Below the pieces are notes generated by a model. That model worked only from the letters and a program-made list of their open reading frames with translations. It was not told the DNA's origin and ran no database searches. A DNA stretch of 64,000 nucleotides from positions 1 to 64,000 of the forward strand of contig JADHLY010000004.1 in the NCBI GenBank assembly GCA_016780385.1, written 5' to 3'. The DNA comes from Flavobacteriales bacterium. GTDB lineage: Bacteria > Bacteroidota > Bacteroidia > Flavobacteriales_D > Sanyastnellaceae. Position numbers and translations under genes: made by a program. Positions 1 to 64,000 of the stretch are shown here, piece after piece (positions within the stretch are counted from its first letter, which is position 1; every line of letters starts with the position of its first letter).

Positions 1-318
1 GTCCACATGGCTTTGGGGCACTCCGTTCTCTTCGAACAAAGGCGCCAACTGGTCCAAGTACTGCTGGACGAGGGGCGCATTGACCTCGTGCCGAACGTCT
101 CCCGCATCGGATTCGAAATGGATGAAGAAGTCCGATTTGCCTCTGCCCACCACTTTGCCCAGTTCCTTGCGCAGCTGCATCTCCTTCTCCCGGAAATGAG
201 GTGGCATGCGGACCGAAAGGTCCAAACCTTTGCCGTTCAACGACCGGAGTTCGACCGTGTATTTGCGGGTACCAATGTGGGCTTCGGCTTTCCCGTAGCC
301 GGTCATGGAAAGGATCAT
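1..318 (-). CDS. yicC: YicC-family protein, N-terminal part (cut by window edge)
   Basis: The ORF track shows only its antisense shadow. The reverse strand reads a start followed by MILSMTGYGKAE, the hallmark N-terminus of the YicC/YloC family, and stays open to base 1 (106 residues). Family members are about 290 residues and are linked to RNA turnover (YicC/YloC endoribonuclease family). I chose the ATG at 318 because MILSMTGYG is the conserved family start and a promoter-like box lies 3 nt upstream; an in-frame ATG at 384 would add 22 unconserved residues and overlap the divergent gene. The remainder lies outside the window. Confidence 0.9.
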   Translation of the reverse strand, partial: MILSMTGYGKAEAHIGTRKYTVELRSLNGKGLDLSVRMPPHFREKEMQLRKELGKVVGRGKSDFFIHFESDAGDVRHEVNAPLVQQYLDQLAPLFEENGVPQSHVD

Positions 319-321
319 GCC

Positions 322-329
322 GCAAAATA
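322..329 (-). promoter_or_regulatory. Promoter -7-like box for yicC
   Basis: TATTTTGC on the minus strand ends 3 nt before the yicC ATG. It resembles the Bacteroidota -7 element TAnnTTTG; if used, the transcript would be leaderless or nearly so. No clear -33 TTG at the usual spacing. Confidence 0.4.
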
Positions 330-370
330 CACCCGTACCCCCACCCGGCATCAGGGCACGTTCGGGAAGG

Positions 371-378
371 TAACTTCG
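371..378 (+). promoter_or_regulatory. Promoter -7-like box for the polyprenyl synthetase operon
   Basis: TAACTTCG ends 4 nt before the ATG at 383, matching the TAnnTTCG pattern seen before many starts in this window. With the yicC box it occupies the 64-bp divergent spacer. Confidence 0.45.
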
Positions 379-382
379 CTTC

Positions 383-1357
383 ATGGCTGATCTCGCCTCG
401 ATACAAAAACCCGTGGCCCGCGAAATGCGGGAATTCCAAGGGCACTTCAAGGAGGCGATGCGCACATCCGTGCCGCTGCTCGACCACATCACCCGGTACA
501 TCGTGCGAAGCCGCGGAAAGCAGATGCGTCCGCTGTTGGTTTATCTGTCCGCTTCTGCCTCCGGAGGCACGCAGGAGAGGACCCACATCGCGGCGACCCT
601 GATCGAACTGCTCCACACCGCCACCCTCGTTCACGACGACGTGGTCGATGCTGCCGAAACGCGGCGTGGATTCCTTTCGATCAACGCCCTCTGGAAATCC
701 AAGATTGCCGTCCTCGTAGGAGATTACCTCCTCTCTCGTGGACTGGTCATTTCCATGGAAAACGAGGGCATTGATTTGCTTCGAATCACCTCCAAAGCCG
801 TCGAGGCCATGAGCGAGGGAGAGTTGCTGCAAATCGAGAAGGCGCGCCGGTTGGACATCACGGAGGAGGTGTACTTCGAGATCATACGGCGCAAAACAGC
901 ATCGCTCATCGCGGCATGCTGCTCGGCAGGAGCCGCCAGTGCCGGAGCCGATGCGGAGCGCATTGAGCTGCTCCGCTCCTTTGGAGAGGAAATGGGCATC
1001 GCTTTCCAGATCAAGGACGACCTGCTGGATTTCACACCTGCTGCAAACACGGGCAAGCCTTTGGGAGGCGACATCAAGGAGCGCAAGATGACCTTGCCCT
1101 TGATCCACACCCTCCAGTCCTTGGGCAAAGGCAAGCGCCGGTCTCTGATTCGTCGCATCAAGCGGAGTGCAGACCACCCCGGGGAAGCGGAATCCGTGCT
1201 GAATGAGATTCTTGCAGGATCCGGTATGGCCTATGCAGAAGAAAAAATGCGGCACCATCGAGACCGTGCCATCGCGTTGCTTCAGGAACTTCCCGATGGA
1301 GACGCCCGCCGGTCACTGGAGGCACTGGTGGACTTTACGATATCCCGGACCAAATGA
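383..1357 (+). CDS. Polyprenyl diphosphate synthase (trans-isoprenyl, class I)
   Basis: A 324-residue protein that condenses isopentenyl diphosphate onto an allylic diphosphate to build the long chain used for menaquinone or undecaprenyl carriers. Visible motifs are GKQMRP near residue 50, the first aspartate-rich motif HDDVVD near residue 87, and the second, KDDLLDF, near residue 215, both with the metal-binding aspartates intact. Length and motifs fit the IspB/octaprenyl synthase branch, but chain length cannot be read from the sequence. It starts an operon whose next gene overlaps its stop by ATGA. Confidence 0.93.
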   Translation: MADLASIQKPVAREMREFQGHFKEAMRTSVPLLDHITRYIVRSRGKQMRPLLVYLSASASGGTQERTHIAATLIELLHTATLVHDDVVDAAETRRGFLSINALWKSKIAVLVGDYLLSRGLVISMENEGIDLLRITSKAVEAMSEGELLQIEKARRLDITEEVYFEIIRRKTASLIAACCSAGAASAGADAERIELLRSFGEEMGIAFQIKDDLLDFTPAANTGKPLGGDIKERKMTLPLIHTLQSLGKGKRRSLIRRIKRSADHPGEAESVLNEILAGSGMAYAEEKMRHHRDRAIALLQELPDGDARRSLEALVDFTISRTK

Positions 1358-1788
1358 GACCGTCAACCCTCGCCCTTTTTTGCTGTACCCTGCTGTTTTC
1401 GGCATGCACGACGCCTTCCATCGAGGAAAAGGTGATCAGTACCTGGCCGGAAAGCGGGGAGCCCCGGGAAATCCACATTGCATTGCCGGACAGCTCCGGC
1501 ACTGAAGTAAAGATTCTGCATGGCAATGGACGCATTCACATGCGCGGTGTACTGAAGGCAGGAAAGCGGGAGGGGACCTGGAACACCTACCGCGAAGACG
1601 GCATGCCATGGAGCCAGGTTCATTATGTCGACGGATTGAAAGACGGGCTTTTCAGAACGTGGCACGCCGGTGGCGTCCCTCACATTGAAGGCCAGCACCG
1701 CAACAACCAGCCGGACAGCACCTGGCACTTCTACAGCACGGAAGGCGTGCTGGTCCAGACGGAGTTCTATGGGGAAGGGGCGAATTGA
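1354..1788 (+). CDS. Lipoprotein with MORN/YwqK-type repeats
   Basis: A 144-residue protein with a short signal peptide and a lipobox (LFSAC, Cys near residue 18). The body carries three approximate repeats of the G-K-R-E-G-T-W type seen in the antitoxin-like YwqK/MORN_2 family (GKREGTW, DGLKDGLF, NNQPDSTW). Such proteins are probably membrane-anchored beta-hairpin repeat proteins of unknown role. Its ATGA overlap with the polyprenyl synthase gene implies translational coupling. No toxin partner is visible, so I do not call it an antitoxin. Confidence 0.7.
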   Translation: MRPSTLALFCCTLLFSACTTPSIEEKVISTWPESGEPREIHIALPDSSGTEVKILHGNGRIHMRGVLKAGKREGTWNTYREDGMPWSQVHYVDGLKDGLFRTWHAGGVPHIEGQHRNNQPDSTWHFYSTEGVLVQTEFYGEGAN

Positions 1789-1858
1789 ACCGTCCGATGT
1801 GGGTCGTTTTCGACAAGACACATACCGAAGTACTCCCTTCCGGGCGTTGATTTGTTCC

Positions 1859-2908
1859 ATGCCTCACATTCGTTTCGCATCCCGTCTCCCCCTCCTTGTT
1901 CTGCTCTGCTCGGCTTCAGCCTGCATGGCGAGCGGTGAGGAAGATCAGCGGAACTACATCCAGAAATGGAAGGATGAAGCCGTTCGGCAAATGGCCATCC
2001 ATCGGATTCCGGCGAGCATCACTTTGGCACAAGGCCTTCTGGAAAGCGGGTCGGGAAAAAGCGAGTTGAGCGCACGCTCGAACAACCACTTTGGCATCAA
2101 ATGCCACAAGGATTGGGAAGGGGGGCGCACCTACCACGACGACGATGCCAAAGGCGAGTGCTTTCGGGTCTATGCTGACGCCCGGGACAGTTTTGAGGAC
2201 CACAGCCTCTTCTTGAAGCGCAAGCGCTATGAAAGTCTTTTCGAACTGAATATCGATGACTACAAAGGCTGGGCAAGGGGGCTCAAGAGATGCGGGTATG
2301 CAACCAGCCCAACCTATGCCAAGGCTTTGATTGAACTGATTGAGCGCCATGGGCTAGATGATTACGACGAAGAGGGCATCGCCTTGCTGAAGGCCGGCAC
2401 CATCCCCAATCGAATCACCGAGCAGGAAGCCGAAACCGTGTCTGATGCTCATCCGACCGACGGAGGGTCCGCGGGCCAGGGGTCATCCTCTGTTCGCGTT
2501 GGGGGAGGACGTCTGAACGGCATCACCGAGAATGATGTGTCCTGGGTGGAAATCCGGGCCGGTGAAACCATTGGACAGATTGCAGAGCAGATGGAGTTGG
2601 CCTTTTGGCAGCTTCGCAAATACAATGACCTGGGCGAATTGAGCAAAACCACCCGCTTTGATTCGGCCCGACGTCTTTACATCCAGCCCAAGCGAAGGCG
2701 GGGCAGCCAACATTGGCACCTTGTCAAGAATGGGGAAACCCTGCGTACCATCAGCGATCTGGAAGCGGTAAAGCTGAAGGTGCTCATGAAGAGGACCGAC
2801 AAAGGCCCCGATGAGGAATTGAAAACCGGTACCCTTGTTCCCCTTCGCTTCGCTACCGGCGACGATGGCAAACTGCCTTGGTATGCTTGGGGCGGTGGTG
2901 CGCGTTGA
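1859..2908 (+). CDS. Secreted glucosaminidase with LysM domains
   Basis: About 349 residues from the ATG at 1859, which opens a signal peptide; the longer track ORF from 1670 begins inside the previous gene in another frame. Residues 35-170 match the mannosyl-glycoprotein endo-beta-N-acetylglucosaminidase (GH73-type) domain: the glutamate in LLESGSGKSEL (near residue 62) is the expected catalytic acid and SNNHFGIKC is the usual follow-on motif. Two LysM-like segments follow (about 228-275 and 293-340), which should hold it on peptidoglycan. It likely cuts glycan strands during wall turnover. Confidence 0.88.
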   Translation: MPHIRFASRLPLLVLLCSASACMASGEEDQRNYIQKWKDEAVRQMAIHRIPASITLAQGLLESGSGKSELSARSNNHFGIKCHKDWEGGRTYHDDDAKGECFRVYADARDSFEDHSLFLKRKRYESLFELNIDDYKGWARGLKRCGYATSPTYAKALIELIERHGLDDYDEEGIALLKAGTIPNRITEQEAETVSDAHPTDGGSAGQGSSSVRVGGGRLNGITENDVSWVEIRAGETIGQIAEQMELAFWQLRKYNDLGELSKTTRFDSARRLYIQPKRRRGSQHWHLVKNGETLRTISDLEAVKLKVLMKRTDKGPDEELKTGTLVPLRFATGDDGKLPWYAWGGGAR

Positions 2909-2921
2909 GGCGCAAGCGCGC

Positions 2922-2929
2922 TAAATTGC
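2922..2929 (+). promoter_or_regulatory. Promoter -7-like box for hmgA
   Basis: TAAATTGC ends 4 nt before the ATG of the homogentisate dioxygenase gene and lies clear of the preceding stop. It predicts a leaderless tyrosine-catabolism transcript. Confidence 0.45.
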
Positions 2930-2933
2930 AGAC

Positions 2934-4118
2934 ATGCCATTCTATCAGCGGAAGGGGCAGGTCCCGCATAAGCGGCACACCCAATTCACCCAGGCGGACG
3001 GAACGCTCCACCACGAACAGCTCTTCGGAACGATCGGCTTTGTGGGCATGAGCTCGCTGCTCTACCATTTGTATCCCCCCACGATGGTGGAGTCCGTGGC
3101 CGCGCCGCGCGATGCCCGGCCCGTGGAAGGCGTGAAGGAGAACATCACCTCGCGCCGGGTCCCGGGGTTTTCGGCGCCTTCCTCCGGCAGCGCCCTGGAA
3201 GCCCGGGTGCCGCTGATGTTCAATTCGGACTGCACGATCTCGGTGGCCAGGCCCGACCTCCCGGACGACGAGGACCGCTTTTACAAGAATGCCGACTCCG
3301 ACGAGGTCGTCTTCATCCACGACGGTGAAGGCATCCTCCACACCCTGTTTGGCGACCTGGCCTACCGCCCTGGAGACTATCTGGTCATTCCGCGTGGCGT
3401 CATCCATCGGTGGGCTCCAGCGAACGGATCGGAGCAGCGCTGGCTGGTGGTGGAGAGCGCCCATCCCATCGTCACACCCAAGCGCTATCGGAACCATTTC
3501 GGGCAATTGTTGGAGCACAGCCCATTCTGCGAGCGGGACTTGCGGGCGCCTGAGCATGTTCCGGCCGTCGACCGCGCCGGTTCTTTTCCGATTGATGTGC
3601 GCAAAGAGGGCATGATCCATACCGTCACCTACGGCCGCCATCCCTTCGACGTGGTCGGTTGGGACGGATACCATTTTCCCTACGCCTTCTCCATCCACGA
3701 CTTCGAGCCCATCACGGGGCGCGTGCACCAGCCGCCGCCGGTGCACCAGACCTTTGAGACCGATGCCTTTGTCATCTGCAGCTTCTGCCCCAGGCTCTAC
3801 GACTACCACCCCAAGTCCATTCCCGCCCCTTACAACCACAGCAACATCGATTCCGATGAAGTGCTGTACTACGTAGAAGGCAATTTCATGAGCCGCAAGG
3901 GGATCTCGCGCGGTGACCTGACCCTGCATCCAGGAGGCATTCCCCACGGACCGCACCCCGGCACCTACGAGGGCTCCATCGGCAAGACCGGTACTGCCGA
4001 ACTCGCCGTCATGGTCGACACCTTCCGGCCCCTGCGCCTGACCCAGCAAGCCCTGGACATCGAGGACGGTGGCTACCACACCAGCTGGCTCGGTTACACC
4101 CCAAAAATCCTCGACTGA
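2934..4118 (+). CDS. hmgA: Homogentisate 1,2-dioxygenase
   Basis: A 394-residue non-haem iron enzyme that opens the ring of homogentisate to maleylacetoacetate in tyrosine and phenylalanine breakdown. The N-terminus MPFYQRKGQVPHKRHTQF is typical of the family. The cupin core holds likely iron ligands in YNHSNIDSDEVLYY (His and Glu) and in the HPGGIPHGPHPG segment. It is slightly shorter than the roughly 440-residue eukaryotic enzymes, as usual for Bacteroidota. Eight bases separate it from the HPPD gene that supplies its substrate. The next enzymes (maleylacetoacetate isomerase, fumarylacetoacetase) are not in the window. Confidence 0.95.
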   Translation: MPFYQRKGQVPHKRHTQFTQADGTLHHEQLFGTIGFVGMSSLLYHLYPPTMVESVAAPRDARPVEGVKENITSRRVPGFSAPSSGSALEARVPLMFNSDCTISVARPDLPDDEDRFYKNADSDEVVFIHDGEGILHTLFGDLAYRPGDYLVIPRGVIHRWAPANGSEQRWLVVESAHPIVTPKRYRNHFGQLLEHSPFCERDLRAPEHVPAVDRAGSFPIDVRKEGMIHTVTYGRHPFDVVGWDGYHFPYAFSIHDFEPITGRVHQPPPVHQTFETDAFVICSFCPRLYDYHPKSIPAPYNHSNIDSDEVLYYVEGNFMSRKGISRGDLTLHPGGIPHGPHPGTYEGSIGKTGTAELAVMVDTFRPLRLTQQALDIEDGGYHTSWLGYTPKILD

Positions 4119-4126
4119 ACCCTGCA

Positions 4127-5266
4127 ATGACCATGGAACAGCAGACCCCCCAACCCGCCATCACCGTTCCCGAAGCGGACGATTTCCTGCCCCTGCTCGG
4201 CACGGACCACGTCGAGCTCATCGTCGGCAACGCCAAGCAGAGCGCCTATTACTACATGCACGCCTGGGGCTTCCAGCCGCTGGCATTCAAAGGCCTCGAG
4301 ACTGGAGATTCCGACAGCGTGAGCTACGTGCTGAGACAGGATAAAATCACCCTCGTGCTGACCACGCCGCTGATGGCCGACGGGCCCCTGAACGACCACC
4401 TGAATCGCCACGGAGACGGCGTCAAAGCCGTTGCGCTGTGGGTGGACGACGCGGAGAAGAGCTGGAAGGAGACCACCTCCCGCGGCGCGGTGAGCGCCTT
4501 TGCCCCCGAAACCCGTGAAGACGGGGACGGAAAGGTGGTCCTGAGCGCCATCGAGACCTACGGCGACACCATTCACGTCTTCGTGGAGCGCAAGGCCTAC
4601 AACGGGGTCTTCCTCCCTGGATACCAGGCTTGGAATCCGGTGGCGACGTCACCCGTTGTCGGCCTCAAATACATCGATCACATGGTGGGCAACGTCGGAT
4701 GGGGCGAGATGAACACCTGGTGTGAATTCTATGCCAAAGTCATGGGCTTTGCGCAGTTGATCTCCTTTGATGACAAGGACATCTCCACAGATTACACCGC
4801 CTTGATGTCCAAGGTGATGAGCAACGGAAACGGGCGCATCAAATTTCCGATCAACGAGCCCGCCGAAGGGCGGAAGAAGAGCCAGATTGAGGAGTACATC
4901 GACTTTTACCAGGGCGCGGGTGTGCAGCACATCGCCGTGGCCACCGACAACATCATCGAGACGGTCACGGAGCTGCAGCGCCGCGGCATTGACTTCCTGA
5001 AAGTGCCCAGCACTTACTACGACACCGTACTGGACCGGGTGGGTGAGATCGACGAGGACCTGGAACCCTTGCGCGACTTGGGTATCCTGATCGACCGGGA
5101 CGACGAAGGGTATCTCCTGCAAATCTTCACCAAGCCCGTGGTGGACCGGCCCACGATGTTCTTCGAGATCATCCAGCGCAAGGGTGCCCAGAGCTTCGGA
5201 AAGGGCAATTTCAAGGCACTCTTCGAGGCCATCGAACGGGAGCAGGCCTTGCGTGGCACACTCTGA
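4127..5266 (+). CDS. hpd: 4-hydroxyphenylpyruvate dioxygenase
   Basis: A 379-residue enzyme that converts 4-hydroxyphenylpyruvate to homogentisate with Fe(II) and oxygen. It has two vicinal-oxygen-chelate domains; the C-terminal one carries the facial triad, seen as His in KYIDHMVGNV, His in GVQHIAVAT and Glu in FFEIIQRKG. The start ATG at 4127 is followed by a second in-frame ATG at 4133, so the exact start is uncertain by two residues. It is the second gene of the hmgA operon, and its 3' end overlaps the following ABC gene. Confidence 0.96.
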   Translation: MTMEQQTPQPAITVPEADDFLPLLGTDHVELIVGNAKQSAYYYMHAWGFQPLAFKGLETGDSDSVSYVLRQDKITLVLTTPLMADGPLNDHLNRHGDGVKAVALWVDDAEKSWKETTSRGAVSAFAPETREDGDGKVVLSAIETYGDTIHVFVERKAYNGVFLPGYQAWNPVATSPVVGLKYIDHMVGNVGWGEMNTWCEFYAKVMGFAQLISFDDKDISTDYTALMSKVMSNGNGRIKFPINEPAEGRKKSQIEEYIDFYQGAGVQHIAVATDNIIETVTELQRRGIDFLKVPSTYYDTVLDRVGEIDEDLEPLRDLGILIDRDDEGYLLQIFTKPVVDRPTMFFEIIQRKGAQSFGKGNFKALFEAIEREQALRGTL

Positions 5267-6911
5267 ATCCCCCACTGCTCCTGCCCTCGCATGGCGAGGC
5301 GTGGACCTGGACATCGGGGACAAGGCCATCCTGCGCGGAATCGACCTGGCGGTGGACCACGGAAGGACCCTGGCCTTGGTCGGCGAAAGCGGGTCGGGCA
5401 AGACCATGTGCTGCATGGCCGCCCTGGGCCTCATTCCTGGAGGAGGGCGCCTTACCGCAGGGCGGATAGAAGGGCCCGGCGGGGTGTGGATGCGGGCAGA
5501 CGAAGGGGACACCGTGCCCATCCCGCGGGGCAAGGTGGTCACGATGGTTTTTCAGGAGCCGATGACCAGCCTCAACCCCACCATGCGGTGCGGTGCCCAG
5601 GTCGCGGAAGTCATCCTGAGGCACGAAAAATCGGAAGCTTCAAAGGCCCGGGAAAAAGTCCTTGGCTTGTTTGAGGAGGTCCAAATGCCCGATCCCCAGC
5701 GGGCGTGGTCTGCCTATCCTCACGAACTATCTGGTGGACAGAAACAGCGGGTTTTGATTGCCATGGCGTTGGCCAACGACCCTGACATCCTGCTGGCCGA
5801 TGAACCCACCACTGCCTTGGACAGCACACTGCGTGCGGAACTCCTGGACCTCATTGCCTCCATTCAGCGTGCGCGCGGTTTGGCCTTGGTCCTCGTGACG
5901 CACGACATGGATGTGGTGGAAAGGGCGGCTGACGAGGTGGCCGTCCTCTTGAAGGGACGGGTAGTAGAACACGGCAGCGCGGACCGAATCTTACATGCCC
6001 CAGCGCACCCTTACACACGCGGCCTTTTGGCCTGTCGTGTTCCGAAGAAAGGAAGAATGACGCCGCTTCCCGTGCTCTCGGACTTCATGGGAGATGAAGC
6101 CGGCTCGGCCACCTTCCAACATCAGGAAATCCAAAGTGCCCCTGCGGACCGGCCCATGCTGTTGGAAGTGAACGCCGCTTGTAAGACCTATCCAGGGGGG
6201 GGCGTGCCCGCCTTGGACAACGTCGGCCTTTCACTCCCGGAAGGGGGAAGCCTTGGAATTGTGGGTGGAAGCGGGTGCGGCAAGACAACCCTTGCTCGCG
6301 CCATTCTCGGTTTGCATCGACTGGACAGCGGCAGCATCCGCATCGCTGGAAAATCGGTAGAACAAAACTCCCCCGATCAGATCCGACACATCCGCAGTCA
6401 AGTAGGCCTGGTGTTCCAGGACCCTCGGGCGGCGTTGAACCCCACTCGAAAGGTGGGCGCGGCCATACGGGAGGTCCTCACCCGCTGGGGCCATACGCCC
6501 GACCAAGCCTCAACAGAAGCGGTGAAACTGATGGAGGCTGTGGGGCTTGAAGCAGATGCCCTGCATAGAAAACCAGACGCCTTTTCCGGTGGGCAACGCC
6601 AGCGGATTGTGATCGCACGGGCCCTCGCGGCCGACCCCAAGCTGCTCATCTGTGATGAAGCTGTCGCAGCGTTGGATGTGAGCGTGCAGGCACAGGTGCT
6701 CAATCTATTGGTCGAATTGCGCAGGAAGCGCGGTCTTGCCTTGCTGTTCATCAGCCACGACCTCGGGGTTGTGAGATATCTGTGTGACCGGACGCTGGTG
6801 CTGGATCGTGGCCAAGTTGTGGAGGAAGGAGAATCGGACCAATTGTGGGCCCATCCAACCCATGAAGTGACCCGGAGACTTCAGGCCGCCGGAGGGGGTT
6901 CGATTGCCTAA
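5253..6911 (+). CDS. ABC transporter ATPase with two nucleotide-binding domains (peptide/nickel type)
   Basis: I place the start at GTG 5253 (552 residues), since the track ORF from 5184 adds 23 residues that are only hpd read in another frame. Two complete nucleotide-binding domains are fused: the first with GESGSGKT, LSGGQKQR and LLADEPTTALD, the second with GGSGCGKTT, FSGGQRQR and ICDEAVAALD. This is the DppD-DppF/OppD-OppF arrangement (as in YejF or GsiA). No permease or binding protein lies nearby, so the partners must be encoded elsewhere. The 14-bp overlap with hpd suggests coupled translation, but a tyrosine-related substrate is only a guess. Confidence 0.88.
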   Translation: MAHSESPTAPALAWRGVDLDIGDKAILRGIDLAVDHGRTLALVGESGSGKTMCCMAALGLIPGGGRLTAGRIEGPGGVWMRADEGDTVPIPRGKVVTMVFQEPMTSLNPTMRCGAQVAEVILRHEKSEASKAREKVLGLFEEVQMPDPQRAWSAYPHELSGGQKQRVLIAMALANDPDILLADEPTTALDSTLRAELLDLIASIQRARGLALVLVTHDMDVVERAADEVAVLLKGRVVEHGSADRILHAPAHPYTRGLLACRVPKKGRMTPLPVLSDFMGDEAGSATFQHQEIQSAPADRPMLLEVNAACKTYPGGGVPALDNVGLSLPEGGSLGIVGGSGCGKTTLARAILGLHRLDSGSIRIAGKSVEQNSPDQIRHIRSQVGLVFQDPRAALNPTRKVGAAIREVLTRWGHTPDQASTEAVKLMEAVGLEADALHRKPDAFSGGQRQRIVIARALAADPKLLICDEAVAALDVSVQAQVLNLLVELRRKRGLALLFISHDLGVVRYLCDRTLVLDRGQVVEEGESDQLWAHPTHEVTRRLQAAGGGSIA

Positions 6912-6916
6912 TTTCG
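6909..6916 (+). promoter_or_regulatory. Promoter -7-like box before the crotonase gene
   Basis: TAATTTCG ends 4 nt before the ATG at 6921. The TAA is also the stop codon of the ABC gene, so the match is partly forced and less certain than others. Confidence 0.3.
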
Positions 6917-6920
6917 AGCC

Positions 6921-7700
6921 ATGTCCGAAACCGCCCTCGTCACCGAGGTCCTGCACGGCCCTGTCGCCTGTTGGACACTGAACAGACCCCAGCAACTCAA
7001 TGCCCTGAATGGCAAGCTCATCGAGAAACTCGGTGCCCTGGTAGAAGAAGTCCAACAGCGCGATGAAGTGCGCTGCGTGGTCCTCACCGGCTCAGGGGAA
7101 AAGGCCTTTGTCGCCGGCGCTGACATCAAGGAATTCGCAGATTTCGACAGTGTGGCAGGACGCCGCCTCGCCGAGAAAGGTCAACGCATTCTGTTTGATG
7201 CCATCTCCCATTCGTCCAAGCCTTTTGTGGCGGCTGTGGGTGGCTTTGCGCTCGGAGGCGGGTTGGAGTTGGCACTGGCCTGCCATGTGCGTGTGGCTTC
7301 TGCCAATGCACGGTTTGGCCTACCCGAAGTTACCCTCGGCCTGATCCCAGGATACGGTGGCACCCAGCGCCTATCCAAAATCGTTGGGCGCGGTCGCGCC
7401 ATGGAGATGATTCTCTCGGCACGCATGGTGAAGGCCGACGAAGCCTTGGCCATGGGGTTGGTCAGCACGGTTGTGGAGCGAGACGTGCTCATGGATGAAG
7501 CACTGCGCATGTCCCGTGCCCTCTCAGCAAACAGCCCAAAAGCCATAGGAGCTGCCATTCGTGCCGTGCAGGCCAGCGGGTCTCCCGAAGGTTACGAAGT
7601 GGAAATCGACCAGTTCGGGCGGTGCTTCTCCAATGAAGACTTCAAGGAAGGCGTAGCCGCCTTTCTCGAAAAGCGGAAACCTGAATTTCCCGGAAAATGA
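6921..7700 (+). CDS. Enoyl-CoA hydratase/isomerase (crotonase family)
   Basis: A 259-residue cytoplasmic crotonase, likely hydrating 2-enoyl-CoA in beta-oxidation or amino-acid degradation. Oxyanion-hole and CoA-binding segments are visible at [11 protein letters not shown] and [15 protein letters not shown], and the two catalytic glutamates would lie in GGGLELA and in [13 protein letters not shown]. Length is standard. It overlaps dut by ATGA, so it is transcribed with, or reads into, the envelope operon. Substrate chain length cannot be told. Confidence 0.88.
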
Positions 7701-8158
7701 ACGAGTCCCCCGATTTACGCATCCGAGTGGTCCATGTGGGAGACACGCAACTTCCCCAATATGCCACCCCGTTGAGCGCGGGTCTGGATTTGCGCGCCCA
7801 CCTGCCCGGTCCGGTCGTTCTGGAGCCTGGGGAACGCCGCTTGGTGCCCACGGGGCTCCACATTGAATTGCCGGCGGGCCATGAAGCCCAGGTACGACCG
7901 CGCAGTGGCCTTGCCTACAAGCATGGCATTACGGTGCTGAATGCCCCGGGTACCATCGATGCAGATTACCGAGGAGACATCGGTGTGCTGCTCATCAACT
8001 TGGGCCAAGCCGCATTTACCATTGAACCGGGCGAGCGCATTGCCCAACTCGTCGTAGCCTCATACACCCGTGTAGAATGGGCTCCCGTCAAAGACACTGC
8101 CGAACTCGCGGTCTCCAAACGGGGAGAAGGCGGATTCGGACATACTGGAACCTCATGA
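7697..8158 (+). CDS. dut: dUTP diphosphatase (dUTPase)
   Basis: A 153-residue trimeric dUTPase that hydrolyses dUTP to dUMP, keeping uracil out of DNA and feeding dTMP synthesis. The conserved motifs are all present: motif 2 [11 protein letters not shown], motif 3 [16 protein letters not shown] with the catalytic Asp, motif 4 GERIAQLVV and motif 5 [10 protein letters not shown]. It begins by ATGA overlap with the crotonase gene and ends by ATGA overlap with the nucleotidyltransferase, an order conserved in Bacteroidota. Confidence 0.96.
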
Positions 8159-9156
8159 ACCTCATCATCCCCATGGCGGGACGCGGCAGTCGTTTGCGTC
8201 CTCATACCCTCACGGTCCCCAAACCGCTGGTCCACGTGGCGGGCAAGCCCATCGTCCAGCACCTTGTGGAGGACCTGGCTGCCATGAGCCCCCGTCCTTT
8301 CGCCAACATCGCCTTTGTGATTGGCGACTTTGGCGACCCGGTGGAAGCAGATTTGTTGAACCTCGCCAGCCGTCTCGGTGCCCAGGGGCACATCTGCCAT
8401 CAGGACCAGCCGTTGGGCACTGCACACGCCGTCTGGTGCGCCAAGGAATGGCTGTCTGGCGAAACCGTGGTGGCATTCGCAGACACGTTGTTTCGCGCGG
8501 ATTTCCAGCTCGATGCAGAAGCAGATGGACACATCTTCGTCAAGCGCATTGAGGACCCCCGCCAGTTCGGCGTGGTTGTGCTGGGTGATGATGGCGCCAT
8601 CTCTGAGTATGCGGAAAAGCCAGAAGAACCCGTTTCCAACCTGGCGATGATTGGGATTTACCACTTCAAAGACGGCGGAGCGTTGGGCAGGGAAATTGAC
8701 CTGCTCATCGAAAATGGCACGATGAAGGGGGGCGAGTATCAACTTCCCGATGCCTTCCGCGCCCTGACAGAACAGGGTGCGCGCTTCCGACCGGGTGAAG
8801 TCAATGCCTGGATGGACTGTGGAAACCGCGAAGTCACCGTGGAGACCAACGGCCGCATGCTCGAATTTCTGGGCGATGCTGCCGGCGTTGCGCCTGGAGC
8901 CACCGTGGAGAACAGTGTCGTGATCCCCCCTTGTATCATCCAAGAAGGTGCCGTTGTCCGAAACGCAGTCGTAGGTCCTTGCGTGACCATCGGGCCTCGA
9001 ACAGTAGTAGAACGCAGCATCCTGAGCGATTGCCTCGTAGGCAGTGATGGCCATTTGAACGGTGTGAACCTCAAGGGGTCCATGATTGGAAACCACGCCT
9101 CTGTCAGCCGGTCCGGAGAGGACCTCAGCATAGGGGATTACTGCACGTCTGCATGA
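8155..9156 (+). CDS. Sugar-1-phosphate nucleotidyltransferase with hexapeptide-repeat tail
   Basis: I use the ATG at 8155 ([16 protein letters not shown], 333 residues); the track ORF from 8077 adds sequence from inside dut. The N-terminal GT-A-like domain has the nucleotide-binding G-R-G-S-R-L-R-P signature and the downstream [11 protein letters not shown]. The C-terminal 90 residues contain left-handed beta-helix hexapeptides (around [15 protein letters not shown]), the layout of mannose- or glucose-1-phosphate nucleotidyltransferases. It probably makes an activated sugar for envelope glycans; the nucleotide and sugar are not predictable. Confidence 0.87.
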
Positions 9157-10871
9157 TGTGTCGCGCGACATACTGCCTTCTGGGTTGTATCCTGGTTGCG
9201 ATGTCGATGGGCTGCTCCCTGCTCGGTGGTGTTGCCGAGTCCGAAGAAGCGGGACTGGGCACCGTTGATCGGGACTTCCATGCCGCCTACTATGAGGCGC
9301 AAACAGCCAAGGTCAAAGGCGACCGCGTTGGCGCGCGCGAAGCTTTGTTGGCCTGTCTGGATGCCGACCCCGATGCTGCCATCGTGCACTTTGAGCTCGC
9401 CCGAATCGAAAGAATGGACGGCCAGTGGGAGGCAGCGATGAGCGCCGTGGAACGCGCCGTAACGCTGGACGGAGACAACCCCTGGTACCGCAGGGAGTTC
9501 GCGGAAATCGCATTGGAGCTCGGCCGCAATGAGGAAGCCGATGGTGCTTTGTCTTGGCTGCTGGAAAACAAGCCCGAAGACGATGTCGCAGCGATGATGC
9601 TGCTGGATTTGCGGAGTGCAGAAGGCCGAATAGATGATGCTTTGAAGGTGGTCGACGTCCTCGAGCGCGAGTGGGGTCCCGATCCGGAATGGCATTTTGA
9701 ACGGCACCGTTTGAACCTGTCCGCGGGACGCATGGAAACCGCCTTGGGCAACCTACGCGCACTGGAACGGGACTTCCCAGAAGTGATCGAAGCACCCCTT
9801 CAACACGCCCGGCTGTTGATTTCCGAGGGTCGTGTGGAAGAGGCTGAATCGATGTTGCGCCAGTCCTTGGAGCGGACGGGGCATGGCCGCTTGCACCTGG
9901 AGTTGGCGCACATTTTAACGGCGAGAGGAGACACCGAGGCGGCACGTGAACACGTCCGTTATGCCTTTGCTTCCGATGAAGTGCCATTGGAAGAAAAGCT
10001 GGACATCGCTTGGGCTTACGTTGAATTGGCGGAAATCCAGCAGGAACTTGAGCCCGAAGCTTCCCGCCTCATCGAATTGCTCCTTGAAATGAATCCAGAA
10101 GAAGCCGAGCCCTTCGAGCTCCTGGCTGCGTTGCGCGACATCCAAGGAGACGGTGAGGGGGCGCTGGAGGCCCTGGAGGCAGCTTTGGAGCGAAACCCCA
10201 ATTCTGCGGAACGCTGGCTGGAAGCCTGTCAATTGGCCATCGCCTCCCAACAATGGCAGCGACTCAATGGCCTCTCTGGGTCCGCTGGGTCCTTGTTCCC
10301 CAACCTCCCTGTTTTCCCCTATTTCCAGGGAATGGCACAGATGGAACTCGGGCAAGACCAAGCCGCCGAAAGACAGTTGAAGATGGCCCGAAACCTCATA
10401 GTAGACCGGCCCGATTTCGAATCAGACGTCCTCGCCATGCTGGCACAGTTGGCCCATGAACGAAAAGACCATGCGGCCTCAGATGAATGGTTCGAGATGG
10501 CCATTGAGGTCAATCCGCAGAACATCCTTGCCCTCAACAATTACGCATACTATCTCGCGGTTCGGGGTCAGAAAACAGAACGGGCAGTGGAAATGGCGGC
10601 ACGGGTCGTGGCCCTGTCTCCCGGCGATCCCAATTTCGAGGACACCTACGCTTGGGCCTTGTACCGTGATGGAGACATCCAGGAAGCCCTTGATTGGATT
10701 GAATTGGCCATCCTCCACGAAGGCGATGCCCCCTCACCGACGGTTCTGGAACATTGCGGAGACATTCTCCACGCCCTGGGCAGAGAAGAAGAAGCCCTGG
10801 AGCGTTGGAAGGCTGCCCTGGCTGCCGGTGGAAATAGGGATACGCTTGCGCCCAAAATCGAAGGTGAATGA
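9153..10871 (+). CDS. TPR-repeat lipoprotein
   Basis: A 572-residue protein with a signal peptide and lipobox (SMGC, Cys near residue 21) followed by a long alpha-helical array of tetratricopeptide repeats from residue 45 to the end (for example the repeats near LLALDADPD, AVTLDGDNPWY, ALNNYAYYLAVRG). It should sit at the outer or inner membrane as a protein-interaction scaffold. It starts by ATGA overlap with the nucleotidyltransferase and ends by ATGA overlap with the DUF4292 gene. The gene order matches a widely shared Bacteroidota envelope operon, so a role in outer-membrane or wall assembly is plausible but inferred. Confidence 0.85.
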   Translation: MMCRATYCLLGCILVAMSMGCSLLGGVAESEEAGLGTVDRDFHAAYYEAQTAKVKGDRVGAREALLACLDADPDAAIVHFELARIERMDGQWEAAMSAVERAVTLDGDNPWYRREFAEIALELGRNEEADGALSWLLENKPEDDVAAMMLLDLRSAEGRIDDALKVVDVLEREWGPDPEWHFERHRLNLSAGRMETALGNLRALERDFPEVIEAPLQHARLLISEGRVEEAESMLRQSLERTGHGRLHLELAHILTARGDTEAAREHVRYAFASDEVPLEEKLDIAWAYVELAEIQQELEPEASRLIELLLEMNPEEAEPFELLAALRDIQGDGEGALEALEAALERNPNSAERWLEACQLAIASQQWQRLNGLSGSAGSLFPNLPVFPYFQGMAQMELGQDQAAERQLKMARNLIVDRPDFESDVLAMLAQLAHERKDHAASDEWFEMAIEVNPQNILALNNYAYYLAVRGQKTERAVEMAARVVALSPGDPNFEDTYAWALYRDGDIQEALDWIELAILHEGDAPSPTVLEHCGDILHALGREEEALERWKAALAAGGNRDTLAPKIEGE

Positions 10872-11764
10872 GGTTGTTGGCGAGCTTGTTGATCCTGGTT
10901 TTGCTTTCCGGGTGCACGAACATGCGCCGGCTGGAAAAGGGGAAGCCCATTCGCTCGGAAAGTGCGTCGACCATCTTACGGAAGCACCTGGCCACCAATG
11001 CCAATCCAGAATGGGCCACCATGCGCATGCAAGTGGAAACCCAGATAGACGGAGAGAGCAGCTCGTTCAAAGTCAATGCCCGCCTTCGGCGGGACTCCGC
11101 CATTTGGCTGAGCATTACCCCTGCATTGGGTGTGGAAGCGGCCCGCATCGTCCTGACCTTGGATTCGGTGCTTTTCCTGTCCAAAGTGCCGGGGAATCGC
11201 TTCGGCTATGTGGGAGATTATGCCGCATTCGACACCCTACTGGGAACGGAAATCAACTACAACATGGTCCAGCGCATCATTACAGGTGAAGCGATCAACC
11301 TGTTGGATGAAGACATCAAGTACATCTCCAAGGTGGACGGACGAGAGCACTTGCTCATCAGCAAATACAAACGGCGCGTACGGCGTTTGGTCGGGGTCAA
11401 GGAAAAAGAGATCAATCCACAAGACAGCCTGTCGGTGGAAGCGTCTCCAGAAGTCCAGGAACGCGTGATGAACCGCTCTGATGATGAAGACCTTCTCGTC
11501 AAGCGATACTGGTTCGATGGCTTGGGTTACCAACTCACACGCACCCGCTTTGACGACTTGTACAACGGACGCTCCATCGAAATCGGACACGGTGGATTTG
11601 AGCCCGAGGCAGGAGGATGGATCCCCCACCGCACGGAACTGATCATCGCCTCTCCATTGGGAACCCAGCGCATCAGTCTGGAAATCTTGAGGGCACGTTA
11701 CAACAAGGCATATTCCATGCCCTTTTCAATTCCGGAAGACATTGAGATACGGAAAGGGCTTTAA
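10868..11764 (+). CDS. DUF4292 lipoprotein
   Basis: A 298-residue lipoprotein (signal peptide ending in LLSGC, Cys near residue 16) of the DUF4292 family. The family motif is clear in the conserved block SSFKVNARLRRDSAIWLSITP and the following GVEAARIVLTLDSV. The fold is predicted to resemble LolA/LolB-like lipoprotein carriers, so a role in lipoprotein or outer-membrane handling is a family-level suggestion. It overlaps its upstream neighbour by ATGA and its downstream neighbour by about 23 bases. Confidence 0.85.
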   Translation: MRLLASLLILVLLSGCTNMRRLEKGKPIRSESASTILRKHLATNANPEWATMRMQVETQIDGESSSFKVNARLRRDSAIWLSITPALGVEAARIVLTLDSVLFLSKVPGNRFGYVGDYAAFDTLLGTEINYNMVQRIITGEAINLLDEDIKYISKVDGREHLLISKYKRRVRRLVGVKEKEINPQDSLSVEASPEVQERVMNRSDDEDLLVKRYWFDGLGYQLTRTRFDDLYNGRSIEIGHGGFEPEAGGWIPHRTELIIASPLGTQRISLEILRARYNKAYSMPFSIPEDIEIRKGL

Positions 11765-12950
11765 GCGCACGTTTTGGCTGATGGTTGTCTTGGTCGCCAG
11801 CGGATTTGCAGCTTCGGCGCAAACCGGAGACAAGGCTGCACTGGAAGCAGAACGCGAAGCCATTGCTGCCAGAATCGCTGCCACCCAGAAGCTTCTCCAT
11901 GAATCTCAGGATGACCAGAAGAAGACCACACGTCAACTGGCCATACTGGAAGAGGAGCTCGCCCTTCGCCAACAATTGCTGAGCAACCTTCAAAGCGAAA
12001 GACGGGAAACTGAGCGCCGGCTTGCGGCGAGGCATACCAGCGTTTCGAAAGCCGATGCCCAAGTACAAGCTCTCAAGGATGAGTATGCCGAAATGATTCG
12101 CGTTGCAGCGCGCCTGCAGGGCCAAAATGCCCTGTGGGGACTCCTGCTGGATGCCGAAACCACCACGCAGGTCTTCCAGCGTCTTTTGCTGATCGAAGAA
12201 TACGGCCGCTTACGGAAGAGCCAAGCTGAACTGATTTCCACCTCCACTTTGGCACTCAGAGAAGAAATGGATGGCCTGCGACGGGAAAAGGCCGCGCTGG
12301 TCTCCCTCGAAGTCGAATCGCGCGAACAGCGGGATGCCGCCCGAAAAGGGGCGCGCAGACAGGAGAACATCCTTTCGGATCTCAGGTCGAAGGAGAGACA
12401 GCTGAAAGACCAATTGGCCAAGGAAGAGGCCCGGCGCGCCGAATTGGGCAAGGCCATTGACCGCATCCTCGCCGCAGCCCGGCGCAACAGCAACGAGGGT
12501 GAGGGCTTTGCAGCCACCCCGGAGGGGAAAATCATCGGAGCTGAGTTCAAGGCGAACCGCGGCAAACTGCCTTGGCCTGTGGCAGAAGGAGTCATTGTGG
12601 GTCGGTTCGGAACACACAATCACCCTTCCATACCGGGCATTCAGATTGAACGCCGAGGCATTGACATTGCGACATCATCAGATGCGGCAGTAACGGCTGT
12701 ATTCAGCGGGCGCGTATCGAATGTGATCACCATCCCCGGTGGCGGCATGGTGGTGATGGTGGACCATGGTTCGCATCGCACGGTGTACGCCAACCTGTCC
12801 CGTGTGGACGTGCAGGACGGTGAGGATGTCATCACCGGGCAGCCTGTGGGAACCGTTCTGGACCAGGGCAATGGACACCGGGCGCACTTCGAAATCTGGG
12901 ATGCGGCGGGCAGTGCCCCGTTGAACCCTGAATTATGGATTGCCCGATGA
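11742..12950 (+). CDS. EnvC-like murein hydrolase activator (degenerate LytM domain)
   Basis: About 402 residues: signal peptide, a long coiled coil (residues 25-250, rich in Glu, Arg, Ala), then a C-terminal LytM/M23 domain. Two zinc-site positions look changed: the HxGxD motif reads ERRGIDIA (His to Arg) and the YxHL motif reads YANLS (His to Asn), while AHFEIWD remains. This matches EnvC, where the LytM domain is inactive and switches on an amidase. The start is uncertain: TTG at 11742 gives a proper KR-containing signal peptide and overlaps DUF4292, whereas ATG 11781 would lack the positive charge. It ends by ATGA overlap with feoB. Confidence 0.85.
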   Translation: MRYGKGFKRTFWLMVVLVASGFAASAQTGDKAALEAEREAIAARIAATQKLLHESQDDQKKTTRQLAILEEELALRQQLLSNLQSERRETERRLAARHTSVSKADAQVQALKDEYAEMIRVAARLQGQNALWGLLLDAETTTQVFQRLLLIEEYGRLRKSQAELISTSTLALREEMDGLRREKAALVSLEVESREQRDAARKGARRQENILSDLRSKERQLKDQLAKEEARRAELGKAIDRILAAARRNSNEGEGFAATPEGKIIGAEFKANRGKLPWPVAEGVIVGRFGTHNHPSIPGIQIERRGIDIATSSDAAVTAVFSGRVSNVITIPGGGMVVMVDHGSHRTVYANLSRVDVQDGEDVITGQPVGTVLDQGNGHRAHFEIWDAAGSAPLNPELWIAR

Positions 12951-15073
12951 AGTACGTGTTGATCGGCAACCCCAATTGCGGCAAGACCTCGCTCTTCAAT
13001 CATTTGACCGGGTCTCGCGCCAAAGTAGCGAACCTGCCAGGTGTGACGGTTGAGCCGCTGGTCGCCAACGTGAAGCGGCGCAACGGGAAGCAACACGACA
13101 TTCAACTCGTGGACCTGCCGGGTACATACAGCCTGTACCCAAAGGCGCTGGATGAAGCGGTGACGCGGGATGCTCTGTTCAATCCAGACCACCTCCATCG
13201 GCCAGATGGCTTGTTGGTGGTGATGGACGCAGCGAACCTCAAGCGGAACCTCTACCTCACGTTGCAGGTTCTCGAGTTGGAGATTCCAACCTTGGTGGTG
13301 GTCAACGAAACGGCACCCACCAGCTGGTCGCCCGAAGAACTTGCGAATACGTTGGGATGCCCTGTTCTTCCGGTGCACGCCCTGAAAGGCACCGGGACGT
13401 CCTTGTTGATGGATCACCTGGAAGCGGGCCTGTCCCCCTCGCAAAACAATGCAGGTTTGGATTCAAGCGCCCGGGGATGGCGGCACCGTGTCGATCTCGG
13501 AGCGTTGTCCTCTGCCCTTCCCCACTTGAGCACGGCTGGATTGGAATTGCTTGTCACCTCGGACGATCTGCCCGAATGGTTGTCCAAGGAGGCGCGCGAG
13601 GCGTTGCAAACGGTCCGAACTGCCACAGGCTGTGGTGCTTCTGAGCTCCAATTGGGCGAGGCAGCACATAGAAGCCGACAAGTGCGGAGCATTGCCACAA
13701 AAGCACTCGGGCAGAACCCGCCGGCCAGCAGAAACATCAGTGCCCGTTTGGACCGGGCATTGACCCACCGCTTTCTCGGGCCCATGATTCTGATGGCCGT
13801 GTTCTTCCTCATTTTCCAGGCCGTGTATTCATGGGCGACTTGGCCCATGGACCGCATTGATGAGGGCATGGGATGGATGATGGAAGTCTCCAGGTCTGCG
13901 CTGCCCGAAGGCTGGTGGACAGACCTTTTGGTCGATGGGCTTTTGGCCGGCCTCGGAGGTGTGGTCATTTTCGTTCCTCAGATCGCCCTTCTTTTTGGGG
14001 CCATTGCCGCTCTTGAAGAAAGCGGATACATGACCCGGGTGGCCTTCATGAACGACCGCTGGCTGCGGGCACTGGGATTGGATGGGCGCTCTGCCATTCC
14101 TCTGCTGGGCGGGTTTGCCTGCGCCATTCCTGCCATTTTGGGCGCCCGAACCATCCCTGGAAAAAGGGAGCGGCTGCTCACCATCCTCATCACGCCGTGG
14201 ATGACCTGTTCGGCCCGCCTGCCCGTGTACCTTTTTCTCATCGGGTTCGTCGTACCCTCCACGCCCTGGGGACCGGGTGGCCTGTTGAACCTTCAGGGGG
14301 TCTTTCTCTTCGGTATATATGCCGCCGGACTGTTTGCGGGACTCTTGTTGGCTTGGGCACTGAACCGAGGGATTCCGAAATCAGCGCCCACTCAATTTCT
14401 GCAGGAATGGCCCCCGTACCGTGTTCCCTCCCTGCGGCGAACACTGGAACAGATTTGGATGCAGGCGCGCGCCTTCATCGAAGGTGCTGGCAAGGTCATC
14501 GTCGTCGTTTCGATCCTGCTTTGGGTGCTGTCCAACACGTCACCCGGAGGCTTCGAAGCCATCGATTCCGAATATGCGGAACGCATGGAACAAAACGAAG
14601 CGGTTTCCGGTCCTGTTGCCGTCTCTGAAAAGGCGCAAATACAGCGAGAATGGTCCGCTGCCCGCATGGATGCTTCTTGGTCAGGCCGCATGGGCGCATT
14701 CATTGAGCCGGTCATTGCCCCTCTCGGTTATGATGGCCGCATGGGGGTTGCGCTGATTGCGTCCTTTGCCGCCCGCGAGGTGTTCGTGGGAACCATGGCC
14801 ACCCTTTATGCCGCGCCAGACAGCGACGAAGGCATCGGGCAACTGAAGGAGCGCCTCGGTCGCGAATTGAACCCGGATACCGGAAAGCCCATCCTTACGA
14901 CCGCCACTGCGATGTCGCTCATCGTTTTCTACATGCTTGCCATGCAGTGCATCTCGACGATAGCCATCGTCCGACAAGAACTGGGAAGCTGGAACATTGC
15001 AGCATTGCAAGCACTGGGCATGACCCTGTTGGCTTACTTGGCTGCCTGGATGACGTACGGCTTGATCAGCTGA
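12947..15073 (+). CDS. feoB: Ferrous iron transporter B
   Basis: About 708 residues from the ATG at 12947 (ATGA overlap with the EnvC-like gene; the track start at 12935 adds four residues). The N-terminal G domain has G1 GNPNCGKTS, a G2-region LPGVTVEP and G3 DLPGTYSL, but at G4 it reads VVNETAP instead of NxxD. The membrane part carries both Gate motifs, for example GFACAIPAILGARTIPGK and TPWMTCSARLPVY with a conserved Cys, and about ten helices. It imports Fe(II). FeoA is encoded on the opposite strand, convergent and overlapping by 8 bp. Confidence 0.93.
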   Translation: MKYVLIGNPNCGKTSLFNHLTGSRAKVANLPGVTVEPLVANVKRRNGKQHDIQLVDLPGTYSLYPKALDEAVTRDALFNPDHLHRPDGLLVVMDAANLKRNLYLTLQVLELEIPTLVVVNETAPTSWSPEELANTLGCPVLPVHALKGTGTSLLMDHLEAGLSPSQNNAGLDSSARGWRHRVDLGALSSALPHLSTAGLELLVTSDDLPEWLSKEAREALQTVRTATGCGASELQLGEAAHRSRQVRSIATKALGQNPPASRNISARLDRALTHRFLGPMILMAVFFLIFQAVYSWATWPMDRIDEGMGWMMEVSRSALPEGWWTDLLVDGLLAGLGGVVIFVPQIALLFGAIAALEESGYMTRVAFMNDRWLRALGLDGRSAIPLLGGFACAIPAILGARTIPGKRERLLTILITPWMTCSARLPVYLFLIGFVVPSTPWGPGGLLNLQGVFLFGIYAAGLFAGLLLAWALNRGIPKSAPTQFLQEWPPYRVPSLRRTLEQIWMQARAFIEGAGKVIVVVSILLWVLSNTSPGGFEAIDSEYAERMEQNEAVSGPVAVSEKAQIQREWSAARMDASWSGRMGAFIEPVIAPLGYDGRMGVALIASFAAREVFVGTMATLYAAPDSDEGIGQLKERLGRELNPDTGKPILTTATAMSLIVFYMLAMQCISTIAIVRQELGSWNIAALQALGMTLLAYLAAWMTYGLIS

Positions 15074-15299
15074 TGGGCTCGACCCACATGAGCTCTGCCT
15101 GCTCCTTGCGAAGGGTGACTACGTTTCCACCTGTGGTCACGGCCATGGGGTCTCCCAATGGAGCAATGTGCCGGACTTCGATGTCTTCGCCGACCACGCA
15201 ACCCATTTCCATCAGAGCCAACATCCCTTCCGGGGCGTCGATTCGGGTGAGCTTGCCGCGCTGGCTGGCTTCGAGGTCACTCAGTCTCTTGAGATCCAT
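15066..15299 (-). CDS. feoA: Ferrous iron transport protein A (SH3-like)
   Basis: A 77-residue SH3-like protein in the FeoA family, read from the ATG at 15299 (MDLKRLSDLEASQ). The track ORF starts at 15401 but its first 34 residues are low-complexity upstream sequence, so I reject that start. FeoA-type features are the leading LSDLEASQRGKL, GCVVGEDIEVRHIAPLGDP and the C-terminal VTLRKEQAELMWVE. FeoA assists FeoB, normally from the same operon; here it faces feoB and the two 3' ends overlap by 8 bp. Confidence 0.9.
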   Translation of the reverse strand: MDLKRLSDLEASQRGKLTRIDAPEGMLALMEMGCVVGEDIEVRHIAPLGDPMAVTTGGNVVTLRKEQAELMWVEPIS

Positions 15300-15334
15300 G
15301 GTGCAAACCTCGCACATGAACCATCTACAGCGAC

Positions 15335-15350
15335 TCCCCTTTTGAGGGGA
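15335..15350. other. Short hairpin in the feoA upstream spacer
   Basis: TCCCC-loop-GGGGA with a short T run (15351-15354) on the plus side. It could be a weak terminator for plus-strand read-through or a small structure in the feoA leader, 36 nt from the feoA start. A 5-bp stem is weak support. Confidence 0.25.
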
Positions 15351-15385
15351 TTTTGCCCCCGCTTTACTTGCCGAAGCGTCTTCCA

Positions 15386-15414
15386 AAGAAAAACCCGGCA
15401 CGGTGGCCGGGTTT
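15386..15414 (-). terminator. Intrinsic terminator after tRNA-Val(GAC)
   Basis: On the minus strand a 9-bp stem (AAACCCGGC / GCCGGGTTT) with a 6-base loop runs straight into a T-rich tract, a few bases after the tRNA 3' end. This should separate tRNA transcription from feoA. Confidence 0.7.
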
Positions 15415-15418
15415 CCTG

Positions 15419-15493
15419 TGGGTCATACTGGACTCGAACCAGTGACCTCTGCCCTGTCAAGGCAGCGCTCTGAACCAGCTGAGCTAATGACCC
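15419..15493 (-). tRNA. tRNA-Val (GAC anticodon)
   Basis: The minus strand folds as a full cloverleaf: acceptor GGGTCAT pairing with ATGACCC, D arm AGCTCAG, anticodon arm CTGCC-TTGACAG-GGCAG with GAC at positions 34-36, T arm with GGTTCGAGTCC. The discriminator is A and the 3' CCA is not encoded. It follows the 88-residue protein gene and is closed by a hairpin terminator. Confidence 0.93.
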
Positions 15494-15512
15494 TCTTGCT
15501 GAATTCGGACGG

Positions 15513-15520
15513 CGAATATA
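15513..15520 (-). promoter_or_regulatory. Promoter -7-like box for tRNA-Val(GAC)
   Basis: TATATTCG on the minus strand, 19 nt before the mature tRNA 5' end, matches the TAnnTTCG pattern also seen before the two other tRNA genes in this window. Confidence 0.45.
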
Positions 15521-15533
15521 CGATGTAGCAGCG

Positions 15534-15800
15534 TCAGTCCTCCTCCAAGGCTTCCTCATCGATGTTGTCCAGGTCGAATCCCTCATCCATGTTCTCTTCG
15601 AGTACTTCGAGCATGGCTCTGTCGATCCTGAAAAGGTAGATGGCCTCGTCTGTTCGGATCTCAAGACAGCGCATGATGCGCCCATCTGACAGGTTGATGG
15701 ACTGCAGATCGTCGTCACTGAATCCTTCGGGAAAAGCCGACCCGATGAGGTCGAGGTGATGGGCCTCTACGTTGTTGTAATTCTTGATGATGCGTTTCAC
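15534..15800 (-). CDS. Conserved small Bacteroidota protein, function unknown
   Basis: An 88-residue protein starting MKRIIKNYNNVEAHH and ending in a strongly acidic tail (DLDNIDEEALEED). It has a compact alpha/beta look (EIRTDEAIYLFRIDRAML) and no signal peptide, so it should be cytoplasmic. I recognise it as a type found across Bacteroidota without a known role. It is the last gene of the polyamine operon, 21 bases after the deoxyhypusine-synthase-like gene, so it may act with it or simply share the transcript. Confidence 0.7.
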   Translation of the reverse strand: MKRIIKNYNNVEAHHLDLIGSAFPEGFSDDDLQSINLSDGRIMRCLEIRTDEAIYLFRIDRAMLEVLEENMDEGFDLDNIDEEALEED

Positions 15801-15821
15801 GGTAAGTCTGGATTTGAGGGG

Positions 15822-16829
15822 TCACCAATCGAGCAGCCAGCCGAAAAACAGCGGCGCCACGATGGTGGCATCCGATTCGATGACGAATCGGGGCGTCTCA
15901 ACGCCGAGTTTGCCCCATGTGATTTTTTCATTGGGAACCGCTCCCGAGTAGCTCCCGTAACTCGTGGTACTGTCGGAAATCTGGCAGAAATAGGACCACA
16001 GTGGAACACCGGTTCTGCCGAGGTCCTGATGCAGCATGGGCACCACACAGATGGGGAAATCGCCCGCTATCCCGCCGCCAATCTGGAAGAAGCCAACGCC
16101 CTGTCCGGTCTCCTGAGTCGTCTGCGTGTACCAATCCGCGAGGTACATCATGTACTCGATGCCGCTTTTGACCGTTCCGGGTTGGACATCTCCCTCCAGG
16201 CAGTGGGCGGCGAAGATGTTGCCCAGCGTGCTGTCTTCCCAGCCCGGACAGACGATGGGAAGTCCCTTCTCGGCCGCTGCGTGCATCCAACTGTCGGCCG
16301 GATCGATCTGGAAAGCGTCGTCCAGTTGTCCACCCAAAAGAGCCTCGTAGAAGAACTCGTGTGGGAACTTCCTTTCGCCGCTCAGCTCGGCCTCCTTCCA
16401 CAGATCCACCATCACCCCCTCCAGCTTGCGAAAAGCCTCCTCCTCCGGGATGCACGTATCCGTTACGCGGTTCAGTCCGCGGTCGAGCAACGCCTGCTCC
16501 TCGGCGGGCGACAAGTCACGGTAATGCGGTACCCGCTCGTAGTGGTTGTGCGCGACAAGGTTCATCACGTCTTCCTCGAGGTTGGCTCCGGTACAGCTGA
16601 TGATGTGCACCTTATCCCGGCGGATCATCTCTGCGAGGCTGCGGCCCAATTCAGCCGTACTCATGGCGCCTGCGAGGGTAATCATCATTCTTCCTCCGCT
16701 CTGCAAGCAAGTGTCGTACGCCTGCGCAGCCTCAGGGATCACAGCGGCGTTGAAGTGGCGATAATGGCGATCCGCAAAGGCGCGGACAAACGGTTTCTGC
16801 TCCATTTCAGGTGGATTTTGGCTCGGCAA
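15822..16829 (-). CDS. Deoxyhypusine-synthase-like protein (probable polyamine enzyme)
   Basis: Up to 335 residues; the second ATG at 16805 (MEQKPFVRAF) is an equally good start. The family is shown by GRMMITLAGAMSTAELG, the NAD-site region HIISCTGANLEEDVMN, and the C-terminal ITWGKLGVETPRF. Bacteria lack eIF5A, so the eukaryotic substrate is ruled out and a polyamine reaction is more likely, fitting its place after agmatinase. The segment that carries the catalytic lysine in the human enzyme reads GGGIAGDF here, so that lysine seems to be missing. Overlaps agmatinase by 23 bases. Confidence 0.85.
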   Translation of the reverse strand: MPSQNPPEMEQKPFVRAFADRHYRHFNAAVIPEAAQAYDTCLQSGGRMMITLAGAMSTAELGRSLAEMIRRDKVHIISCTGANLEEDVMNLVAHNHYERVPHYRDLSPAEEQALLDRGLNRVTDTCIPEEEAFRKLEGVMVDLWKEAELSGERKFPHEFFYEALLGGQLDDAFQIDPADSWMHAAAEKGLPIVCPGWEDSTLGNIFAAHCLEGDVQPGTVKSGIEYMMYLADWYTQTTQETGQGVGFFQIGGGIAGDFPICVVPMLHQDLGRTGVPLWSYFCQISDSTTSYGSYSGAVPNEKITWGKLGVETPRFVIESDATIVAPLFFGWLLDW

Positions 16830-17757
16830 TGGGCTCGGGTTCCAGCACGTAGGTCAACATCTTGTGCAAGAGTTTCGCTGCGGTGAATGCACTGGGGCTG
16901 CGCTCCATCCGGGGGGCGAGCTCCACAATGTCAAATCCGACAACGCGGTGCCGTTCTGCCGCTGTCCTGATGAGCCCGATGACCTGGTACCAATTCAACC
17001 CCCCGGGCTCAGGCGTCCCGGTTTCCGGCAGGTAGGCAGGGTCAAAAACGTCCAGGTCCACGGTGATGTAGAGCGGGGTACCCGCAGGCCCCAATCTGTC
17101 GACAGCAGCCGCGATCCAATCGGCGTCGGCAGCAGCATGGCAATGCGCTCCGTGAAAGACATTGCCTTCTTGCTCGTAGTGGCGCTCCTCGGCCTCCGTG
17201 CTGCGGATCCCCACCTGAACGAGTCGGGCATGTGTCGCAGCCCAATGCATAGCGCAAGCGTGGTTACAAGCGGATCCATGGAAGGTGCTCCGCAAGTCGC
17301 TGTGTGCATCCAACTGCAAGACTGCCAATCCCCGCTCTGCAGCCGCACAGGCCTGAATCGCTCCGATACTGACGCTGTGCTCACCCCCTACCACAATGGG
17401 CATGACCCCTTTTCCCATCCACTTTCCTACTTCCCCTCGGACATCCGCGCAAACCTGCTCAGGAGACTTTGCCACGCCATCCACCTCCAGCGGAAGGGCC
17501 TCCAGAATGGCAATGCCCTCACCGTGTACTTCGGAGCCAGACTCGATGTCGAACAGCTCCATGTTCTCGAGTGCCTCAAACATGGCATCCGGTCCTTTGT
17601 CCGCCCCCTTTCCCCAAGTGCTCGTCCCATCATAGGGCACAGGCAGGATCACGGCACGGGGAAGGCGGCCATCCGTCAGTACGGGCTCTCCGGCATAATG
17701 CCGTATGCCCAAAGTGGGAGGGTGGAAATCCGGCTCGTTGTGCATGGAAACCATCAT
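16807..17757 (-). CDS. speB: Agmatinase
   Basis: 316 residues from the ATG at 17757, which overlaps the decarboxylase stop as ATGA; the track ORF from 17982 adds decarboxylase sequence in another frame. It is a ureohydrolase, with manganese ligands in GGEHSVS, DAHSDLR and DLDVFDP. It should convert agmatine to putrescine and urea. Its place between arginine decarboxylase and the deoxyhypusine-synthase-like gene supports agmatinase over arginase. Confidence 0.92.
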   Translation of the reverse strand: MMVSMHNEPDFHPPTLGIRHYAGEPVLTDGRLPRAVILPVPYDGTSTWGKGADKGPDAMFEALENMELFDIESGSEVHGEGIAILEALPLEVDGVAKSPEQVCADVRGEVGKWMGKGVMPIVVGGEHSVSIGAIQACAAAERGLAVLQLDAHSDLRSTFHGSACNHACAMHWAATHARLVQVGIRSTEAEERHYEQEGNVFHGAHCHAAADADWIAAAVDRLGPAGTPLYITVDLDVFDPAYLPETGTPEPGGLNWYQVIGLIRTAAERHRVVGFDIVELAPRMERSPSAFTAAKLLHKMLTYVLEPEPIAEPKST

Positions 17758-19253
17758 TGTCGGACCGATTGGGACGCCCGAAAAGCCTTGCGCCGGGACT
17801 CCGCTTGTTTGGCCTTGTTGCTCGCCTCGTCCTCCAAAAGGACGGCTTCCGAACGCTGCTGGCCGTATCCAAGCAGGGCGAGTACGTCTTCCCCCTGCTG
17901 CTCGTCGCAAAAAACCTCCGCCTGCAGACGGCCCTCCGCATCCCGGTTCAACAGCACATGCTTGGGTCCGGGAATCAAGCAATGGTGCACGCCCCCGTGG
18001 CCCCCAATGTTGTCCTGATACGCCGCAGTGTTGAAGAAGGCGAGGTACAGCGGTTTCTCCGGGCTGAACTTGGGCAGGTATATCGCATTGAGGTGCTGCT
18101 CCGAATTGTAGTAATCATCGCTGTCGCAGGTCAACCCTCCCAGGAATACCCGCTCGTAGTTGTCCTCCCAGCGGTTGACGGGCAGCATCATGAAACGCTT
18201 GTTGATCGCCCAGGTGTCCGGAAGGGTCGTCATGAAGCTCGAATCGATGAGGTTCCAGCGCTCCCGGTCATTCTGGCGCTTCTGATACAGGACCTTGAAG
18301 AGCGTTCCTCCGGCCTCTCCCACCGTGAAAGAGCCGAATTCCGTGAAGATGTCCGGAACGGGAACCCCCTGTTCACTGCAGTGTACCATGATCTGTTCGA
18401 GGATGGCCTCGATCATGTAGCTGTAATCGTATTCGAAGCCCAGGGAATTCTTGATGGGAAGCCCGCCGCCGATGTTGAGTGCCGTCAATTGAGGACATTC
18501 CTTTCTCAGCAGGCAATACACGTCCAATGCCTTGCGCAGCTCGTTCCAATAGTATGCCGTGTCCCGAATGCCTGTATTCACGAAGAAGTGGAGCATGCGC
18601 AGCCTGAGATTCGGATGGTCCGCCAGGTGCTCCCGCCAGAAAGGCACGATGCGCCGGTATCCCATTCCTAGGCGAGAAGTGTAGAACTCGAATTTGGGCT
18701 CCTCCTCCGATGCAATGCGAAGTCCAACGTCTATGGGCGATTTCACCGCCTCACTCAGCATTTCGAATTCCAGCTCGTTGTCCAGAACGGGCAGGATTCC
18801 GGTGAACCCCTCCGAATGCAGGGCCGCGATCCGGTCCACGTATGCCCGGGTCTTGAAGCCGTTGCAAACCACCGTGGCCTTGCGGTCCAAATGACCGCTC
18901 CCCTCCAGCGACCGAACGATGTCCAGGTCGAAAGCGCTGCTCGTTTCCAGGCGGGCGCCATGCCGCAACACCTCCTCTGTGACATGGCGGAAATGTGAGC
19001 TTTTCGTCACGTAACAGTAGTGGTAGGCGCCTTGGTAGCCCAGCTTGTCCATGGCTTCGGTAAACCAACCTGTGGCCTTTCGGATGCTCTCGCCGATGCG
19101 GGGCAGGTAGGTGAAACGCAGAGGAGTGCCGTAACGCTCCACGAGGTCCATCAGGTCAATGCCGTGGAAATGGAGACTGTCGCCTTCGAGTACGAATTCG
19201 TCCTGGGGCCAGTCGAAAGTTTGCTCGATCAGGTCGAGATACCTTGTTTTCAT
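17754..19253 (-). CDS. speA: PLP-dependent arginine decarboxylase (biosynthetic type, short form)
   Basis: 499 residues from the ATG at 19253 (MKTRYLDLIEQ). It is a fold-III alanine-racemase-like decarboxylase: the pyridoxal lysine lies in HYCYVTKSSH, the phosphate-binding glycines in LNIGGGLPI and the active-site Cys-Asp in GLTCDSDDYYN. It is shorter than E. coli SpeA (658) and matches Bacteroidota annotations as arginine decarboxylase. With agmatinase downstream, arginine to agmatine is the natural reaction, though related enzymes use diaminopimelate or ornithine, so substrate rests on context. Confidence 0.85.
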   Translation of the reverse strand: MKTRYLDLIEQTFDWPQDEFVLEGDSLHFHGIDLMDLVERYGTPLRFTYLPRIGESIRKATGWFTEAMDKLGYQGAYHYCYVTKSSHFRHVTEEVLRHGARLETSSAFDLDIVRSLEGSGHLDRKATVVCNGFKTRAYVDRIAALHSEGFTGILPVLDNELEFEMLSEAVKSPIDVGLRIASEEEPKFEFYTSRLGMGYRRIVPFWREHLADHPNLRLRMLHFFVNTGIRDTAYYWNELRKALDVYCLLRKECPQLTALNIGGGLPIKNSLGFEYDYSYMIEAILEQIMVHCSEQGVPVPDIFTEFGSFTVGEAGGTLFKVLYQKRQNDRERWNLIDSSFMTTLPDTWAINKRFMMLPVNRWEDNYERVFLGGLTCDSDDYYNSEQHLNAIYLPKFSPEKPLYLAFFNTAAYQDNIGGHGGVHHCLIPGPKHVLLNRDAEGRLQAEVFCDEQQGEDVLALLGYGQQRSEAVLLEDEASNKAKQAESRRKAFRASQSVRQ

Positions 19254-19476
19254 AGGGGTTCGAAAGGGGGTGAAAAGGGGAAGGGACGAGCGGACGCTCC
19301 TCATACCGAGGCGCGATTCCGCAGCATCACGGTCGACTCAGAGCCGAATCTGCTTCCACCGGCGCTGCAAGGCCGGCTTCACCCAACTGTCGAACAAGTT
19401 TGGCACTCCTTCAATGGAAAATCCGGAACAAGAATACACCCCTCACCCCACTGTGCCGCAAACGACTACGAAAAAA
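19254..19476 (-). other. 223-bp spacer between sulfotransferase and speA
   Basis: No convincing gene. A short open frame on the minus strand around 19320-19425 encodes a tryptophan- and arginine-rich stretch of about 30 codons, but with only GTG or TTG starts and no relatives I recognise. No clear TAnnTTnG box lies just before speA. I treat this as the speA promoter and leader region. Confidence 0.3.
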
Positions 19477-20418
19477 TCAAGGCCGCCAATGTGCAAGGTC
19501 GATGTCGAGCAATATCTCGAGCTCCTCAACGTCCGACTCGAACAAGGGCCAAAGTGCAGCTCGGTCGGCATCTGAAAGCCCGGGCAATCCCTCATCGGTA
19601 TACCAGATCCGCTTGAGTCCAAGCTTCAAAAACTGCGGAACCATGCGCCCCGCGGCTTCCTTCATGCCCAAACGGGTCACCCAATGGTTCAGCCCCTCCA
19701 TCCTCGCCCTTCCTGCTGGATTGGACCTGTTTCCATTCAATTCGGGAATCGGGCCATCCAAACCGAGCCATTGCTGCAGCTCTTCCCAGGCATTCGGGTC
19801 AGACAATTGTTCGCTGAACAGAATTTTCACCCGCTCCCGAGGAAATTCTCTGAGCCACCGATGCAGTTGTTCAGCGTACAATCCTGCCTCGACGAACAAC
19901 TCGCTTTGTCCCCAGCCTGGGTGGGCGTGCGACCGATCTGCCTCTACCGCGTCCATCAAGTCCAAATCCGTGAACCCATACTTGCGCGCCATCAGCCAGT
20001 GGGAGTGCAATCGCTCCACAGGATTCCGAAGTACTGCCAGAATTCGCGCCCTCGGATGGGCTTGGGCCACGCGGTTCGCGGCCTCTTTTGACCAGAGATA
20101 AGAGGTGCTGCATTCTCCGACCGCGATGTGCTCCGGACCGGCCCCTTCAAACAGTTCCGCATACTGGACCGGGTCTTGAAAAAAGCCCACTTGCCTGGCA
20201 ACCAGCGGTTTTTTCGACAGGTAGGCAGCCGCATCCAATTTGGTGTTGGCCCTGAAGGCGACCGAAAACCGCGAAGGATCTATGTCGACGGAAAAGTGGT
20301 TCGGTTCCTTGACCGGGCTGAGGAAGACCTGGGGATGGAGGGACAGCCTCTCGTGGACGAGGGTGGTCCCTCCCTTGGGGGCCCCGATGAGAAAGAAGTT
20401 CAGCTTCGCTTCCACCAT
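19477..20418 (-). CDS. Sulfotransferase family protein
   Basis: 313 residues from ATG 20418 (MVEAKLNFFLIGAPKGGTT); the track ORF from 20799 includes out-of-frame flippase. The PAPS-binding loop PKGGTTLVHERL near residue 14 and the 3'-phosphate motif RNPVERLHSHW near residue 130 are intact. It would move sulfate from PAPS to a carbohydrate or other acceptor, probably an exported polysaccharide, since the flippase gene is just upstream and overlaps by 19 bp. No kinase or sulfate-activation genes are in the window. Confidence 0.85.
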   Translation of the reverse strand: MVEAKLNFFLIGAPKGGTTLVHERLSLHPQVFLSPVKEPNHFSVDIDPSRFSVAFRANTKLDAAAYLSKKPLVARQVGFFQDPVQYAELFEGAGPEHIAVGECSTSYLWSKEAANRVAQAHPRARILAVLRNPVERLHSHWLMARKYGFTDLDLMDAVEADRSHAHPGWGQSELFVEAGLYAEQLHRWLREFPRERVKILFSEQLSDPNAWEELQQWLGLDGPIPELNGNRSNPAGRARMEGLNHWVTRLGMKEAAGRMVPQFLKLGLKRIWYTDEGLPGLSDADRAALWPLFESDVEELEILLDIDLAHWRP

Positions 20419-21719
20419 CCGTTCAGCAGTGAAATCATCAAGAACCCGTGTTGCCTGCGGATGTAGACCACGCCGAGGGCATTCCAAAACAACATCCCCA
20501 AAGCCGCCGACCAGGCCGCTCCCACCAGCCCCATTTCCGGGACAAGAAAGGCTGCTGCACTCAGTTGCGCCGCAGCTGAAACGGCCAGGATCGCCAAGCC
20601 CGCCCTTTCGCCTCCTGTCATGTTCAGCAGGTACATCACGGGGCCGCACAAGGCATTGATGCACTGGCCCGCAGCGAGAATCAACAGCGCGCGGCAGACA
20701 TGCGGTTGCGCAAAAGCCGGGCCCCACAAGCCCAGCAACCAAGAGCCCAAAACGACGAGAAACAACAATCCGGGCAATGCGACGGCTGTGTTCATCCATC
20801 CAATGCGGTGGACCGCGCGGCGCAAACCCTCCATGTCGCCTTGTGAATGGAGCGCGCCAAAAGTGGGAGCTCCCAGTGCATTGACGGCAAATTGCGTGAA
20901 GGTCAGCAGCGCCGCCAACCGAAAAGCCGACCGGTAGTGGGCGACATCAGACTCGGACAACCACGCCGCAATGAGCGCAGTGTCTGCCCAACTCAAAACG
21001 AGGTGCAACATGCTGCCCAGCCAAATCGGACCCGCCAACCTCATCATGGCTTGACTGTCAGCATAGGCTCCCGGCTGAAGCAACCGACCCTCCTTCCCGG
21101 CCTGTCGGGCAAACAAGGACATGGCGCCAGCCATGCCCAACAGGGCCAGCACGCAGCCCGTAACGGACAAGGCGGGAACTGGCTTCATGCCGAGCAGCAC
21201 CATGAAGATCCCGGCGAGCAGCATCCACCAACCGGGCTGGAGCAAAGCGTACCATCCCACACGCCCTGTTCCGCGCAATGCTTCACCGGACCACCCGATC
21301 AGAACCCACGCACCGATGGCCAATCCCAACCAGCCATCGAGGCGAATCAGGATGAGGTCCATGGGAGCAAGGACCCCCACCAAAATGACCGCACCCGCCA
21401 CGGCCCACATCGGCCAAGACCAACCCTTGAATCGCTGGGCAATGCGCGCATACTGTCCCCCAGAGGACCATCCACTGAACAACTTGACCACTGCGCCTTC
21501 GGCGCCCAATCGCAGCAGCGTTGAGCCGACAGTAATGGCCAGGACGAACAATTCCGCCCTGCCCAGGGCGTCGTCACCGAATTTCCGGGCGACCAGCAAA
21601 GAGAACAGGAATCCGCCAAAGGCTCCGGCGACTTTAAGGATAAGCACCCTGCCGGAGCCGCCAAGCAGCCGCTGCCAAGAACCGTCAAGGCGTGGGGGCG
21701 TGGATCTGGATTCCGTCAA
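20400..21719 (-). CDS. Polysaccharide/lipid-linked oligosaccharide flippase (Wzx/MATE-like)
   Basis: A 439-residue integral membrane protein with roughly 12 to 14 hydrophobic helices, for example near LILKVAGAFGGFLFSLLVARKFG and AVALPGLLFLVVLGSWLLGLWG. The pattern matches polysaccharide biosynthesis flippases of the MVF superfamily. The track start at 21719 uses TTG; a GTG inside GRVLILK would give a protein about 24 residues shorter. It begins 38 bases after tRNA-Arg and is coupled to the sulfotransferase, hinting at export of a sulfated glycan. Confidence 0.82.
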   Translation of the reverse strand: MTESRSTPPRLDGSWQRLLGGSGRVLILKVAGAFGGFLFSLLVARKFGDDALGRAELFVLAITVGSTLLRLGAEGAVVKLFSGWSSGGQYARIAQRFKGWSWPMWAVAGAVILVGVLAPMDLILIRLDGWLGLAIGAWVLIGWSGEALRGTGRVGWYALLQPGWWMLLAGIFMVLLGMKPVPALSVTGCVLALLGMAGAMSLFARQAGKEGRLLQPGAYADSQAMMRLAGPIWLGSMLHLVLSWADTALIAAWLSESDVAHYRSAFRLAALLTFTQFAVNALGAPTFGALHSQGDMEGLRRAVHRIGWMNTAVALPGLLFLVVLGSWLLGLWGPAFAQPHVCRALLILAAGQCINALCGPVMYLLNMTGGERAGLAILAVSAAAQLSAAAFLVPEMGLVGAAWSAALGMLFWNALGVVYIRRQHGFLMISLLNGWWKRS

Positions 21720-21757
21720 AGGGCTCGTTGTAGCAGTGACCGTATGCGGCTCAAAAT

Positions 21758-21832
21758 TGGCAGCCCCGCCAGGAATCGAACCTGGATCAAACGTTTAGGA
21801 AACGCTTATTCTATCCGTTGAACTACGGGGCC
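21758..21832 (-). tRNA. tRNA-Arg (CCT anticodon)
   Basis: Cloverleaf on the minus strand: acceptor GGCCCCG with CGGGGCT (one G-U pair), D arm GTTC...GGAT, anticodon loop TTCCTAA with CCT, T arm GGTTCGATTCC. Discriminator G is followed by an encoded CCA. It reads AGG codons. It sits between tRNA-Val(CAC) and the flippase gene. Confidence 0.92.
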
Positions 21833-21869
21833 GTGCGGCAAAGAAACATCGCCCGCTGCGAAGCCGCAG

Positions 21870-21901
21870 AAAAAAGCCCCGCGTCCTATCGGGAGCGGGG
21901 C
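21870..21901 (-). terminator. Intrinsic terminator between tRNA-Val(CAC) and tRNA-Arg
   Basis: On the minus strand a GCCCCGC / GCGGGGC stem is followed directly by a run of six T. A second hairpin lies just before it in transcription order. Confidence 0.7.
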
Positions 21902-21902
21902 C

Positions 21903-21929
21903 GGGGCCTTGGGTTGGGGGTAAGGCCCC
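21903..21929 (-). repeat. Inverted repeat just after tRNA-Val(CAC)
   Basis: GGGGCCTT and AAGGCCCC form an 8-bp stem with an 11-base loop, ten bases after the tRNA 3' end. Together with the adjacent T-tailed hairpin it makes a tandem processing or termination structure. Confidence 0.5.
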
Positions 21930-21939
21930 TTGGGCGGGG

Positions 21940-22014
21940 TGGGCAATACTGGATTCGAACCAGTGACCTCTCGCGTGTGAGGCGAACGCTCTGAACCAAC
22001 TGAGCTAATTGCCC
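21940..22014 (-). tRNA. tRNA-Val (CAC anticodon)
   Basis: Cloverleaf on the minus strand: acceptor GGGCAAT with ATTGCCC, D arm AGCTCAG, anticodon loop CTCACAC with CAC, T arm GGTTCGAATCC. No CCA encoded. It is the second valine tRNA in the window, reading GTG. Confidence 0.93.
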
Positions 22015-22025
22015 GAAAAGGGGGG

Positions 22026-22033
22026 CGAAGATA
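22026..22033 (-). promoter_or_regulatory. Promoter -7-like box for tRNA-Val(CAC)
   Basis: TATCTTCG on the minus strand, 11 nt before the tRNA 5' end, matches TAnnTTCG. Confidence 0.45.
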
Positions 22034-22113
22034 CGCCAACTCTGCATTCCCGAAGCAAGACAAGACCCCTGTGATTTTGAAGTCCCGTCACCTGGTGTTG
22101 ACGGAGATAATAT

Positions 22114-22121
22114 TAATTTTG
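22114..22121 (+). promoter_or_regulatory. Upstream promoter-like box of the micro-ORF
   Basis: TAATTTTG fits the Bacteroidota -7 consensus TAnnTTTG inside an AT-rich stretch unlike the surrounding GC-rich DNA. Transcription from here would give a leader of about 115 nt that includes the whole inverted repeat at 22165-22224. The nearest TTG is only 13 nt upstream, shorter than the usual spacing. Confidence 0.35.
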
Positions 22122-22154
22122 TCTTAATTTCTTATCTGTTTGTCTATTTTTTGG

Positions 22155-22162
22155 TAAATTTG
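22155..22162 (+). promoter_or_regulatory. Second promoter-like box of the micro-ORF
   Basis: TAAATTTG is a perfect TAnnTTTG match, 79 nt before the micro-ORF ATG. Transcription from it would begin within the left arm of the inverted repeat, so use of this box or the one at 22114 would give leaders with different folding. Confidence 0.4.
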
Positions 22163-22164
22163 AT

Positions 22165-22224
22165 GGTGCAAATGGATAACGTTCCCTTCACCTCTTTAGG
22201 TCGTTGAAAACGGAAATTTGCACC
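22165..22224 (+). promoter_or_regulatory. Inverted repeat in the leader of the dockerin-like micro-ORF
   Basis: GGTGCAAAT (22165-22173) and ATTTGCACC (22216-22224) are perfect 9-base complements. Between them ACCT-CTTT-AGGT makes a small hairpin, extended by AACG/CGTT across a bulge. The arms could fold as a leader RNA structure 17 nt before the ATG or serve as a dyad operator. No known riboswitch is recognised. Confidence 0.45.
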
Positions 22225-22241
22225 GAGAAAAACAGGAAAAC

Positions 22242-22379
22242 ATGACCCTGAGCGATCTTCTTCAACTCCTGGCCAACTTCATGCAGCCTGTGACGAAGGC
22301 CAACGCCATGTACGATTTGAATGGCGACGGCATGATCACAACGTCCGACCTCATTCTGTTGTTGAGCCAGCTGCTCTGA
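22242..22379 (+). CDS. Dockerin-like micro-protein (45 residues, not in ORF track)
   Basis: Too short for the ORF track. The protein starts MTLSDLLQLL and contains one canonical dockerin calcium loop, DLNGDGMITTSD (residues 25-36, Asp/Asn/Asp at 1, 3, 5 and Asp at 12), followed by the helix LILLLSQLL. The first residues (LSDLLQLLANF) echo the second helix (TSDLILLLSQL), as if it were one and a half dockerin repeats with the first loop lost. There is no signal peptide. In-frame TAG at 22197 limits upstream extension; a TTG at 22218 is the only other start. It lies in its own AT-rich island with promoter-like boxes, ending 10 bases from a convergent tRNA. Expression is unproven. Confidence 0.55.
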   Translation: MTLSDLLQLLANFMQPVTKANAMYDLNGDGMITTSDLILLLSQLL

Positions 22380-22389
22380 CCCCAACTTC

Positions 22390-22466
22390 TGGTGCGCCCT
22401 GCAGGACTTGAACCCGCGACCCAGGGATTATGAGTCCCCTGCTCTAACCAACTGAGCTAAGAGCGC
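22390..22466 (-). tRNA. tRNA with CAT anticodon (probably Ile2, or elongator Met)
   Basis: Cloverleaf on the minus strand: acceptor GCGCTCT with AGGGCGC, D arm AGCTCAG, anticodon arm GGGGA-CTCATAA-TCCCT, T arm GGTTCAAGTCC, discriminator A and an encoded CCA. The anticodon arm and variable region are closer to E. coli ileX (tRNA-Ile with lysidine) than to elongator tRNA-Met, but this cannot be settled by eye. It lacks initiator features (no mismatch at 1-72). Confidence 0.88.
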
Positions 22467-22490
22467 ATGGCACGCCGCCGCGTGACGATG

Positions 22491-22498
22491 CGAAAATA
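22491..22498 (-). promoter_or_regulatory. Promoter -7-like box for the CAT tRNA
   Basis: TATTTTCG on the minus strand, 24 nt before the tRNA 5' end, is the third tRNA-associated TAnnTTCG in the window. Confidence 0.42.
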
Positions 22499-22514
22499 CG
22501 CATTGCCTGCGCGC

Positions 22515-24818
22515 CTAGCTGACGGTTCCGAGCCAATCGAATTCCAATTCCCTGCGCTGCACGTCGGCGCGGACCACTTGGATGCGCACTTCCTGCCCCA
22601 TCCCAATGATCTGTCCGGTATGCAGACCCACGAGGCACTGCCGCTCGGGGTCCACGGAAAACCGATCCGTGGATATGCCTTTTATGTCAACGTAGCCCTC
22701 GCATTTGTTTTCCTTCAATTCGATGTAGACCGCCTTGGAGGAGATTCCGTTCACCACACCGGTGAATTCGGCGCCGAGCTGGGCGCCCATGAATTCCACC
22801 TGCTTGTACTTGATGCTGGCCCGCTCGGCTTCCGCTGCCCGCTTCTCGCGCTCACTGCTATGGGCGCAGGGGCCGTCGAGCGTCGATGTATCGATGCTCC
22901 CACCCCCGTCGAGGTAATGCTGGAGGCTGCGGTGCACCATCATGTCGGGGTAGCGGCGGATCGGCGAGGTGAAGTGCGTGTAGTGCTCAAACGCCAGGCC
23001 ATAGTGGCCAATGTTGTCGGTGGCGTATTCCGCCTTGGCCATGGACCGGATGGCCATCTGTTTGATGATGGGCTCTTCGGGTGTGCCTTGCGCCATCTTC
23101 AGCAATTGGCTGATCGCGCGATGGGCCTGGCCGGGCTCCGTGTCCGCCATCTTGTAACCGAACTGCGCCACGAACATCCGCAGCGATTTCAGTTTTGTGG
23201 GATCAGGTGAATCGTGAACGCGGTACACTCCGCCGGGTGGGTGCTGGCCTTTGCAACCCGCAATCCACTTTGCCACCCGGACGTTGGCAAGGAGCATGTA
23301 GTCCTCGATGAGACGGTTGGCGTCCATCATCCGCTTGATCATCACCTCCACAGGCTTGCCGTTGTCGTCCAACCGGAAACGCACCTCTTCCGTGTCGAAA
23401 TCAATGGCCCCCGCCTTGAACCGTCGCGCGCGCATTTTTCGGGCAAGGCGATCCAATCGCCGGACCTCGTCGGCCAAGTCTCCCTCCCCGGTTTCCAGGC
23501 GCTCCTGCGCTTCAGCATAAGTAAATCTGCGGTCGGAATGGATGACCGTGCGACCGAACCACTCCTTCACGACCATGCCATCCTTGTCGAGCTCGAAGAC
23601 CGCGCTGAAGGCAAAGCGGTCCTCGTTGGGGCGCAGCGAACAAAGGTTGTTTGACAGGACCTCTGGCAGCATGGGAATCGTCCGGTCCACGAGGTACACA
23701 CTGGTAGCGCGCTCCACGGCCTCTTCCTCGATGAGCCCACCGGGGCGCACGTAATGGGTCACATCCGCGATGTGCACGCCGACCTCGAGGTTGCCGTTTT
23801 TCAGGTCGCGAATGCTCAAGGCATCGTCGAAATCCTTGGCGTCTTCGGGGTCGATGGTGAACGTGGTGATGTCGCGGAAATCGCGTCGCTTCTTGATCTC
23901 TGCCGCTGGAAGTTCCGTGGGAATCTTCGCTGCCTCAGCTTCGACCTCTTCAGGAAAGTGATAGGGCAATCCGAACTCCAGCAGGATGGCGTGCATCTCC
24001 GCTTCGTGGACGCCGGGCGCGCCGAGGACTTCCACTACCTCAGCGATGGGCGGGTCATCCGGCGAGGCCCAGTCCTGAAGGCGAACCGCCACCTTCACGT
24101 CGGTCGGTGCGTCGTGCAGGAACCGCGCGGGAATCAGGAAGTCGCGGTGCAGCCGCTTGTCAGTGGGAATGCCAAAAGCGTAATCCTTGACGGGCTCGAG
24201 CATGACCACATACAGGTCCCGCGCGCGCTTGACCACCTCGGCCACATACGGAACCTCCTTGCGCCCCCTTCGCATCCAACCCAATTCCACGGTGTCGCCC
24301 CAGAAAGCCGTACCCGTGTGGCCCTTGGGGATCATGATGTCGTCGGATTCGCCAGGTATGCTGACGTATCCCTTTCCGTAGGCCGAAATCTGGATGGTCC
24401 CTTGCAGCGCCTTGCCGGAATTCTCAGCGGATCCACCGCGTCCGCCGCGGTCCTTTCCACTGCCTGAATTGCGACCGGACGACGCACTCTCCGGCAGCAT
24501 GAACCTCCCACGACCGACCTCAACCAACTTGCGCTTGCTAGTCTGCTCGCGCATCAGCAGGTGCAGCATTTCCTGGATGTCCCGATCCGCGATGCCCATG
24601 GTGCTCGCCACTTGACGCGCATTCATGGGGCGGCCCGGAAGCTTGCGGAAGACCTCCATCACATCGGCCAGGTATCGGCTCGCACCACTGAGGCGCTGAC
24701 CGCCACCCACAGGCCCGGCATCCGGTCGGCCGGACCCTCGCCGATGTGCCCCTCCGGAATGCTTGCCCGGCTTGCGCTTCCCCTCATTCTTCCCTCCAGC
24801 TTTTCGCTTGCCCGCCAT
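22515..24818 (-). CDS. rnr: Ribonuclease R
   Basis: 767 residues from ATG 24818 (MAGKRKAGGKNEG); the track ORF from 25211 runs back over the divergent gene and is rejected. Order: a basic Lys/Gly-rich tail, a helix-turn-helix-like segment (residues 45-100), a low-complexity Ser/Gly linker, cold-shock domains, the catalytic RNB domain with DPEDAKDFDDALSI (metal-binding aspartates) near residue 330, and a C-terminal S1 domain. It degrades structured RNA 3' to 5'. Confidence 0.95.
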   Translation of the reverse strand: MAGKRKAGGKNEGKRKPGKHSGGAHRRGSGRPDAGPVGGGQRLSGASRYLADVMEVFRKLPGRPMNARQVASTMGIADRDIQEMLHLLMREQTSKRKLVEVGRGRFMLPESASSGRNSGSGKDRGGRGGSAENSGKALQGTIQISAYGKGYVSIPGESDDIMIPKGHTGTAFWGDTVELGWMRRGRKEVPYVAEVVKRARDLYVVMLEPVKDYAFGIPTDKRLHRDFLIPARFLHDAPTDVKVAVRLQDWASPDDPPIAEVVEVLGAPGVHEAEMHAILLEFGLPYHFPEEVEAEAAKIPTELPAAEIKKRRDFRDITTFTIDPEDAKDFDDALSIRDLKNGNLEVGVHIADVTHYVRPGGLIEEEAVERATSVYLVDRTIPMLPEVLSNNLCSLRPNEDRFAFSAVFELDKDGMVVKEWFGRTVIHSDRRFTYAEAQERLETGEGDLADEVRRLDRLARKMRARRFKAGAIDFDTEEVRFRLDDNGKPVEVMIKRMMDANRLIEDYMLLANVRVAKWIAGCKGQHPPGGVYRVHDSPDPTKLKSLRMFVAQFGYKMADTEPGQAHRAISQLLKMAQGTPEEPIIKQMAIRSMAKAEYATDNIGHYGLAFEHYTHFTSPIRRYPDMMVHRSLQHYLDGGGSIDTSTLDGPCAHSSEREKRAAEAERASIKYKQVEFMGAQLGAEFTGVVNGISSKAVYIELKENKCEGYVDIKGISTDRFSVDPERQCLVGLHTGQIIGMGQEVRIQVVRADVQRRELEFDWLGTVS

Positions 24819-24916
24819 GTACGTCGATCGATTTACTGCAAGGTCGGTCTGTCGCGGGGCGATTCGACACGCAAATCCAAACATTGTCACCCTCCTGTTG
24901 CGAACTTCGCGGTCCC

Positions 24917-25816
24917 ATGGCCCAAGACTCATACCCCACCCCGGAGGATGCCCGGTCCCTGCACCGTTGGTTTCCGACGCGGTGGCGCGACCACGAGTTG
25001 CTGGACTGTGGAAATGGCAAGCGCCTCGAGCGCTTTGGCGACCTGGTCCTGATCCGCCCGGAGCCCCACGCCATCTGGGCTCCCGGCTTGTCGGAACAGG
25101 AGTGGCGTGGGATGGCCGCTGCTGAGTTCGCCCCCACAGGACGCACGAAAGGACATTGGATGCCCCTTCAAAGCGTCCCGGACAATTGGGAAATCCAGTA
25201 TCCTTTGGCATCGGGCAATTCCCTCCATTTTTCGCTGGAAATGACCCGGTTCAAGCATGTCGGCATCTTTCCGGAGCAGGGAGCCAACTGGGACTGGATT
25301 GCCGATCGCCTGGGTCCCGGCAAACGCATGCTCAACCTATTTGCCTACACCGGCGGGGCTTCCTTGGCCGCAAGGGCGGCTGGCGCTGAGGTCACACACG
25401 TGGACGCCATCAAACAGGTGGTGACCTGGACGCGGATGAACATGGAATTGTCCGGTCTGGAAGGCATCCGATGGTGTGTGGAGGACGCCTTGAAGTTCAC
25501 TGAGAGGGAAGCCCGGCGCGGCAACACCTATGATTTGATCGTCATGGACCCGCCCTCCTGGGGACTGGGACCGAAAGGCGAGAAATGGAAGTTGGAGGAC
25601 CAGGTCCTCAGGCTCATCGAAGCCGCCGCAAGCGTCGTGGCGCCGGGCGGGGCCGTGATCATGAACACCTACTCAGGATTGAGTCCTTCCACCTTGCAAA
25701 ACCTATGGCAGTCCGCCCTGCCGGATGCCGCGATGGAAGCGGGTGAATTGTGCCTGAAAAGCGGAACCGGGCAAATCCTGCCCACGGGTTCACTGTTGCG
25801 TGCGGTGCGGCCCTGA
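24917..25816 (+). CDS. Class I SAM-dependent methyltransferase (RlmI/RlmK-like)
   Basis: 299 residues from ATG 24917 (MAQDSYPTPEDARS). The SAM-binding domain shows motif I MLNLFAYTGGASLAA near residue 140, the acidic motif II region VTHVDAIKQV and the catalytic-type NPPY variant DLIVMDPPSWGLG. It resembles the RlmI/YccW group of 23S rRNA cytosine-C5 methyltransferases, but lacks an evident PUA domain at the N-terminus, so the target is uncertain. It is divergent from rnr, sharing a 98-bp spacer; a one-mismatch promoter box GAACTTCG ends 7 nt before the ATG. Confidence 0.8.
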   Translation: MAQDSYPTPEDARSLHRWFPTRWRDHELLDCGNGKRLERFGDLVLIRPEPHAIWAPGLSEQEWRGMAAAEFAPTGRTKGHWMPLQSVPDNWEIQYPLASGNSLHFSLEMTRFKHVGIFPEQGANWDWIADRLGPGKRMLNLFAYTGGASLAARAAGAEVTHVDAIKQVVTWTRMNMELSGLEGIRWCVEDALKFTEREARRGNTYDLIVMDPPSWGLGPKGEKWKLEDQVLRLIEAAASVVAPGGAVIMNTYSGLSPSTLQNLWQSALPDAAMEAGELCLKSGTGQILPTGSLLRAVRP

Positions 25817-25823
25817 CGCTCCG

Positions 25824-25831
25824 TAACTTCG
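25824..25831 (+). promoter_or_regulatory. Promoter -7-like box for pepP
   Basis: TAACTTCG ends 5 nt before the ATG at 25837 and lies clear of the previous stop, predicting a leaderless transcript. Confidence 0.45.
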
Positions 25832-25836
25832 GGGCC

Positions 25837-27129
25837 ATGCTGCGCTATTCGCCCCTTTCTGCAGAGAACTACATCCGCAACCGCAACGCCTTTTGCGATG
25901 CCCTGAGTCCAGGCGCCATGGCCCTGTTCAGTTCCAACGACACCTATCCCACCAGCGCGGACGGCACCCTGCCCTTCCGCCAGGACTCCAACATGCTGCA
26001 CCTCACGGGGGTGGACCAGGAGGAAACGGTGCTGCTGGTTTTCCCTGACGCCCACAATCCTGCGGACCGCGAGATCCTGTTTGTCACGGAGACCAATGAG
26101 GAAATCGCCATCTGGGAAGGCGCCAAGCTGACCAAAGAACAAGCCACGGCGCAGACCGGGGTCCGAAACGTCCAGTGGCTTTCCATGCTGGATCGGACCA
26201 TACAGCGTCTCGTGACCGAGTGCAGTTGCTGCTATCTCCACCAGAACGAGCACACGCGGGCCAAAATCGTGGTGGAAACCCGTGAAGCCCGGTTCAATAA
26301 ATGGTTCACCGAAACCTATCCCCACATTCGCATTGAGCGCAGTGCCCCCATCCTGCACCGCGTCCGCAGTGTGAAAAGCGAAGAGGAAATCGAGCGGATG
26401 CGCCACGCTTGCGGCATCACCCGTGATGGATTCAACCGCGTGATGAAATTCGTGAAGCCCGGCGTCACGGAATTCGAGGTGGAGGCCGAATACCTGCACG
26501 AGTTTGTGCGCAAGGGTTCCCGAGGATTCGCCTACACCCCCATCGTCGCCAGCGGGGCCAACGCCTGTGTGCTGCACTACATCGAGAACAGTGCGGTCTG
26601 CCAGGACGGAGACGTGCTGCTGATGGATGTGGGCGCCGAGTACGGCAACTATGCCAGTGACATGACGCGTTGCTTGCCCGTCTCGGGTCGGTTCACAGAC
26701 CGCCAGCGCAAGGTTTACGACGCGGTGCTCAGCGTGATGCGCGATGCGATGAAACTCCTGCGTCCCGGTGTCAGCCTGCTCGATTACCACAAGGAAGTCG
26801 GGGACCTCATGACGGCCCAGCTCCTCGGCCTCGGCCTGATCGACCGGCACGACGTCGAAAAGCAAAACGCTGCATGGCCCGCTTACAAGAAGTACTTCAT
26901 GCACGGCACCTCGCACTTCATCGGCTTGGACGTCCACGACGTGGGCCTGTGGCACGAGCCCATTCAAGCCGGACACATTTTCACGGTGGAGCCCGGGATC
27001 TACATCCGCGAAGAGGGACTCGGCATCCGCCTGGAAAACGACATCGTGATCCGCGAGGATGGATTCGATGACCTGATGGGCGACATCCCCGTGGAGGCCG
27101 AAGCCATCGAGGACGCCATGAACAGCTGA
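25837..27129 (+). CDS. pepP: Xaa-Pro aminopeptidase (aminopeptidase P)
   Basis: 430 residues from ATG 25837 (MLRYSPLSAENYIRN); the longer track start at 25750 lies inside the methyltransferase. An aminopeptidase-P N-terminal domain (to about residue 180) is followed by a creatinase/M24 'pita-bread' catalytic domain. Metal ligands appear in LLMDVGAEYGNYASDMTR (two Asp), HGTSHFIGLDVHD (His), TVEPGIYI (Glu) and GIRLENDIVI (Glu). It removes residues before proline. Confidence 0.94.
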   Translation: MLRYSPLSAENYIRNRNAFCDALSPGAMALFSSNDTYPTSADGTLPFRQDSNMLHLTGVDQEETVLLVFPDAHNPADREILFVTETNEEIAIWEGAKLTKEQATAQTGVRNVQWLSMLDRTIQRLVTECSCCYLHQNEHTRAKIVVETREARFNKWFTETYPHIRIERSAPILHRVRSVKSEEEIERMRHACGITRDGFNRVMKFVKPGVTEFEVEAEYLHEFVRKGSRGFAYTPIVASGANACVLHYIENSAVCQDGDVLLMDVGAEYGNYASDMTRCLPVSGRFTDRQRKVYDAVLSVMRDAMKLLRPGVSLLDYHKEVGDLMTAQLLGLGLIDRHDVEKQNAAWPAYKKYFMHGTSHFIGLDVHDVGLWHEPIQAGHIFTVEPGIYIREEGLGIRLENDIVIREDGFDDLMGDIPVEAEAIEDAMNS

Positions 27130-27132
27130 GCC

Positions 27133-27738
27133 ATGGGCGAAGGAAGCGAAAGCGTCATGCTCGGACTCAGACTGCCCACCGACCCCCGTTGGGTCAAGTT
27201 GGTTGAGTCAAACATCAGCGAGGTGCTGACGGACCACGCCTGGTGCGAACAGAAGGCCGCATCCAACGCCATTTCCACCATTGTCCGCTACCCAGAACTC
27301 ACGGACCTGGTCGAGGAGTTGACCCGCATTTCCATGGAGGAGATGGAGCACTTCGGCATGGTGGTCGAGAAAATCAAGCAGCGGGGCTGGACGCTGGGGC
27401 CGGAGCGCAAGGACCCCTATATCCACGACCTTGCCGCCTTCATCAAGAAAGGAGGAAGCCGAGAGGAACAATTGGTCGACCGGCTGTTGCTGGCCGCCAT
27501 GATCGAGGCCCGAAGCTGCGAGCGGTTCCGCATGTTGTCGGAACGCATTGCCGACGAGGACCTCAAAACCTTCTACCACGGGTTGATGGTCAGCGAGGCG
27601 CAGCACTACACGACATTCATCGGATTTGCTCGCCAATACGGTGGCCGAATCGACGTCGATGCCCGTTGGCAACAGTTCCTGGAACACGAAGCCGAAGTCA
27701 TTCAGAACTACGGCAAGAAAGAAACCATGCACGGCTGA
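27133..27738 (+). CDS. miaE: tRNA-(ms2io6A37) hydroxylase
   Basis: A 201-residue carboxylate-bridged diiron protein of the MiaE family. Metal-binding glutamates and histidines fit the ferritin-like four-helix pattern: EEMEHFGMV near residue 75, EARSCERF near residue 125 and SEAQHYTTF near residue 160. It hydroxylates the isopentenyl group of ms2i6A37 in tRNAs reading U-starting codons, an oxygen-dependent step. It follows pepP by 3 bases, so it is in the same operon. A start at 27157 (MLGLRLPTD) is possible. Confidence 0.92.
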   Translation: MGEGSESVMLGLRLPTDPRWVKLVESNISEVLTDHAWCEQKAASNAISTIVRYPELTDLVEELTRISMEEMEHFGMVVEKIKQRGWTLGPERKDPYIHDLAAFIKKGGSREEQLVDRLLLAAMIEARSCERFRMLSERIADEDLKTFYHGLMVSEAQHYTTFIGFARQYGGRIDVDARWQQFLEHEAEVIQNYGKKETMHG

Positions 27739-27789
27739 CCGGGCATGGGCCCATCCAAAATTGACGCCAACCCAAGTTCAACCCCATCC

Positions 27790-28218
27790 ATGAGCAACGC
27801 CCCCAAACCCGTCGGACTGTATCCCTTGACCCGCCGCGTAGGCGACCTGCTTTTCCTGAGCGGTGTCGGACCGCGCATACCCGGCAGTGGCACCCACGAC
27901 GAAGGCGTGCCTGGATTGACGCAGGACCACAACGGCAACTTCACGGCCTTTGACTTCGAGGCACAGGCGCGGGGCGTACTGGCCAATGTCAAGGCCATCC
28001 TCGAGTCCGAGGGTGCCAAATGGGAGGACCTGGTCGACATCACCGTGTTCCTCACCGACATGCAACGCGACTTCGCAACGTGGAACCGCGTGTACCGCGA
28101 GCATTTTGAGGGCGTGGACCCGGCGCGGCGCCCTTGCCGTACTACCATGGAAATCAACGCATTGCCCACCCCCATCGCGGTGGAGCTCAAGTGCATCGCC
28201 CACCTCGGTCAGGACTGA
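27790..28218 (+). CDS. RidA-family protein, possible 2-aminomuconate deaminase
   Basis: A 142-residue RidA/YjgF trimer-fold protein from ATG 27790; the track start at 27745 would add 15 unconserved residues. The core shows LFLSGVGPR, AQARGVLANVKAILESEGAKWEDLVDITVFLTD and RPCRTTMEINALP with the conserved ligand-binding Arg. Pseudomonad 2-aminomuconate deaminase is also in this family and of this length, and a tryptophan 2,3-dioxygenase gene lies 0.9 kb downstream, so a role in the kynurenine branch is possible. A general enamine deaminase is the alternative. Confidence 0.82.
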   Translation: MSNAPKPVGLYPLTRRVGDLLFLSGVGPRIPGSGTHDEGVPGLTQDHNGNFTAFDFEAQARGVLANVKAILESEGAKWEDLVDITVFLTDMQRDFATWNRVYREHFEGVDPARRPCRTTMEINALPTPIAVELKCIAHLGQD

Positions 28219-28255
28219 CGGGCATTTTCGGCACCGAATTTGATTCCGGTGCGCC

Positions 28256-29122
28256 ATGGTCATGCGAACCGCTCTCGTTTACTGCCTCCTCGGGGCTTCA
28301 GCGCTTTGCTCGTGGGAGCAATCGGATTCTGCTCGAATTCCAGTTGACCATTGGCGCCCGGAACTCATTTCTGCTGATTCCGCCCTGGCCTTGCCCGACC
28401 TTCCCCTCCGAACATTGGCCAGGATGCGAAAGGACTCCGCAGAGCATCTGCGCTACTCCGTGCGGTACGGACTCATTCAAGCCGGAGAAGCGGAGCTCCG
28501 AACAGAAATGGGACCGGAATACGAAGGACGAAAAACCCTCCGGGTCGTCGGAGCCGGTCGCAGCACAGGGGCACTGGACTGGGTTTTCAAGGTCCGAGAC
28601 CACTATGAATCCCATGTGGATGCCGAAGGCCTGTTCCCCCATCGGTTCATCCGCAGTGTGCGCGAAGGAGGTTACCGGCTGGAACGAGACATCCGTTTTT
28701 ATCCGGGTCGACGCCTCGCGACCACAGAAGATGCCAAGGGAACCCGGCATCAAGTCCTGCCTGCGTTCTGTCAGGACCTGGTGTCTTCCTTCCAATTCGC
28801 CAGGCAATTGCCGCTGGATTCCATCCCCGACGGTGGACTGGTGGAAATTCCGACGTTTCTCGACGGTGAAGTGCACCTCGTGCGCGCGAGAAAGACCGGT
28901 TCTGAGCGCATCAAAGTGAATGCGGGAACCTTTGATTGTTGGTCATTCCAGCCTGTGGTGATGGAAGGGCGGATCTGGAAGGACGAAGACGACCTGACCG
29001 TTTACATCAGTGCAGATGTCCACCGAATCCCTGTCCTGGTAAAGACGGACCTCCTCGTGGGTTCTCTCCGATTGGAGCTTGTAGCCCATTCCAGAGCGCC
29101 AATCGCAACCGGTGCGCAGTAA
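28256..29122 (+). CDS. DUF3108 family secreted protein
   Basis: A 288-residue protein with an N-terminal signal-like segment (VYCLLGASALCSW) and the DUF3108 fold: LRYSVRYGLIQAGEAELR near residue 65 and GRIWKDEDDLTVYISADVHRIPV near the end. Family members are exported beta-rich proteins of unknown function. A Cys in the leader could be lipidated, but the lipobox is weak. It lies between the RidA-like gene and tryptophan dioxygenase and may share their transcript. Confidence 0.78.
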   Translation: MVMRTALVYCLLGASALCSWEQSDSARIPVDHWRPELISADSALALPDLPLRTLARMRKDSAEHLRYSVRYGLIQAGEAELRTEMGPEYEGRKTLRVVGAGRSTGALDWVFKVRDHYESHVDAEGLFPHRFIRSVREGGYRLERDIRFYPGRRLATTEDAKGTRHQVLPAFCQDLVSSFQFARQLPLDSIPDGGLVEIPTFLDGEVHLVRARKTGSERIKVNAGTFDCWSFQPVVMEGRIWKDEDDLTVYISADVHRIPVLVKTDLLVGSLRLELVAHSRAPIATGAQ

Positions 29123-29127
29123 ATTCG
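29120..29127 (+). promoter_or_regulatory. Promoter -7-like box for kynA
   Basis: TAAATTCG ends 5 nt before the ATG at 29133. Its TAA doubles as the stop codon of DUF3108, so the match is partly forced. Confidence 0.3.
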
Positions 29128-29132
29128 TCCCC

Positions 29133-30104
29133 ATGTCCGATAAACACACTTTCGAGCCCGCGGTACTTGAGCGACTCGAGCAATTGAGGGACAAATATGC
29201 CGCCATGGGTCAGGACCTCGTGTCCTACCTCGACGGGCTGTTGTATGCCGACTTTCCCACTTATTGGGACTACATCAGCCTGGACACACTGCTCAGCCTG
29301 CAGAACCCGGTGACTCCCTTTCCCGACGAGGAAATCTTCATCGTCTACCACCAGACTACCGAACTCTACTTCAAACTGGCCCTGCACGAATTGGCTCAAC
29401 TGCATCAATCCTCCAATCCAAGCGGATCAGAGATGTTGGAACGGGTGCAGCGCATCAACCGATACTTCCAAGTTCTCGTAGACAGCTTCGATGTCATGGT
29501 AGACGGACTGGATCGGGGCCAATTCCTGAAATTCCGGATGTCCCTTCTGCCCTCGAGCGGATTCCAGAGCGTTCAATACCGCATGGTGGAATTGGCCTGC
29601 ACATCCATGGACCAACTCGTCCATGTCGAGTTGCGGGCCCCTCGAAAAGGGCATGGATTCGAGGATGTGGAATCCATGTTCGATGAATTGTATTGGCGGC
29701 GGGGAGCCACTGAATTGGCCTCCGGAAAGCCTACGCTGACCCTCAAGCAGTTTGAAACCAAGTACCGGAACCAAATCGTCGCCTTTGCCGAAGAACGGTT
29801 CCATTCCAACCTGCGAAAAAAATGGCACGACCTCCCGGAGTCAGACCGTTCCCCTGAATTGAAGGATGCCTTGCGCTCATTGGATGAACTGGTGAATGTC
29901 CATTGGCCCCTCTCCCATTATCGGAGTGCCGTGCGGCATTTGCAGAAGGACCCCGTCGACATTGCGGCTACAGGTGGAACCAATTGGCAGCAGTACTTGC
30001 CTCCCCGGTTCCAGCAGGTCATCTTCTTCCCTGAACTCTGGAATTCAGAAGAGCAAGCCGAATGGGGCCGCAAATGGGTGATGACGCACATCGGGCACAA
30101 GTGA
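29133..30104 (+). CDS. kynA: Tryptophan 2,3-dioxygenase
   Basis: 323 residues from ATG 29133 (MSDKHTFEPAV); the track GTG start at 29112 lies inside the previous gene. Haem dioxygenase features are FIVYHQTTELYFKLALHE (distal pocket and substrate-binding region), FRMSLLPSSGFQSVQYR and the C-terminal HWPLSHYRSAVRHL with a candidate proximal His. It oxidises tryptophan to N-formylkynurenine, the first step of the kynurenine route. It is somewhat longer than the short bacterial enzymes, as is usual in this phylum. Confidence 0.92.
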   Translation: MSDKHTFEPAVLERLEQLRDKYAAMGQDLVSYLDGLLYADFPTYWDYISLDTLLSLQNPVTPFPDEEIFIVYHQTTELYFKLALHELAQLHQSSNPSGSEMLERVQRINRYFQVLVDSFDVMVDGLDRGQFLKFRMSLLPSSGFQSVQYRMVELACTSMDQLVHVELRAPRKGHGFEDVESMFDELYWRRGATELASGKPTLTLKQFETKYRNQIVAFAEERFHSNLRKKWHDLPESDRSPELKDALRSLDELVNVHWPLSHYRSAVRHLQKDPVDIAATGGTNWQQYLPPRFQQVIFFPELWNSEEQAEWGRKWVMTHIGHK

Positions 30105-30201
30105 AGGTCCGAAGACGTTAAAACCCGACGCAGGCAAAACTTTTTCGATTGGGGTCCGTTCAAGGACCCGAACGGCACATGTTTGTTGTGCGAATTCTGT
30201 A

Positions 30202-31503
30202 ATGTCCATGCACGCTACATCACGACAGTTCCCCCTCCTGCCTCTGATGATGGTCTTGGGCGTTTGGGCTGGATGCGGCAATGCAACGCAAAGCGAATCG
30301 TCTGCTCCTCTCCTTTCCTTCATGGCTCCGTCGGTTCAGGAATTGGTTTCTGAGGAAGAGAAGATGGCCCATCGGTTTGGCCTGAAAACAGACTCCCTGC
30401 AATGGCTGGTATCTGAAGGCCAAGTGCGTTCCGGACAGAGCCTGTCTCATTTGCTTTCCCCTGTGGGCGTGAGCCCATCCACCTTGCACCACATTGCGAC
30501 AGAACATCGCGATGAGTACGATGTGCGCCGCATGCGAGAAGGGCGTCCCTGGTGGCTGTTCTATTCGAAGGAGGACTCCACCGCCCATCACTTTGTCTAC
30601 GGAATCGATGAGCGGGAATATGTGGTCTTCGACCTCAAGGGCGACCTCGGGGTTTCGCGCGGACGCTATCCAACGGAAACCCGCAGGAAGTTCGTGGCCG
30701 GCGAAGTGATGGGCAGCCTCTACCAAACCTTGGAAGATGCTGGACACACGACTACGCTCGCGTACTCCATGTCCCAGGTATATGCGTGGACGATTGACTT
30801 TAGTCGGATTCAGCCCGGCGACCATTTCCGCATCCTTTACGAGCGCGACTGGGTCAGTGATCAACCCGTGGGCCTGCCGCGCATCGTTTCGGCGGAATTC
30901 ATCCACCGTGGACGAAACTTTCCCGCTTTTGCATTCGACCAGGGCGATGGCGCGGACTATTTCGATGAAACCGGAGCGAGTCTGCGGAAGGCGTTCCTGA
31001 AATCACCGGTAGAGTTCAGTCGGATTTCCAGCCGATTCAACAAGCGCCGATTCCACCCCGTTCTCAAAAAAGTCAAAGCCCACCTCGGTACGGATTACGC
31101 GGCACCCCACGGCACCGAAATTGTCGCAGTAGGTGACGGTGTGGTGACGCAGGCGAGCTACACCAAGGGAAATGGCAAATACGTCAAGATCCGTCACAAC
31201 GACACCTACACAACGCAATACCTGCACATGAGCCGCAGGAACGTCAAGGAAGGTCAGGCCGTCAGGCAAGGTGACGTCATCGGCTACGTAGGCAGCACAG
31301 GGCTCGCTACTGGGCCCCATGTGTGTTTCAGGTTTTGGAAGCATGGAGCCCAGGTTGACCACCTCAAGGAAGACTTCCCACCATCGACGCCCATACGGGA
31401 AGAGGCTTCCGTTGCCTTCCGCAAATTGTGCGCCGAGCGGCTCGCAGAAATGGCCCAGTTGGAATCGGACGATGCGCTTCGATTGGCCGCAGTGGGTCAG
31501 TGA
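30202..31503 (+). CDS. M23-family peptidase lipoprotein
   Basis: A 433-residue lipoprotein (GVWAGC lipobox near residue 24) with a LysM-like/OapA-type N-terminal region and a C-terminal LytM domain near residue 290. The zinc-site pieces read HLGTDYAAP (His and Asp intact), YLHMS (His intact) and GPHVCFRFW, where Cys stands at the position normally occupied by the second His of HxH. I believe HVCFRFW is common in Bacteroidota members. It is probably a peptidoglycan endopeptidase or regulator. Its 3' end overlaps the convergent C26 gene by 7 bases. Confidence 0.87.
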   Translation: MSMHATSRQFPLLPLMMVLGVWAGCGNATQSESSAPLLSFMAPSVQELVSEEEKMAHRFGLKTDSLQWLVSEGQVRSGQSLSHLLSPVGVSPSTLHHIATEHRDEYDVRRMREGRPWWLFYSKEDSTAHHFVYGIDEREYVVFDLKGDLGVSRGRYPTETRRKFVAGEVMGSLYQTLEDAGHTTTLAYSMSQVYAWTIDFSRIQPGDHFRILYERDWVSDQPVGLPRIVSAEFIHRGRNFPAFAFDQGDGADYFDETGASLRKAFLKSPVEFSRISSRFNKRRFHPVLKKVKAHLGTDYAAPHGTEIVAVGDGVVTQASYTKGNGKYVKIRHNDTYTTQYLHMSRRNVKEGQAVRQGDVIGYVGSTGLATGPHVCFRFWKHGAQVDHLKEDFPPSTPIREEASVAFRKLCAERLAEMAQLESDDALRLAAVGQ

Positions 31504-32372
31504 CCTGAATCCAGGCGGTGCTCGGCATCCTTCATGGCACCCAGAAGCGCGCGACCCAGACCATCCGTCAGAACTTGTCCCGTGTCCGAACGCTCGGGAT
31601 GCCATTGCACTCCGACCAGAAAGGGAACCGCTGTTGTATCAGTGCAACGAATTCCTTCGATGAGGCTGTCCTCAGCATGCGCCCAAGCTTCAAATCGCGA
31701 TGCGAGCCTGCCAATGCCCTGGTGATGATGACTCACCACTTGGGCGCTCACTCCGCGATCAAAATGAACGTCACCCATGTGCCAGTCCAAGCTGACCGAG
31801 ACAGGGTGAAGGGTGTCGGATGTGGCACCTGGGCGACCTCCTCGGTGCCCCGTGAAGCCGTCGTCAGGCAAGTGAGGTCTGAGCGTGCCGCCGCCGTGCA
31901 CATTCATGACCTGTAACCCCCTGCATACGCCAAGACAAGGTGTGCCTGTGGCGATAACGTGATCGAGCAAGCGGTGTTCGACGCGGTCCCGTTCCTCGTC
32001 GATCCTGCCGCATCGCACGGTATCCGCTGCCTGTCCATATCGACCGGGGTGGATGTCCTCGCCTCCGGTCAGGACCACGGCTTGTGCCCGACCCAGTTCC
32101 GTCATCAATGCCGTTTCCTCCATTCCGTATGCCTGAACAAAACGAAGCGGCCTTTGCAGATGAGGGTCAGCGTCCGCCAGCCTGTTCAACCAATGACGGT
32201 AGTTCTGACTGGAATAAAACTTGGAAAGAACCAGGGTGACGCTGTCTGCTGGCGCAGCACCTTTTTGATTAGATGAACCGCTGCCTGCATCAGGCTGCCC
32301 GCATCCAATCAGGACCCAAGAAGCCAGAAGGACCGCACAGGAACTTCGGAAACAAGGGGAGAGACGGATCAT
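31497..32372 (-). CDS. Class I glutamine-amidotransferase-like lipoprotein (peptidase C26)
   Basis: A 291-residue protein with a lipobox (WVLIGC, Cys near residue 24) and the gamma-glutamyl-gamma-aminobutyrate hydrolase fold. The nucleophile is in LGVCRGLQVMN, the oxyanion region in VLTGGEDIHP, and the His-Glu pair in GVQWHPE, so the catalytic triad appears complete. The PuuD-type family removes gamma-glutamyl groups; here it is exported and lipid-anchored, so its substrate is likely periplasmic. Starts by ATGA overlap with lysS. Confidence 0.84.
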   Translation of the reverse strand: MIRLSPCFRSSCAVLLASWVLIGCGQPDAGSGSSNQKGAAPADSVTLVLSKFYSSQNYRHWLNRLADADPHLQRPLRFVQAYGMEETALMTELGRAQAVVLTGGEDIHPGRYGQAADTVRCGRIDEERDRVEHRLLDHVIATGTPCLGVCRGLQVMNVHGGGTLRPHLPDDGFTGHRGGRPGATSDTLHPVSVSLDWHMGDVHFDRGVSAQVVSHHHQGIGRLASRFEAWAHAEDSLIEGIRCTDTTAVPFLVGVQWHPERSDTGQVLTDGLGRALLGAMKDAEHRLDSGH

Positions 32373-34075
32373 GCGCCAGTCCAGGATTCAACCTCCTCGA
32401 TCTGCAGGGCGGGCAGGTCCAGTTTGTTCTTCTTTCGGAAACCGTTGAGCTTTTCCCGAAGCGCCGCGGGCTTGGCTTCCTTGATGGCCTCGGGTGTGTC
32501 GTACCCTGCCGCCGCCACGTGCGGTGCCCAATCCGCAGGGATGCCCAAAGCTTCGAGTGCACCCAGATCGGGACCGGTTCGGAAGACTTCTGGCCGCATT
32601 TGCGGGAAGAAGAGCACCTCCTGGATGGAGGTCTGGTCCGTCAGCATCATGACCAACCTGTCGATGCCGATGCCGACCCCACTCGTGGGCGGCATGCCGT
32701 ATTCCAACGCCCGAAGGAAATCCTGGTCGATGAACATCGCCTCGTCGTCCCCGCGTTCCGAGAGCTTGACCTGCTCCTCGAAGCGCTCCCGCTGGTCTAT
32801 GGGGTCGTTGAGCTCCGAATAGGCATTGGCGACTTCGGTGCCGTTGATGAAGAGCTCGAACCGTTCCGTGTAGCCCGGCTTGTCGCGGTGCACCTTGGTG
32901 AGCGGTGACATTTCCACGGGATAGTCCGTAATGAATGTGGGCTGTACGTAATGCGCCTCGCAGCACTCGCCGAAAATCTCGTCGATGAGCTTGCCCTTGC
33001 CCATGGTCTCGTCCACCTCGATGTCAAGGTTGGCACAGGCTTGCCTCAAGCCGCCTTCGTCCATGCTATCGATGTCGACGCCTGTATGCTCGAGGATGGC
33101 GTCGCGCATGGTCACCCTGCGGTATGGCGGTGTGAAATCGATTTCCTTGCCCGCCAGTGTGGTCTTGGTGGATCCGTGGACGGCCGAGCACACGCGGCCA
33201 AGCAATTGCTCGATGGTCTCCATCATCCAGTGGTAGTCCTTGTAAGCGACGTACAACTCCATGATGGTGAACTCGGGATTGTGGGTCCGGTCCATGCCCT
33301 CGTTCCGGAAATTCCTGGAAAACTCGAAGACGCCATCAAACCCGCCGACGATGAGCCGCTTGAGGTAGAGCTCGTTGGCAATCCGCAGGTACAGCGGGAT
33401 GTCCAGGGCGTTGTGGTGCGTAATGAAGGGGCGCGCCGCTGCGCCGCCGGGAATGGCCTGCAAGACGGGGGTGTCCACCTCCAGCCAACCCTGCTCCGTA
33501 AAGCTTTCGCGGATGGCTTGGATGACCTTGCTGCGGGCCTCGAACGTTTGCTTGACGTGGGGGTTGACCAGCAGGTCCACGTAGCGCATGCGGTAGCGCA
33601 GTTCAGGGTCGGTGAAGGCGTCGTGGACATTGCCGTCCTCATCGGTCTTGACAGACGGCAGCGGACGAATCGACTTGCTCAACACGGTGAGTTCCTTCAC
33701 AAGGACGCTCGGTTCGCCGGTCTGGGTGGTGAACGTGGTGCCCTGGATGCCCACAACATCTCCGCGATCGAGCAACTTCTTGAAAACGACGTTGTATGCC
33801 GTCTTGTCCTCACCCGGGCAGAGCTCGTCGCGGTTCAGGTAGATCTGGATTTTACCGGTGGCGTCCTGCAGCTCGGCAAAGGAGGCCTTGCCCATGATGC
33901 GGCGGGAGAGAATCCGCCCGGCAAGGCAGACTTCCTCGCCTTCATTGAAATCAGCGGCGAGTGTTGCGGCGTGGGAGTCCACGGGATAGGCCGCTGCCGG
34001 ATATGGGTCAATGCCGAGTTGGCGGAGCTGCTGAAGACTGTCCAGGCGGACGCGTTCCTGTTCGGATCTGATCAT
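32369..34075 (-). CDS. lysS: Lysyl-tRNA synthetase (class II)
   Basis: A 568-residue LysRS-II. The N-terminal OB-fold (residues 40-145; GKASFAELQDATGKIQIYL) binds the anticodon, and class II motifs appear at motif 2 FRNEGMDRTHNPEFT and motif 3 GVGIGIDRLVML-like near residue 490. After the usual end the protein continues about 65 residues with a helix-hairpin-helix-like tail (ALGIPADWAPHVAAAG), a known Bacteroidota extension. Essential translation gene. Confidence 0.97.
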   Translation of the reverse strand: MIRSEQERVRLDSLQQLRQLGIDPYPAAAYPVDSHAATLAADFNEGEEVCLAGRILSRRIMGKASFAELQDATGKIQIYLNRDELCPGEDKTAYNVVFKKLLDRGDVVGIQGTTFTTQTGEPSVLVKELTVLSKSIRPLPSVKTDEDGNVHDAFTDPELRYRMRYVDLLVNPHVKQTFEARSKVIQAIRESFTEQGWLEVDTPVLQAIPGGAAARPFITHHNALDIPLYLRIANELYLKRLIVGGFDGVFEFSRNFRNEGMDRTHNPEFTIMELYVAYKDYHWMMETIEQLLGRVCSAVHGSTKTTLAGKEIDFTPPYRRVTMRDAILEHTGVDIDSMDEGGLRQACANLDIEVDETMGKGKLIDEIFGECCEAHYVQPTFITDYPVEMSPLTKVHRDKPGYTERFELFINGTEVANAYSELNDPIDQRERFEEQVKLSERGDDEAMFIDQDFLRALEYGMPPTSGVGIGIDRLVMMLTDQTSIQEVLFFPQMRPEVFRTGPDLGALEALGIPADWAPHVAAAGYDTPEAIKEAKPAALREKLNGFRKKNKLDLPALQIEEVESWTGA

Positions 34076-34103
34076 GGTGAATCGGTAGGGGCGGTTGCCC
34101 GGG

Positions 34104-34111
34104 CGAAATTA
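34104..34111 (-). promoter_or_regulatory. Promoter -7-like box for lysS
   Basis: TAATTTCG on the minus strand, 28 nt before the lysS ATG. Confidence 0.4.
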
Positions 34112-34138
34112 GGGTGCTCCGCGCCGTCCTCGCCTCCG

Positions 34139-34146
34139 TAAATTAG
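34139..34146 (+). promoter_or_regulatory. Promoter -7-like box for the sugar isomerase operon
   Basis: TAAATTAG, 16 nt before the ATG at 34163; one base off the window pattern. It is back-to-back with the lysS box in an 87-bp divergent spacer. Confidence 0.32.
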
Positions 34147-34162
34147 CGGTGAACAGCACACC

Positions 34163-35158
34163 ATGCGCGACCTCATCGCTTCCTTTCCGGACCAACTGAC
34201 CGCAGCGGCCACCTCCATGGCTGCCCAGCCCTTGCCAACGGACATCCCCAACCACACCAACATTCTCGTTTTGGGAATGGGCGGCTCGGGCATCGGGGGC
34301 CGCTTCCTTTCCGGCTTGCTCAGTGACTCGGCGCGCATTCCCATCGCGTCGGGCCACGACTACCGCATCCCCGCTTGGGTCGGGCCGGACACACTCGTCA
34401 TCGCCTGCAGCTATAGCGGCAATACCGAGGAGACGCTCGCGGCCCTCGAAGCCGCCATTGCCAGAGGCGCACAGGTCAGGGCGCTGACTTCGGGAGGGCG
34501 GCTCGGCGAACTCGCCGCACAACATGGCTGGCCCCTGCTCACCGTGCCCGGCGGACATCCGCCGCGCTCCCAATTCGGTTGGGCGGTGACGGGGCTGCTC
34601 CACCATTTCGCTGCGCTCGGTCATGTGCCATCTGATTCGCCCGACGTCTTGTCAGATGTGCACGCCGCCGCTCAAATGCTGGTGGACCGGTCCGATGTGA
34701 TTGTGGCACAAGCGGACCGATGGGCCGATTTGCTGGCCGAAAAATCCCCCATGCTATACGGGGACGCCGCGCTCGAGCCCGTACTCATCCGTTGGCGCCA
34801 GCAACTCAATGAAAACGCCAAGCGCCTCTGCAACCACCATGTCTTTCCGGAGATGAACCACAACGAGCTCGTGGGTTGGGAGAGTGGAGACGAAAGCATC
34901 GCGGCCCTGTTCCTTCATACCGGCGAAGACCATGAACGAACGGCGGAGCGCATGCGGCTGTGCAAGGACCTCTTTTCCGAAGCTGGGGCCTCCGTGGAAG
35001 AGGTGGATGCGATGGGGGCTACGCGACTTCAGCGCTGGATGCACCTTGTGCACTTGGGGGATTGGTTGTCCTTGCTGATGGCCGAGAAGGCAGGGGTCGA
35101 CCCCGTTGACATCCGCCACATCAACTACCTGAAGGGGGAGCTCGCCAAGATGGCATGA
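34163..35158 (+). CDS. Bifunctional phosphoglucose/phosphomannose isomerase
   Basis: A 331-residue two-SIS-domain protein. SIS 1 shows ILVLGMGGSGIGGRFLSG and SYSGNTEETL, binding the phosphate, and the C-terminal part carries NHNELVGWE and the TRLQRWMHLVHLGDWLS block typical of the bifunctional PGI/PMI family. It interconverts glucose 6-phosphate or mannose 6-phosphate with fructose 6-phosphate. It precedes lipB by ATGA overlap. No regular PGI is in the window. Confidence 0.9.
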   Translation: MRDLIASFPDQLTAAATSMAAQPLPTDIPNHTNILVLGMGGSGIGGRFLSGLLSDSARIPIASGHDYRIPAWVGPDTLVIACSYSGNTEETLAALEAAIARGAQVRALTSGGRLGELAAQHGWPLLTVPGGHPPRSQFGWAVTGLLHHFAALGHVPSDSPDVLSDVHAAAQMLVDRSDVIVAQADRWADLLAEKSPMLYGDAALEPVLIRWRQQLNENAKRLCNHHVFPEMNHNELVGWESGDESIAALFLHTGEDHERTAERMRLCKDLFSEAGASVEEVDAMGATRLQRWMHLVHLGDWLSLLMAEKAGVDPVDIRHINYLKGELAKMA

Positions 35159-35904
35159 CACCCAAAGTTCACGTCCACGATCTCGGCCAGGCCGCCTACA
35201 AACCCACTTGGGATTTGCAGGAGCAAATGCTGAAGCGTGCCGTGGACCGCAAAATCGCACGGCGCCGTGCGGGACTTCCCGAAAACGGAAGGGCAGAAGG
35301 CGACGCAGACGATGGTTACCCCTGGCCCGAGCATCACTTGCTCTTCGTCGAGCATCCCCACGTTTTGACTTTGGGCAAGAGCGGCGATGCGAATCATGTG
35401 GTGGCCACACGCGACAGGTTGAAGGAACTGGGCGTGGAGTACCACGAAATCAACCGTGGCGGCGACATCACATACCATGGTCCGGGCCAATTGGTCGCAT
35501 ATCCAATCCTGGACTTGGACCAAATCAAGACCGACATCGGATGGTACCTCAGGCAGCTTGAGGAAGCGGTCATCCGAACCTGCGCTGACTGGGGCGTCCG
35601 GGCGGGACGGGTGGACGGTCTGACCGGAGCTTGGATTGATCCCGAGGCGGGCATGGAAGCGAGGAAAATCTGTGCCATCGGAGTCAAGTGCAGTCGATGG
35701 GTAACGATGCACGGCTTGGCCTTCAACCTGACGACAGACCTGGAGTTCTTCAACCTCATCGTGCCTTGTGGCATCCGAGATCGTGGGGTCACCAACCTTG
35801 CAGAAGAGTCTGACCGTGCCGTATCCCGTCAGGAAGTCCAAGACGCACTGCAGTCACACCTTTTGTCCGTTCTTGGAGCCGAATTGGCCCCACAGAACGA
35901 ATGA
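35155..35904 (+). CDS. lipB: Octanoyl transferase
   Basis: A 249-residue LipB that moves octanoyl from acyl carrier protein to lipoyl domains. Diagnostic motifs are RGGDITYHGPGQLVAYPI with the catalytic site region and KICAIGVKCSRWVTMHGLAFN, which contains the conserved lysine. It has a short extra N-terminal helix compared with E. coli LipB. Coupled by ATGA overlaps to the isomerase upstream and the hydrolase downstream. Confidence 0.95.
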   Translation: MTPKVHVHDLGQAAYKPTWDLQEQMLKRAVDRKIARRRAGLPENGRAEGDADDGYPWPEHHLLFVEHPHVLTLGKSGDANHVVATRDRLKELGVEYHEINRGGDITYHGPGQLVAYPILDLDQIKTDIGWYLRQLEEAVIRTCADWGVRAGRVDGLTGAWIDPEAGMEARKICAIGVKCSRWVTMHGLAFNLTTDLEFFNLIVPCGIRDRGVTNLAEESDRAVSRQEVQDALQSHLLSVLGAELAPQNE

Positions 35905-37073
35905 AGCGCACCCTCATCCTGCTCATCGCCGTCCCCGCATTGGCATACGGCTTGAGCCTCATCACCGACAACGCCCACGTCTGGAAAGGGCTGCGACAGT
36001 GCTACCTCCGGGGCTACAAGAATGCCCAGGTGGACGATCTCAGGTTTCAGGATACGCGGACCATCCCTGCCTCACAACACCCTCGTCCCTGGCCATTGCA
36101 TGGCCGTTTTGACGATACACAGATCCCCGAAGACGTCCTTGATTCCACCCGAAACTGGAACACGGTGGGGCTCGCGGTCATCCACCGGGACTCCCTCCTG
36201 ATCAATTGGACCTCGGACCGCATTCCTGGTGCGGACACCATGCGCACCAATGCCTTTTCTGCTGCCAAGACCTTGGCCGCTCTGGCCATAGGCGTCGCTG
36301 AAATGGACGGTTTGCTTGCGGTTACGGACCGTGTGTCCAAATACCTGCCTCGGTTCGGAAAAGGCGCTGCGGCTGACTTGACCATCGAACACGTCCTTCA
36401 GATGCGATCGGGCATTCCCTACGGAGAGAACTACAAGAATCCTCTCGGCTTCATGGCCAAGTGTACATACGGAGAGGACATCCTTGACCGATTGCAGGAC
36501 TACACCGTAGAGGGCACAGCCGGCATTCCGTGGGAGTACCAAGGAGGGAATACACTGTTGCTTCAGGAAATTCTGCTCCAAGTCATCGATGAACCCTTTG
36601 GATCGTGGTTTCACCGGAGGATATGGGACCCCTTGGGCGCGCCAGAGGTAGCCGAGTGGGGCATTGACAACGCCGGACACGAGCGCAATTACTGCTGTTT
36701 CTACACAACCGCTCTGGGCTATGCCCGATTGGGACAACTGGTGCTGGATTCCGGAGTCGTCGAAGGGGACGTCCTGATTTCACCGGATTTCATTCAGCGG
36801 ATGACCACACCCGTCGGCCCGCTTGCGGACGGCACAGAAATCCAGCACTACGGTTACCAAATGTGGATGGGTCATCACAAAGGGCATGCCTTCAAAAGCA
36901 TGCAGGGCTTGCACGGGCAGTATGTCGTGATTGTACCTGACTTGGATTTGGTTGCGGTACGCACCGGTTTCTACCGGCCCAAAGGGAAACTCAGGGAAAT
37001 CGACCGGGATGTCTACCACACTTTGGACATGGCCATTTCAGCAGTAGAGGGCCAATATTCAAATACAAATTAA
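35901..37073 (+). CDS. Serine hydrolase of the beta-lactamase / class C family
   Basis: A 390-residue protein with an N-terminal hydrophobic segment (LILLIAVPALAYGLSL), so it is exported or membrane-anchored. The catalytic SxxK reads SAAK near residue 120 and a YxN-like site appears in PYGENYKN, followed by the GGNTLLLQEI region. These are EstB/penicillin-binding-like esterases or peptidases; no antibiotic resistance role can be claimed. It is translationally coupled to lipB. Confidence 0.82.
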   Translation: MKRTLILLIAVPALAYGLSLITDNAHVWKGLRQCYLRGYKNAQVDDLRFQDTRTIPASQHPRPWPLHGRFDDTQIPEDVLDSTRNWNTVGLAVIHRDSLLINWTSDRIPGADTMRTNAFSAAKTLAALAIGVAEMDGLLAVTDRVSKYLPRFGKGAAADLTIEHVLQMRSGIPYGENYKNPLGFMAKCTYGEDILDRLQDYTVEGTAGIPWEYQGGNTLLLQEILLQVIDEPFGSWFHRRIWDPLGAPEVAEWGIDNAGHERNYCCFYTTALGYARLGQLVLDSGVVEGDVLISPDFIQRMTTPVGPLADGTEIQHYGYQMWMGHHKGHAFKSMQGLHGQYVVIVPDLDLVAVRTGFYRPKGKLREIDRDVYHTLDMAISAVEGQYSNTN

Positions 37074-37115
37074 ATTCTAGCGTCTGCGAACTTGCTTTTT
37101 ATCGGGTTTAATTCG

Positions 37116-37123
37116 TATATTCG
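37116..37123 (+). promoter_or_regulatory. Promoter -7-like box for the LytTR regulator
   Basis: TATATTCG, 29 nt before the ATG at 37153, in an AT-rich gap. A TTG at 37092-37094 lies 21 nt upstream, the usual -33 to -7 spacing for this phylum, the best promoter-like pair I see. Confidence 0.5.
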
Positions 37124-37152
37124 ATTTTGTAGCGTTGCGGGAAACACCCGTC

Positions 37153-37941
37153 ATGCAACAACCAAATCGTCCGCTAATGAATGCCCAGCTCGATGCCATC
37201 ATCGTTGATGATGAAGCGCCCGCTCGCGAAGTGCTCCACAGCCAACTCGAACGCCACTGCCCTTTCATAAGGGTAATCGACCAAGCCCCCAACGCCCGCA
37301 TCGGCTATGACGCCATACGAAGTGGAAGACCCCACATTGTCTTCGTTGACATCCGAATGCCCTTTGAATCCGGTCTCGATCTAATCGATCGTTTCGACGA
37401 CCGTGAATTCTACGTGGTCTTCTACACCACATACCAGGATTACGCCATCGACGCCATCAGGCGCCAAGCGTTCGACTATTTGCTCAAACCAGTGGACCCT
37501 ACAGATTTGAAAGCCTGTGCGGAACGCATTCGCGAGCACTACAGGGTCAAAATGATCGAGAATGGTGACTTCCACCGCAAGCTGGAAATCACGACCTCAG
37601 GTCAGCGTCACTTCATTCGTCATTCTGAGATTCTGCACGTAGAGGCAAGTGGGAGCTACGCCTGTATCTACAAAATCGACGGCGGACGACTGATGGTGTC
37701 CAAGAACCTGAAATATGTCGAGAGCTTGATCAACAATCCCAAGTTTGTGCGTGTGCACAACAGTCAATTGGTGCACCTCAACAAAATCCGGCAGTGCAAC
37801 TATCGGACGAACTCCATTACGCTAGTCAACGGGAAGGAAATCGCCTTGGCCGTTCGCAAGCGTGAGGATTTGCGGCGAAGAATGGCAGAAATGCTCTCCC
37901 CGGACGGTGATGTTTCCGGCTTGAACGCAGCGGTCGCCTGA
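37153..37941 (+). CDS. LytTR-family response regulator
   Basis: 262 residues from ATG 37153 (track TTG at 37135 is less likely; ATG 37177 is also possible). The receiver domain has the acid pair in IIVDDEAPA, the phospho-Asp in VFVDIRMP and the Lys in YLLKPVDP. A LytTR DNA-binding domain follows (HFIRHSEILHVEASGSYACIY, FVRVHNSQLVHLNKI). It should control target promoters when phosphorylated. The usual LytS-like histidine kinase partner is not adjacent, so this is an orphan regulator here. Confidence 0.92.
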   Translation: MQQPNRPLMNAQLDAIIVDDEAPAREVLHSQLERHCPFIRVIDQAPNARIGYDAIRSGRPHIVFVDIRMPFESGLDLIDRFDDREFYVVFYTTYQDYAIDAIRRQAFDYLLKPVDPTDLKACAERIREHYRVKMIENGDFHRKLEITTSGQRHFIRHSEILHVEASGSYACIYKIDGGRLMVSKNLKYVESLINNPKFVRVHNSQLVHLNKIRQCNYRTNSITLVNGKEIALAVRKREDLRRRMAEMLSPDGDVSGLNAAVA

Positions 37942-37993
37942 GGACCGCTCCACAGGCGGGAAATCCAGGAAAAAGCAAAGAGGCACCATCGGC

Positions 37994-38001
37994 TACCTTC
38001 G
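37994..38001 (+). promoter_or_regulatory. Promoter -7-like box for rlmN
   Basis: TACCTTCG ends 7 nt before the rlmN ATG at 38009. Confidence 0.42.
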
Positions 38002-38008
38002 CGGGAGC

Positions 38009-39070
38009 ATGCCTCCGAACATCGACATCCGCAGCCTTGACGACCAGGGGCTGAGAGATTTGGCCGTGGATTTGGGTCACCCCTCCTTCCGGGGCAAGCA
38101 GCTTTCGGAGTGGATTTGGACCAAGGGGGTGAGGTCCTTCGATGATATGACGAACCTTCCGCAAGGGATGCGCTCGGCATTGGGCGATATCTGCACGTTT
38201 TCGCCCATCGCCCCGGAGGAAGAGCAGGTCAGCCGGGACGGAACCGTCAAATGCGCCTTCCCGATTGAGCCGGGCAAGGTGGTCGAGGGCGTGCTGATTC
38301 CCGCCAAGGACCGGATGACCGCCTGCATCAGCAGCCAAGTGGGATGCAGTCTTTCCTGTGCCTTCTGTGCCACCGGAAAGCTCAAGTTGTTGCGCAATTT
38401 GACGGCCGGAGAGATTGTCGACCAAGTACGGCACATTGCCGCCCTTGCTGAACAGCATCACGGGCACCGATTGACCAACATCGTCTACATGGGAATGGGT
38501 GAACCCCTCCTCAACTACCGCAATGTGCTGCAGTCCGTAGAGCGCATCACCGGTACGCCCGGATTGGGCATGAGCCCCAAACGAATTACCGTATCGACCG
38601 CCGGCATCGCCAAGATGATCCGGAAGTTGGGTGACGATGAAGTCAAGTTCAATCTGGCATTGAGCCTGCACGCCGCCCAAGACGACAAGCGGAACCAAAT
38701 CATGGAAATCAACGAGACGAACGACCTCGCCAGCCTGAGGGACGCGCTGCTCTATTTCCACGAAAAAACAGGGACGCGGGTCACTTTTGAGTACATCCTT
38801 CTGGGGGGGTTCAACGACGACCTCGAAGACGCACGGGACCTGGCGCGGTTTGCTTCTTGTGTGCCCTGCAAGGTGAACCTCATCGAGTACAACCCGATTG
38901 ACGACGCTGTCTTCCAAAAGGCAGACGCTCAAAAAACCGATGCCTTCAAGGACCTGCTGGAAGACAAGTTCAACATGGTGGTGAATGTCCGGCGCTCAAG
39001 GGGCGAGGACATCGATGCGGCTTGCGGTCAGCTGGCAAACAAGAACAAGCTCGCCGCAGGGAGCGCTTGA
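38009..39070 (+). CDS. rlmN: 23S rRNA (adenine2503-C2)/tRNA methyltransferase, radical SAM
   Basis: A 353-residue radical-SAM enzyme. The [4Fe-4S] cluster motif reads CSLSCAFC near residue 115, with the GEP-type motif NIVYMGMGEPLLN. Methylation-site cysteines are expected near the C-terminus; one is in FASCVPCKVNLIEYNP. It methylates C2 of A2503 in 23S rRNA and A37 in some tRNAs. Convergent with lepA; the 41-bp gap holds a hairpin shared by both 3' ends. Confidence 0.95.
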   Translation: MPPNIDIRSLDDQGLRDLAVDLGHPSFRGKQLSEWIWTKGVRSFDDMTNLPQGMRSALGDICTFSPIAPEEEQVSRDGTVKCAFPIEPGKVVEGVLIPAKDRMTACISSQVGCSLSCAFCATGKLKLLRNLTAGEIVDQVRHIAALAEQHHGHRLTNIVYMGMGEPLLNYRNVLQSVERITGTPGLGMSPKRITVSTAGIAKMIRKLGDDEVKFNLALSLHAAQDDKRNQIMEINETNDLASLRDALLYFHEKTGTRVTFEYILLGGFNDDLEDARDLARFASCVPCKVNLIEYNPIDDAVFQKADAQKTDAFKDLLEDKFNMVVNVRRSRGEDIDAACGQLANKNKLAAGSA

Positions 39071-39114
39071 TTCAGGAGGGCGCCTTCGAGCCAAGCATTT
39101 GCTGGGCTGAATCA
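39068..39114. terminator. Shared palindromic hairpin between rlmN and lepA
   Basis: TGATTCAG at 39068 and CTGAATCA at 39107 are inverted repeats, each taking in the TGA stop codon of one of the two convergent genes. Inside, AGCCAAGCA and TGCTGGGCT make a 9-bp stem with one mismatch and a TT loop. No long T run follows, so a bidirectional, possibly factor-assisted terminator or an RNA-stability element is my inference. Confidence 0.5.
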
Positions 39115-40899
39115 GTCCAGCTTGAGGACGGCAAGGAATGCCTCTTGCGGGACCTCCACCGAACCGACCTGGCGCATCCGCTTCTTTCCCTTCTTCTGCT
39201 TCTCGAGCAGCTTACGCTTTCGGGTAATGTCACCACCGTAACACTTCGCCGTAACGTCCTTTCGAACGGGCTTGATGGTCTCGCGGGCGATGATTTTGGC
39301 GCCGATGGCCGCCTGAAGGGCGATCATGAACTGCTGCCTGGGGATGAGCTCCTTCAGCTTCGCACAGATTTTCTTGCCCAACTCGAAAGCGTTGGACCTG
39401 TGGACGAGGGCCGAAAGCGCGTCCACCTGCTCACCGTTGATGAGGATGTCCAATTTTACCAGATGTGAAGGCTCGTACTGGTCGGGGAAGTAGTCGAAGG
39501 AAGCGTAGCCACGGGAAACGCTCTTCAGCTTGTCGTAGAAGTCAAAGACGATTTCGCCAAGCGGCATGGAAAACGTCAACTCCACGCGATCCGAGGTCAG
39601 GTAGACCTGATTCTGCAGCACACCTCGCTTGTCGATGCACAGCGTCATGATGGCGCCGACGTATTCCGACTTGGTGATGACCTGCGCCTTGATGAAGGGC
39701 TCCTCCACGTGGTCGAGCTTGCTGGGGTCGGGCAACTCGGACGGATTGTTGATCACGATGGGGTCGCCCTTCTTGGGGTGGCAGATGTAGCTCACGTTGG
39801 GGACCGTCGTGATCACCGTCATGTTGAACTCCCGCTCGAGGCGCTCCTGCACGATTTCCATGTGGAGCATGCCCAAGAAGCCGCAGCGGAAACCGAAACC
39901 CAAGGCCGCCGAACTCTCCGGCTCGAACACCAGGGAGGCGTCATTGAGCTGCAACTTCTCCATGCTGTAACGCAGCTCCTCGTAGTCTTCGGTGTCCACG
40001 GGATAGATGCCCGCGAAGACCATGGGCTTGACGTCCTCAAATCCCTTCACTGCTTGCGCACAGGGAGCGGTCGCCAACGTCAGGGTGTCTCCCACCTTGA
40101 CCTCCTTGGCGTTCTTTATTCCGGAAATGATGTAGCCCACATTGCCGGTCTTCACGGTGCTCTGGGGTATCAGGTCCATACCGAGCACCCCGACTTCATC
40201 GGCGTTGTACTCCTTCCCCGTATTGAAAAAGCGCACCCGGTCTCCCTTGCTGATCTCACCGTTCAAAACGCGGTAATAGGCGATGATGCCGCGAAATGAG
40301 TTGAAAACCGAATCGAAGACCATCGCTTGGAGCGGTGCCTGGGGGTCTCCTTTCGGTGCGGGGATCCGTTCCACGATGGCCTCCAGAATGCTGTCCACAC
40401 CCAAGCCCGTTTTTCCGCTCGCGGGAAGGATGTCGCCCGGATCGCATCCGATGAGGTCCACAATCTGGTCGATGACCTCTTCGGGATCCGCGCTGGGCAG
40501 GTCCATCTTGTTGAGCACGGGAATGATCTCCAGGTCGTGCTCGATGGCGAGGTAGAGATTGCTGATGGTCTGTGCCTCGATGCCCTGGGTAGCATCCACG
40601 ATGAGCAATGCCCCCTCGCAGGCGGCAATCGAACGGCTCACCTCGTAACTGAAGTCGACGTGTCCGGGCGTATCGATGAGGTTGAGGACGTACTCCTGGC
40701 CATCCCTGGTGTAGCGCATTTGTATGGCGTGGCTCTTGATGGTGATGCCGCGCTCGCGCTCAAGGTCCATGTCATCCAGGGTTTGTTCCTGCAGCTGACG
40801 TTCGTCCACGGTGCCGGTCACCTGCAACAGGCGGTCAGCGAGTGTGCTCTTGCCGTGGTCGATGTGGGCAATGATGCAGAAGTTCCGGATGTTTTTCAT
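39112..40899 (-). CDS. lepA: Elongation factor 4 (LepA)
   Basis: 595 residues from ATG 40899 ([19 protein letters not shown]); the track start is four residues longer. G motifs are AHIDHGKST (G1), DTPGHVDF (G3) and NKMDLP (G4), followed by EF-G-like domains and the LepA-specific C-terminal domain ([22 protein letters not shown]-like end). It is a ribosome-associated GTPase that back-translocates or remodels ribosomes under stress. Confidence 0.97.
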
Positions 40900-40908
40900 T
40901 GGCGAGAA

Positions 40909-40916
40909 CAAAAGTA
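40909..40916 (-). promoter_or_regulatory. Promoter -7-like box for lepA
   Basis: TACTTTTG on the minus strand ends 9 nt before the lepA ATG; a perfect TAnnTTTG match. Confidence 0.45.
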
Positions 40917-41037
40917 CGCCCTAGTGACCCCGCTTGATGCGCCTCACACGACCCCATTCACGCCCTTCCTTAGGTGCTGCAACCACTCGATGCAACGGAG
41001 GGTGCCAATTTCGCGCTGTTAAGGAAGCGGCGTGCGG

Positions 41038-41045
41038 TATATTGC
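41038..41045 (+). promoter_or_regulatory. Promoter -7-like box for the large secreted protein gene
   Basis: TATATTGC, 21 nt before the ATG at 41067, in the 167-bp lepA divergent spacer. Confidence 0.4.
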
Positions 41046-41066
41046 GTCCCCGCGAGAACCAACACC

Positions 41067-44000
41067 ATGAGATTTTCAACACTTCTCTTCGTCGCCTGTG
41101 CCCTGCCGTTTTCCTTCAATGCCCAGGAAGAACTGCCCGGCGAAATCGCTGATTTGTACAGCAAATACGGTGGTTTCGACTTTGCCGTCATGATGATGGA
41201 CCGAGATGAATGGGACGTTTACCGGGCATGGGAAGGGTATGACCAAGAAGCCGTCATCGCGGTGATTGAGCGCCACCAAAGCACGCCGGAATACCTCGCG
41301 CGGAAAGAAGCGCGCAAGCAACAGCGCCTCATGCGTTCCGGCGAATGCGACTGTTGGATTGAGCCTACCGAGTCCTACACGGAGATCACCCCGGACATGC
41401 AGCAGTTCACCGGGGGTGCCGGAATTGATGTGGACTACTCACACGGACCGCTGTCCCTGCCGTTCACTTTCAACCTATTCGGCCAGCAATACGACGAATT
41501 CTACATCAACTCCAAAGGACTCATTTCGTTTACCGAACCGGTCATTGACTGGACTCCTGAGGAATTGCCCGACTCTGAATACAACATCATTTCCGGATAC
41601 TGGGGCGACGCGGATTACCGCTTGACTGGCGACATTTACTATCGCATCACTCCGGACGCAGTTTACGTGAACTGGGTGGACGTGGGCTACTACAACAACC
41701 ACGACGACCGCACGGTAAGCTATCAGGTGGTCTTTTCCGCAGACGGGTCCATCGCCATTGGCGGCGGAAACAACGTTCAGATGTGCTACGAGACCATGGA
41801 GTGGGCGCACGGTGACGTAGGCGGAGAAGGTGGATGCTGTGGTCCCGACCCCGCTACTGTGGGCATCGACGTCCAGAACAACAGCGACAACTTCGTGCAA
41901 TTCGGCCGCTTCAACTTCCAGGACGACAGTTACAACGGGCCTTACGGTGGAGACCCTGCCAACCAAGACGGTTGCGTTTGGTTGAATGGAAAGGATTTCT
42001 GTGTCAACGTCTCCGGTGCTGATCCCAACCAAGCTCCCATTCCTACAGCCACTCCGGGCAGCGGTTGCGCCGACACCCTTTACGTCTGTTTGAACGATAC
42101 GCTTGACCTGAACATCGGCTTCCTCGCGCCAGAAGAAGATCAAACCGTGACCGTCACGCTCTCCGATGTCCCTGCCATTACCAACAACGGCACTTATGTG
42201 GAAGGCGGCATTACCTATGCGGACGCTTTCCTCGCGGGAACGCCAGAGAATGTGGGGCTTTACTTCCTCGAGATCACCGCAACCGATGATGGCACCCCGC
42301 AAGGAGAAACGGTGCTGAGTTACTGGGTGGAGGTGATCGATGTGGAACTGCCGACGCTAACGCTAGAAGGCGACTTGAGCATCTGCTCGGGTCAGGAAAC
42401 GACCATTACCTGCAACGACGACTTTGACAGTTATGAGTGGTCGCTCGGCTGCTCAGGACCGGAGTGCACATACGCTTTTGGGGGCACCTTCTTTGTCACC
42501 GCCTCCATTGATGAGGGCTGCTCGGCTACCCAGAGTTTCTTCGTGGATCAAAGTCTGTATTTCCTACCGGACGTCTGTATCGAGCCGAACCCCATTTGTG
42601 GAGACGACACCGCCATCGTGACCGTATGTGACGAAAACATGGACGAGTTCGTCGAGTATGAATGGGACGATGACTGGAACGGTGCGGGAGGTGAAATTGT
42701 CATACCTGCATCTGCCTTGGGAGACACGGCGGTGGGTGTGTCCCCGGGATCCTATCGCATCCTCGTTACCAATGAAGACGGCTGTCAGGGACAGCGTGTG
42801 TTCAATGTGGAGCAGGTCACCCAGGTGATTCCTGAGGTCACGATTCCTCCGGTTTGCGACAGCCTTTACAGTGTCCAATTCAGCGGGGGTTACACCACGC
42901 CCGATGCGGGACCATTTCTCGTTTACATGTACGCCTCCGAGCTCACGGGTTGGGGAGGAGACAACTTCCTGGAGATCACGATTACCGACGCTGACGGCAA
43001 TGAAGAAGGCTACGTTTTGACCAGCTTCAACGTGTTCACCGCGCATACCGACATCGAGGTCTCACTCGGTGATTTGGTGGAAATCGTGCTCGTTACAGGT
43101 TCGAACGCACCTGTGGATGACTTCAGTTTCACCGTCTACAATTGCACTACGCAGAACCCCGAACCCGTCGAGGACTTGCCCGCAGGGGGTGGCCTCGTTT
43201 ACTCTGCAACGGCCAACTGCGAGGTGGATCCCGTAGGAGGATCCTGGAGCGTCAGTGAGGGAACCGGTTTCTTCTCCGCCCCTACTGAGTTCAATACCTT
43301 CTTTACCCCTACCGATGGGTTTGGCGTCTATGAAGTCTGCTTCACGGACGACAACTGCGGATACGCCGCTTGCTATCCCATGGAGGTGAGCACGACGCCC
43401 GTGGCTCAGCTGCTTGGTCCCGCAGAAAACCTGCAGGCGGACGGGTCTTTCCTCCTTTGTGACGGAGAATCCGCGAATTTCCAGGTGGACACACTCTATG
43501 AAGGTGCCTTCTACCCCCTCGAGTGGCCCCAAGCCCAGTCTTCACAAGGCTTCTTTGCGGAGTATGAGTTCAACAACAACGGAAGCTTTGACCTGAGCGT
43601 TGAGGTGAGCAATGCCTGTGGAACCGTAGAGCTTCCCTTCACCATTGTCTCCGCCGAATTGCTCGACCCCAGCCTGGAGGACATCATCGTCTGTGAAGAT
43701 GGTACCGAGGTGGTGCTCGACCCCGGACTCGACCCGGGAAGCGATGCCGACATCGAGTGGACCCTAGACAACGCCAACCTCAACGAAGACGACTTCGTGA
43801 TCTTGGCCGATGCTGCGGGCGAGTACTGTGTAGAAGCAACGAACGAATGCGGTGCTGCGGAAGCGTGCGCCGAAGTGCAGGTGTTCGTGCCCGTACCCAA
43901 CCCCATGCCCGGGTTCAGCTTGAACTGTGAAGGCGGCAACACCGTTACCGTCGACCCCTTGACCGACAACGATTGGACCGTGACCTGGGAAGACGGCACT

Positions 44001-44696
44001 GTGGGCAGCACCTTCACGGCGACATTCAACCCCTACCACGACACTTGGTTGTCCGCCACTTTCCAAGACCCCTTGGGATGCGCTGAATTCGAGGACAGCA
44101 CATTTGTTTGGATGGGATACCCCGTGGAACTGGGCACCTCAGAACCGGTCATTCCGGCTGACATCGAGTCCCTTTTCCTATGCCCGGAAATCCCCAACAC
44201 CTTTGAGCTGAACAGCACGCACGCCGTGGATTGGAATTGGTCACTTGAGTTCCAATTCGGCACACCGAGCCCTTCGAACCTCAATTTCCTTCAAGAGGAT
44301 CAGGTGACCTTCACTTCTGCTCAGATCCTGGACACCACTTATTGGTATTCACCTCTCTTGCTGATTGGAACCGCCCTCAACCCATGTACACCCGCTGGCC
44401 TCAGCTATGAGTGGGAAGTGCAAGTGGATGCCTGTGACATCAAGATTCCGAACATCTTCACGCCGGGAACGGCCGAAGGGTCCATCGGAAAGAACGACAC
44501 CTTTGAGATTGAGGGCCTGTTGCGGTACAACGGGGCCATCCTCATGGTCTACGACCGTTGGGGCAATCTGGTTTTCCAGAGTGACAATTATGACAACCAA
44601 TGGGATGCCCGCGAGACTTCTTCCGGCACCCACTTCTACCTGCTGACCCTTCCCAACGGAAAGGAATTCAGTGGGACTGTCATGATCCAACGCTGA
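41067..44696 (+). CDS. Large T9SS-exported protein with gliding-motility-type C-terminal domain
   Basis: 1,209 residues from ATG 41067 (MRFSTLLFVACALPF signal peptide ending near AQ); the track start at 40974 is unsupported. The N-terminal third contains a beta-sandwich domain with acidic repeats resembling calcium-binding or lectin-like folds (PTESYTEITPDMQQF, FNLFGQQYDEFYINSKGLISF). The middle holds several Cys-rich Ig/PKD-like repeats (SGQETTITCNDDFDSYEW, CEDGTEVVLDPG). The C-terminus (NIFTPGTAEGSIGKNDTF, DRWGNLVFQSDNY, SGTHFYLLTLPNG) is a CTD_T9SS type B sorting domain in which the usual PNGDG-type loop is replaced. No PorP/SprF partner is adjacent. Confidence 0.85.
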   Translation: MRFSTLLFVACALPFSFNAQEELPGEIADLYSKYGGFDFAVMMMDRDEWDVYRAWEGYDQEAVIAVIERHQSTPEYLARKEARKQQRLMRSGECDCWIEPTESYTEITPDMQQFTGGAGIDVDYSHGPLSLPFTFNLFGQQYDEFYINSKGLISFTEPVIDWTPEELPDSEYNIISGYWGDADYRLTGDIYYRITPDAVYVNWVDVGYYNNHDDRTVSYQVVFSADGSIAIGGGNNVQMCYETMEWAHGDVGGEGGCCGPDPATVGIDVQNNSDNFVQFGRFNFQDDSYNGPYGGDPANQDGCVWLNGKDFCVNVSGADPNQAPIPTATPGSGCADTLYVCLNDTLDLNIGFLAPEEDQTVTVTLSDVPAITNNGTYVEGGITYADAFLAGTPENVGLYFLEITATDDGTPQGETVLSYWVEVIDVELPTLTLEGDLSICSGQETTITCNDDFDSYEWSLGCSGPECTYAFGGTFFVTASIDEGCSATQSFFVDQSLYFLPDVCIEPNPICGDDTAIVTVCDENMDEFVEYEWDDDWNGAGGEIVIPASALGDTAVGVSPGSYRILVTNEDGCQGQRVFNVEQVTQVIPEVTIPPVCDSLYSVQFSGGYTTPDAGPFLVYMYASELTGWGGDNFLEITITDADGNEEGYVLTSFNVFTAHTDIEVSLGDLVEIVLVTGSNAPVDDFSFTVYNCTTQNPEPVEDLPAGGGLVYSATANCEVDPVGGSWSVSEGTGFFSAPTEFNTFFTPTDGFGVYEVCFTDDNCGYAACYPMEVSTTPVAQLLGPAENLQADGSFLLCDGESANFQVDTLYEGAFYPLEWPQAQSSQGFFAEYEFNNNGSFDLSVEVSNACGTVELPFTIVSAELLDPSLEDIIVCEDGTEVVLDPGLDPGSDADIEWTLDNANLNEDDFVILADAAGEYCVEATNECGAAEACAEVQVFVPVPNPMPGFSLNCEGGNTVTVDPLTDNDWTVTWEDGTVGSTFTATFNPYHDTWLSATFQDPLGCAEFEDSTFVWMGYPVELGTSEPVIPADIESLFLCPEIPNTFELNSTHAVDWNWSLEFQFGTPSPSNLNFLQEDQVTFTSAQILDTTYWYSPLLLIGTALNPCTPAGLSYEWEVQVDACDIKIPNIFTPGTAEGSIGKNDTFEIEGLLRYNGAILMVYDRWGNLVFQSDNYDNQWDARETSSGTHFYLLTLPNGKEFSGTVMIQR

Positions 44697-44705
44697 TCGG
44701 GCTCG

Positions 44706-46058
44706 GTGGCCAAGGCTCGGACCAGATTCGTCTGCAGCGATTGCGGGCATGTCACGGGCCAGTGGGTGGGGCGTTGTCCCAGCTGCAAGGAGTGGAACAC
44801 CGTCACGGAATTCAAGGAGTCCGCCAATCCGAGAATGGAGCGCGCCGCCGTCGTTGTGGGTGCAGCCGAAGCGCGTCCGCTCATTGATTACACGGAACAT
44901 AAGACGGACCGGACCGGGACAGGAGAGGCCGAATTCGATAGGGTCTTGGGTGGAGGACTCGTACCCGGGGCGCTTGTGCTGCTTGGGGGAGAGCCCGGCA
45001 TTGGAAAGTCCACCTTGAGCCTGCAGACGGCCATGAAGGCAAAGGGCAAGGTTCTCTACGTCAGCGGAGAGGAAAGCCCCGAACAGGTCAGGCTGCGTGC
45101 AGATCGATTGGGTACGCTCGGGCCTGAATTGTTGATTCTGCCCGAAACCTCTACGGAGGGCATTGTGAGGGCCATCAAAGACCACCGACCGGACCTGCTT
45201 TTTGTTGACTCCATTCAAACCCTGCACACGCCGCGCGTCGAAAGCGCCCCCGGCTCCGTCGCGCAGGTAAGGGAATCGACAGCCGAGCTCATCTTGGCCG
45301 CAAAGCCCCTTCAGCTTCCCGTTGTTCTCATTGGTCACATCACCAAGGAAGGGGCCATCGCGGGTCCGAAAGTGCTCGAGCACATGGTCGATGTGGTATT
45401 GACATTTGAAGGCGACCGGCACCATGCCTACCGCATCCTGAGGGCGGCAAAAAACCGATTCGGGTCCACCCAGGAGATTGGCATTTTTGAAATGCGCGGT
45501 GACGGTTTGCACGCGGTCACGGACCCCTCCGGTGCTTTGGTCGGAAATTCCGATGTCCGCTCCAGTGGAACCGCGCTTGCTGTCGCCATTGAAGGGGCTC
45601 GACCGCTCATGGTGGAGATTCAGGCGTTGGTAAGCAGCGCAGTCTATGGAACGCCCCAGCGATCGGCCACCGGATACGAACTGAAGCGATTGAACATGCT
45701 GCTTGCGGTACTGGAAAAGCGCTGTGGATTCAAGTTGGGCGCCTCGGACGTCTTTCTCAACCTCGCAGGAGGCATCCGCCTGGGGGACCCCGGCATCGAC
45801 CTCGCTGTCGTGGGCGCCATACTGAGCTCGACGTTGGATCTGACTTTGGATCCCAATACCGCCCTTTGTGGCGAGGTAGGACTCACAGGTGAGGTTCGCC
45901 CCGTGGCACGATTGGAGCAACGGATGATGGAGGCATCGAAGCTGGGGATGGAGCGCCTTGTCATCAGCGGCATGAGCACCAAAGGGCCGGACGCTCCCAA
46001 AGGACTCAAATTGATCCGAGTAAAAAGAGTGGGAGACCTTCAGAAGGTGCTCTTCTGA
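44706..46058 (+). CDS. radA: DNA repair protein RadA
   Basis: A 450-residue RadA with GTG start. It has the N-terminal zinc finger CSDCGHVTGQWVGRCPSC, Walker A GEPGIGKST, Walker B LLFVDSIQT, the KNRFGS motif and a C-terminal Lon-like domain. It promotes branch migration in recombination. It starts 9 bases after the secreted protein gene, so it may be read from the same transcript, an odd pairing. Confidence 0.95.
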   Translation: MAKARTRFVCSDCGHVTGQWVGRCPSCKEWNTVTEFKESANPRMERAAVVVGAAEARPLIDYTEHKTDRTGTGEAEFDRVLGGGLVPGALVLLGGEPGIGKSTLSLQTAMKAKGKVLYVSGEESPEQVRLRADRLGTLGPELLILPETSTEGIVRAIKDHRPDLLFVDSIQTLHTPRVESAPGSVAQVRESTAELILAAKPLQLPVVLIGHITKEGAIAGPKVLEHMVDVVLTFEGDRHHAYRILRAAKNRFGSTQEIGIFEMRGDGLHAVTDPSGALVGNSDVRSSGTALAVAIEGARPLMVEIQALVSSAVYGTPQRSATGYELKRLNMLLAVLEKRCGFKLGASDVFLNLAGGIRLGDPGIDLAVVGAILSSTLDLTLDPNTALCGEVGLTGEVRPVARLEQRMMEASKLGMERLVISGMSTKGPDAPKGLKLIRVKRVGDLQKVLF

Positions 46059-46062
46059 CCCC

Positions 46063-46728
46063 TCATGGCTTTCCGCCCAATACCACCACGAACTCACCTT
46101 TCGGGGGGTGGGCCTCGAAATGGGCGAGCAATTCTGCTGCACCACCCCTGACTGTCTCTTCAAACTTCTTAGACAACTCTCGGCTGACACTTACCGGACG
46201 GTCTGCGCCACAATGCTCCACGAGCTCACCCATCAGTTTCACCATTCGGTGAGGCGACTCGTACATCACCGCGGTTCGCGGCTCCTCAGCCAAGGCCTTC
46301 AGCCTGGTTTGCCTGCCTTTTTTGTGGGGGAGGAATCCCTCAAACACAAAGCGATCGCAGGGCAAACCACTGACAACCAAGGCCGGCACAAAGGCCGTAG
46401 CACCAGGAAGGCATTGTACCTCAACCCCGGCAGCGATGCACGCCCTGACCAACAGGAAACCGGGGTCGCTGATGGCTGGGGTCCCTGCATCGCTGCAAAG
46501 ACAGGCCGAAGCCCCGGCAGCCAATTCGGACACCACGCCGTCCAACACCTTGTGCTCGTTATGGGCATGAAAGGCCCTCAGACGCGCCTCCAACCCTTTC
46601 AGTCGCAAAAGCGACCCGGTGGTCCGGGTGTCCTCTGCGAGTACAAAATCGGCCGCCTGAATGGCTTCCTCCGCCCGCGGAGTAAAGTCTGAAAGGTTCC
46701 CGATTGGGGTGGGTACGACCGTCAGCAT
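46063..46728 (-). CDS. rsmI: 16S rRNA (cytidine1402-2'-O)-methyltransferase
   Basis: 221 residues from ATG 46728 (MLTVVPTPIGNLSDFTPRA); the long track ORF from 47121 is a shadow of the next gene. The SAM-fold shows TPIGNLSDFT, DFVLAEDTRTT and SDAGTPAISDPG, diagnostic of RsmI. It ribose-methylates C1402 in the decoding centre. It begins next to the stop of the upstream acidic protein, so they form an operon. Confidence 0.94.
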   Translation of the reverse strand: MLTVVPTPIGNLSDFTPRAEEAIQAADFVLAEDTRTTGSLLRLKGLEARLRAFHAHNEHKVLDGVVSELAAGASACLCSDAGTPAISDPGFLLVRACIAAGVEVQCLPGATAFVPALVVSGLPCDRFVFEGFLPHKKGRQTRLKALAEEPRTAVMYESPHRMVKLMGELVEHCGADRPVSVSRELSKKFEETVRGGAAELLAHFEAHPPKGEFVVVLGGKP

Positions 46729-46729
46729 C

Positions 46730-47677
46730 TCATGGATAGCGGCGCTCCACACGCTCCAGAAAGCGCATGACCGTTGGGTCTTCTCTGTCCCATTCGGAAA
46801 ATGCCGGAACCTGCTGGCCAAGCCAGTGCAGCGCCAATTCAAAGGTGCCTGCGCCTTCCAGCGCCTCCAGGACCCGATTGAACTCTCCGGCGTCGTCGGC
46901 AAACAACATCTTGATGCACTCGTATTTCTCAACCAGACTGAATGCCGTGCGCAAATCGTCGATGGGCTGCTTCTCCATGCGCTCAGCCAATGTGGGCTGC
47001 CCTTCTGCCGCCGGCGTTCTTTCAAACCCCTCCAGCTCCGCAACCGTAGAATCCATGGAAATCTCAGGGTCCGAATCAACAGGATTTTCTGGCAATTCCT
47101 CGGTTCCGTCCTCCGGAACAACGGGTGGGACCTCCTCCTCCTCTTCCCGGGACTCAGCTCCTTCCGCTCCGAAAATCAAATCCTCCAGTGCGGTATCCAA
47201 AGCCTCCTCTTCAGTGGTTCCGGAAGTCATGTCCTGGTCTGAAAACGCTTCCAAAGGGCCCGCTGTTTCCGCTGCTGGGGCCGCCTCGGGTTCCGCAGCG
47301 GTCTCCTCTTCCACTCGGTCAAACAAACCCGGGGTTCCCGCGGCTCGCCGCGCCTCTTCCGCCTGCTCCACCTGTTCGCGGCTTACCTCCTCAATGGCAT
47401 CGATGAGCGAGGTCTGATAAGCGGCACCAATGCGAAAAGGCCGAACCGGCTGTCGGTCTGCCAATTCAGCATCCACCCCTCCTTGAGGAGCCTTGCGCCG
47501 GACTTCATAGGAGAATTCGTGGGCCTTGAAGCGCAGCAGGGTCAATCTGTCATACAATTCGCGGGCGTCGGCAACCAAAGGATTCAACTCCTCTGGTTCC
47601 AATTCTCCTGCACGCAACTTCCTGAGCCCTTCCCCAAGGTCGCCCACCAAGTCTTCCAAATTCTTGAATCCCGCCAT
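46730..47677 (-). CDS. Conserved Bacteroidota protein with acidic linker, function unknown
   Basis: A 315-residue cytoplasmic protein. A helical N-terminal part (FKNLEDLVGDLGEGLRKL) is followed by a long Glu/Pro/Ala-rich disordered linker (residues 115-225) and a helical C-terminal block (QPIDDLRTAFSLVEKYECIKMLFADD, EFNRVLEALEGA). I recognise this C-terminal pattern as recurring in Bacteroidota hypothetical proteins, but have no function. It is 2 bases from rsmI, so it is translationally linked to it. Confidence 0.72.
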   Translation of the reverse strand: MAGFKNLEDLVGDLGEGLRKLRAGELEPEELNPLVADARELYDRLTLLRFKAHEFSYEVRRKAPQGGVDAELADRQPVRPFRIGAAYQTSLIDAIEEVSREQVEQAEEARRAAGTPGLFDRVEEETAAEPEAAPAAETAGPLEAFSDQDMTSGTTEEEALDTALEDLIFGAEGAESREEEEEVPPVVPEDGTEELPENPVDSDPEISMDSTVAELEGFERTPAAEGQPTLAERMEKQPIDDLRTAFSLVEKYECIKMLFADDAGEFNRVLEALEGAGTFELALHWLGQQVPAFSEWDREDPTVMRFLERVERRYP

Positions 47678-47753
47678 GACCCTCGCCTTCCGTTGATTTT
47701 ACTGCTAAACTATTCGGGCATACCGCTGCCCAAACCCCGCTGCCCGCACTGTA

Positions 47754-48662
47754 TCAACGTGGCACGGTGAATCCGAGCACCACCTCATGGCCTCCGCCGA
47801 GAACCCTTGCCAAGGTGCCCATGGCCCAGTTGCGGTTGTAGCTGAAAGTGAGCTGGTCATTGATCCTGATCCCGGCTCCAAAGTGCCCGGCACCGGCAGA
47901 GCGATATCCTGCCATCGCCCAAAAACCCCTGTCTCTGTCTACCCGAAGCGAAAGGGACCATTCCGGTGGAATGGGCCGAATTTGCTGGAACTGGGCAACG
48001 GGGGTCCAACCCCATTGGCCCGAGCTGAAACGCTTGGACACAAGAAAACGAAGGTGGGATTTCAATCGCGAGTCCAAGCTTGTTCCCTCATAAATGGGAA
48101 GCCTTGACCCCAGGATGTGGCCGGCAGAGGCAGCAAATCGGAAGTCGTTGCCCGCAATGAGCAAGCCCGCTGAGGCATCGGGAACACCGACCGCTTGATA
48201 GGTATCATCCAAGCTGGGGTCGCCCGCCTGCTCCAATTCGATGCGGTTTCCATCGATGGAGAATTGGGTCCATCCCAGACCCAAGCCGAACGACATCCTC
48301 AAATTCCGCGTCCAACGCGTCCTGTAGGCCATGCCCGCATGGGCACCGGACATTCGGGTTGGGCCGGCAACATCGCTCCATACGCGCGCGCCCCAACTCA
48401 AGGCCTCCGAAGAGGTAGGAGATGTCAAGGCCAACGAGGTGGTTCTGGGGGCCGAAGGCAAGCCCGTCCAAGGGCTGCGCTGCCAAAGACTGACATGGAT
48501 GAGAGAGTCTTCCCCTGCAGCTGCAGGATGGGCATCATACAAATGCGACAGCGGCAAAGTGGTCACCGGCTGCTGCTGGGACATCAATTGCGACGGCAAA
48601 ATGAGGAGCATTGTGATCCCCGCGATGCCCAAATGCGCCATATGTGTCATCCGGAACCTCAT
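47754..48662 (-). CDS. PorP/SprF family outer-membrane protein (distal module)
   Basis: 302 residues from ATG 48662, which overlaps the stop of the large repeat protein (ATGA); the track adds nine residues. It has a signal peptide (ITMLLILPSQLMSQ), the leading LSHLYDAHPAAAGEDS in place of NPAxAG, and a pattern of alternating beta strands ending in a Phe/Val-Pro-Arg C-terminus, consistent with a 14-strand-like barrel. PorP/SprF proteins help export or attach T9SS type B cargo, here presumably the preceding SprB-repeat protein. Confidence 0.82.
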   Translation of the reverse strand: MRFRMTHMAHLGIAGITMLLILPSQLMSQQQPVTTLPLSHLYDAHPAAAGEDSLIHVSLWQRSPWTGLPSAPRTTSLALTSPTSSEALSWGARVWSDVAGPTRMSGAHAGMAYRTRWTRNLRMSFGLGLGWTQFSIDGNRIELEQAGDPSLDDTYQAVGVPDASAGLLIAGNDFRFAASAGHILGSRLPIYEGTSLDSRLKSHLRFLVSKRFSSGQWGWTPVAQFQQIRPIPPEWSLSLRVDRDRGFWAMAGYRSAGAGHFGAGIRINDQLTFSYNRNWAMGTLARVLGGGHEVVLGFTVPR

Positions 48663-51600
48663 CTCATGATCGTCAACGGCCCGGACCATTCGGTTTGGAG
48701 AATGGGTTCATTTACCCGGATGTGGTAATAGTAGGTTCCGACAGGGACCGCTATGCCTTCGAGATTGCCATCCCAAGGCTCTTCCCCCGCGCTGCGTGTG
48801 AACAAGACATCTCCCCAACGATTGAACACGGTGATTTGCGCACTGGGGTACTGCACCAACCCCGTCAGGTTCCAAACGTCGTTGATCCCATCGCCGTTGG
48901 GCGTAAAGCCCGATGGAATTCCCAACTCCTGCAGCACCTCGACCACAGCTGTGTCTGACCCGAAGCACCCCTCCGCTGAACTCACCGCCAAAATGAATGT
49001 GGTCGTGGAAAAGAGCGGTTGGGTAGATGTACTGGCTTCGTCCGAATGGACGACGTCAGAGGCGGGAAACCACTGGTATGTCCAACCCTCGATGGATCCG
49101 GGTGCACCCAGAACAACCTCGGTTCCCGATGGAATGAGGACGTCCGGACCTGCGTCCGGTTGTGGCGCCTCGTAGCCAATGACTTGCACGGAGTCTTCTT
49201 TCACGCAACCCAGGCGGCTGGCTGTAAACACCCAATGGAACGTTCCCTCCGAAATGGCGGGCGACGCGGCCGTAAGGCCTACACCCGAGCTCCCGTCCGG
49301 CAACAACCAGGATGCATCATTCGCACCGGTCGCCTCGGCCTCCAAAACAAGGGGTGACCCCGCACACAACGCGGTGTCTGGGGGAACGGACAATTGGACG
49401 TTTCCTTCGGCAACCAAGGGAATGGAAGCAATGGCGCCCGTGCATCCCGCTTCGTCCGTCACCTCCACCCCGTAGTTGCCCTCGCCTGCCGATTCCAATT
49501 CCGGGTTGTCTCCCGCCGGCTCCCCGTTGAGGGTCCAAGCGTAGCTGAACGATTCCGTGGCTCCCGTGCCTCCTTCTGCAGATACCGAGAGGAACCCATT
49601 GAAGTCGCCCGAACAGCTGGGCCGCAACAAACTGTCGAGCAGAACCACCACAGGGGGCGGAGCACCCACCGCGACCAACAACACCGACGGACATCCGGCT
49701 GAATCCAGCGCTGTCACCTCGTAAATGCCGGCCCCCACATCCGATATGGTATCACCGGAAGGGAACGCTCCGAAGGGGCCGCTGAAAGTATAGTCTATCG
49801 AACCCACGGCGTTCTCCGTAAACAATGCGATCTGGCCGTCCTCGGCATTGGCGCAACTGGCCGAGTCCACCTCGGCAAAAAGACTGAACGCACTGGCCGG
49901 TTCGATGGATAGCGTGTCGAGATACGCGCACCCATTGGCATCCGTCAAGGTCACCGGGTAGGTCCCCGGAACGAGGAAAGGCAAGAATGTGCTGTCTGCT
50001 GCTCCTTCTACAATGAGGTCATAGGGTGCTATTCCCCCTGAGGGTGTCAGCAAGGCTGATCCCGCCAACGCACCTCCACAGCTCGGCTGGGTCAATTCCT
50101 GATCCAACCCGAGGCCGACCGATTCAGCCAACAGCCCGATCACGGTATCCCGGGCGCACCCCGTTTGATCTTCCAAAGTCCACGTGTACGATCCAGCCGG
50201 CAGTGAAACATTGGTTTCGGACCCAGTCAAGGTGTCCCCCGTCACTGTGATTCCAACCCAAAGGAGGGTGAGGGGGCCCATGCCTCCTTCGGGCTGGCAC
50301 GTCACCGTACCCTCGCCTCCTTCACAAAGAGGGGCGGTCACAAAAGCCCCGAAAGACAGTGCACTGGGCACCTCTATTTCCACCTGTCCCGAAGAAGTGC
50401 AGTCAGATCCGGTAGACGCCGTCCAACCATAGGCGCCCGGGGCGAGATCGGTCCAAGTCCAGGTCCCTGCGCCCCCCTCCAAGACTACCTCATCGGCAGG
50501 CAGGCCTCCGAGCAACACGGTCGCAGCGTCGGCAGAGCCTGCCAGCGCAATGGTCACCTCGCCAAAGAAAGTGCCCTCCTCACAGGTCGATTCTGACACC
50601 TGTACTTCGGCCGTGAGCCCACCGGCATTTTCCACCTCAACCGAACCTTCGGCCTCACATCCATTCTCGTCAACGGCCGTCCATGAGTACAAACCGGCGC
50701 TCAGACCTGTCCATTCGGTGGAATTGGGACCGCCCTCCCATTGGAATGCAATGTCACCGCTTCCTCCTGCTACTGAGGCCAACACCCCACCGTCCTCGGT
50801 GCCGGTGCAAGACTCCGGCATCACATCCAAGAGCACTTCCAGCGGCAATGGCTCCAAGACCTCCACGGATGTATCTGCCGAACAGCCACGGTCGTCCATC
50901 ACTTGGATGATGTAGACCCCAGGGGCCGCTCCCTCCAACGGAACCGAAAGGACCCCGTCCGGCCCCTCGACCGATAATTCGAGGGGGGCTGCTCCTCCTG
51001 TTGCCACAATGTCAATGGCCCCGTCCTCCGCTTCAAAACAGGAGATGTCCATGACTTCGGGCTCCAAACTCAAAGGCGGCAAAATCCCTACCTCGAGTAT
51101 TGTGTCCCGCGCACATCCCGCAGAATCCTCAATCGCCAAGGTGTAGCTGCCGGGCTCCAGCCCTTCGACTTCCAGCCCGGACCAGGAGGCAGCGCCATCC
51201 ACAGCCATTCCCGTCACGGAGAAAGGAGCGAGTCCCCCATCGAGTTCAACGGAGATGGTCCCCGGCGCCTCGGAACAAGCGTATGGCTGCATGTCGACGT
51301 CCCAATCAAACAGGTTCACCCCAAGAATCTCCACGGCCTCATCCACAGAGCAAATGCCATCCGAAACCGTCAGAACGTAGACCCCCGAGCTCAACGCCTC
51401 CCACATGGCGCTCCCCAGACCGACAACCGAAGGGGGGCCCAAATCCGCCGATGAAAACTGAAGGTCTGCCTCCGACACCCCCCCAGAGACCGCCAACCCC
51501 GCAGACCCCAAGCCTCCGCAGCCCGCCGGAGTGACATCCGAAACGACCTCAATGGGTGGATTGATGCTGAAGGTGATGGTCTCGAAACACCCCCTCTGGT

Positions 51601-53797
51601 CCACTGCCGTCAACACATAGTCTCCTGGGGGCAAGCTGATCCAGTCGTCGGAATCCACAAGATTGCCCGACTCCGAATCCTCCAGACCCACTTCGAGTGG
51701 CGCATCTCCTCCAGAGGCTGAGACCGTCAGGCTTGCAGCACCGGTGGTGCAATCGACCACTTCCCAGGTTGCAACCAGGCCGATGGCAGGAAGGTCATCC
51801 ATCACAAAAACAGCAGAAGCCGTGCATCCATTGGCATCCATGACACCCGCACCGTAGACGCCGGAGGAAAAACCCGTTGCGGTATCTCCTGCCGCAATGA
51901 GATCGCCGCCGGCATTGAACCAACCGATTTCATAAGGGGCGAGGCCACCAGAAGGCATCGATATGGCCAACCCGTCTTCTCCTGAGCATCCCACAGGCAC
52001 AGACTCCACTCCCAGGACCAGGGTTTCCGGATCGATCAATACTGCCTGTGTTGAAACTTCGCATCCATCCGCATCGGTCACGTCCAACACATAATTGCCA
52101 GGACCCAGTCCGGTCAACCCGGTGGCGAAGGTGGGTTCAACATCACCTGACCACAGATAAACGTATCCCGGAGAACCACCCGAGGCCGACGCTTCCGTTT
52201 CTCCATTCGCCTCTCCTGCACAGAGCGGATTTGTAGCGGTTACCTCCACAAACAAAGAGTCGGGCGCAACCAGTGTCACCAGAGAATCCACGGTACAGCC
52301 CATCGCGTCGGAGAGGCCGAGTCCATATGTGCCTGCTGACAAGCCGTTCGCCGTCAGTCCCAATGCCACAATCTGCTCTGTTTCCAGGTCAATCCAGACA
52401 GCTTGATAAGGAGGAAGCCCTCCGAGCACACTTGCCTCCATTGAACCTGATTCGGCGAGTGTTCCTTGCGCACACAGTGGGTCTTCTGTCACGATGGAAA
52501 CGGTCACCTGAACAGGATCTTCCAAGAGAGCCGACCCCGCTGTGGAACACCCATTGGCATCCTCTGTGACATACGCATAAGATCCCGCAGCCACTCCAGT
52601 CAGGAAATCACCCGTCTGTTGGCTCCCATCCGGCAAGGTCCACTGGGTTGTATAGTCCGGGGTTCCCCCAGAGGCGACGGCTCCGACTACTCCGTCGGAC
52701 AATCCAGGACATGCCGGAAGATCAAGGAATGCCTCTACTTCCAGCGGTTCTGGAGATTCCACTTCTACCACACCCGTTCCCACGCAGCCATCTGAAGCCG
52801 TGACCAGCACGGAATACTCGCCGGGAGACAGGCCGTCGATGGCATCCAAATCTGGTCCCTCCGCAGAGAAGCCGTCGGGTCCTGTCCAGGCAAAATCCAC
52901 CGCGTCAGAGAAGAACGCCGACGCCGAACCGTCAGAAGCGCCGGAGCAACTCACCCCTGAAGCAATCACCTCGACATCCACGGGAGCCGGCGCATCCAAA
53001 AAAGTGACCTGTGACGCCGAACACCCTCCGGTATCGGTGGCGGTCACCAGGTATCCCCCGGCGGGAAGCCCGGAAACATCCGCGGCATTGCCCACAATGA
53101 CGCCCGAAGCATTCTCCCAGACAAAGGTGAAGGTCCCTCCCAGTCCGCCGGTCGCCACACTTGAGACGGCACCATCGGAAAAGCCGAAGCAACTCGGTGG
53201 GGTGGGAAAAGTCAAGACCTCGACTTCCGGAATTTCCACGACGATGAGTTCCTGGTCGAAACAACCGTTGCCGTCCACAGCTGAAACAAGGATGACCTGC
53301 TCACATACGTTCTCTCCCATCGGACCGGTCTCGGCCGCATCGTGTGACCACGAATAGGTGATGTCGCCCTGTCCGAAATTCGGCGTCACCGTGATTTCTC
53401 CCGAGCAAGGATCGTCACATGTCGGAAAGCGCGATATGGAAGCGGTGATGAAAAAGGTGAAGGGCTCATTGAGCGTTACCCCCAGGGGTGGACAACCTGG
53501 AACGAAGGCGAGGTAGCTCCCCGGGCCCAGACCCGATTGAACTTGTCCGAAAAGGGTGTCCGTATTCTGAACCCAATAGACGTCCTCCGGTCCAATTCCG
53601 TCGGGCAAGGAAACCGAAAGCACACCGTCATCTGCCCCGCTGCAGGTGATGGGCTGAAGCACATCTATCTGGGTAGGGCATTGGGAATGCAGTGGAGATG
53701 AAAAGGCAAGGAGCCAAAAAAAGAAGAGGGCTGCGACCGGAGGCGCCCCGAAACACGGGACTCCTTTCAATCGATATGCCCTGCCGCCCTTTTTCAT
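48659..53797 (-). CDS. Giant SprB-repeat surface protein with type B T9SS sorting domain
   Basis: A 1,712-residue protein beginning with a signal peptide (FFFWLLAFSSPLHSQ) and about 18 tandem SprB-type repeats, each starting with a Cys-(x)-G-x-x-D/N-G motif (examples ITCSGADDG, PSCFGFSDG, PACPGLSDG, ESCTGTEDG, PSCSGDFNG). After them comes an Ig-like segment, then the CTD: GFTPNGDGINDVWNLTG, FNRWGDVLF, GTYYYHIRVN. It should be an adhesin or gliding-type filament at the surface. It is transcribed with PorP/SprF genes on both sides. Confidence 0.92.
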   Translation of the reverse strand: MKKGGRAYRLKGVPCFGAPPVAALFFFWLLAFSSPLHSQCPTQIDVLQPITCSGADDGVLSVSLPDGIGPEDVYWVQNTDTLFGQVQSGLGPGSYLAFVPGCPPLGVTLNEPFTFFITASISRFPTCDDPCSGEITVTPNFGQGDITYSWSHDAAETGPMGENVCEQVILVSAVDGNGCFDQELIVVEIPEVEVLTFPTPPSCFGFSDGAVSSVATGGLGGTFTFVWENASGVIVGNAADVSGLPAGGYLVTATDTGGCSASQVTFLDAPAPVDVEVIASGVSCSGASDGSASAFFSDAVDFAWTGPDGFSAEGPDLDAIDGLSPGEYSVLVTASDGCVGTGVVEVESPEPLEVEAFLDLPACPGLSDGVVGAVASGGTPDYTTQWTLPDGSQQTGDFLTGVAAGSYAYVTEDANGCSTAGSALLEDPVQVTVSIVTEDPLCAQGTLAESGSMEASVLGGLPPYQAVWIDLETEQIVALGLTANGLSAGTYGLGLSDAMGCTVDSLVTLVAPDSLFVEVTATNPLCAGEANGETEASASGGSPGYVYLWSGDVEPTFATGLTGLGPGNYVLDVTDADGCEVSTQAVLIDPETLVLGVESVPVGCSGEDGLAISMPSGGLAPYEIGWFNAGGDLIAAGDTATGFSSGVYGAGVMDANGCTASAVFVMDDLPAIGLVATWEVVDCTTGAASLTVSASGGDAPLEVGLEDSESGNLVDSDDWISLPPGDYVLTAVDQRGCFETITFSINPPIEVVSDVTPAGCGGLGSAGLAVSGGVSEADLQFSSADLGPPSVVGLGSAMWEALSSGVYVLTVSDGICSVDEAVEILGVNLFDWDVDMQPYACSEAPGTISVELDGGLAPFSVTGMAVDGAASWSGLEVEGLEPGSYTLAIEDSAGCARDTILEVGILPPLSLEPEVMDISCFEAEDGAIDIVATGGAAPLELSVEGPDGVLSVPLEGAAPGVYIIQVMDDRGCSADTSVEVLEPLPLEVLLDVMPESCTGTEDGGVLASVAGGSGDIAFQWEGGPNSTEWTGLSAGLYSWTAVDENGCEAEGSVEVENAGGLTAEVQVSESTCEEGTFFGEVTIALAGSADAATVLLGGLPADEVVLEGGAGTWTWTDLAPGAYGWTASTGSDCTSSGQVEIEVPSALSFGAFVTAPLCEGGEGTVTCQPEGGMGPLTLLWVGITVTGDTLTGSETNVSLPAGSYTWTLEDQTGCARDTVIGLLAESVGLGLDQELTQPSCGGALAGSALLTPSGGIAPYDLIVEGAADSTFLPFLVPGTYPVTLTDANGCAYLDTLSIEPASAFSLFAEVDSASCANAEDGQIALFTENAVGSIDYTFSGPFGAFPSGDTISDVGAGIYEVTALDSAGCPSVLLVAVGAPPPVVVLLDSLLRPSCSGDFNGFLSVSAEGGTGATESFSYAWTLNGEPAGDNPELESAGEGNYGVEVTDEAGCTGAIASIPLVAEGNVQLSVPPDTALCAGSPLVLEAEATGANDASWLLPDGSSGVGLTAASPAISEGTFHWVFTASRLGCVKEDSVQVIGYEAPQPDAGPDVLIPSGTEVVLGAPGSIEGWTYQWFPASDVVHSDEASTSTQPLFSTTTFILAVSSAEGCFGSDTAVVEVLQELGIPSGFTPNGDGINDVWNLTGLVQYPSAQITVFNRWGDVLFTRSAGEEPWDGNLEGIAVPVGTYYYHIRVNEPILQTEWSGPLTIMR

Positions 53798-53846
53798 CTG
53801 CGTATCGAGTCACATACGGACATCGTTGGCCAAGGTTCCCTGCTTC

Positions 53847-54797
53847 TCATTGAAAAGCCGCACAAGGGACATGGCCTGATTTCATGGGACACGCCAAAAC
53901 CCCAATCGTAAACTCATGGGTGCTGGACGAAGCGTTGCTCAAGGGGCCTACATTCCAATCGTACGCATAGGCTACGGAGATGTTCTCCATGAGCTTGAGC
54001 GTGACGAGTCCACAGAGGGCGGTCTCGTTGCGGTATCCCAAACCAAATCGGATGGCCTCGTCGTAATCGAACATGGCCTGAATGTCGACTGCCACAGGGG
54101 CACCTGCCGCAAAGCGAAGTGACCCCGCGGGATGAAAACTCCACGGCCCTTCCAATCGGATCAAAGAGCCTCCATTGAAGCTGACATGCCGACGGAACCT
54201 TGTGTCGCTTCCCCACTGATCGACAGCAGGTTCAATCAGGTTCTGAACCGACAGTCCCCAGAATGTGTATTTGTTGTAGGCCCAGACGCCGAAATCCATG
54301 GTGGGAGCCAACAACTGGTTGGCATTGGAAGTGATGGCGGGATCATTGCCCGCCTGGAAGTCCGGAAGGATGATTTCACCCAGGGACAACCGATATTGCA
54401 TGAATCCCAGGGCGGCACCGGCTGCAAGCCGCCACCCCTGAGACATTTTCAAATGATAGGCATAAGCGAGGTCCAGTTGGGTAAACCCATAAGGCCCTGC
54501 TGAATCGTCGGTCACCCGACCCCCAATACCGTGAATGCCGCCCCCCGCAGAGCGACCCAATTCGCCTTGAAGATTGGCGAAGGCCGTCGTCGGGGCGCCG
54601 TCGAAACCCGCCCACTGTTGTCGGAAACCTGCCTTCAACTCAAGACAGTCCGAAAAACCTGCAAACGCAGGGTTTTCCTGGAAATAATTGAACTGCCAGT
54701 TCGTGCGAAGCGGAAGTTGCTGCGCGTGGGCGGAACCCGTGAATCCGAGCAGTGAAACCACAAACGCCGCGGCGGAAAGTAGAAGAAGCTGCTTCAT
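53847..54797 (-). CDS. PorP/SprF family outer-membrane protein (proximal module)
   Basis: A 316-residue protein with a signal peptide (LLLLSAAAFVVSLLGF...AQQ), the typical NYFQENPAFAGFSDC motif and barrel-like strands (GFRQQWAGFDGAPTTAFANLQGELG). It is preceded by ATGA overlap by the 330-residue CTD protein. By analogy with gliding F. johnsoniae genes it should be the export partner of that cargo. Confidence 0.88.
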   Translation of the reverse strand: MKQLLLLSAAAFVVSLLGFTGSAHAQQLPLRTNWQFNYFQENPAFAGFSDCLELKAGFRQQWAGFDGAPTTAFANLQGELGRSAGGGIHGIGGRVTDDSAGPYGFTQLDLAYAYHLKMSQGWRLAAGAALGFMQYRLSLGEIILPDFQAGNDPAITSNANQLLAPTMDFGVWAYNKYTFWGLSVQNLIEPAVDQWGSDTRFRRHVSFNGGSLIRLEGPWSFHPAGSLRFAAGAPVAVDIQAMFDYDEAIRFGLGYRNETALCGLVTLKLMENISVAYAYDWNVGPLSNASSSTHEFTIGVLACPMKSGHVPCAAFQ

Positions 54798-55786
54798 CGG
54801 ATGATGGCTACGTGGCCGGTTTCGGGTGGGATGGGCAGGGTCTCGTCGTTTAACTCAATGACGTAGTAGTACGTGCCTTCGTTCAGCGGTTTCCCGGATC
54901 GACCGGTACCATCCCAAGGCTGCGCATATCCCAACGAGCGATGGACGAGTTGGCCCCAGCGGTTGAATACCTCGATCTGCGCACCGGGAAAAGCCCCAAT
55001 TCCATCAATGCCCCAGAAGTCGTTGATCCCGTCTGCATTCGGCGTGAAACTGTTGGGGACCCCAATGGGTGAACCCACCGTAACGGTGACCGAACTGCTC
55101 ACTTGACAATCGCCGATTACCCCGTCCACCTGGTAGGATATGGTCTCCGCTGGCGTCACCGTGGTGATGGCTTGGTCCGTGTCAGAAAGGTAGAAAGAGG
55201 GCGACCAAGTGTAGCCGTATACAGGATCACCCCCCACGACTTCAAGCTGAGCAGACGCCCCGGATACCAAGGTGTGGTTGCAACAAGCGTCCATCGTCAC
55301 CCCATCGCCTTCGAGCTCCACGTACATCGCGCACAAGGTGTCTGACGGGTCGTGCACTGCGCCAATGAGCAAGAAGTACTCCGTGTCGTGCATCAACGTC
55401 GAAGACTCCCAGACCAAGTCGTCCGTACCTGTCACACAAGGGCCCATGGAAGTGAGCACCGAAAAGTCACATGGGTCACCAGCAGCAGAGACCACCACGG
55501 CGGACAGGGTGTCCGGTCCGGTCGCACCCTCACAGTTCACCTGTGAAATGCGGATTCGGGCATTGCCGGGGTCCTCGAAATTGTGGTTGGACCGAAACTT
55601 CAGAACTGCAACGTGTGTGGCGTCAATGCAATCGAAATTCAAAAAGGCACCATCGGTGATGAACACCGGCGTCGGTTCTTCCGGACACAGGGTCAGGGGG
55701 TCATCACAGGACTGGGCCCGACACGGCACTGTCCAAGCCGCCAAGGTCATGAAAAGCAGGCAACTGCCGATTCTGTTCGCGTTCAT
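54794..55786 (-). CDS. Secreted protein with type B T9SS C-terminal domain
   Basis: 330 residues from ATG 55786 (MNANRIGSCLLFM); the 22 residues before it in the track ORF are unsupported. Signal peptide, a Cys-rich beta-sandwich region (PEEPTPVFITDGAFLNFDC), then the sorting CTD: NSFTPNADGINDFWGIDG, EVFNRWGQLVHRS, GTYYYVIELN. It is a T9SS cargo; its PorP/SprF partner follows directly (ATGA overlap). Confidence 0.87.
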   Translation of the reverse strand: MNANRIGSCLLFMTLAAWTVPCRAQSCDDPLTLCPEEPTPVFITDGAFLNFDCIDATHVAVLKFRSNHNFEDPGNARIRISQVNCEGATGPDTLSAVVVSAAGDPCDFSVLTSMGPCVTGTDDLVWESSTLMHDTEYFLLIGAVHDPSDTLCAMYVELEGDGVTMDACCNHTLVSGASAQLEVVGGDPVYGYTWSPSFYLSDTDQAITTVTPAETISYQVDGVIGDCQVSSSVTVTVGSPIGVPNSFTPNADGINDFWGIDGIGAFPGAQIEVFNRWGQLVHRSLGYAQPWDGTGRSGKPLNEGTYYYVIELNDETLPIPPETGHVAIIR

Positions 55787-55797
55787 GGGAGTATTAT

Positions 55798-55805
55798 CGA
55801 AGGTA
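55798..55805 (-). promoter_or_regulatory. Promoter -7-like box for the two-module T9SS cluster
   Basis: TACCTTCG on the minus strand ends 11 nt before the ATG at 55786, likely driving the four-gene cluster. Confidence 0.42.
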
Positions 55806-55887
55806 GCGGCGTCAGCGGGCCATCCTGAGACCCGACCATGTATTATCCACAACGGAAGGTGATTAAGGGACGTTGCCCCGGGGAGGC

Positions 55888-56352
55888 TTAATCCTCCAAG
55901 GAAATGAGGACCGCCTCCTTCTCCACGGCCGACCCTGCTTCCACGCCAATGGATGAAACCACACCTGCGGCTCCGGCGCGCAGCACATTTTCCATTTTCA
56001 TGGCTTCCAACACCAACAAGGCTTCGCCCTCTTCCACAGTCTGCCCCTCTTCGACCAGGATTTCCAGCACTTTGCCAGGCATGGGCGCGCGCAGCTCCAA
56101 TGCCTGGGTATCGATGTCCTCATCGATGCCCATGCGCTCCATGAGGACTTCCCGCAGGTTCCGTACTTGCCAATGATCGGACACGCCGTCCACCCTGACC
56201 TCCCAGCGTCCTCCACTCAAAGGGAGAACCGAAACCCGGTGATTGCGAAGGCCTGTGCGCACCCACCACTGTCCGCGTTCGTCGCGGTAAACCCTTGACT
56301 CTGGGTCGGATGCCGGCATTTGCTGGCCTTGGGTGTCCAAGTATTGGGCCAT
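55888..56352 (-). CDS. Biotin carboxyl carrier protein-like
   Basis: 154 residues from ATG 56352 (MAQYLDTQGQQMP); the track start at 56988 is a shadow. The C-terminal biotinyl domain contains LEAMKMEN with the biotin lysine, after MPGKVLEILVEEGQTVEEGEA. It is the carrier of an acyl-CoA carboxylase (acetyl-, propionyl- or methylcrotonyl-type); no carboxylase subunits are in the window, so the partner enzyme is unknown. Confidence 0.86.
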   Translation of the reverse strand: MAQYLDTQGQQMPASDPESRVYRDERGQWWVRTGLRNHRVSVLPLSGGRWEVRVDGVSDHWQVRNLREVLMERMGIDEDIDTQALELRAPMPGKVLEILVEEGQTVEEGEALLVLEAMKMENVLRAGAAGVVSSIGVEAGSAVEKEAVLISLED

Positions 56353-56355
56353 GGT

Positions 56356-56363
56356 GCAATTTA
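56356..56363 (-). promoter_or_regulatory. Promoter -7-like box for the biotin carrier gene
   Basis: TAAATTGC on the minus strand ends 3 nt before the ATG at 56352, predicting a leaderless transcript. The divergent hemW gene has a partial box, GAAATTGC, ending 5 nt before its ATG. Confidence 0.42.
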
Positions 56364-56391
56364 CCTCTGCCCAAGCCCGAAATTGCGCTCC

Positions 56392-57507
56392 ATGGCAGGT
56401 TTGTATGTGCACGTTCCTTTTTGCGCCCAGGCTTGCTCCTACTGCGACTTCCATTTCACCACCCAACTGTCTGACCGGGACGCCATGGTGAATGCGCTGG
56501 TGGCAGAACTGGAATCCATGCTTCCCGAATGGAGGGACCAGACCTTTCACACCCTCTATTTCGGAGGGGGCACGCCCAGTGTATTGGGGCCGGAAGCCAT
56601 TGAAAGGATTGCCCAGACCGCTTTCAAAAATGCCCATTGGGAACTGGAGGAATGGACACTGGAAGCCAATCCGGAAGACCTGGGGCCCGCAGTGCTCCAA
56701 CACTACCGGAAGATGGGCATCCACCGCCTCAGCATCGGGGTGCAAAGCTTCGACCCGGACGTACTCGTTTGGATGAAGCGAATTCACGGGGTGGGGCGCG
56801 CAGAAACCGCCATTGAAGATGCCGCCCAATGCGGATTCGACCACCTGTCCGTGGACCTCATGTATGGCCTGCCCGTGGGCTTCGAGAAACGCTGGATTCA
56901 GGACATAGAAAAGGCCTGCGAACTCCCCGTGGATCACCTGAGCTGCTATATCCTCACAGCTGAGCCTCGAACCCTTTACGGACACCAACTTTCAAAAGGC
57001 GAGCGCAAGGAGCCCGAAGAAGAGAGGGTAGTGAGCGAATACTCCACGCTATGCGAGCTCTCTAGAAAAGCGGGGTTTGAGCATTACGAGGTATCGAATT
57101 TTGCCAGGCCCGGTGGCCGGAGTCGGCACAACTCTTCCTACTGGGAGGGCACACCCTATCTGGGAATTGGCCCGGGTGCACACAGCTACAAAGGACACAC
57201 CCGGTGGTGGAATGCGCGCTCCAATGCACAGTACCTCAAGCACGCGGCTAAGGGCACCCTCAAGGAACAGCGGGAAACAGAGCACCTGGACGCCGCAGCC
57301 CGTTTCAACGAGTCCCTCATCACAGGGCTTCGGCGCACCGAGGGAATCGACCCTTCGGTGGTTCTGAGTCGAACGGGGCTGGCGTTGAATCAGGGGGTGA
57401 ACGACGCCATAATCCGGGGAGACTGCGAATGGGTGAATGGCCGATTGCGCATTCCTGAATCCCGCTGGCCCATGGGAGACTCCATCACCTTGGGGTTGAT
57501 GCGTTGA
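56392..57507 (+). CDS. hemW: HemW-like radical SAM protein
   Basis: 371 residues from ATG 56392 (MAGLYVHVPFCAQACSYCDF). The cluster motif CAQACSYC and downstream YFGGGTPSVLGPE and GVQSFDPDVL are those of HemW, the haem chaperone formerly called oxygen-independent coproporphyrinogen oxidase-like. It is divergent from the biotin carrier gene and touches the convergent EamA gene with no spacer (TGA followed by TCA). Confidence 0.93.
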   Translation: MAGLYVHVPFCAQACSYCDFHFTTQLSDRDAMVNALVAELESMLPEWRDQTFHTLYFGGGTPSVLGPEAIERIAQTAFKNAHWELEEWTLEANPEDLGPAVLQHYRKMGIHRLSIGVQSFDPDVLVWMKRIHGVGRAETAIEDAAQCGFDHLSVDLMYGLPVGFEKRWIQDIEKACELPVDHLSCYILTAEPRTLYGHQLSKGERKEPEEERVVSEYSTLCELSRKAGFEHYEVSNFARPGGRSRHNSSYWEGTPYLGIGPGAHSYKGHTRWWNARSNAQYLKHAAKGTLKEQRETEHLDAAARFNESLITGLRRTEGIDPSVVLSRTGLALNQGVNDAIIRGDCEWVNGRLRIPESRWPMGDSITLGLMR

Positions 57508-58404
57508 TCATCCTCTGGAGACCGGGGCACTCCGGTTCACATTCCGCTTGCGCTTGAGCCATGCATCCAGGAACACGGTGGAAATCAGGATGGCCGCACC
57601 GGCATAAAAACCCGGGGGCATGATTTCCTCTTCTCCGAAAATGAAAATCGCCAGAACGATGGCATAGATCGGCTCCAGATTGATGGCCATGGCAACCGTG
57701 AAAGGACTGAGCACTTTCATGACTTCCACCGTGATGGCGAATGCCAGCGATGTGGCAACCAAACCCAGCAAAAGCAACCAACCCGCATCCGATGCGCTGG
57801 GCACAACCCCGTCCCATTGCCCCGAGATGGCCATCCAGCAGGCCAGCGATACACTGGCGGAAATCAGCTCGATGCGGGACACCGCCAGCGAAGTCACGGA
57901 CTTTCCCCAAACGCTGTTCAATGTCCCAAACAATGCGGCACAAAATGCGCTGACCAACGCCAAAACCATGCCGTATCCATAGTCAACATCCACCCGGTAC
58001 ATCCACCACAACCCTCCTACCGCCAGCAGACCGAGAAAAACCTCCCTCAGGTCCAGCCGCCTTCGCTTGATCAAGGGTTCGATAAAAGCCACAAACATGG
58101 GCACGGTTGCCATCACGGCCAATGCCAAGGACACCGTGGAAGCTTTGATAGCACCAAAAAAAGTGACCCAGTGTATGGCGACAAGCAAGCCGGTACCGAT
58201 GATGCCCAGGCGCTCCTTGGGGGAAAGGATGGGCCTTTGGCCTTTGCGCAGTAACATCCATAGATACAAGCCCGCCGCACCGATCAGTGTCCGCCAGAAA
58301 ACAAGGGGAACCGCGGAGAGTGTAATCAACTTTCCCAGCACCCCCGTGAAGCCGAAGACTACCACCGTGGCGTGCAGGGAGATCTGGGCCTGCAGCGACC
58401 TCAT
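57508..58404 (-). CDS. EamA-family metabolite exporter
   Basis: A 298-residue membrane protein with ten predicted helices arranged as two EamA repeats, for example near VVVFGFTGVLGKLITLSAVPLVFWRTL and LLLLGLVATSLAFAITVEVMKVL. This is a drug/metabolite transporter with unknown substrate. Its stop codon abuts hemW's stop. Confidence 0.87.
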   Translation of the reverse strand: MRSLQAQISLHATVVVFGFTGVLGKLITLSAVPLVFWRTLIGAAGLYLWMLLRKGQRPILSPKERLGIIGTGLLVAIHWVTFFGAIKASTVSLALAVMATVPMFVAFIEPLIKRRRLDLREVFLGLLAVGGLWWMYRVDVDYGYGMVLALVSAFCAALFGTLNSVWGKSVTSLAVSRIELISASVSLACWMAISGQWDGVVPSASDAGWLLLLGLVATSLAFAITVEVMKVLSPFTVAMAINLEPIYAIVLAIFIFGEEEIMPPGFYAGAAILISTVFLDAWLKRKRNVNRSAPVSRG

Positions 58405-58414
58405 GGTGTTGTGA

Positions 58415-61400
58415 TCACTGACGAATCAGCTTGAGGCTCCAGGATTCCTGGTCTGCCCCCGTGAGACGAAGAACATACCATCCCGCGCCGGTAGGACCCT
58501 CTCCGAGCGGTACTTGTTGCGAAGCTGCAACGGCACCTCCTCGGCGAATCTCCCTTCCGGCGGCATCCAAAAGTGTCCAACCCGACAGGTCGACAAGTGT
58601 GGTCACCAACATCTCCTGGCCCGCCGTCCATGGGTGGGGGCCGAAACGGAAGGGCATGTCTACGAGAAGCTCGCCGACACCGATGGTACTGGTGTCCGGT
58701 GAAATGACCGTCACCTCCTGAACGGATTGGTCCGAACAGACCCCGTCCTCGCTGGTCGCGGTCAAGATCACCGTGTAGGTGCTGTCTGTGGGAAATTCGT
58801 GCGTGGGCGACTCTTCCGTCACCGGCGGTGTTCCGTCGCCAAAGGTCCAGAAGTAGGAGCCCGCCCCGCTGGATTGGTTTTCAAACGGCACCGGCCCATT
58901 CTCGGTGTACCAGGGGTCTTCCACGAAGAAATCCGCCTGCACGGGTTCCGAAATGTCTGCGGCACTGCGCGGAAGAATGGTGTATCCGTTTACAAACGGG
59001 GCCTCGAGGTCGCGCTGACCGCCGATTCCGGTCACACCGAAAATTCCAATGGGGGGCTCGGTCCCAAAGAGGTCCGTGTCGGCATCCACCACCATCAGGT
59101 ACAAAGCAGCCCCCGTGGACACATATACCTCGAATTGCGGAATTTGATTGGTCCAGGCTTCGGGATTCACGAGCTCCACACACTTGAGCCTGACCAAGGC
59201 GCTTTCCGTTTCTTCGGACAACTCGTTGACCAACTCTGGTTCATTGAGTGGCTCACCCTGGGTCGCAAGAATCAGGGTGTCCACCAGGATCTGGGCCAAG
59301 CCCTGGAATTGCTGTAACGAGCCGCGGATGCGGACGCTATCGCCCTCTTGAACGAGGTAGTTGAAGTTGTCGACTGGGCTGAAAACCTCAATGCCGGCCG
59401 TCGGGTCGATGATGGTAAAACGAAGTCCGCTCGGATAGGTGTTGAACCCGTGGACCACACCTCGCAACTCACAGGGAACCAACAAACTATCCAACACCCC
59501 ATTTCCATCGATGCCCCTGACATCGGCTATCGGATAATGAGGAAAGCCGAGGTCACTGGGGGCAATGGTCACCGTCACAGAATCAATCAAAACCTCTGCC
59601 TCTCCCGACAAGACAGTCAGGGCCAGGGTAAAGGACTCCACTCCTTCAGGTTCGAAATCGTCAACGATACCCACCGTGATGGACTGTGGCAAAAGCCAAC
59701 CTTGTGGGAAGGTCAAATCCACGGGGAAAAGCGTGCCAAAATCGGCCACGGGTGTGGCCGTGCCGCCAGCGACCACATCGACCTGTACCTCTACTTCGTT
59801 CAAGGGCAGGCTGATGGGAAGTTCGATTGAAATCACATCGCCCTCGAAAGCCAGGATCTCCGACACGGAAAATCCGATGGCGGGAACCGATGTCGTATCC
59901 AAACCGCACGGGAGGGCGTTGTGGTCGCCGAAATAATCGTAGGTGTTTTCGGGATAATCCTGCCACTGGTTCTGAACCACATCCCAGTCATTGGAACCGA
60001 CGGTCACGTCTGCATTTCGCACCAACGTGTGGTGCAGCATCGTGACATCGTTGACCGGCCAACCCGCCCCCGGATTGACGCCCACTTCGCCCAGGACATC
60101 CACGACCACCCCATTTCGTTCAAGTGTGGTGGCGTCATTGCCGTTGAACAAGGTGACATCGTCGATGACATCGGCCAGCTGGAGAAGGAACGGCGGGGCC
60201 AAGGGGTTGACGATGGTGTACACTTCACCGGGGCCGAGGAAACCACTGAGCTGCACTTCGTGGGTCGCCACGGTGCTGCCATTGTTGTAGGTCTTGACGG
60301 CATATTCACCGAGGTCAGCGGTGGCGGTGGCACTGGGGTTGTAAAGCTCCAATCCCTTGTCCCAACCCGTTCCGTCGAGGTATTCAGAAAAGAACAGGTC
60401 GACGCACAGGCCTGTGGGGTCGCAGGGCTGAATGGACACCTCTAGGCTGTTGTACGACAGGGCGCTGCAGGAGTCCGCTACCAATGCAGTAACGGGCATT
60501 CCCGTGACGAACGTGGTGCTGTCGACCGCACCGAGGTAGCTGAATCCATGGACCTCGTACTCGCCTGCGCCGAGGCCTTCGAAATCAAAAGACGCAGTGG
60601 ATGTACTGTCGAGGATGTCCCCATTCGCGTCGGTGATCACGAAGAGATAGGGGGCCTCGGGGCTCTCTGATGTGTAGCCGAAATGCACCAGTGTGTTGGC
60701 AAACCCGACGCAACCAATGGCTTCATCCGTTCCTGCGGCTGTCGTGATGGAACCGCCATCACAACTCGGCGGCAAGCAGAAGATGCGTTGAACCTCCACG
60801 GGCTGGGCGCTGAAAGCCACACATCCCGAAGCGGATATGCTGTCGTAGGGGGCGCCTACTTCAATGGTCTCCGGATCCAATTCGCCGTCATAGCTCATTC
60901 CCCACACCAGACAGGGTCCGGCCGGTGATCCCGAGAAGTTGTAGCCGAGGTTGCCCTCACCGCCAGGAACCACATCGAGGACATCGCCATCCAAGTCGGT
61001 GATCACGAGGCCGTACTGGCTTTCCAGCGCGTTGGATTGTGCCGTGAAGGGCAGGAATCCTCCGGGTAGGTCCACACACACCAAGGCTTCTCCGTTCTCT
61101 CCACCCTGCGCCGTGATCAATCCACCATCGCAATCGAGCAGATTCGTGTAGCCCGGAGTGGGCTGTTGGAGCACCATCTGGTCCGAAGCGAAGGCGGGGC
61201 CTCCATCGGGAAGGCGGGCCCAGGCCAATGCGCCGCCGTTTTGTGCGCCGTAAAGCCACTCATCCAACTGAGGTTGGCCCGGGGTCAGAGAGTCGATCAG
61301 GAAAGGGTTGGTCTGATCATTGGTGCCGTACACCACGGCGTCCAACAGTCCTACTGTGGTCAGCGGTGTACCATTCGGAAAGTCGGCACTGTCGCCCTCG

Positions 61401-61771
61401 AAAAGCGCCACAGCATCACCGCCATTCCGAAGCAGTCCGGGCTCGAAAATGACATCTGCACCCGGCACGGCAGGGTTTGCCAACAGGAAAAAACCCGACG
61501 AATCGGTGGACATTCCATCGAGGTCGAATGCGGCGTACACATTGGTCGTCACTGTATTGCCACCGCCCTTGTAGAAGACGACAATGTGTCCGTCCAAAGC
61601 GGTGTTGGGTTCTCCATAAAGCTCCACGAATTCCAGGCTGTCTGGGACTGTATTCGAGTCGCAATCAACCTCATTCACGAAAACACCTTGAGCGAAAATG
61701 CCGAGGGGAAAGCCCAGGAAGGCCACGATCATTGCGACAGCCTGAAGCGGGGTATGGGATATGGAACGCAT
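58415..61771 (-). CDS. Large secreted lamin-tail-domain protein with T9SS type A sorting domain
   Basis: 1,118 residues from ATG 61771 (MRSISHTPLQAVAMIVAFL); the track ORF's first 100 residues are unsupported. Signal peptide; two lamin-tail domains (FVNEVDCDSNTVPDSLEFVELYGEP near the start and DLFFSEYLDGTGWDKGLELYNPS in the middle); a Calx-beta-like segment (ILAFEGDVISIELPISLP); an OB-like region; a PKD domain (FENQSSGAGSYFWTFGDG); and a C-terminal type A sorting domain (DAAGREIRRGG...WYVLRLTG). Probable secreted nuclease- or adhesin-like T9SS cargo, not assigned. Confidence 0.86.
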   Translation of the reverse strand: MRSISHTPLQAVAMIVAFLGFPLGIFAQGVFVNEVDCDSNTVPDSLEFVELYGEPNTALDGHIVVFYKGGGNTVTTNVYAAFDLDGMSTDSSGFFLLANPAVPGADVIFEPGLLRNGGDAVALFEGDSADFPNGTPLTTVGLLDAVVYGTNDQTNPFLIDSLTPGQPQLDEWLYGAQNGGALAWARLPDGGPAFASDQMVLQQPTPGYTNLLDCDGGLITAQGGENGEALVCVDLPGGFLPFTAQSNALESQYGLVITDLDGDVLDVVPGGEGNLGYNFSGSPAGPCLVWGMSYDGELDPETIEVGAPYDSISASGCVAFSAQPVEVQRIFCLPPSCDGGSITTAAGTDEAIGCVGFANTLVHFGYTSESPEAPYLFVITDANGDILDSTSTASFDFEGLGAGEYEVHGFSYLGAVDSTTFVTGMPVTALVADSCSALSYNSLEVSIQPCDPTGLCVDLFFSEYLDGTGWDKGLELYNPSATATADLGEYAVKTYNNGSTVATHEVQLSGFLGPGEVYTIVNPLAPPFLLQLADVIDDVTLFNGNDATTLERNGVVVDVLGEVGVNPGAGWPVNDVTMLHHTLVRNADVTVGSNDWDVVQNQWQDYPENTYDYFGDHNALPCGLDTTSVPAIGFSVSEILAFEGDVISIELPISLPLNEVEVQVDVVAGGTATPVADFGTLFPVDLTFPQGWLLPQSITVGIVDDFEPEGVESFTLALTVLSGEAEVLIDSVTVTIAPSDLGFPHYPIADVRGIDGNGVLDSLLVPCELRGVVHGFNTYPSGLRFTIIDPTAGIEVFSPVDNFNYLVQEGDSVRIRGSLQQFQGLAQILVDTLILATQGEPLNEPELVNELSEETESALVRLKCVELVNPEAWTNQIPQFEVYVSTGAALYLMVVDADTDLFGTEPPIGIFGVTGIGGQRDLEAPFVNGYTILPRSAADISEPVQADFFVEDPWYTENGPVPFENQSSGAGSYFWTFGDGTPPVTEESPTHEFPTDSTYTVILTATSEDGVCSDQSVQEVTVISPDTSTIGVGELLVDMPFRFGPHPWTAGQEMLVTTLVDLSGWTLLDAAGREIRRGGAVAASQQVPLGEGPTGAGWYVLRLTGADQESWSLKLIRQ

Positions 61772-61794
61772 TTCCAGTCCGTTGAATTGGAGCG

Positions 61795-61802
61795 CGAAAG
61801 TA
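61795..61802 (-). promoter_or_regulatory. Promoter -7-like box for the lamin-tail protein gene
   Basis: TACTTTCG on the minus strand, 23 nt before the ATG at 61771. Confidence 0.4.
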
Positions 61803-61898
61803 GACACCACGCCCCATTGCGGGTTTAACAGTTCATGAAATACCGCTAAGGTTCCCGCCGTAACTTCATGGGTTGAATTTCCGTTCAGGAAGCACGCC

Positions 61899-64000
61899 AT
61901 GAAAAACGCCCACCAGCAGGACCTCCGACAGAACCTCGACGCGTTCATCCGGAAGTACCACCGCAATGAAATCCTGCGGGGCGTGCTGTTGCTCGCGGCG
62001 GCCCTTCCCCTTTCCTGGCTGGTGGTATTGGGACTGGAGACCTTTGGTCGCTTCGGGGCTGACTTGCGCACCGCACTGTTTTACGCTTTTGTCGTGTCGG
62101 TTTCCGCGGTCTTGGTCAAGTTCATCCTCCTCCCCGCTTTGCGGTTGTTCCGGCTCAGGGGAGGGCTGGACTACGCCTCTGCAGCGCGCATCATCGGCAC
62201 CCATTTCCCTGAAATAGAGGACCGGTTGCTCAACACGCTCCAGCTGCAAGAGCGGGCCGACGGTCCTGACACAGCGGGCAGGGAATTGCTGCTCGCCTCC
62301 ATTGCCCAGCGCAGCGAACAACTTCGTCCGTATCGATTCACTTCTGCCATCGATTTCGGTGAGAACCGGCGGTATCTCAAGTATGCCTTGCCGCCCATGG
62401 CTGTATTTGCAGGAATCTATTTGGTCATTCCCGACGCGGTGGAAGCTCCCACGGAAAGACTCATTCGCCACCGCACCGAATGGGCGGCCACACCCGACTT
62501 CCGCCTCTTCTGCGACGGGCCCCTTGAGGCAGTCGCACAATCGGATTTCACGCTGGAAATCCGCACCGAGGGCACCGTAGTACCCTCACGGGTCGAAGTT
62601 CAGGCTGGCGAAGGGAGGTTCCGCATGTCGCTTTCACCACAGGGCACATGGACGCATGTTTTCCGAAACGTCCGAGCGTCACTCGACCTGACCGTTTCTG
62701 CTCCTGCCACTCCTCCTCTTTCCCTGAAACTTGTGGTACTGCCGAGGCCCGAATTGCAGGACCTGAAGATTGAAATTACCCCACCCGCTCACACGGGTCT
62801 CCCCCCCTACCAGCAGCGCAACGAGGGAGACATCAATGTTCCGGAGGGCAGCCTGCTGTCCTTCCAGATCGGAACGCGGAACACATCTGTTCTCGGATTG
62901 GATTGGGGTGGCGAACTGGCGGCTTTGACCCCAGATGTCAGCAATAGATTCAGCTTCTCCCGGACCAGCGAGAAAGACCTCACCTACACGATTGCACCGA
63001 GATCCGAAACCGTGGGCGTCTTGGATTCAGTGCGTTACCGGCTGCGTAGCATTCAAGACCGCCCCCCCACCATTCGGGTGATGGAGTCGCCCGACAGCCT
63101 GTCCTTGACCCGATTGAGCTTCAGTGGCGTTGTTCAAGATGATTATGGATTCAGCAACCTGCGCTTCGTTTGGCGCCAAAAGGGCGGCGAACAGGACCAC
63201 CAGAACCTGGATCGCCCGCGCTCCCGTGAGGATGCCTTCTTGCACTTCTGGAACCTCGCCGACATTGGCGTCGGTCTGGGCGATGAAGTAGAGTATTGGT
63301 TCGAAGTGCGCGACAATGACGGGGTCAATGGCCCCAAGATGACGCGATCCCGAACCTTCCGATACGCGGCACCGACGGAGGAGGAGCTCGCGGAGAAACT
63401 CGACAGTGCAGACGCCGAATTGACGGCAGCGCTGGAGGAGAACCTCGAAGAAGCGCGAAGGCTGCGAGAACAGATGCGGGAATTGCGCCGGGAGTTGATG
63501 GAGGAGGAAGAGCTGGGCTGGGAAGAAAAGGCCGCCCTGGAGGAGCTGCTCAAGCAACAGGAAGCCCTGAAGGAACAGGTGCGCGAAATGCAGGAGCAAA
63601 ACCGGCAGAAAAACAAGCAACAAGCCGAATTCTCGCCCCCGAACGAGGAGATTCAGAAGAAGCAAGAAGAGCTCCAAAAACTCATGGATGACGTCATGAC
63701 GGACGAGCTGCAGAAGATGTTCGACGAGCTCCGGGAGTTGATGGAACAAATCGAAGAAGGAGACAAGGAGGAGATTGAACAGCAGCTCGAACAAATGGAC
63801 CTGGACCAGGAATCGCTCGAACAGGAACTGGATCGCGCCTTGGAGCAGTTCAAGCAACTGCAGTGGGAGCAAAAGATGGAAGAGGCCATCTCCGACCTCG
63901 AGAAGCTGGCGGAGGAGCAAGAAAAACTTGCAGAAGAGACGGAAGAGGGCAGCACCCCGGAAGAGGAATTGGCAGCCAAACAAGACTCCCTGAACAAGGA
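61899..64000 (+). CDS. DUF4175-like membrane protein with coiled coil (cut by window end)
   Basis: Missed by the track because no stop falls inside the window. The ATG at 61899 opens 700 codons without a stop. Two transmembrane segments near residues 30-50 and 62-80 (LLLAAALPLSWLVVLG, TALFYAFVVSVSAVLV) and a third near 150-165, then an extracytoplasmic region (RPPTIRVMESPDSLSLTRLSFSGVVQDDYGF near residue 388) and a long Glu/Gln-rich coiled coil from residue 490 to the edge. The layout resembles DUF4175 proteins, which are large envelope proteins of unknown function; the rest lies outside. Confidence 0.8.
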   Translation, partial: MKNAHQQDLRQNLDAFIRKYHRNEILRGVLLLAAALPLSWLVVLGLETFGRFGADLRTALFYAFVVSVSAVLVKFILLPALRLFRLRGGLDYASAARIIGTHFPEIEDRLLNTLQLQERADGPDTAGRELLLASIAQRSEQLRPYRFTSAIDFGENRRYLKYALPPMAVFAGIYLVIPDAVEAPTERLIRHRTEWAATPDFRLFCDGPLEAVAQSDFTLEIRTEGTVVPSRVEVQAGEGRFRMSLSPQGTWTHVFRNVRASLDLTVSAPATPPLSLKLVVLPRPELQDLKIEITPPAHTGLPPYQQRNEGDINVPEGSLLSFQIGTRNTSVLGLDWGGELAALTPDVSNRFSFSRTSEKDLTYTIAPRSETVGVLDSVRYRLRSIQDRPPTIRVMESPDSLSLTRLSFSGVVQDDYGFSNLRFVWRQKGGEQDHQNLDRPRSREDAFLHFWNLADIGVGLGDEVEYWFEVRDNDGVNGPKMTRSRTFRYAAPTEEELAEKLDSADAELTAALEENLEEARRLREQMRELRRELMEEEELGWEEKAALEELLKQQEALKEQVREMQEQNRQKNKQQAEFSPPNEEIQKKQEELQKLMDDVMTDELQKMFDELRELMEQIEEGDKEEIEQQLEQMDLDQESLEQELDRALEQFKQLQWEQKMEEAISDLEKLAEEQEKLAEETEEGSTPEEELAAKQDSLNK

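Follow-up and report, generated by a model that had tools for sequence, protein, structure and literature searches.

The window, by which we mean the whole stretch of 64000 nucleotides analysed in the present study, belongs to a draft genome (G000; 1.86 Mb, 84% complete) from an uncultured Flavobacteriales lineage, the relatives of which have database entries as MAGs of Flavobacteriales or Crocinitomicaceae, e.g. TMED114, UBA1995 and UBA4474. On its plus strand, positions 22242–22379 form an ORF of 45 codons with an ATG start and a TGA stop, as originally predicted, which translates into the 45-residue micro-protein MTLSDLLQLLANFMQPVTKANAMYDLNGDGMITTSDLILLLSQLL. The left neighbour of this micro-gene is tRNA-Val(cac) (21938–22014, minus strand), beyond which lies another member of the conserved tRNA group, tRNA-Arg(cct) (21758–21832, minus strand); to the right are tRNA-Met(cat) (22390–22466, minus strand), whose 3′ end and the stop of the ORF are 10 bp apart, and the gene for RNase R. 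The original prediction had described the flanking tRNAs as convergent, but all three tRNAs lie on the minus strand, opposite to the micro-ORF. It had also placed the ORF in an AT-rich island, and this proved correct for the DNA just upstream, where 22100–22199 (31% GC against a window mean of 58%) ranks first for AT-richness among 6391 hundred-base windows, but not for the micro-ORF itself, which is not especially AT-rich.

Translation initiation in the Bacteroidota proceeds without a Shine–Dalgarno sequence, their −7 promoter element has the consensus TAnnTTTG, and in Flavobacterium johnsoniae adenines at −3, −6, −12 and −13 raise initiation (PMC6847099). The sequence TAAATTTG (22155–22162, plus strand), 79 nt 5′ of the ATG, fits this −7 element perfectly, and a perfect box (6/6) was found upstream in eight of the 16 loci, compared with a mean of 0.8 in base shuffles; in the other loci the box is degenerate, some species have no clear box, and the −33 element is hard to make out. 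Promoter-like boxes had been proposed for the gene; a scan for σ70-type promoters found none, and the box that is present is of the Bacteroidota form. At the start site, the adenines at −13/−12 (22229–22230, plus strand) correspond to two of the published initiation determinants; A occupies −12 in 14 and −13 in 13 of the 16 copies, with no such enrichment in the flanking columns, position −3 is A in ten and G in five of the 16, and position −6 departs from the rule. Together, the start-site adenines and the TAnnTTTG box support the predicted transcription and translation from the ATG at 22242. By inspection of the alignment, TATCTTCG (22026–22033, minus strand) is the likely −7 box of tRNA-Val, and the string gaagata or aaagata is conserved just upstream of that tRNA. 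The promoter-like TATCTTYG at this position (22033–22026, minus strand) is kept genus-wide, including in the species with an empty site. The AT-rich island lies between this putative tRNA-Val box and the promoter-like box of the micro-gene, which point in opposite directions, and a region of divergent promoters would readily account for it.

Conservation, selection and origin within the genus

We searched 80 relatives at the DNA level and used profile searches on 114 genomes of the family and 399 of the order. Full-length matches (E at most 1.4e-26) were restricted to a single genus, where 14 of 16 relatives have one besides the window; one genome without the gene, G003, also lacks RNase R, indicating that the locus was not assembled there. 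Beyond the genus, the next matches had E values of at least 2.8e-7 and lay within longer open frames, mostly of 150–2000 codons. In the carriers, all 15 sampled sites hold the ORF between tRNA-Val and tRNA-Met, with exactly 45 codons and an ATG start, and at every site the stop codon lies 5–12 nt from the 3′ end of tRNA-Met; a second, tandem copy in G001 brings the number of copies or loci to 16. The homologues are 67–98% identical with the window's micro-protein, whereas the 5′ flank diverges in the alignment. No frameshifts were found in the homologues of the relatives, and in no sister genome does a longer gene end in the micro-protein sequence. The observations that the original prediction had named as refuting it were thus looked for, and none was made.

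Selection on the codons was assessed in several ways. The in-frame pN/pS of the micro-ORF is 0.27, and the remaining five frames are less constrained (0.53–3.2); 2547 differences fall at third positions compared with 603 at second positions. In 118 of 118 sequence pairs, which are not independent of each other although the effect is uniform, amino-acid changes were fewer than in a neutral simulation placing an equal number of substitutions at random (a mean of 11.2 observed against 23.2 expected), and such random placement produced a stop codon in 55% of trials. On the evidence of these comparisons, 22242–22379 is a genuine small protein-coding gene under purifying selection and not a relic. 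The free-standing minimal dockerin-like protein of the original prediction is thus strongly supported, as a genus-restricted gene family.

In a tree of RNase R fragments all 15 carriers formed one clade (support 99/98), with G005 as its sister and the outgroups beyond. In this basal species the tRNAs follow one another in the same order, an empty gap of 67 bp takes the place of the micro-ORF, and no dockerin-like motif was present next to tRNA-Met at any of the outgroup loci examined. Because the G005 site is empty and the outgroups are without the ORF, the simplest reading of these sequences is one gain after the G005 split, although loss of the micro-gene in G005 instead of a later gain is possible. 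The RNase R match in this basal species (L086, G005:C38, 12911–15058 of the contig) contains one in-frame TAG.

The genome G001 carries two diverged micro-ORFs in tandem; the stretch between them (L019/L088, G001:C6) matches the tRNA-Met 3′ end at 26 of 29 positions and is a probable pseudo-tRNA. Such an arrangement is as would be expected of a tandem duplication of the ORF plus tRNA-Met, after which one tRNA decayed. The two copies differ at 14 residues against 25.9 expected under neutrality, indicating that both have been kept under selection.

Our profile searches of the family and order gave no candidate for a direct parent tail closer than E 2.8e-7. Short matches in G013 (39 amino acids), G010 (82 amino acids) and G140 (81 amino acids) were set aside, as they look like pieces of tails. 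The 39-residue frame (L083, G013:C29) is the second repeat of a tail out of frame, through a frameshift or an assembly error, and the matches in G010 and G140 are at or near contig ends.

Parts of the micro-protein and their relation to dockerin-like tails

The micro-protein is composed of two helices, a near-invariant segment and one calcium loop. Helix 1 (residues 3–11, LSDLLQLLA; 22248–22274, plus strand), identified from AlphaFold2 and from comparison with the tails, is the counterpart of the helix that follows the first calcium loop of dockerins, this loop being cut off by the start codon. It is followed by FMQPVTK (residues 13–19; 22278–22298, plus strand), which the alignment shows to be near-invariant among the micro-proteins, and by the dockerin-type Ca2+ loop DLNGDGMITTSD (residues 25–36; 22314–22349, plus strand), defined by the alignment and Pfam, in which D25, N27, D29, I32 and D36 are invariant in 15 sequences and every calcium ligand position is filled. 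Helix 2 (residues 34–42, TSDLILLLS; 22341–22367, plus strand) was assigned with AlphaFold2, and the N-terminus does repeat its motif (LSDLLQLL against TSDLILLL), as had been noticed from the sequence. The AlphaFold2 models, built from 15 sequences, contain both helices and a short β-pairing of residues 15–16 with 31–32; the top model has a mean pLDDT of 82.6 and a pTM of 0.51, and lower-ranked models are less sure. Foldseek gave no significant match in the PDB (best E 0.25), and the weak matches shown were almost all EF-hand proteins. Hydrophobic residues make up 53% of the micro-protein, a share that a monomer of two helices would probably be unable to bury in full and that hints at a dimer or a partner, and a lone calcium loop may bind calcium weakly if it does not dimerize. 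Inspection by eye shows no signal peptide, in agreement with the original prediction, and none of the micro-proteins contains a cysteine residue.

In this family, large proteins carry at their C-terminus two loop–helix repeats with cysteines, e.g. GDFNNDGLIGIGDLLILLGDFGCTSGCSYDMNGDDGVTTSDMLVMLAIFGTSCE (L003, from the same genome as the window). The start of the micro-protein falls inside the region corresponding to the first loop, and it retains helix 1, the linker, the whole of the second loop and helix 2; its linker (FMQPVTK and following residues) is three residues longer than that of the L003 tail. Among the dockerin-like C-termini that we collected, a rough motif-based pick including a few from short or doubtful frames, 29 of 29 contain at least two cysteines. 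Outside the micro-proteins FMQPVTK was seen only in part, as MQPV in the linker of one tail from another genus (L109, G115:C20), which is the C-terminus of a 981-residue open frame and is otherwise distant; this may possibly be a hint to the type of the parent tail.

Proposed function and alternative explanations

Sequence analysis has shown the gene to be real, selected at the protein level, confined to a single clade and related to the tails. What it does is a matter of interpretation, and we give an even chance to the reading that it is a functional small gene, derived from a dockerin-like tail domain, for a stand-alone, cytosolic, Ca2+-dependent dimer or docking micro-protein. A fragment of a tail, comprising its final one and a half repeats, would have landed once between tRNA-Met and tRNA-Val, after the G005 split, there having its own promoter and start site; the features that link the tails to the cell exterior, i.e. 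the cysteines, the terminal FGxxC and the host protein, would have been lost, and the 45-residue stand-alone protein would then have been retained by purifying selection. The product would remain in the cytosol, where its one dockerin-type loop may bind Ca2+ and so order the two hydrophobic helices, and the helix surface together with FMQPVTK could form either a dimer, with two half-dockerins making up one EF-hand pair, or a site for Ca2+-dependent docking to a partner. The lack of cysteines and the micro-protein's own FMQPVTK segment are as would be expected of a domain that changed compartment, as we infer that it did, and acquired an interface of its own. A narrower version, in which the micro-protein is a cysteine-free cytosolic Ca2+ sensor acting as a symmetric half-dockerin dimer, and hence a bacterial calcium-signalling or regulatory protein that is new and restricted to one genus, is put forward as a tentative suggestion.

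Several proteins with homologous tails are encoded in the same genomes, and since the micro-protein looks one and a half repeats long, another half might associate with it; it might therefore act as an inhibitor or decoy that, as the matching half of a two-repeat domain, binds the dockerin-like tails of the cell's secreted proteins while these await export. We consider this improbable, as near-invariant FMQPVTK and the absence of cysteines suggest an interface of its own, and as the tails also occur in G005 and in genera without the micro-gene and so do not need it. An adaptor or decoy in the cohesin–dockerin sense, as first suggested for this ORF, finds no support, in view not only of the lack of cysteines and of a visible signal peptide, but also of a search for cohesin (PF00963) at E≤1, which found none in six genomes of the genus, all drafts, and makes a cellulosome-like role unlikely.

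There is a smaller chance that the peptide is secondary and that transcription of the micro-gene, or a read-through antisense RNA, tunes the expression of tRNA-Met or of tRNA-Val and tRNA-Arg. Position and orientation are indeed conserved, and the mRNA converges on tRNA-Met with its stop close to the 3′ end of that tRNA, but the constraint is codon-specific, and in an Rfam scan tRNA was the only family above the cut-off. A hairpin in the window's 5′ UTR (GGTGCAAAT...ATTTGCACC; fold z −1.2) was rejected as a conserved element because no locus other than the window and its near-twin L010 has it.

The site at a tRNA 3′ end, the clean empty site of G005 and the copy of the tRNA-Met 3′ end that bounds the second tandem unit of G001 might instead suggest the cargo of a small mobile or recombining cassette, which we judge to be very unlikely: the gene occurs in one clade at one site with the vertical pattern of the RNase R tree, the tRNA-Met repeat is absent from 15 of the 16 sites examined, no recombinase was seen, and simple tandem duplication explains G001. 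A PHROGs search gave no match below E 0.1, and the sole result of the viral scan, a dockerin-like loop DYNGDGDITTSDLLILLGDF inside a 931-residue frame on a phage contig (L091, 2439–5231 of IMGVR_UViG_3300024581_001239), led us to reject a phage origin. Finally, despite its clear homology with the C-terminal half of the tails of larger proteins, the ORF is scarcely credible as an unselected relic of a lost larger gene, a possibility raised originally and contradicted by the conservation tests, since every orthologous site has it intact and under constraint and its start-site adenines are conserved.

If the preferred reading of a stand-alone micro-protein derived from a tail is right, dockerin-like modules can probably be released from their host proteins and put to work inside the cell, here as a half-dockerin that lacks cysteines and is under selection. 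The empty site of the basal relative dates the birth of the micro-gene, and the gene, coding for 45 residues, offers a single-gene system in which Ca2+ sensing by bacteria and the way small genes arise can both be tested.

Comparison with dockerins and EF-hand proteins

Dockerin-like modules are known as appendages of larger secreted proteins, where they pair with cohesins or are thought to be surface anchors. The micro-protein shares with the cellulosomal type I dockerins (Pfam Dockerin_1, PF00404; e.g. PDB 2y3n) the DxNxDGxIxxxD loop with its helix, and a cellulosomal dockerin is also its best match among solved structures (E 1.8e-6). Against Dockerin_1 it scores 21.9 bits, just under the cut-off of 22.9, the first copy from G001 exceeds this cut-off with 23.1 bits, and all 15 homologues match the family, in support of the dockerin-type loop called in the original prediction. 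Unlike a type I dockerin, which has two complete calcium loop–helix repeats and is part of a larger secreted protein, it has one repeat and is a free-standing protein of 45 residues with a conserved ATG and a diverged upstream region. The order helix–linker–calcium loop–helix is likewise shared with the GC-type dockerins (NF041540), which are C-terminal tails of anchored proteins; residues 2–42 align with positions 19–61 of this 67-position model at 13.8 bits, below the cut-off of 29, and the tails tested score 17.9–28.6 bits, near or below the same cut-off, with one tail giving no match. In contrast with this family, the micro-protein has one calcium loop and not two, no visible signal peptide and no host protein, and it is without both the C-terminal anchoring end and the cysteines.

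The calcium-ligating loop residues of EF-hands are present in the micro-protein, and the resemblance to EF-hand proteins such as calmodulin and S100 extends to weak fold matches and to the short strands that pair up between loops, as they do in EF-hand pairs; however, position 12 of its loop is Asp, as in dockerins, the loop is single and there is no significant structural match. A free-standing dockerin micro-protein was not found in the open-access literature. The group 2 dockerins of Ruminococcus flavefaciens, in which one Ca2+-binding repeat alone is recognizable (PMC2930009), are C-terminal parts of larger proteins, whereas the micro-protein stands alone. By the features that define them, it falls outside the dockerin families, and is derived from, or at least homologous with, one half of the domain.
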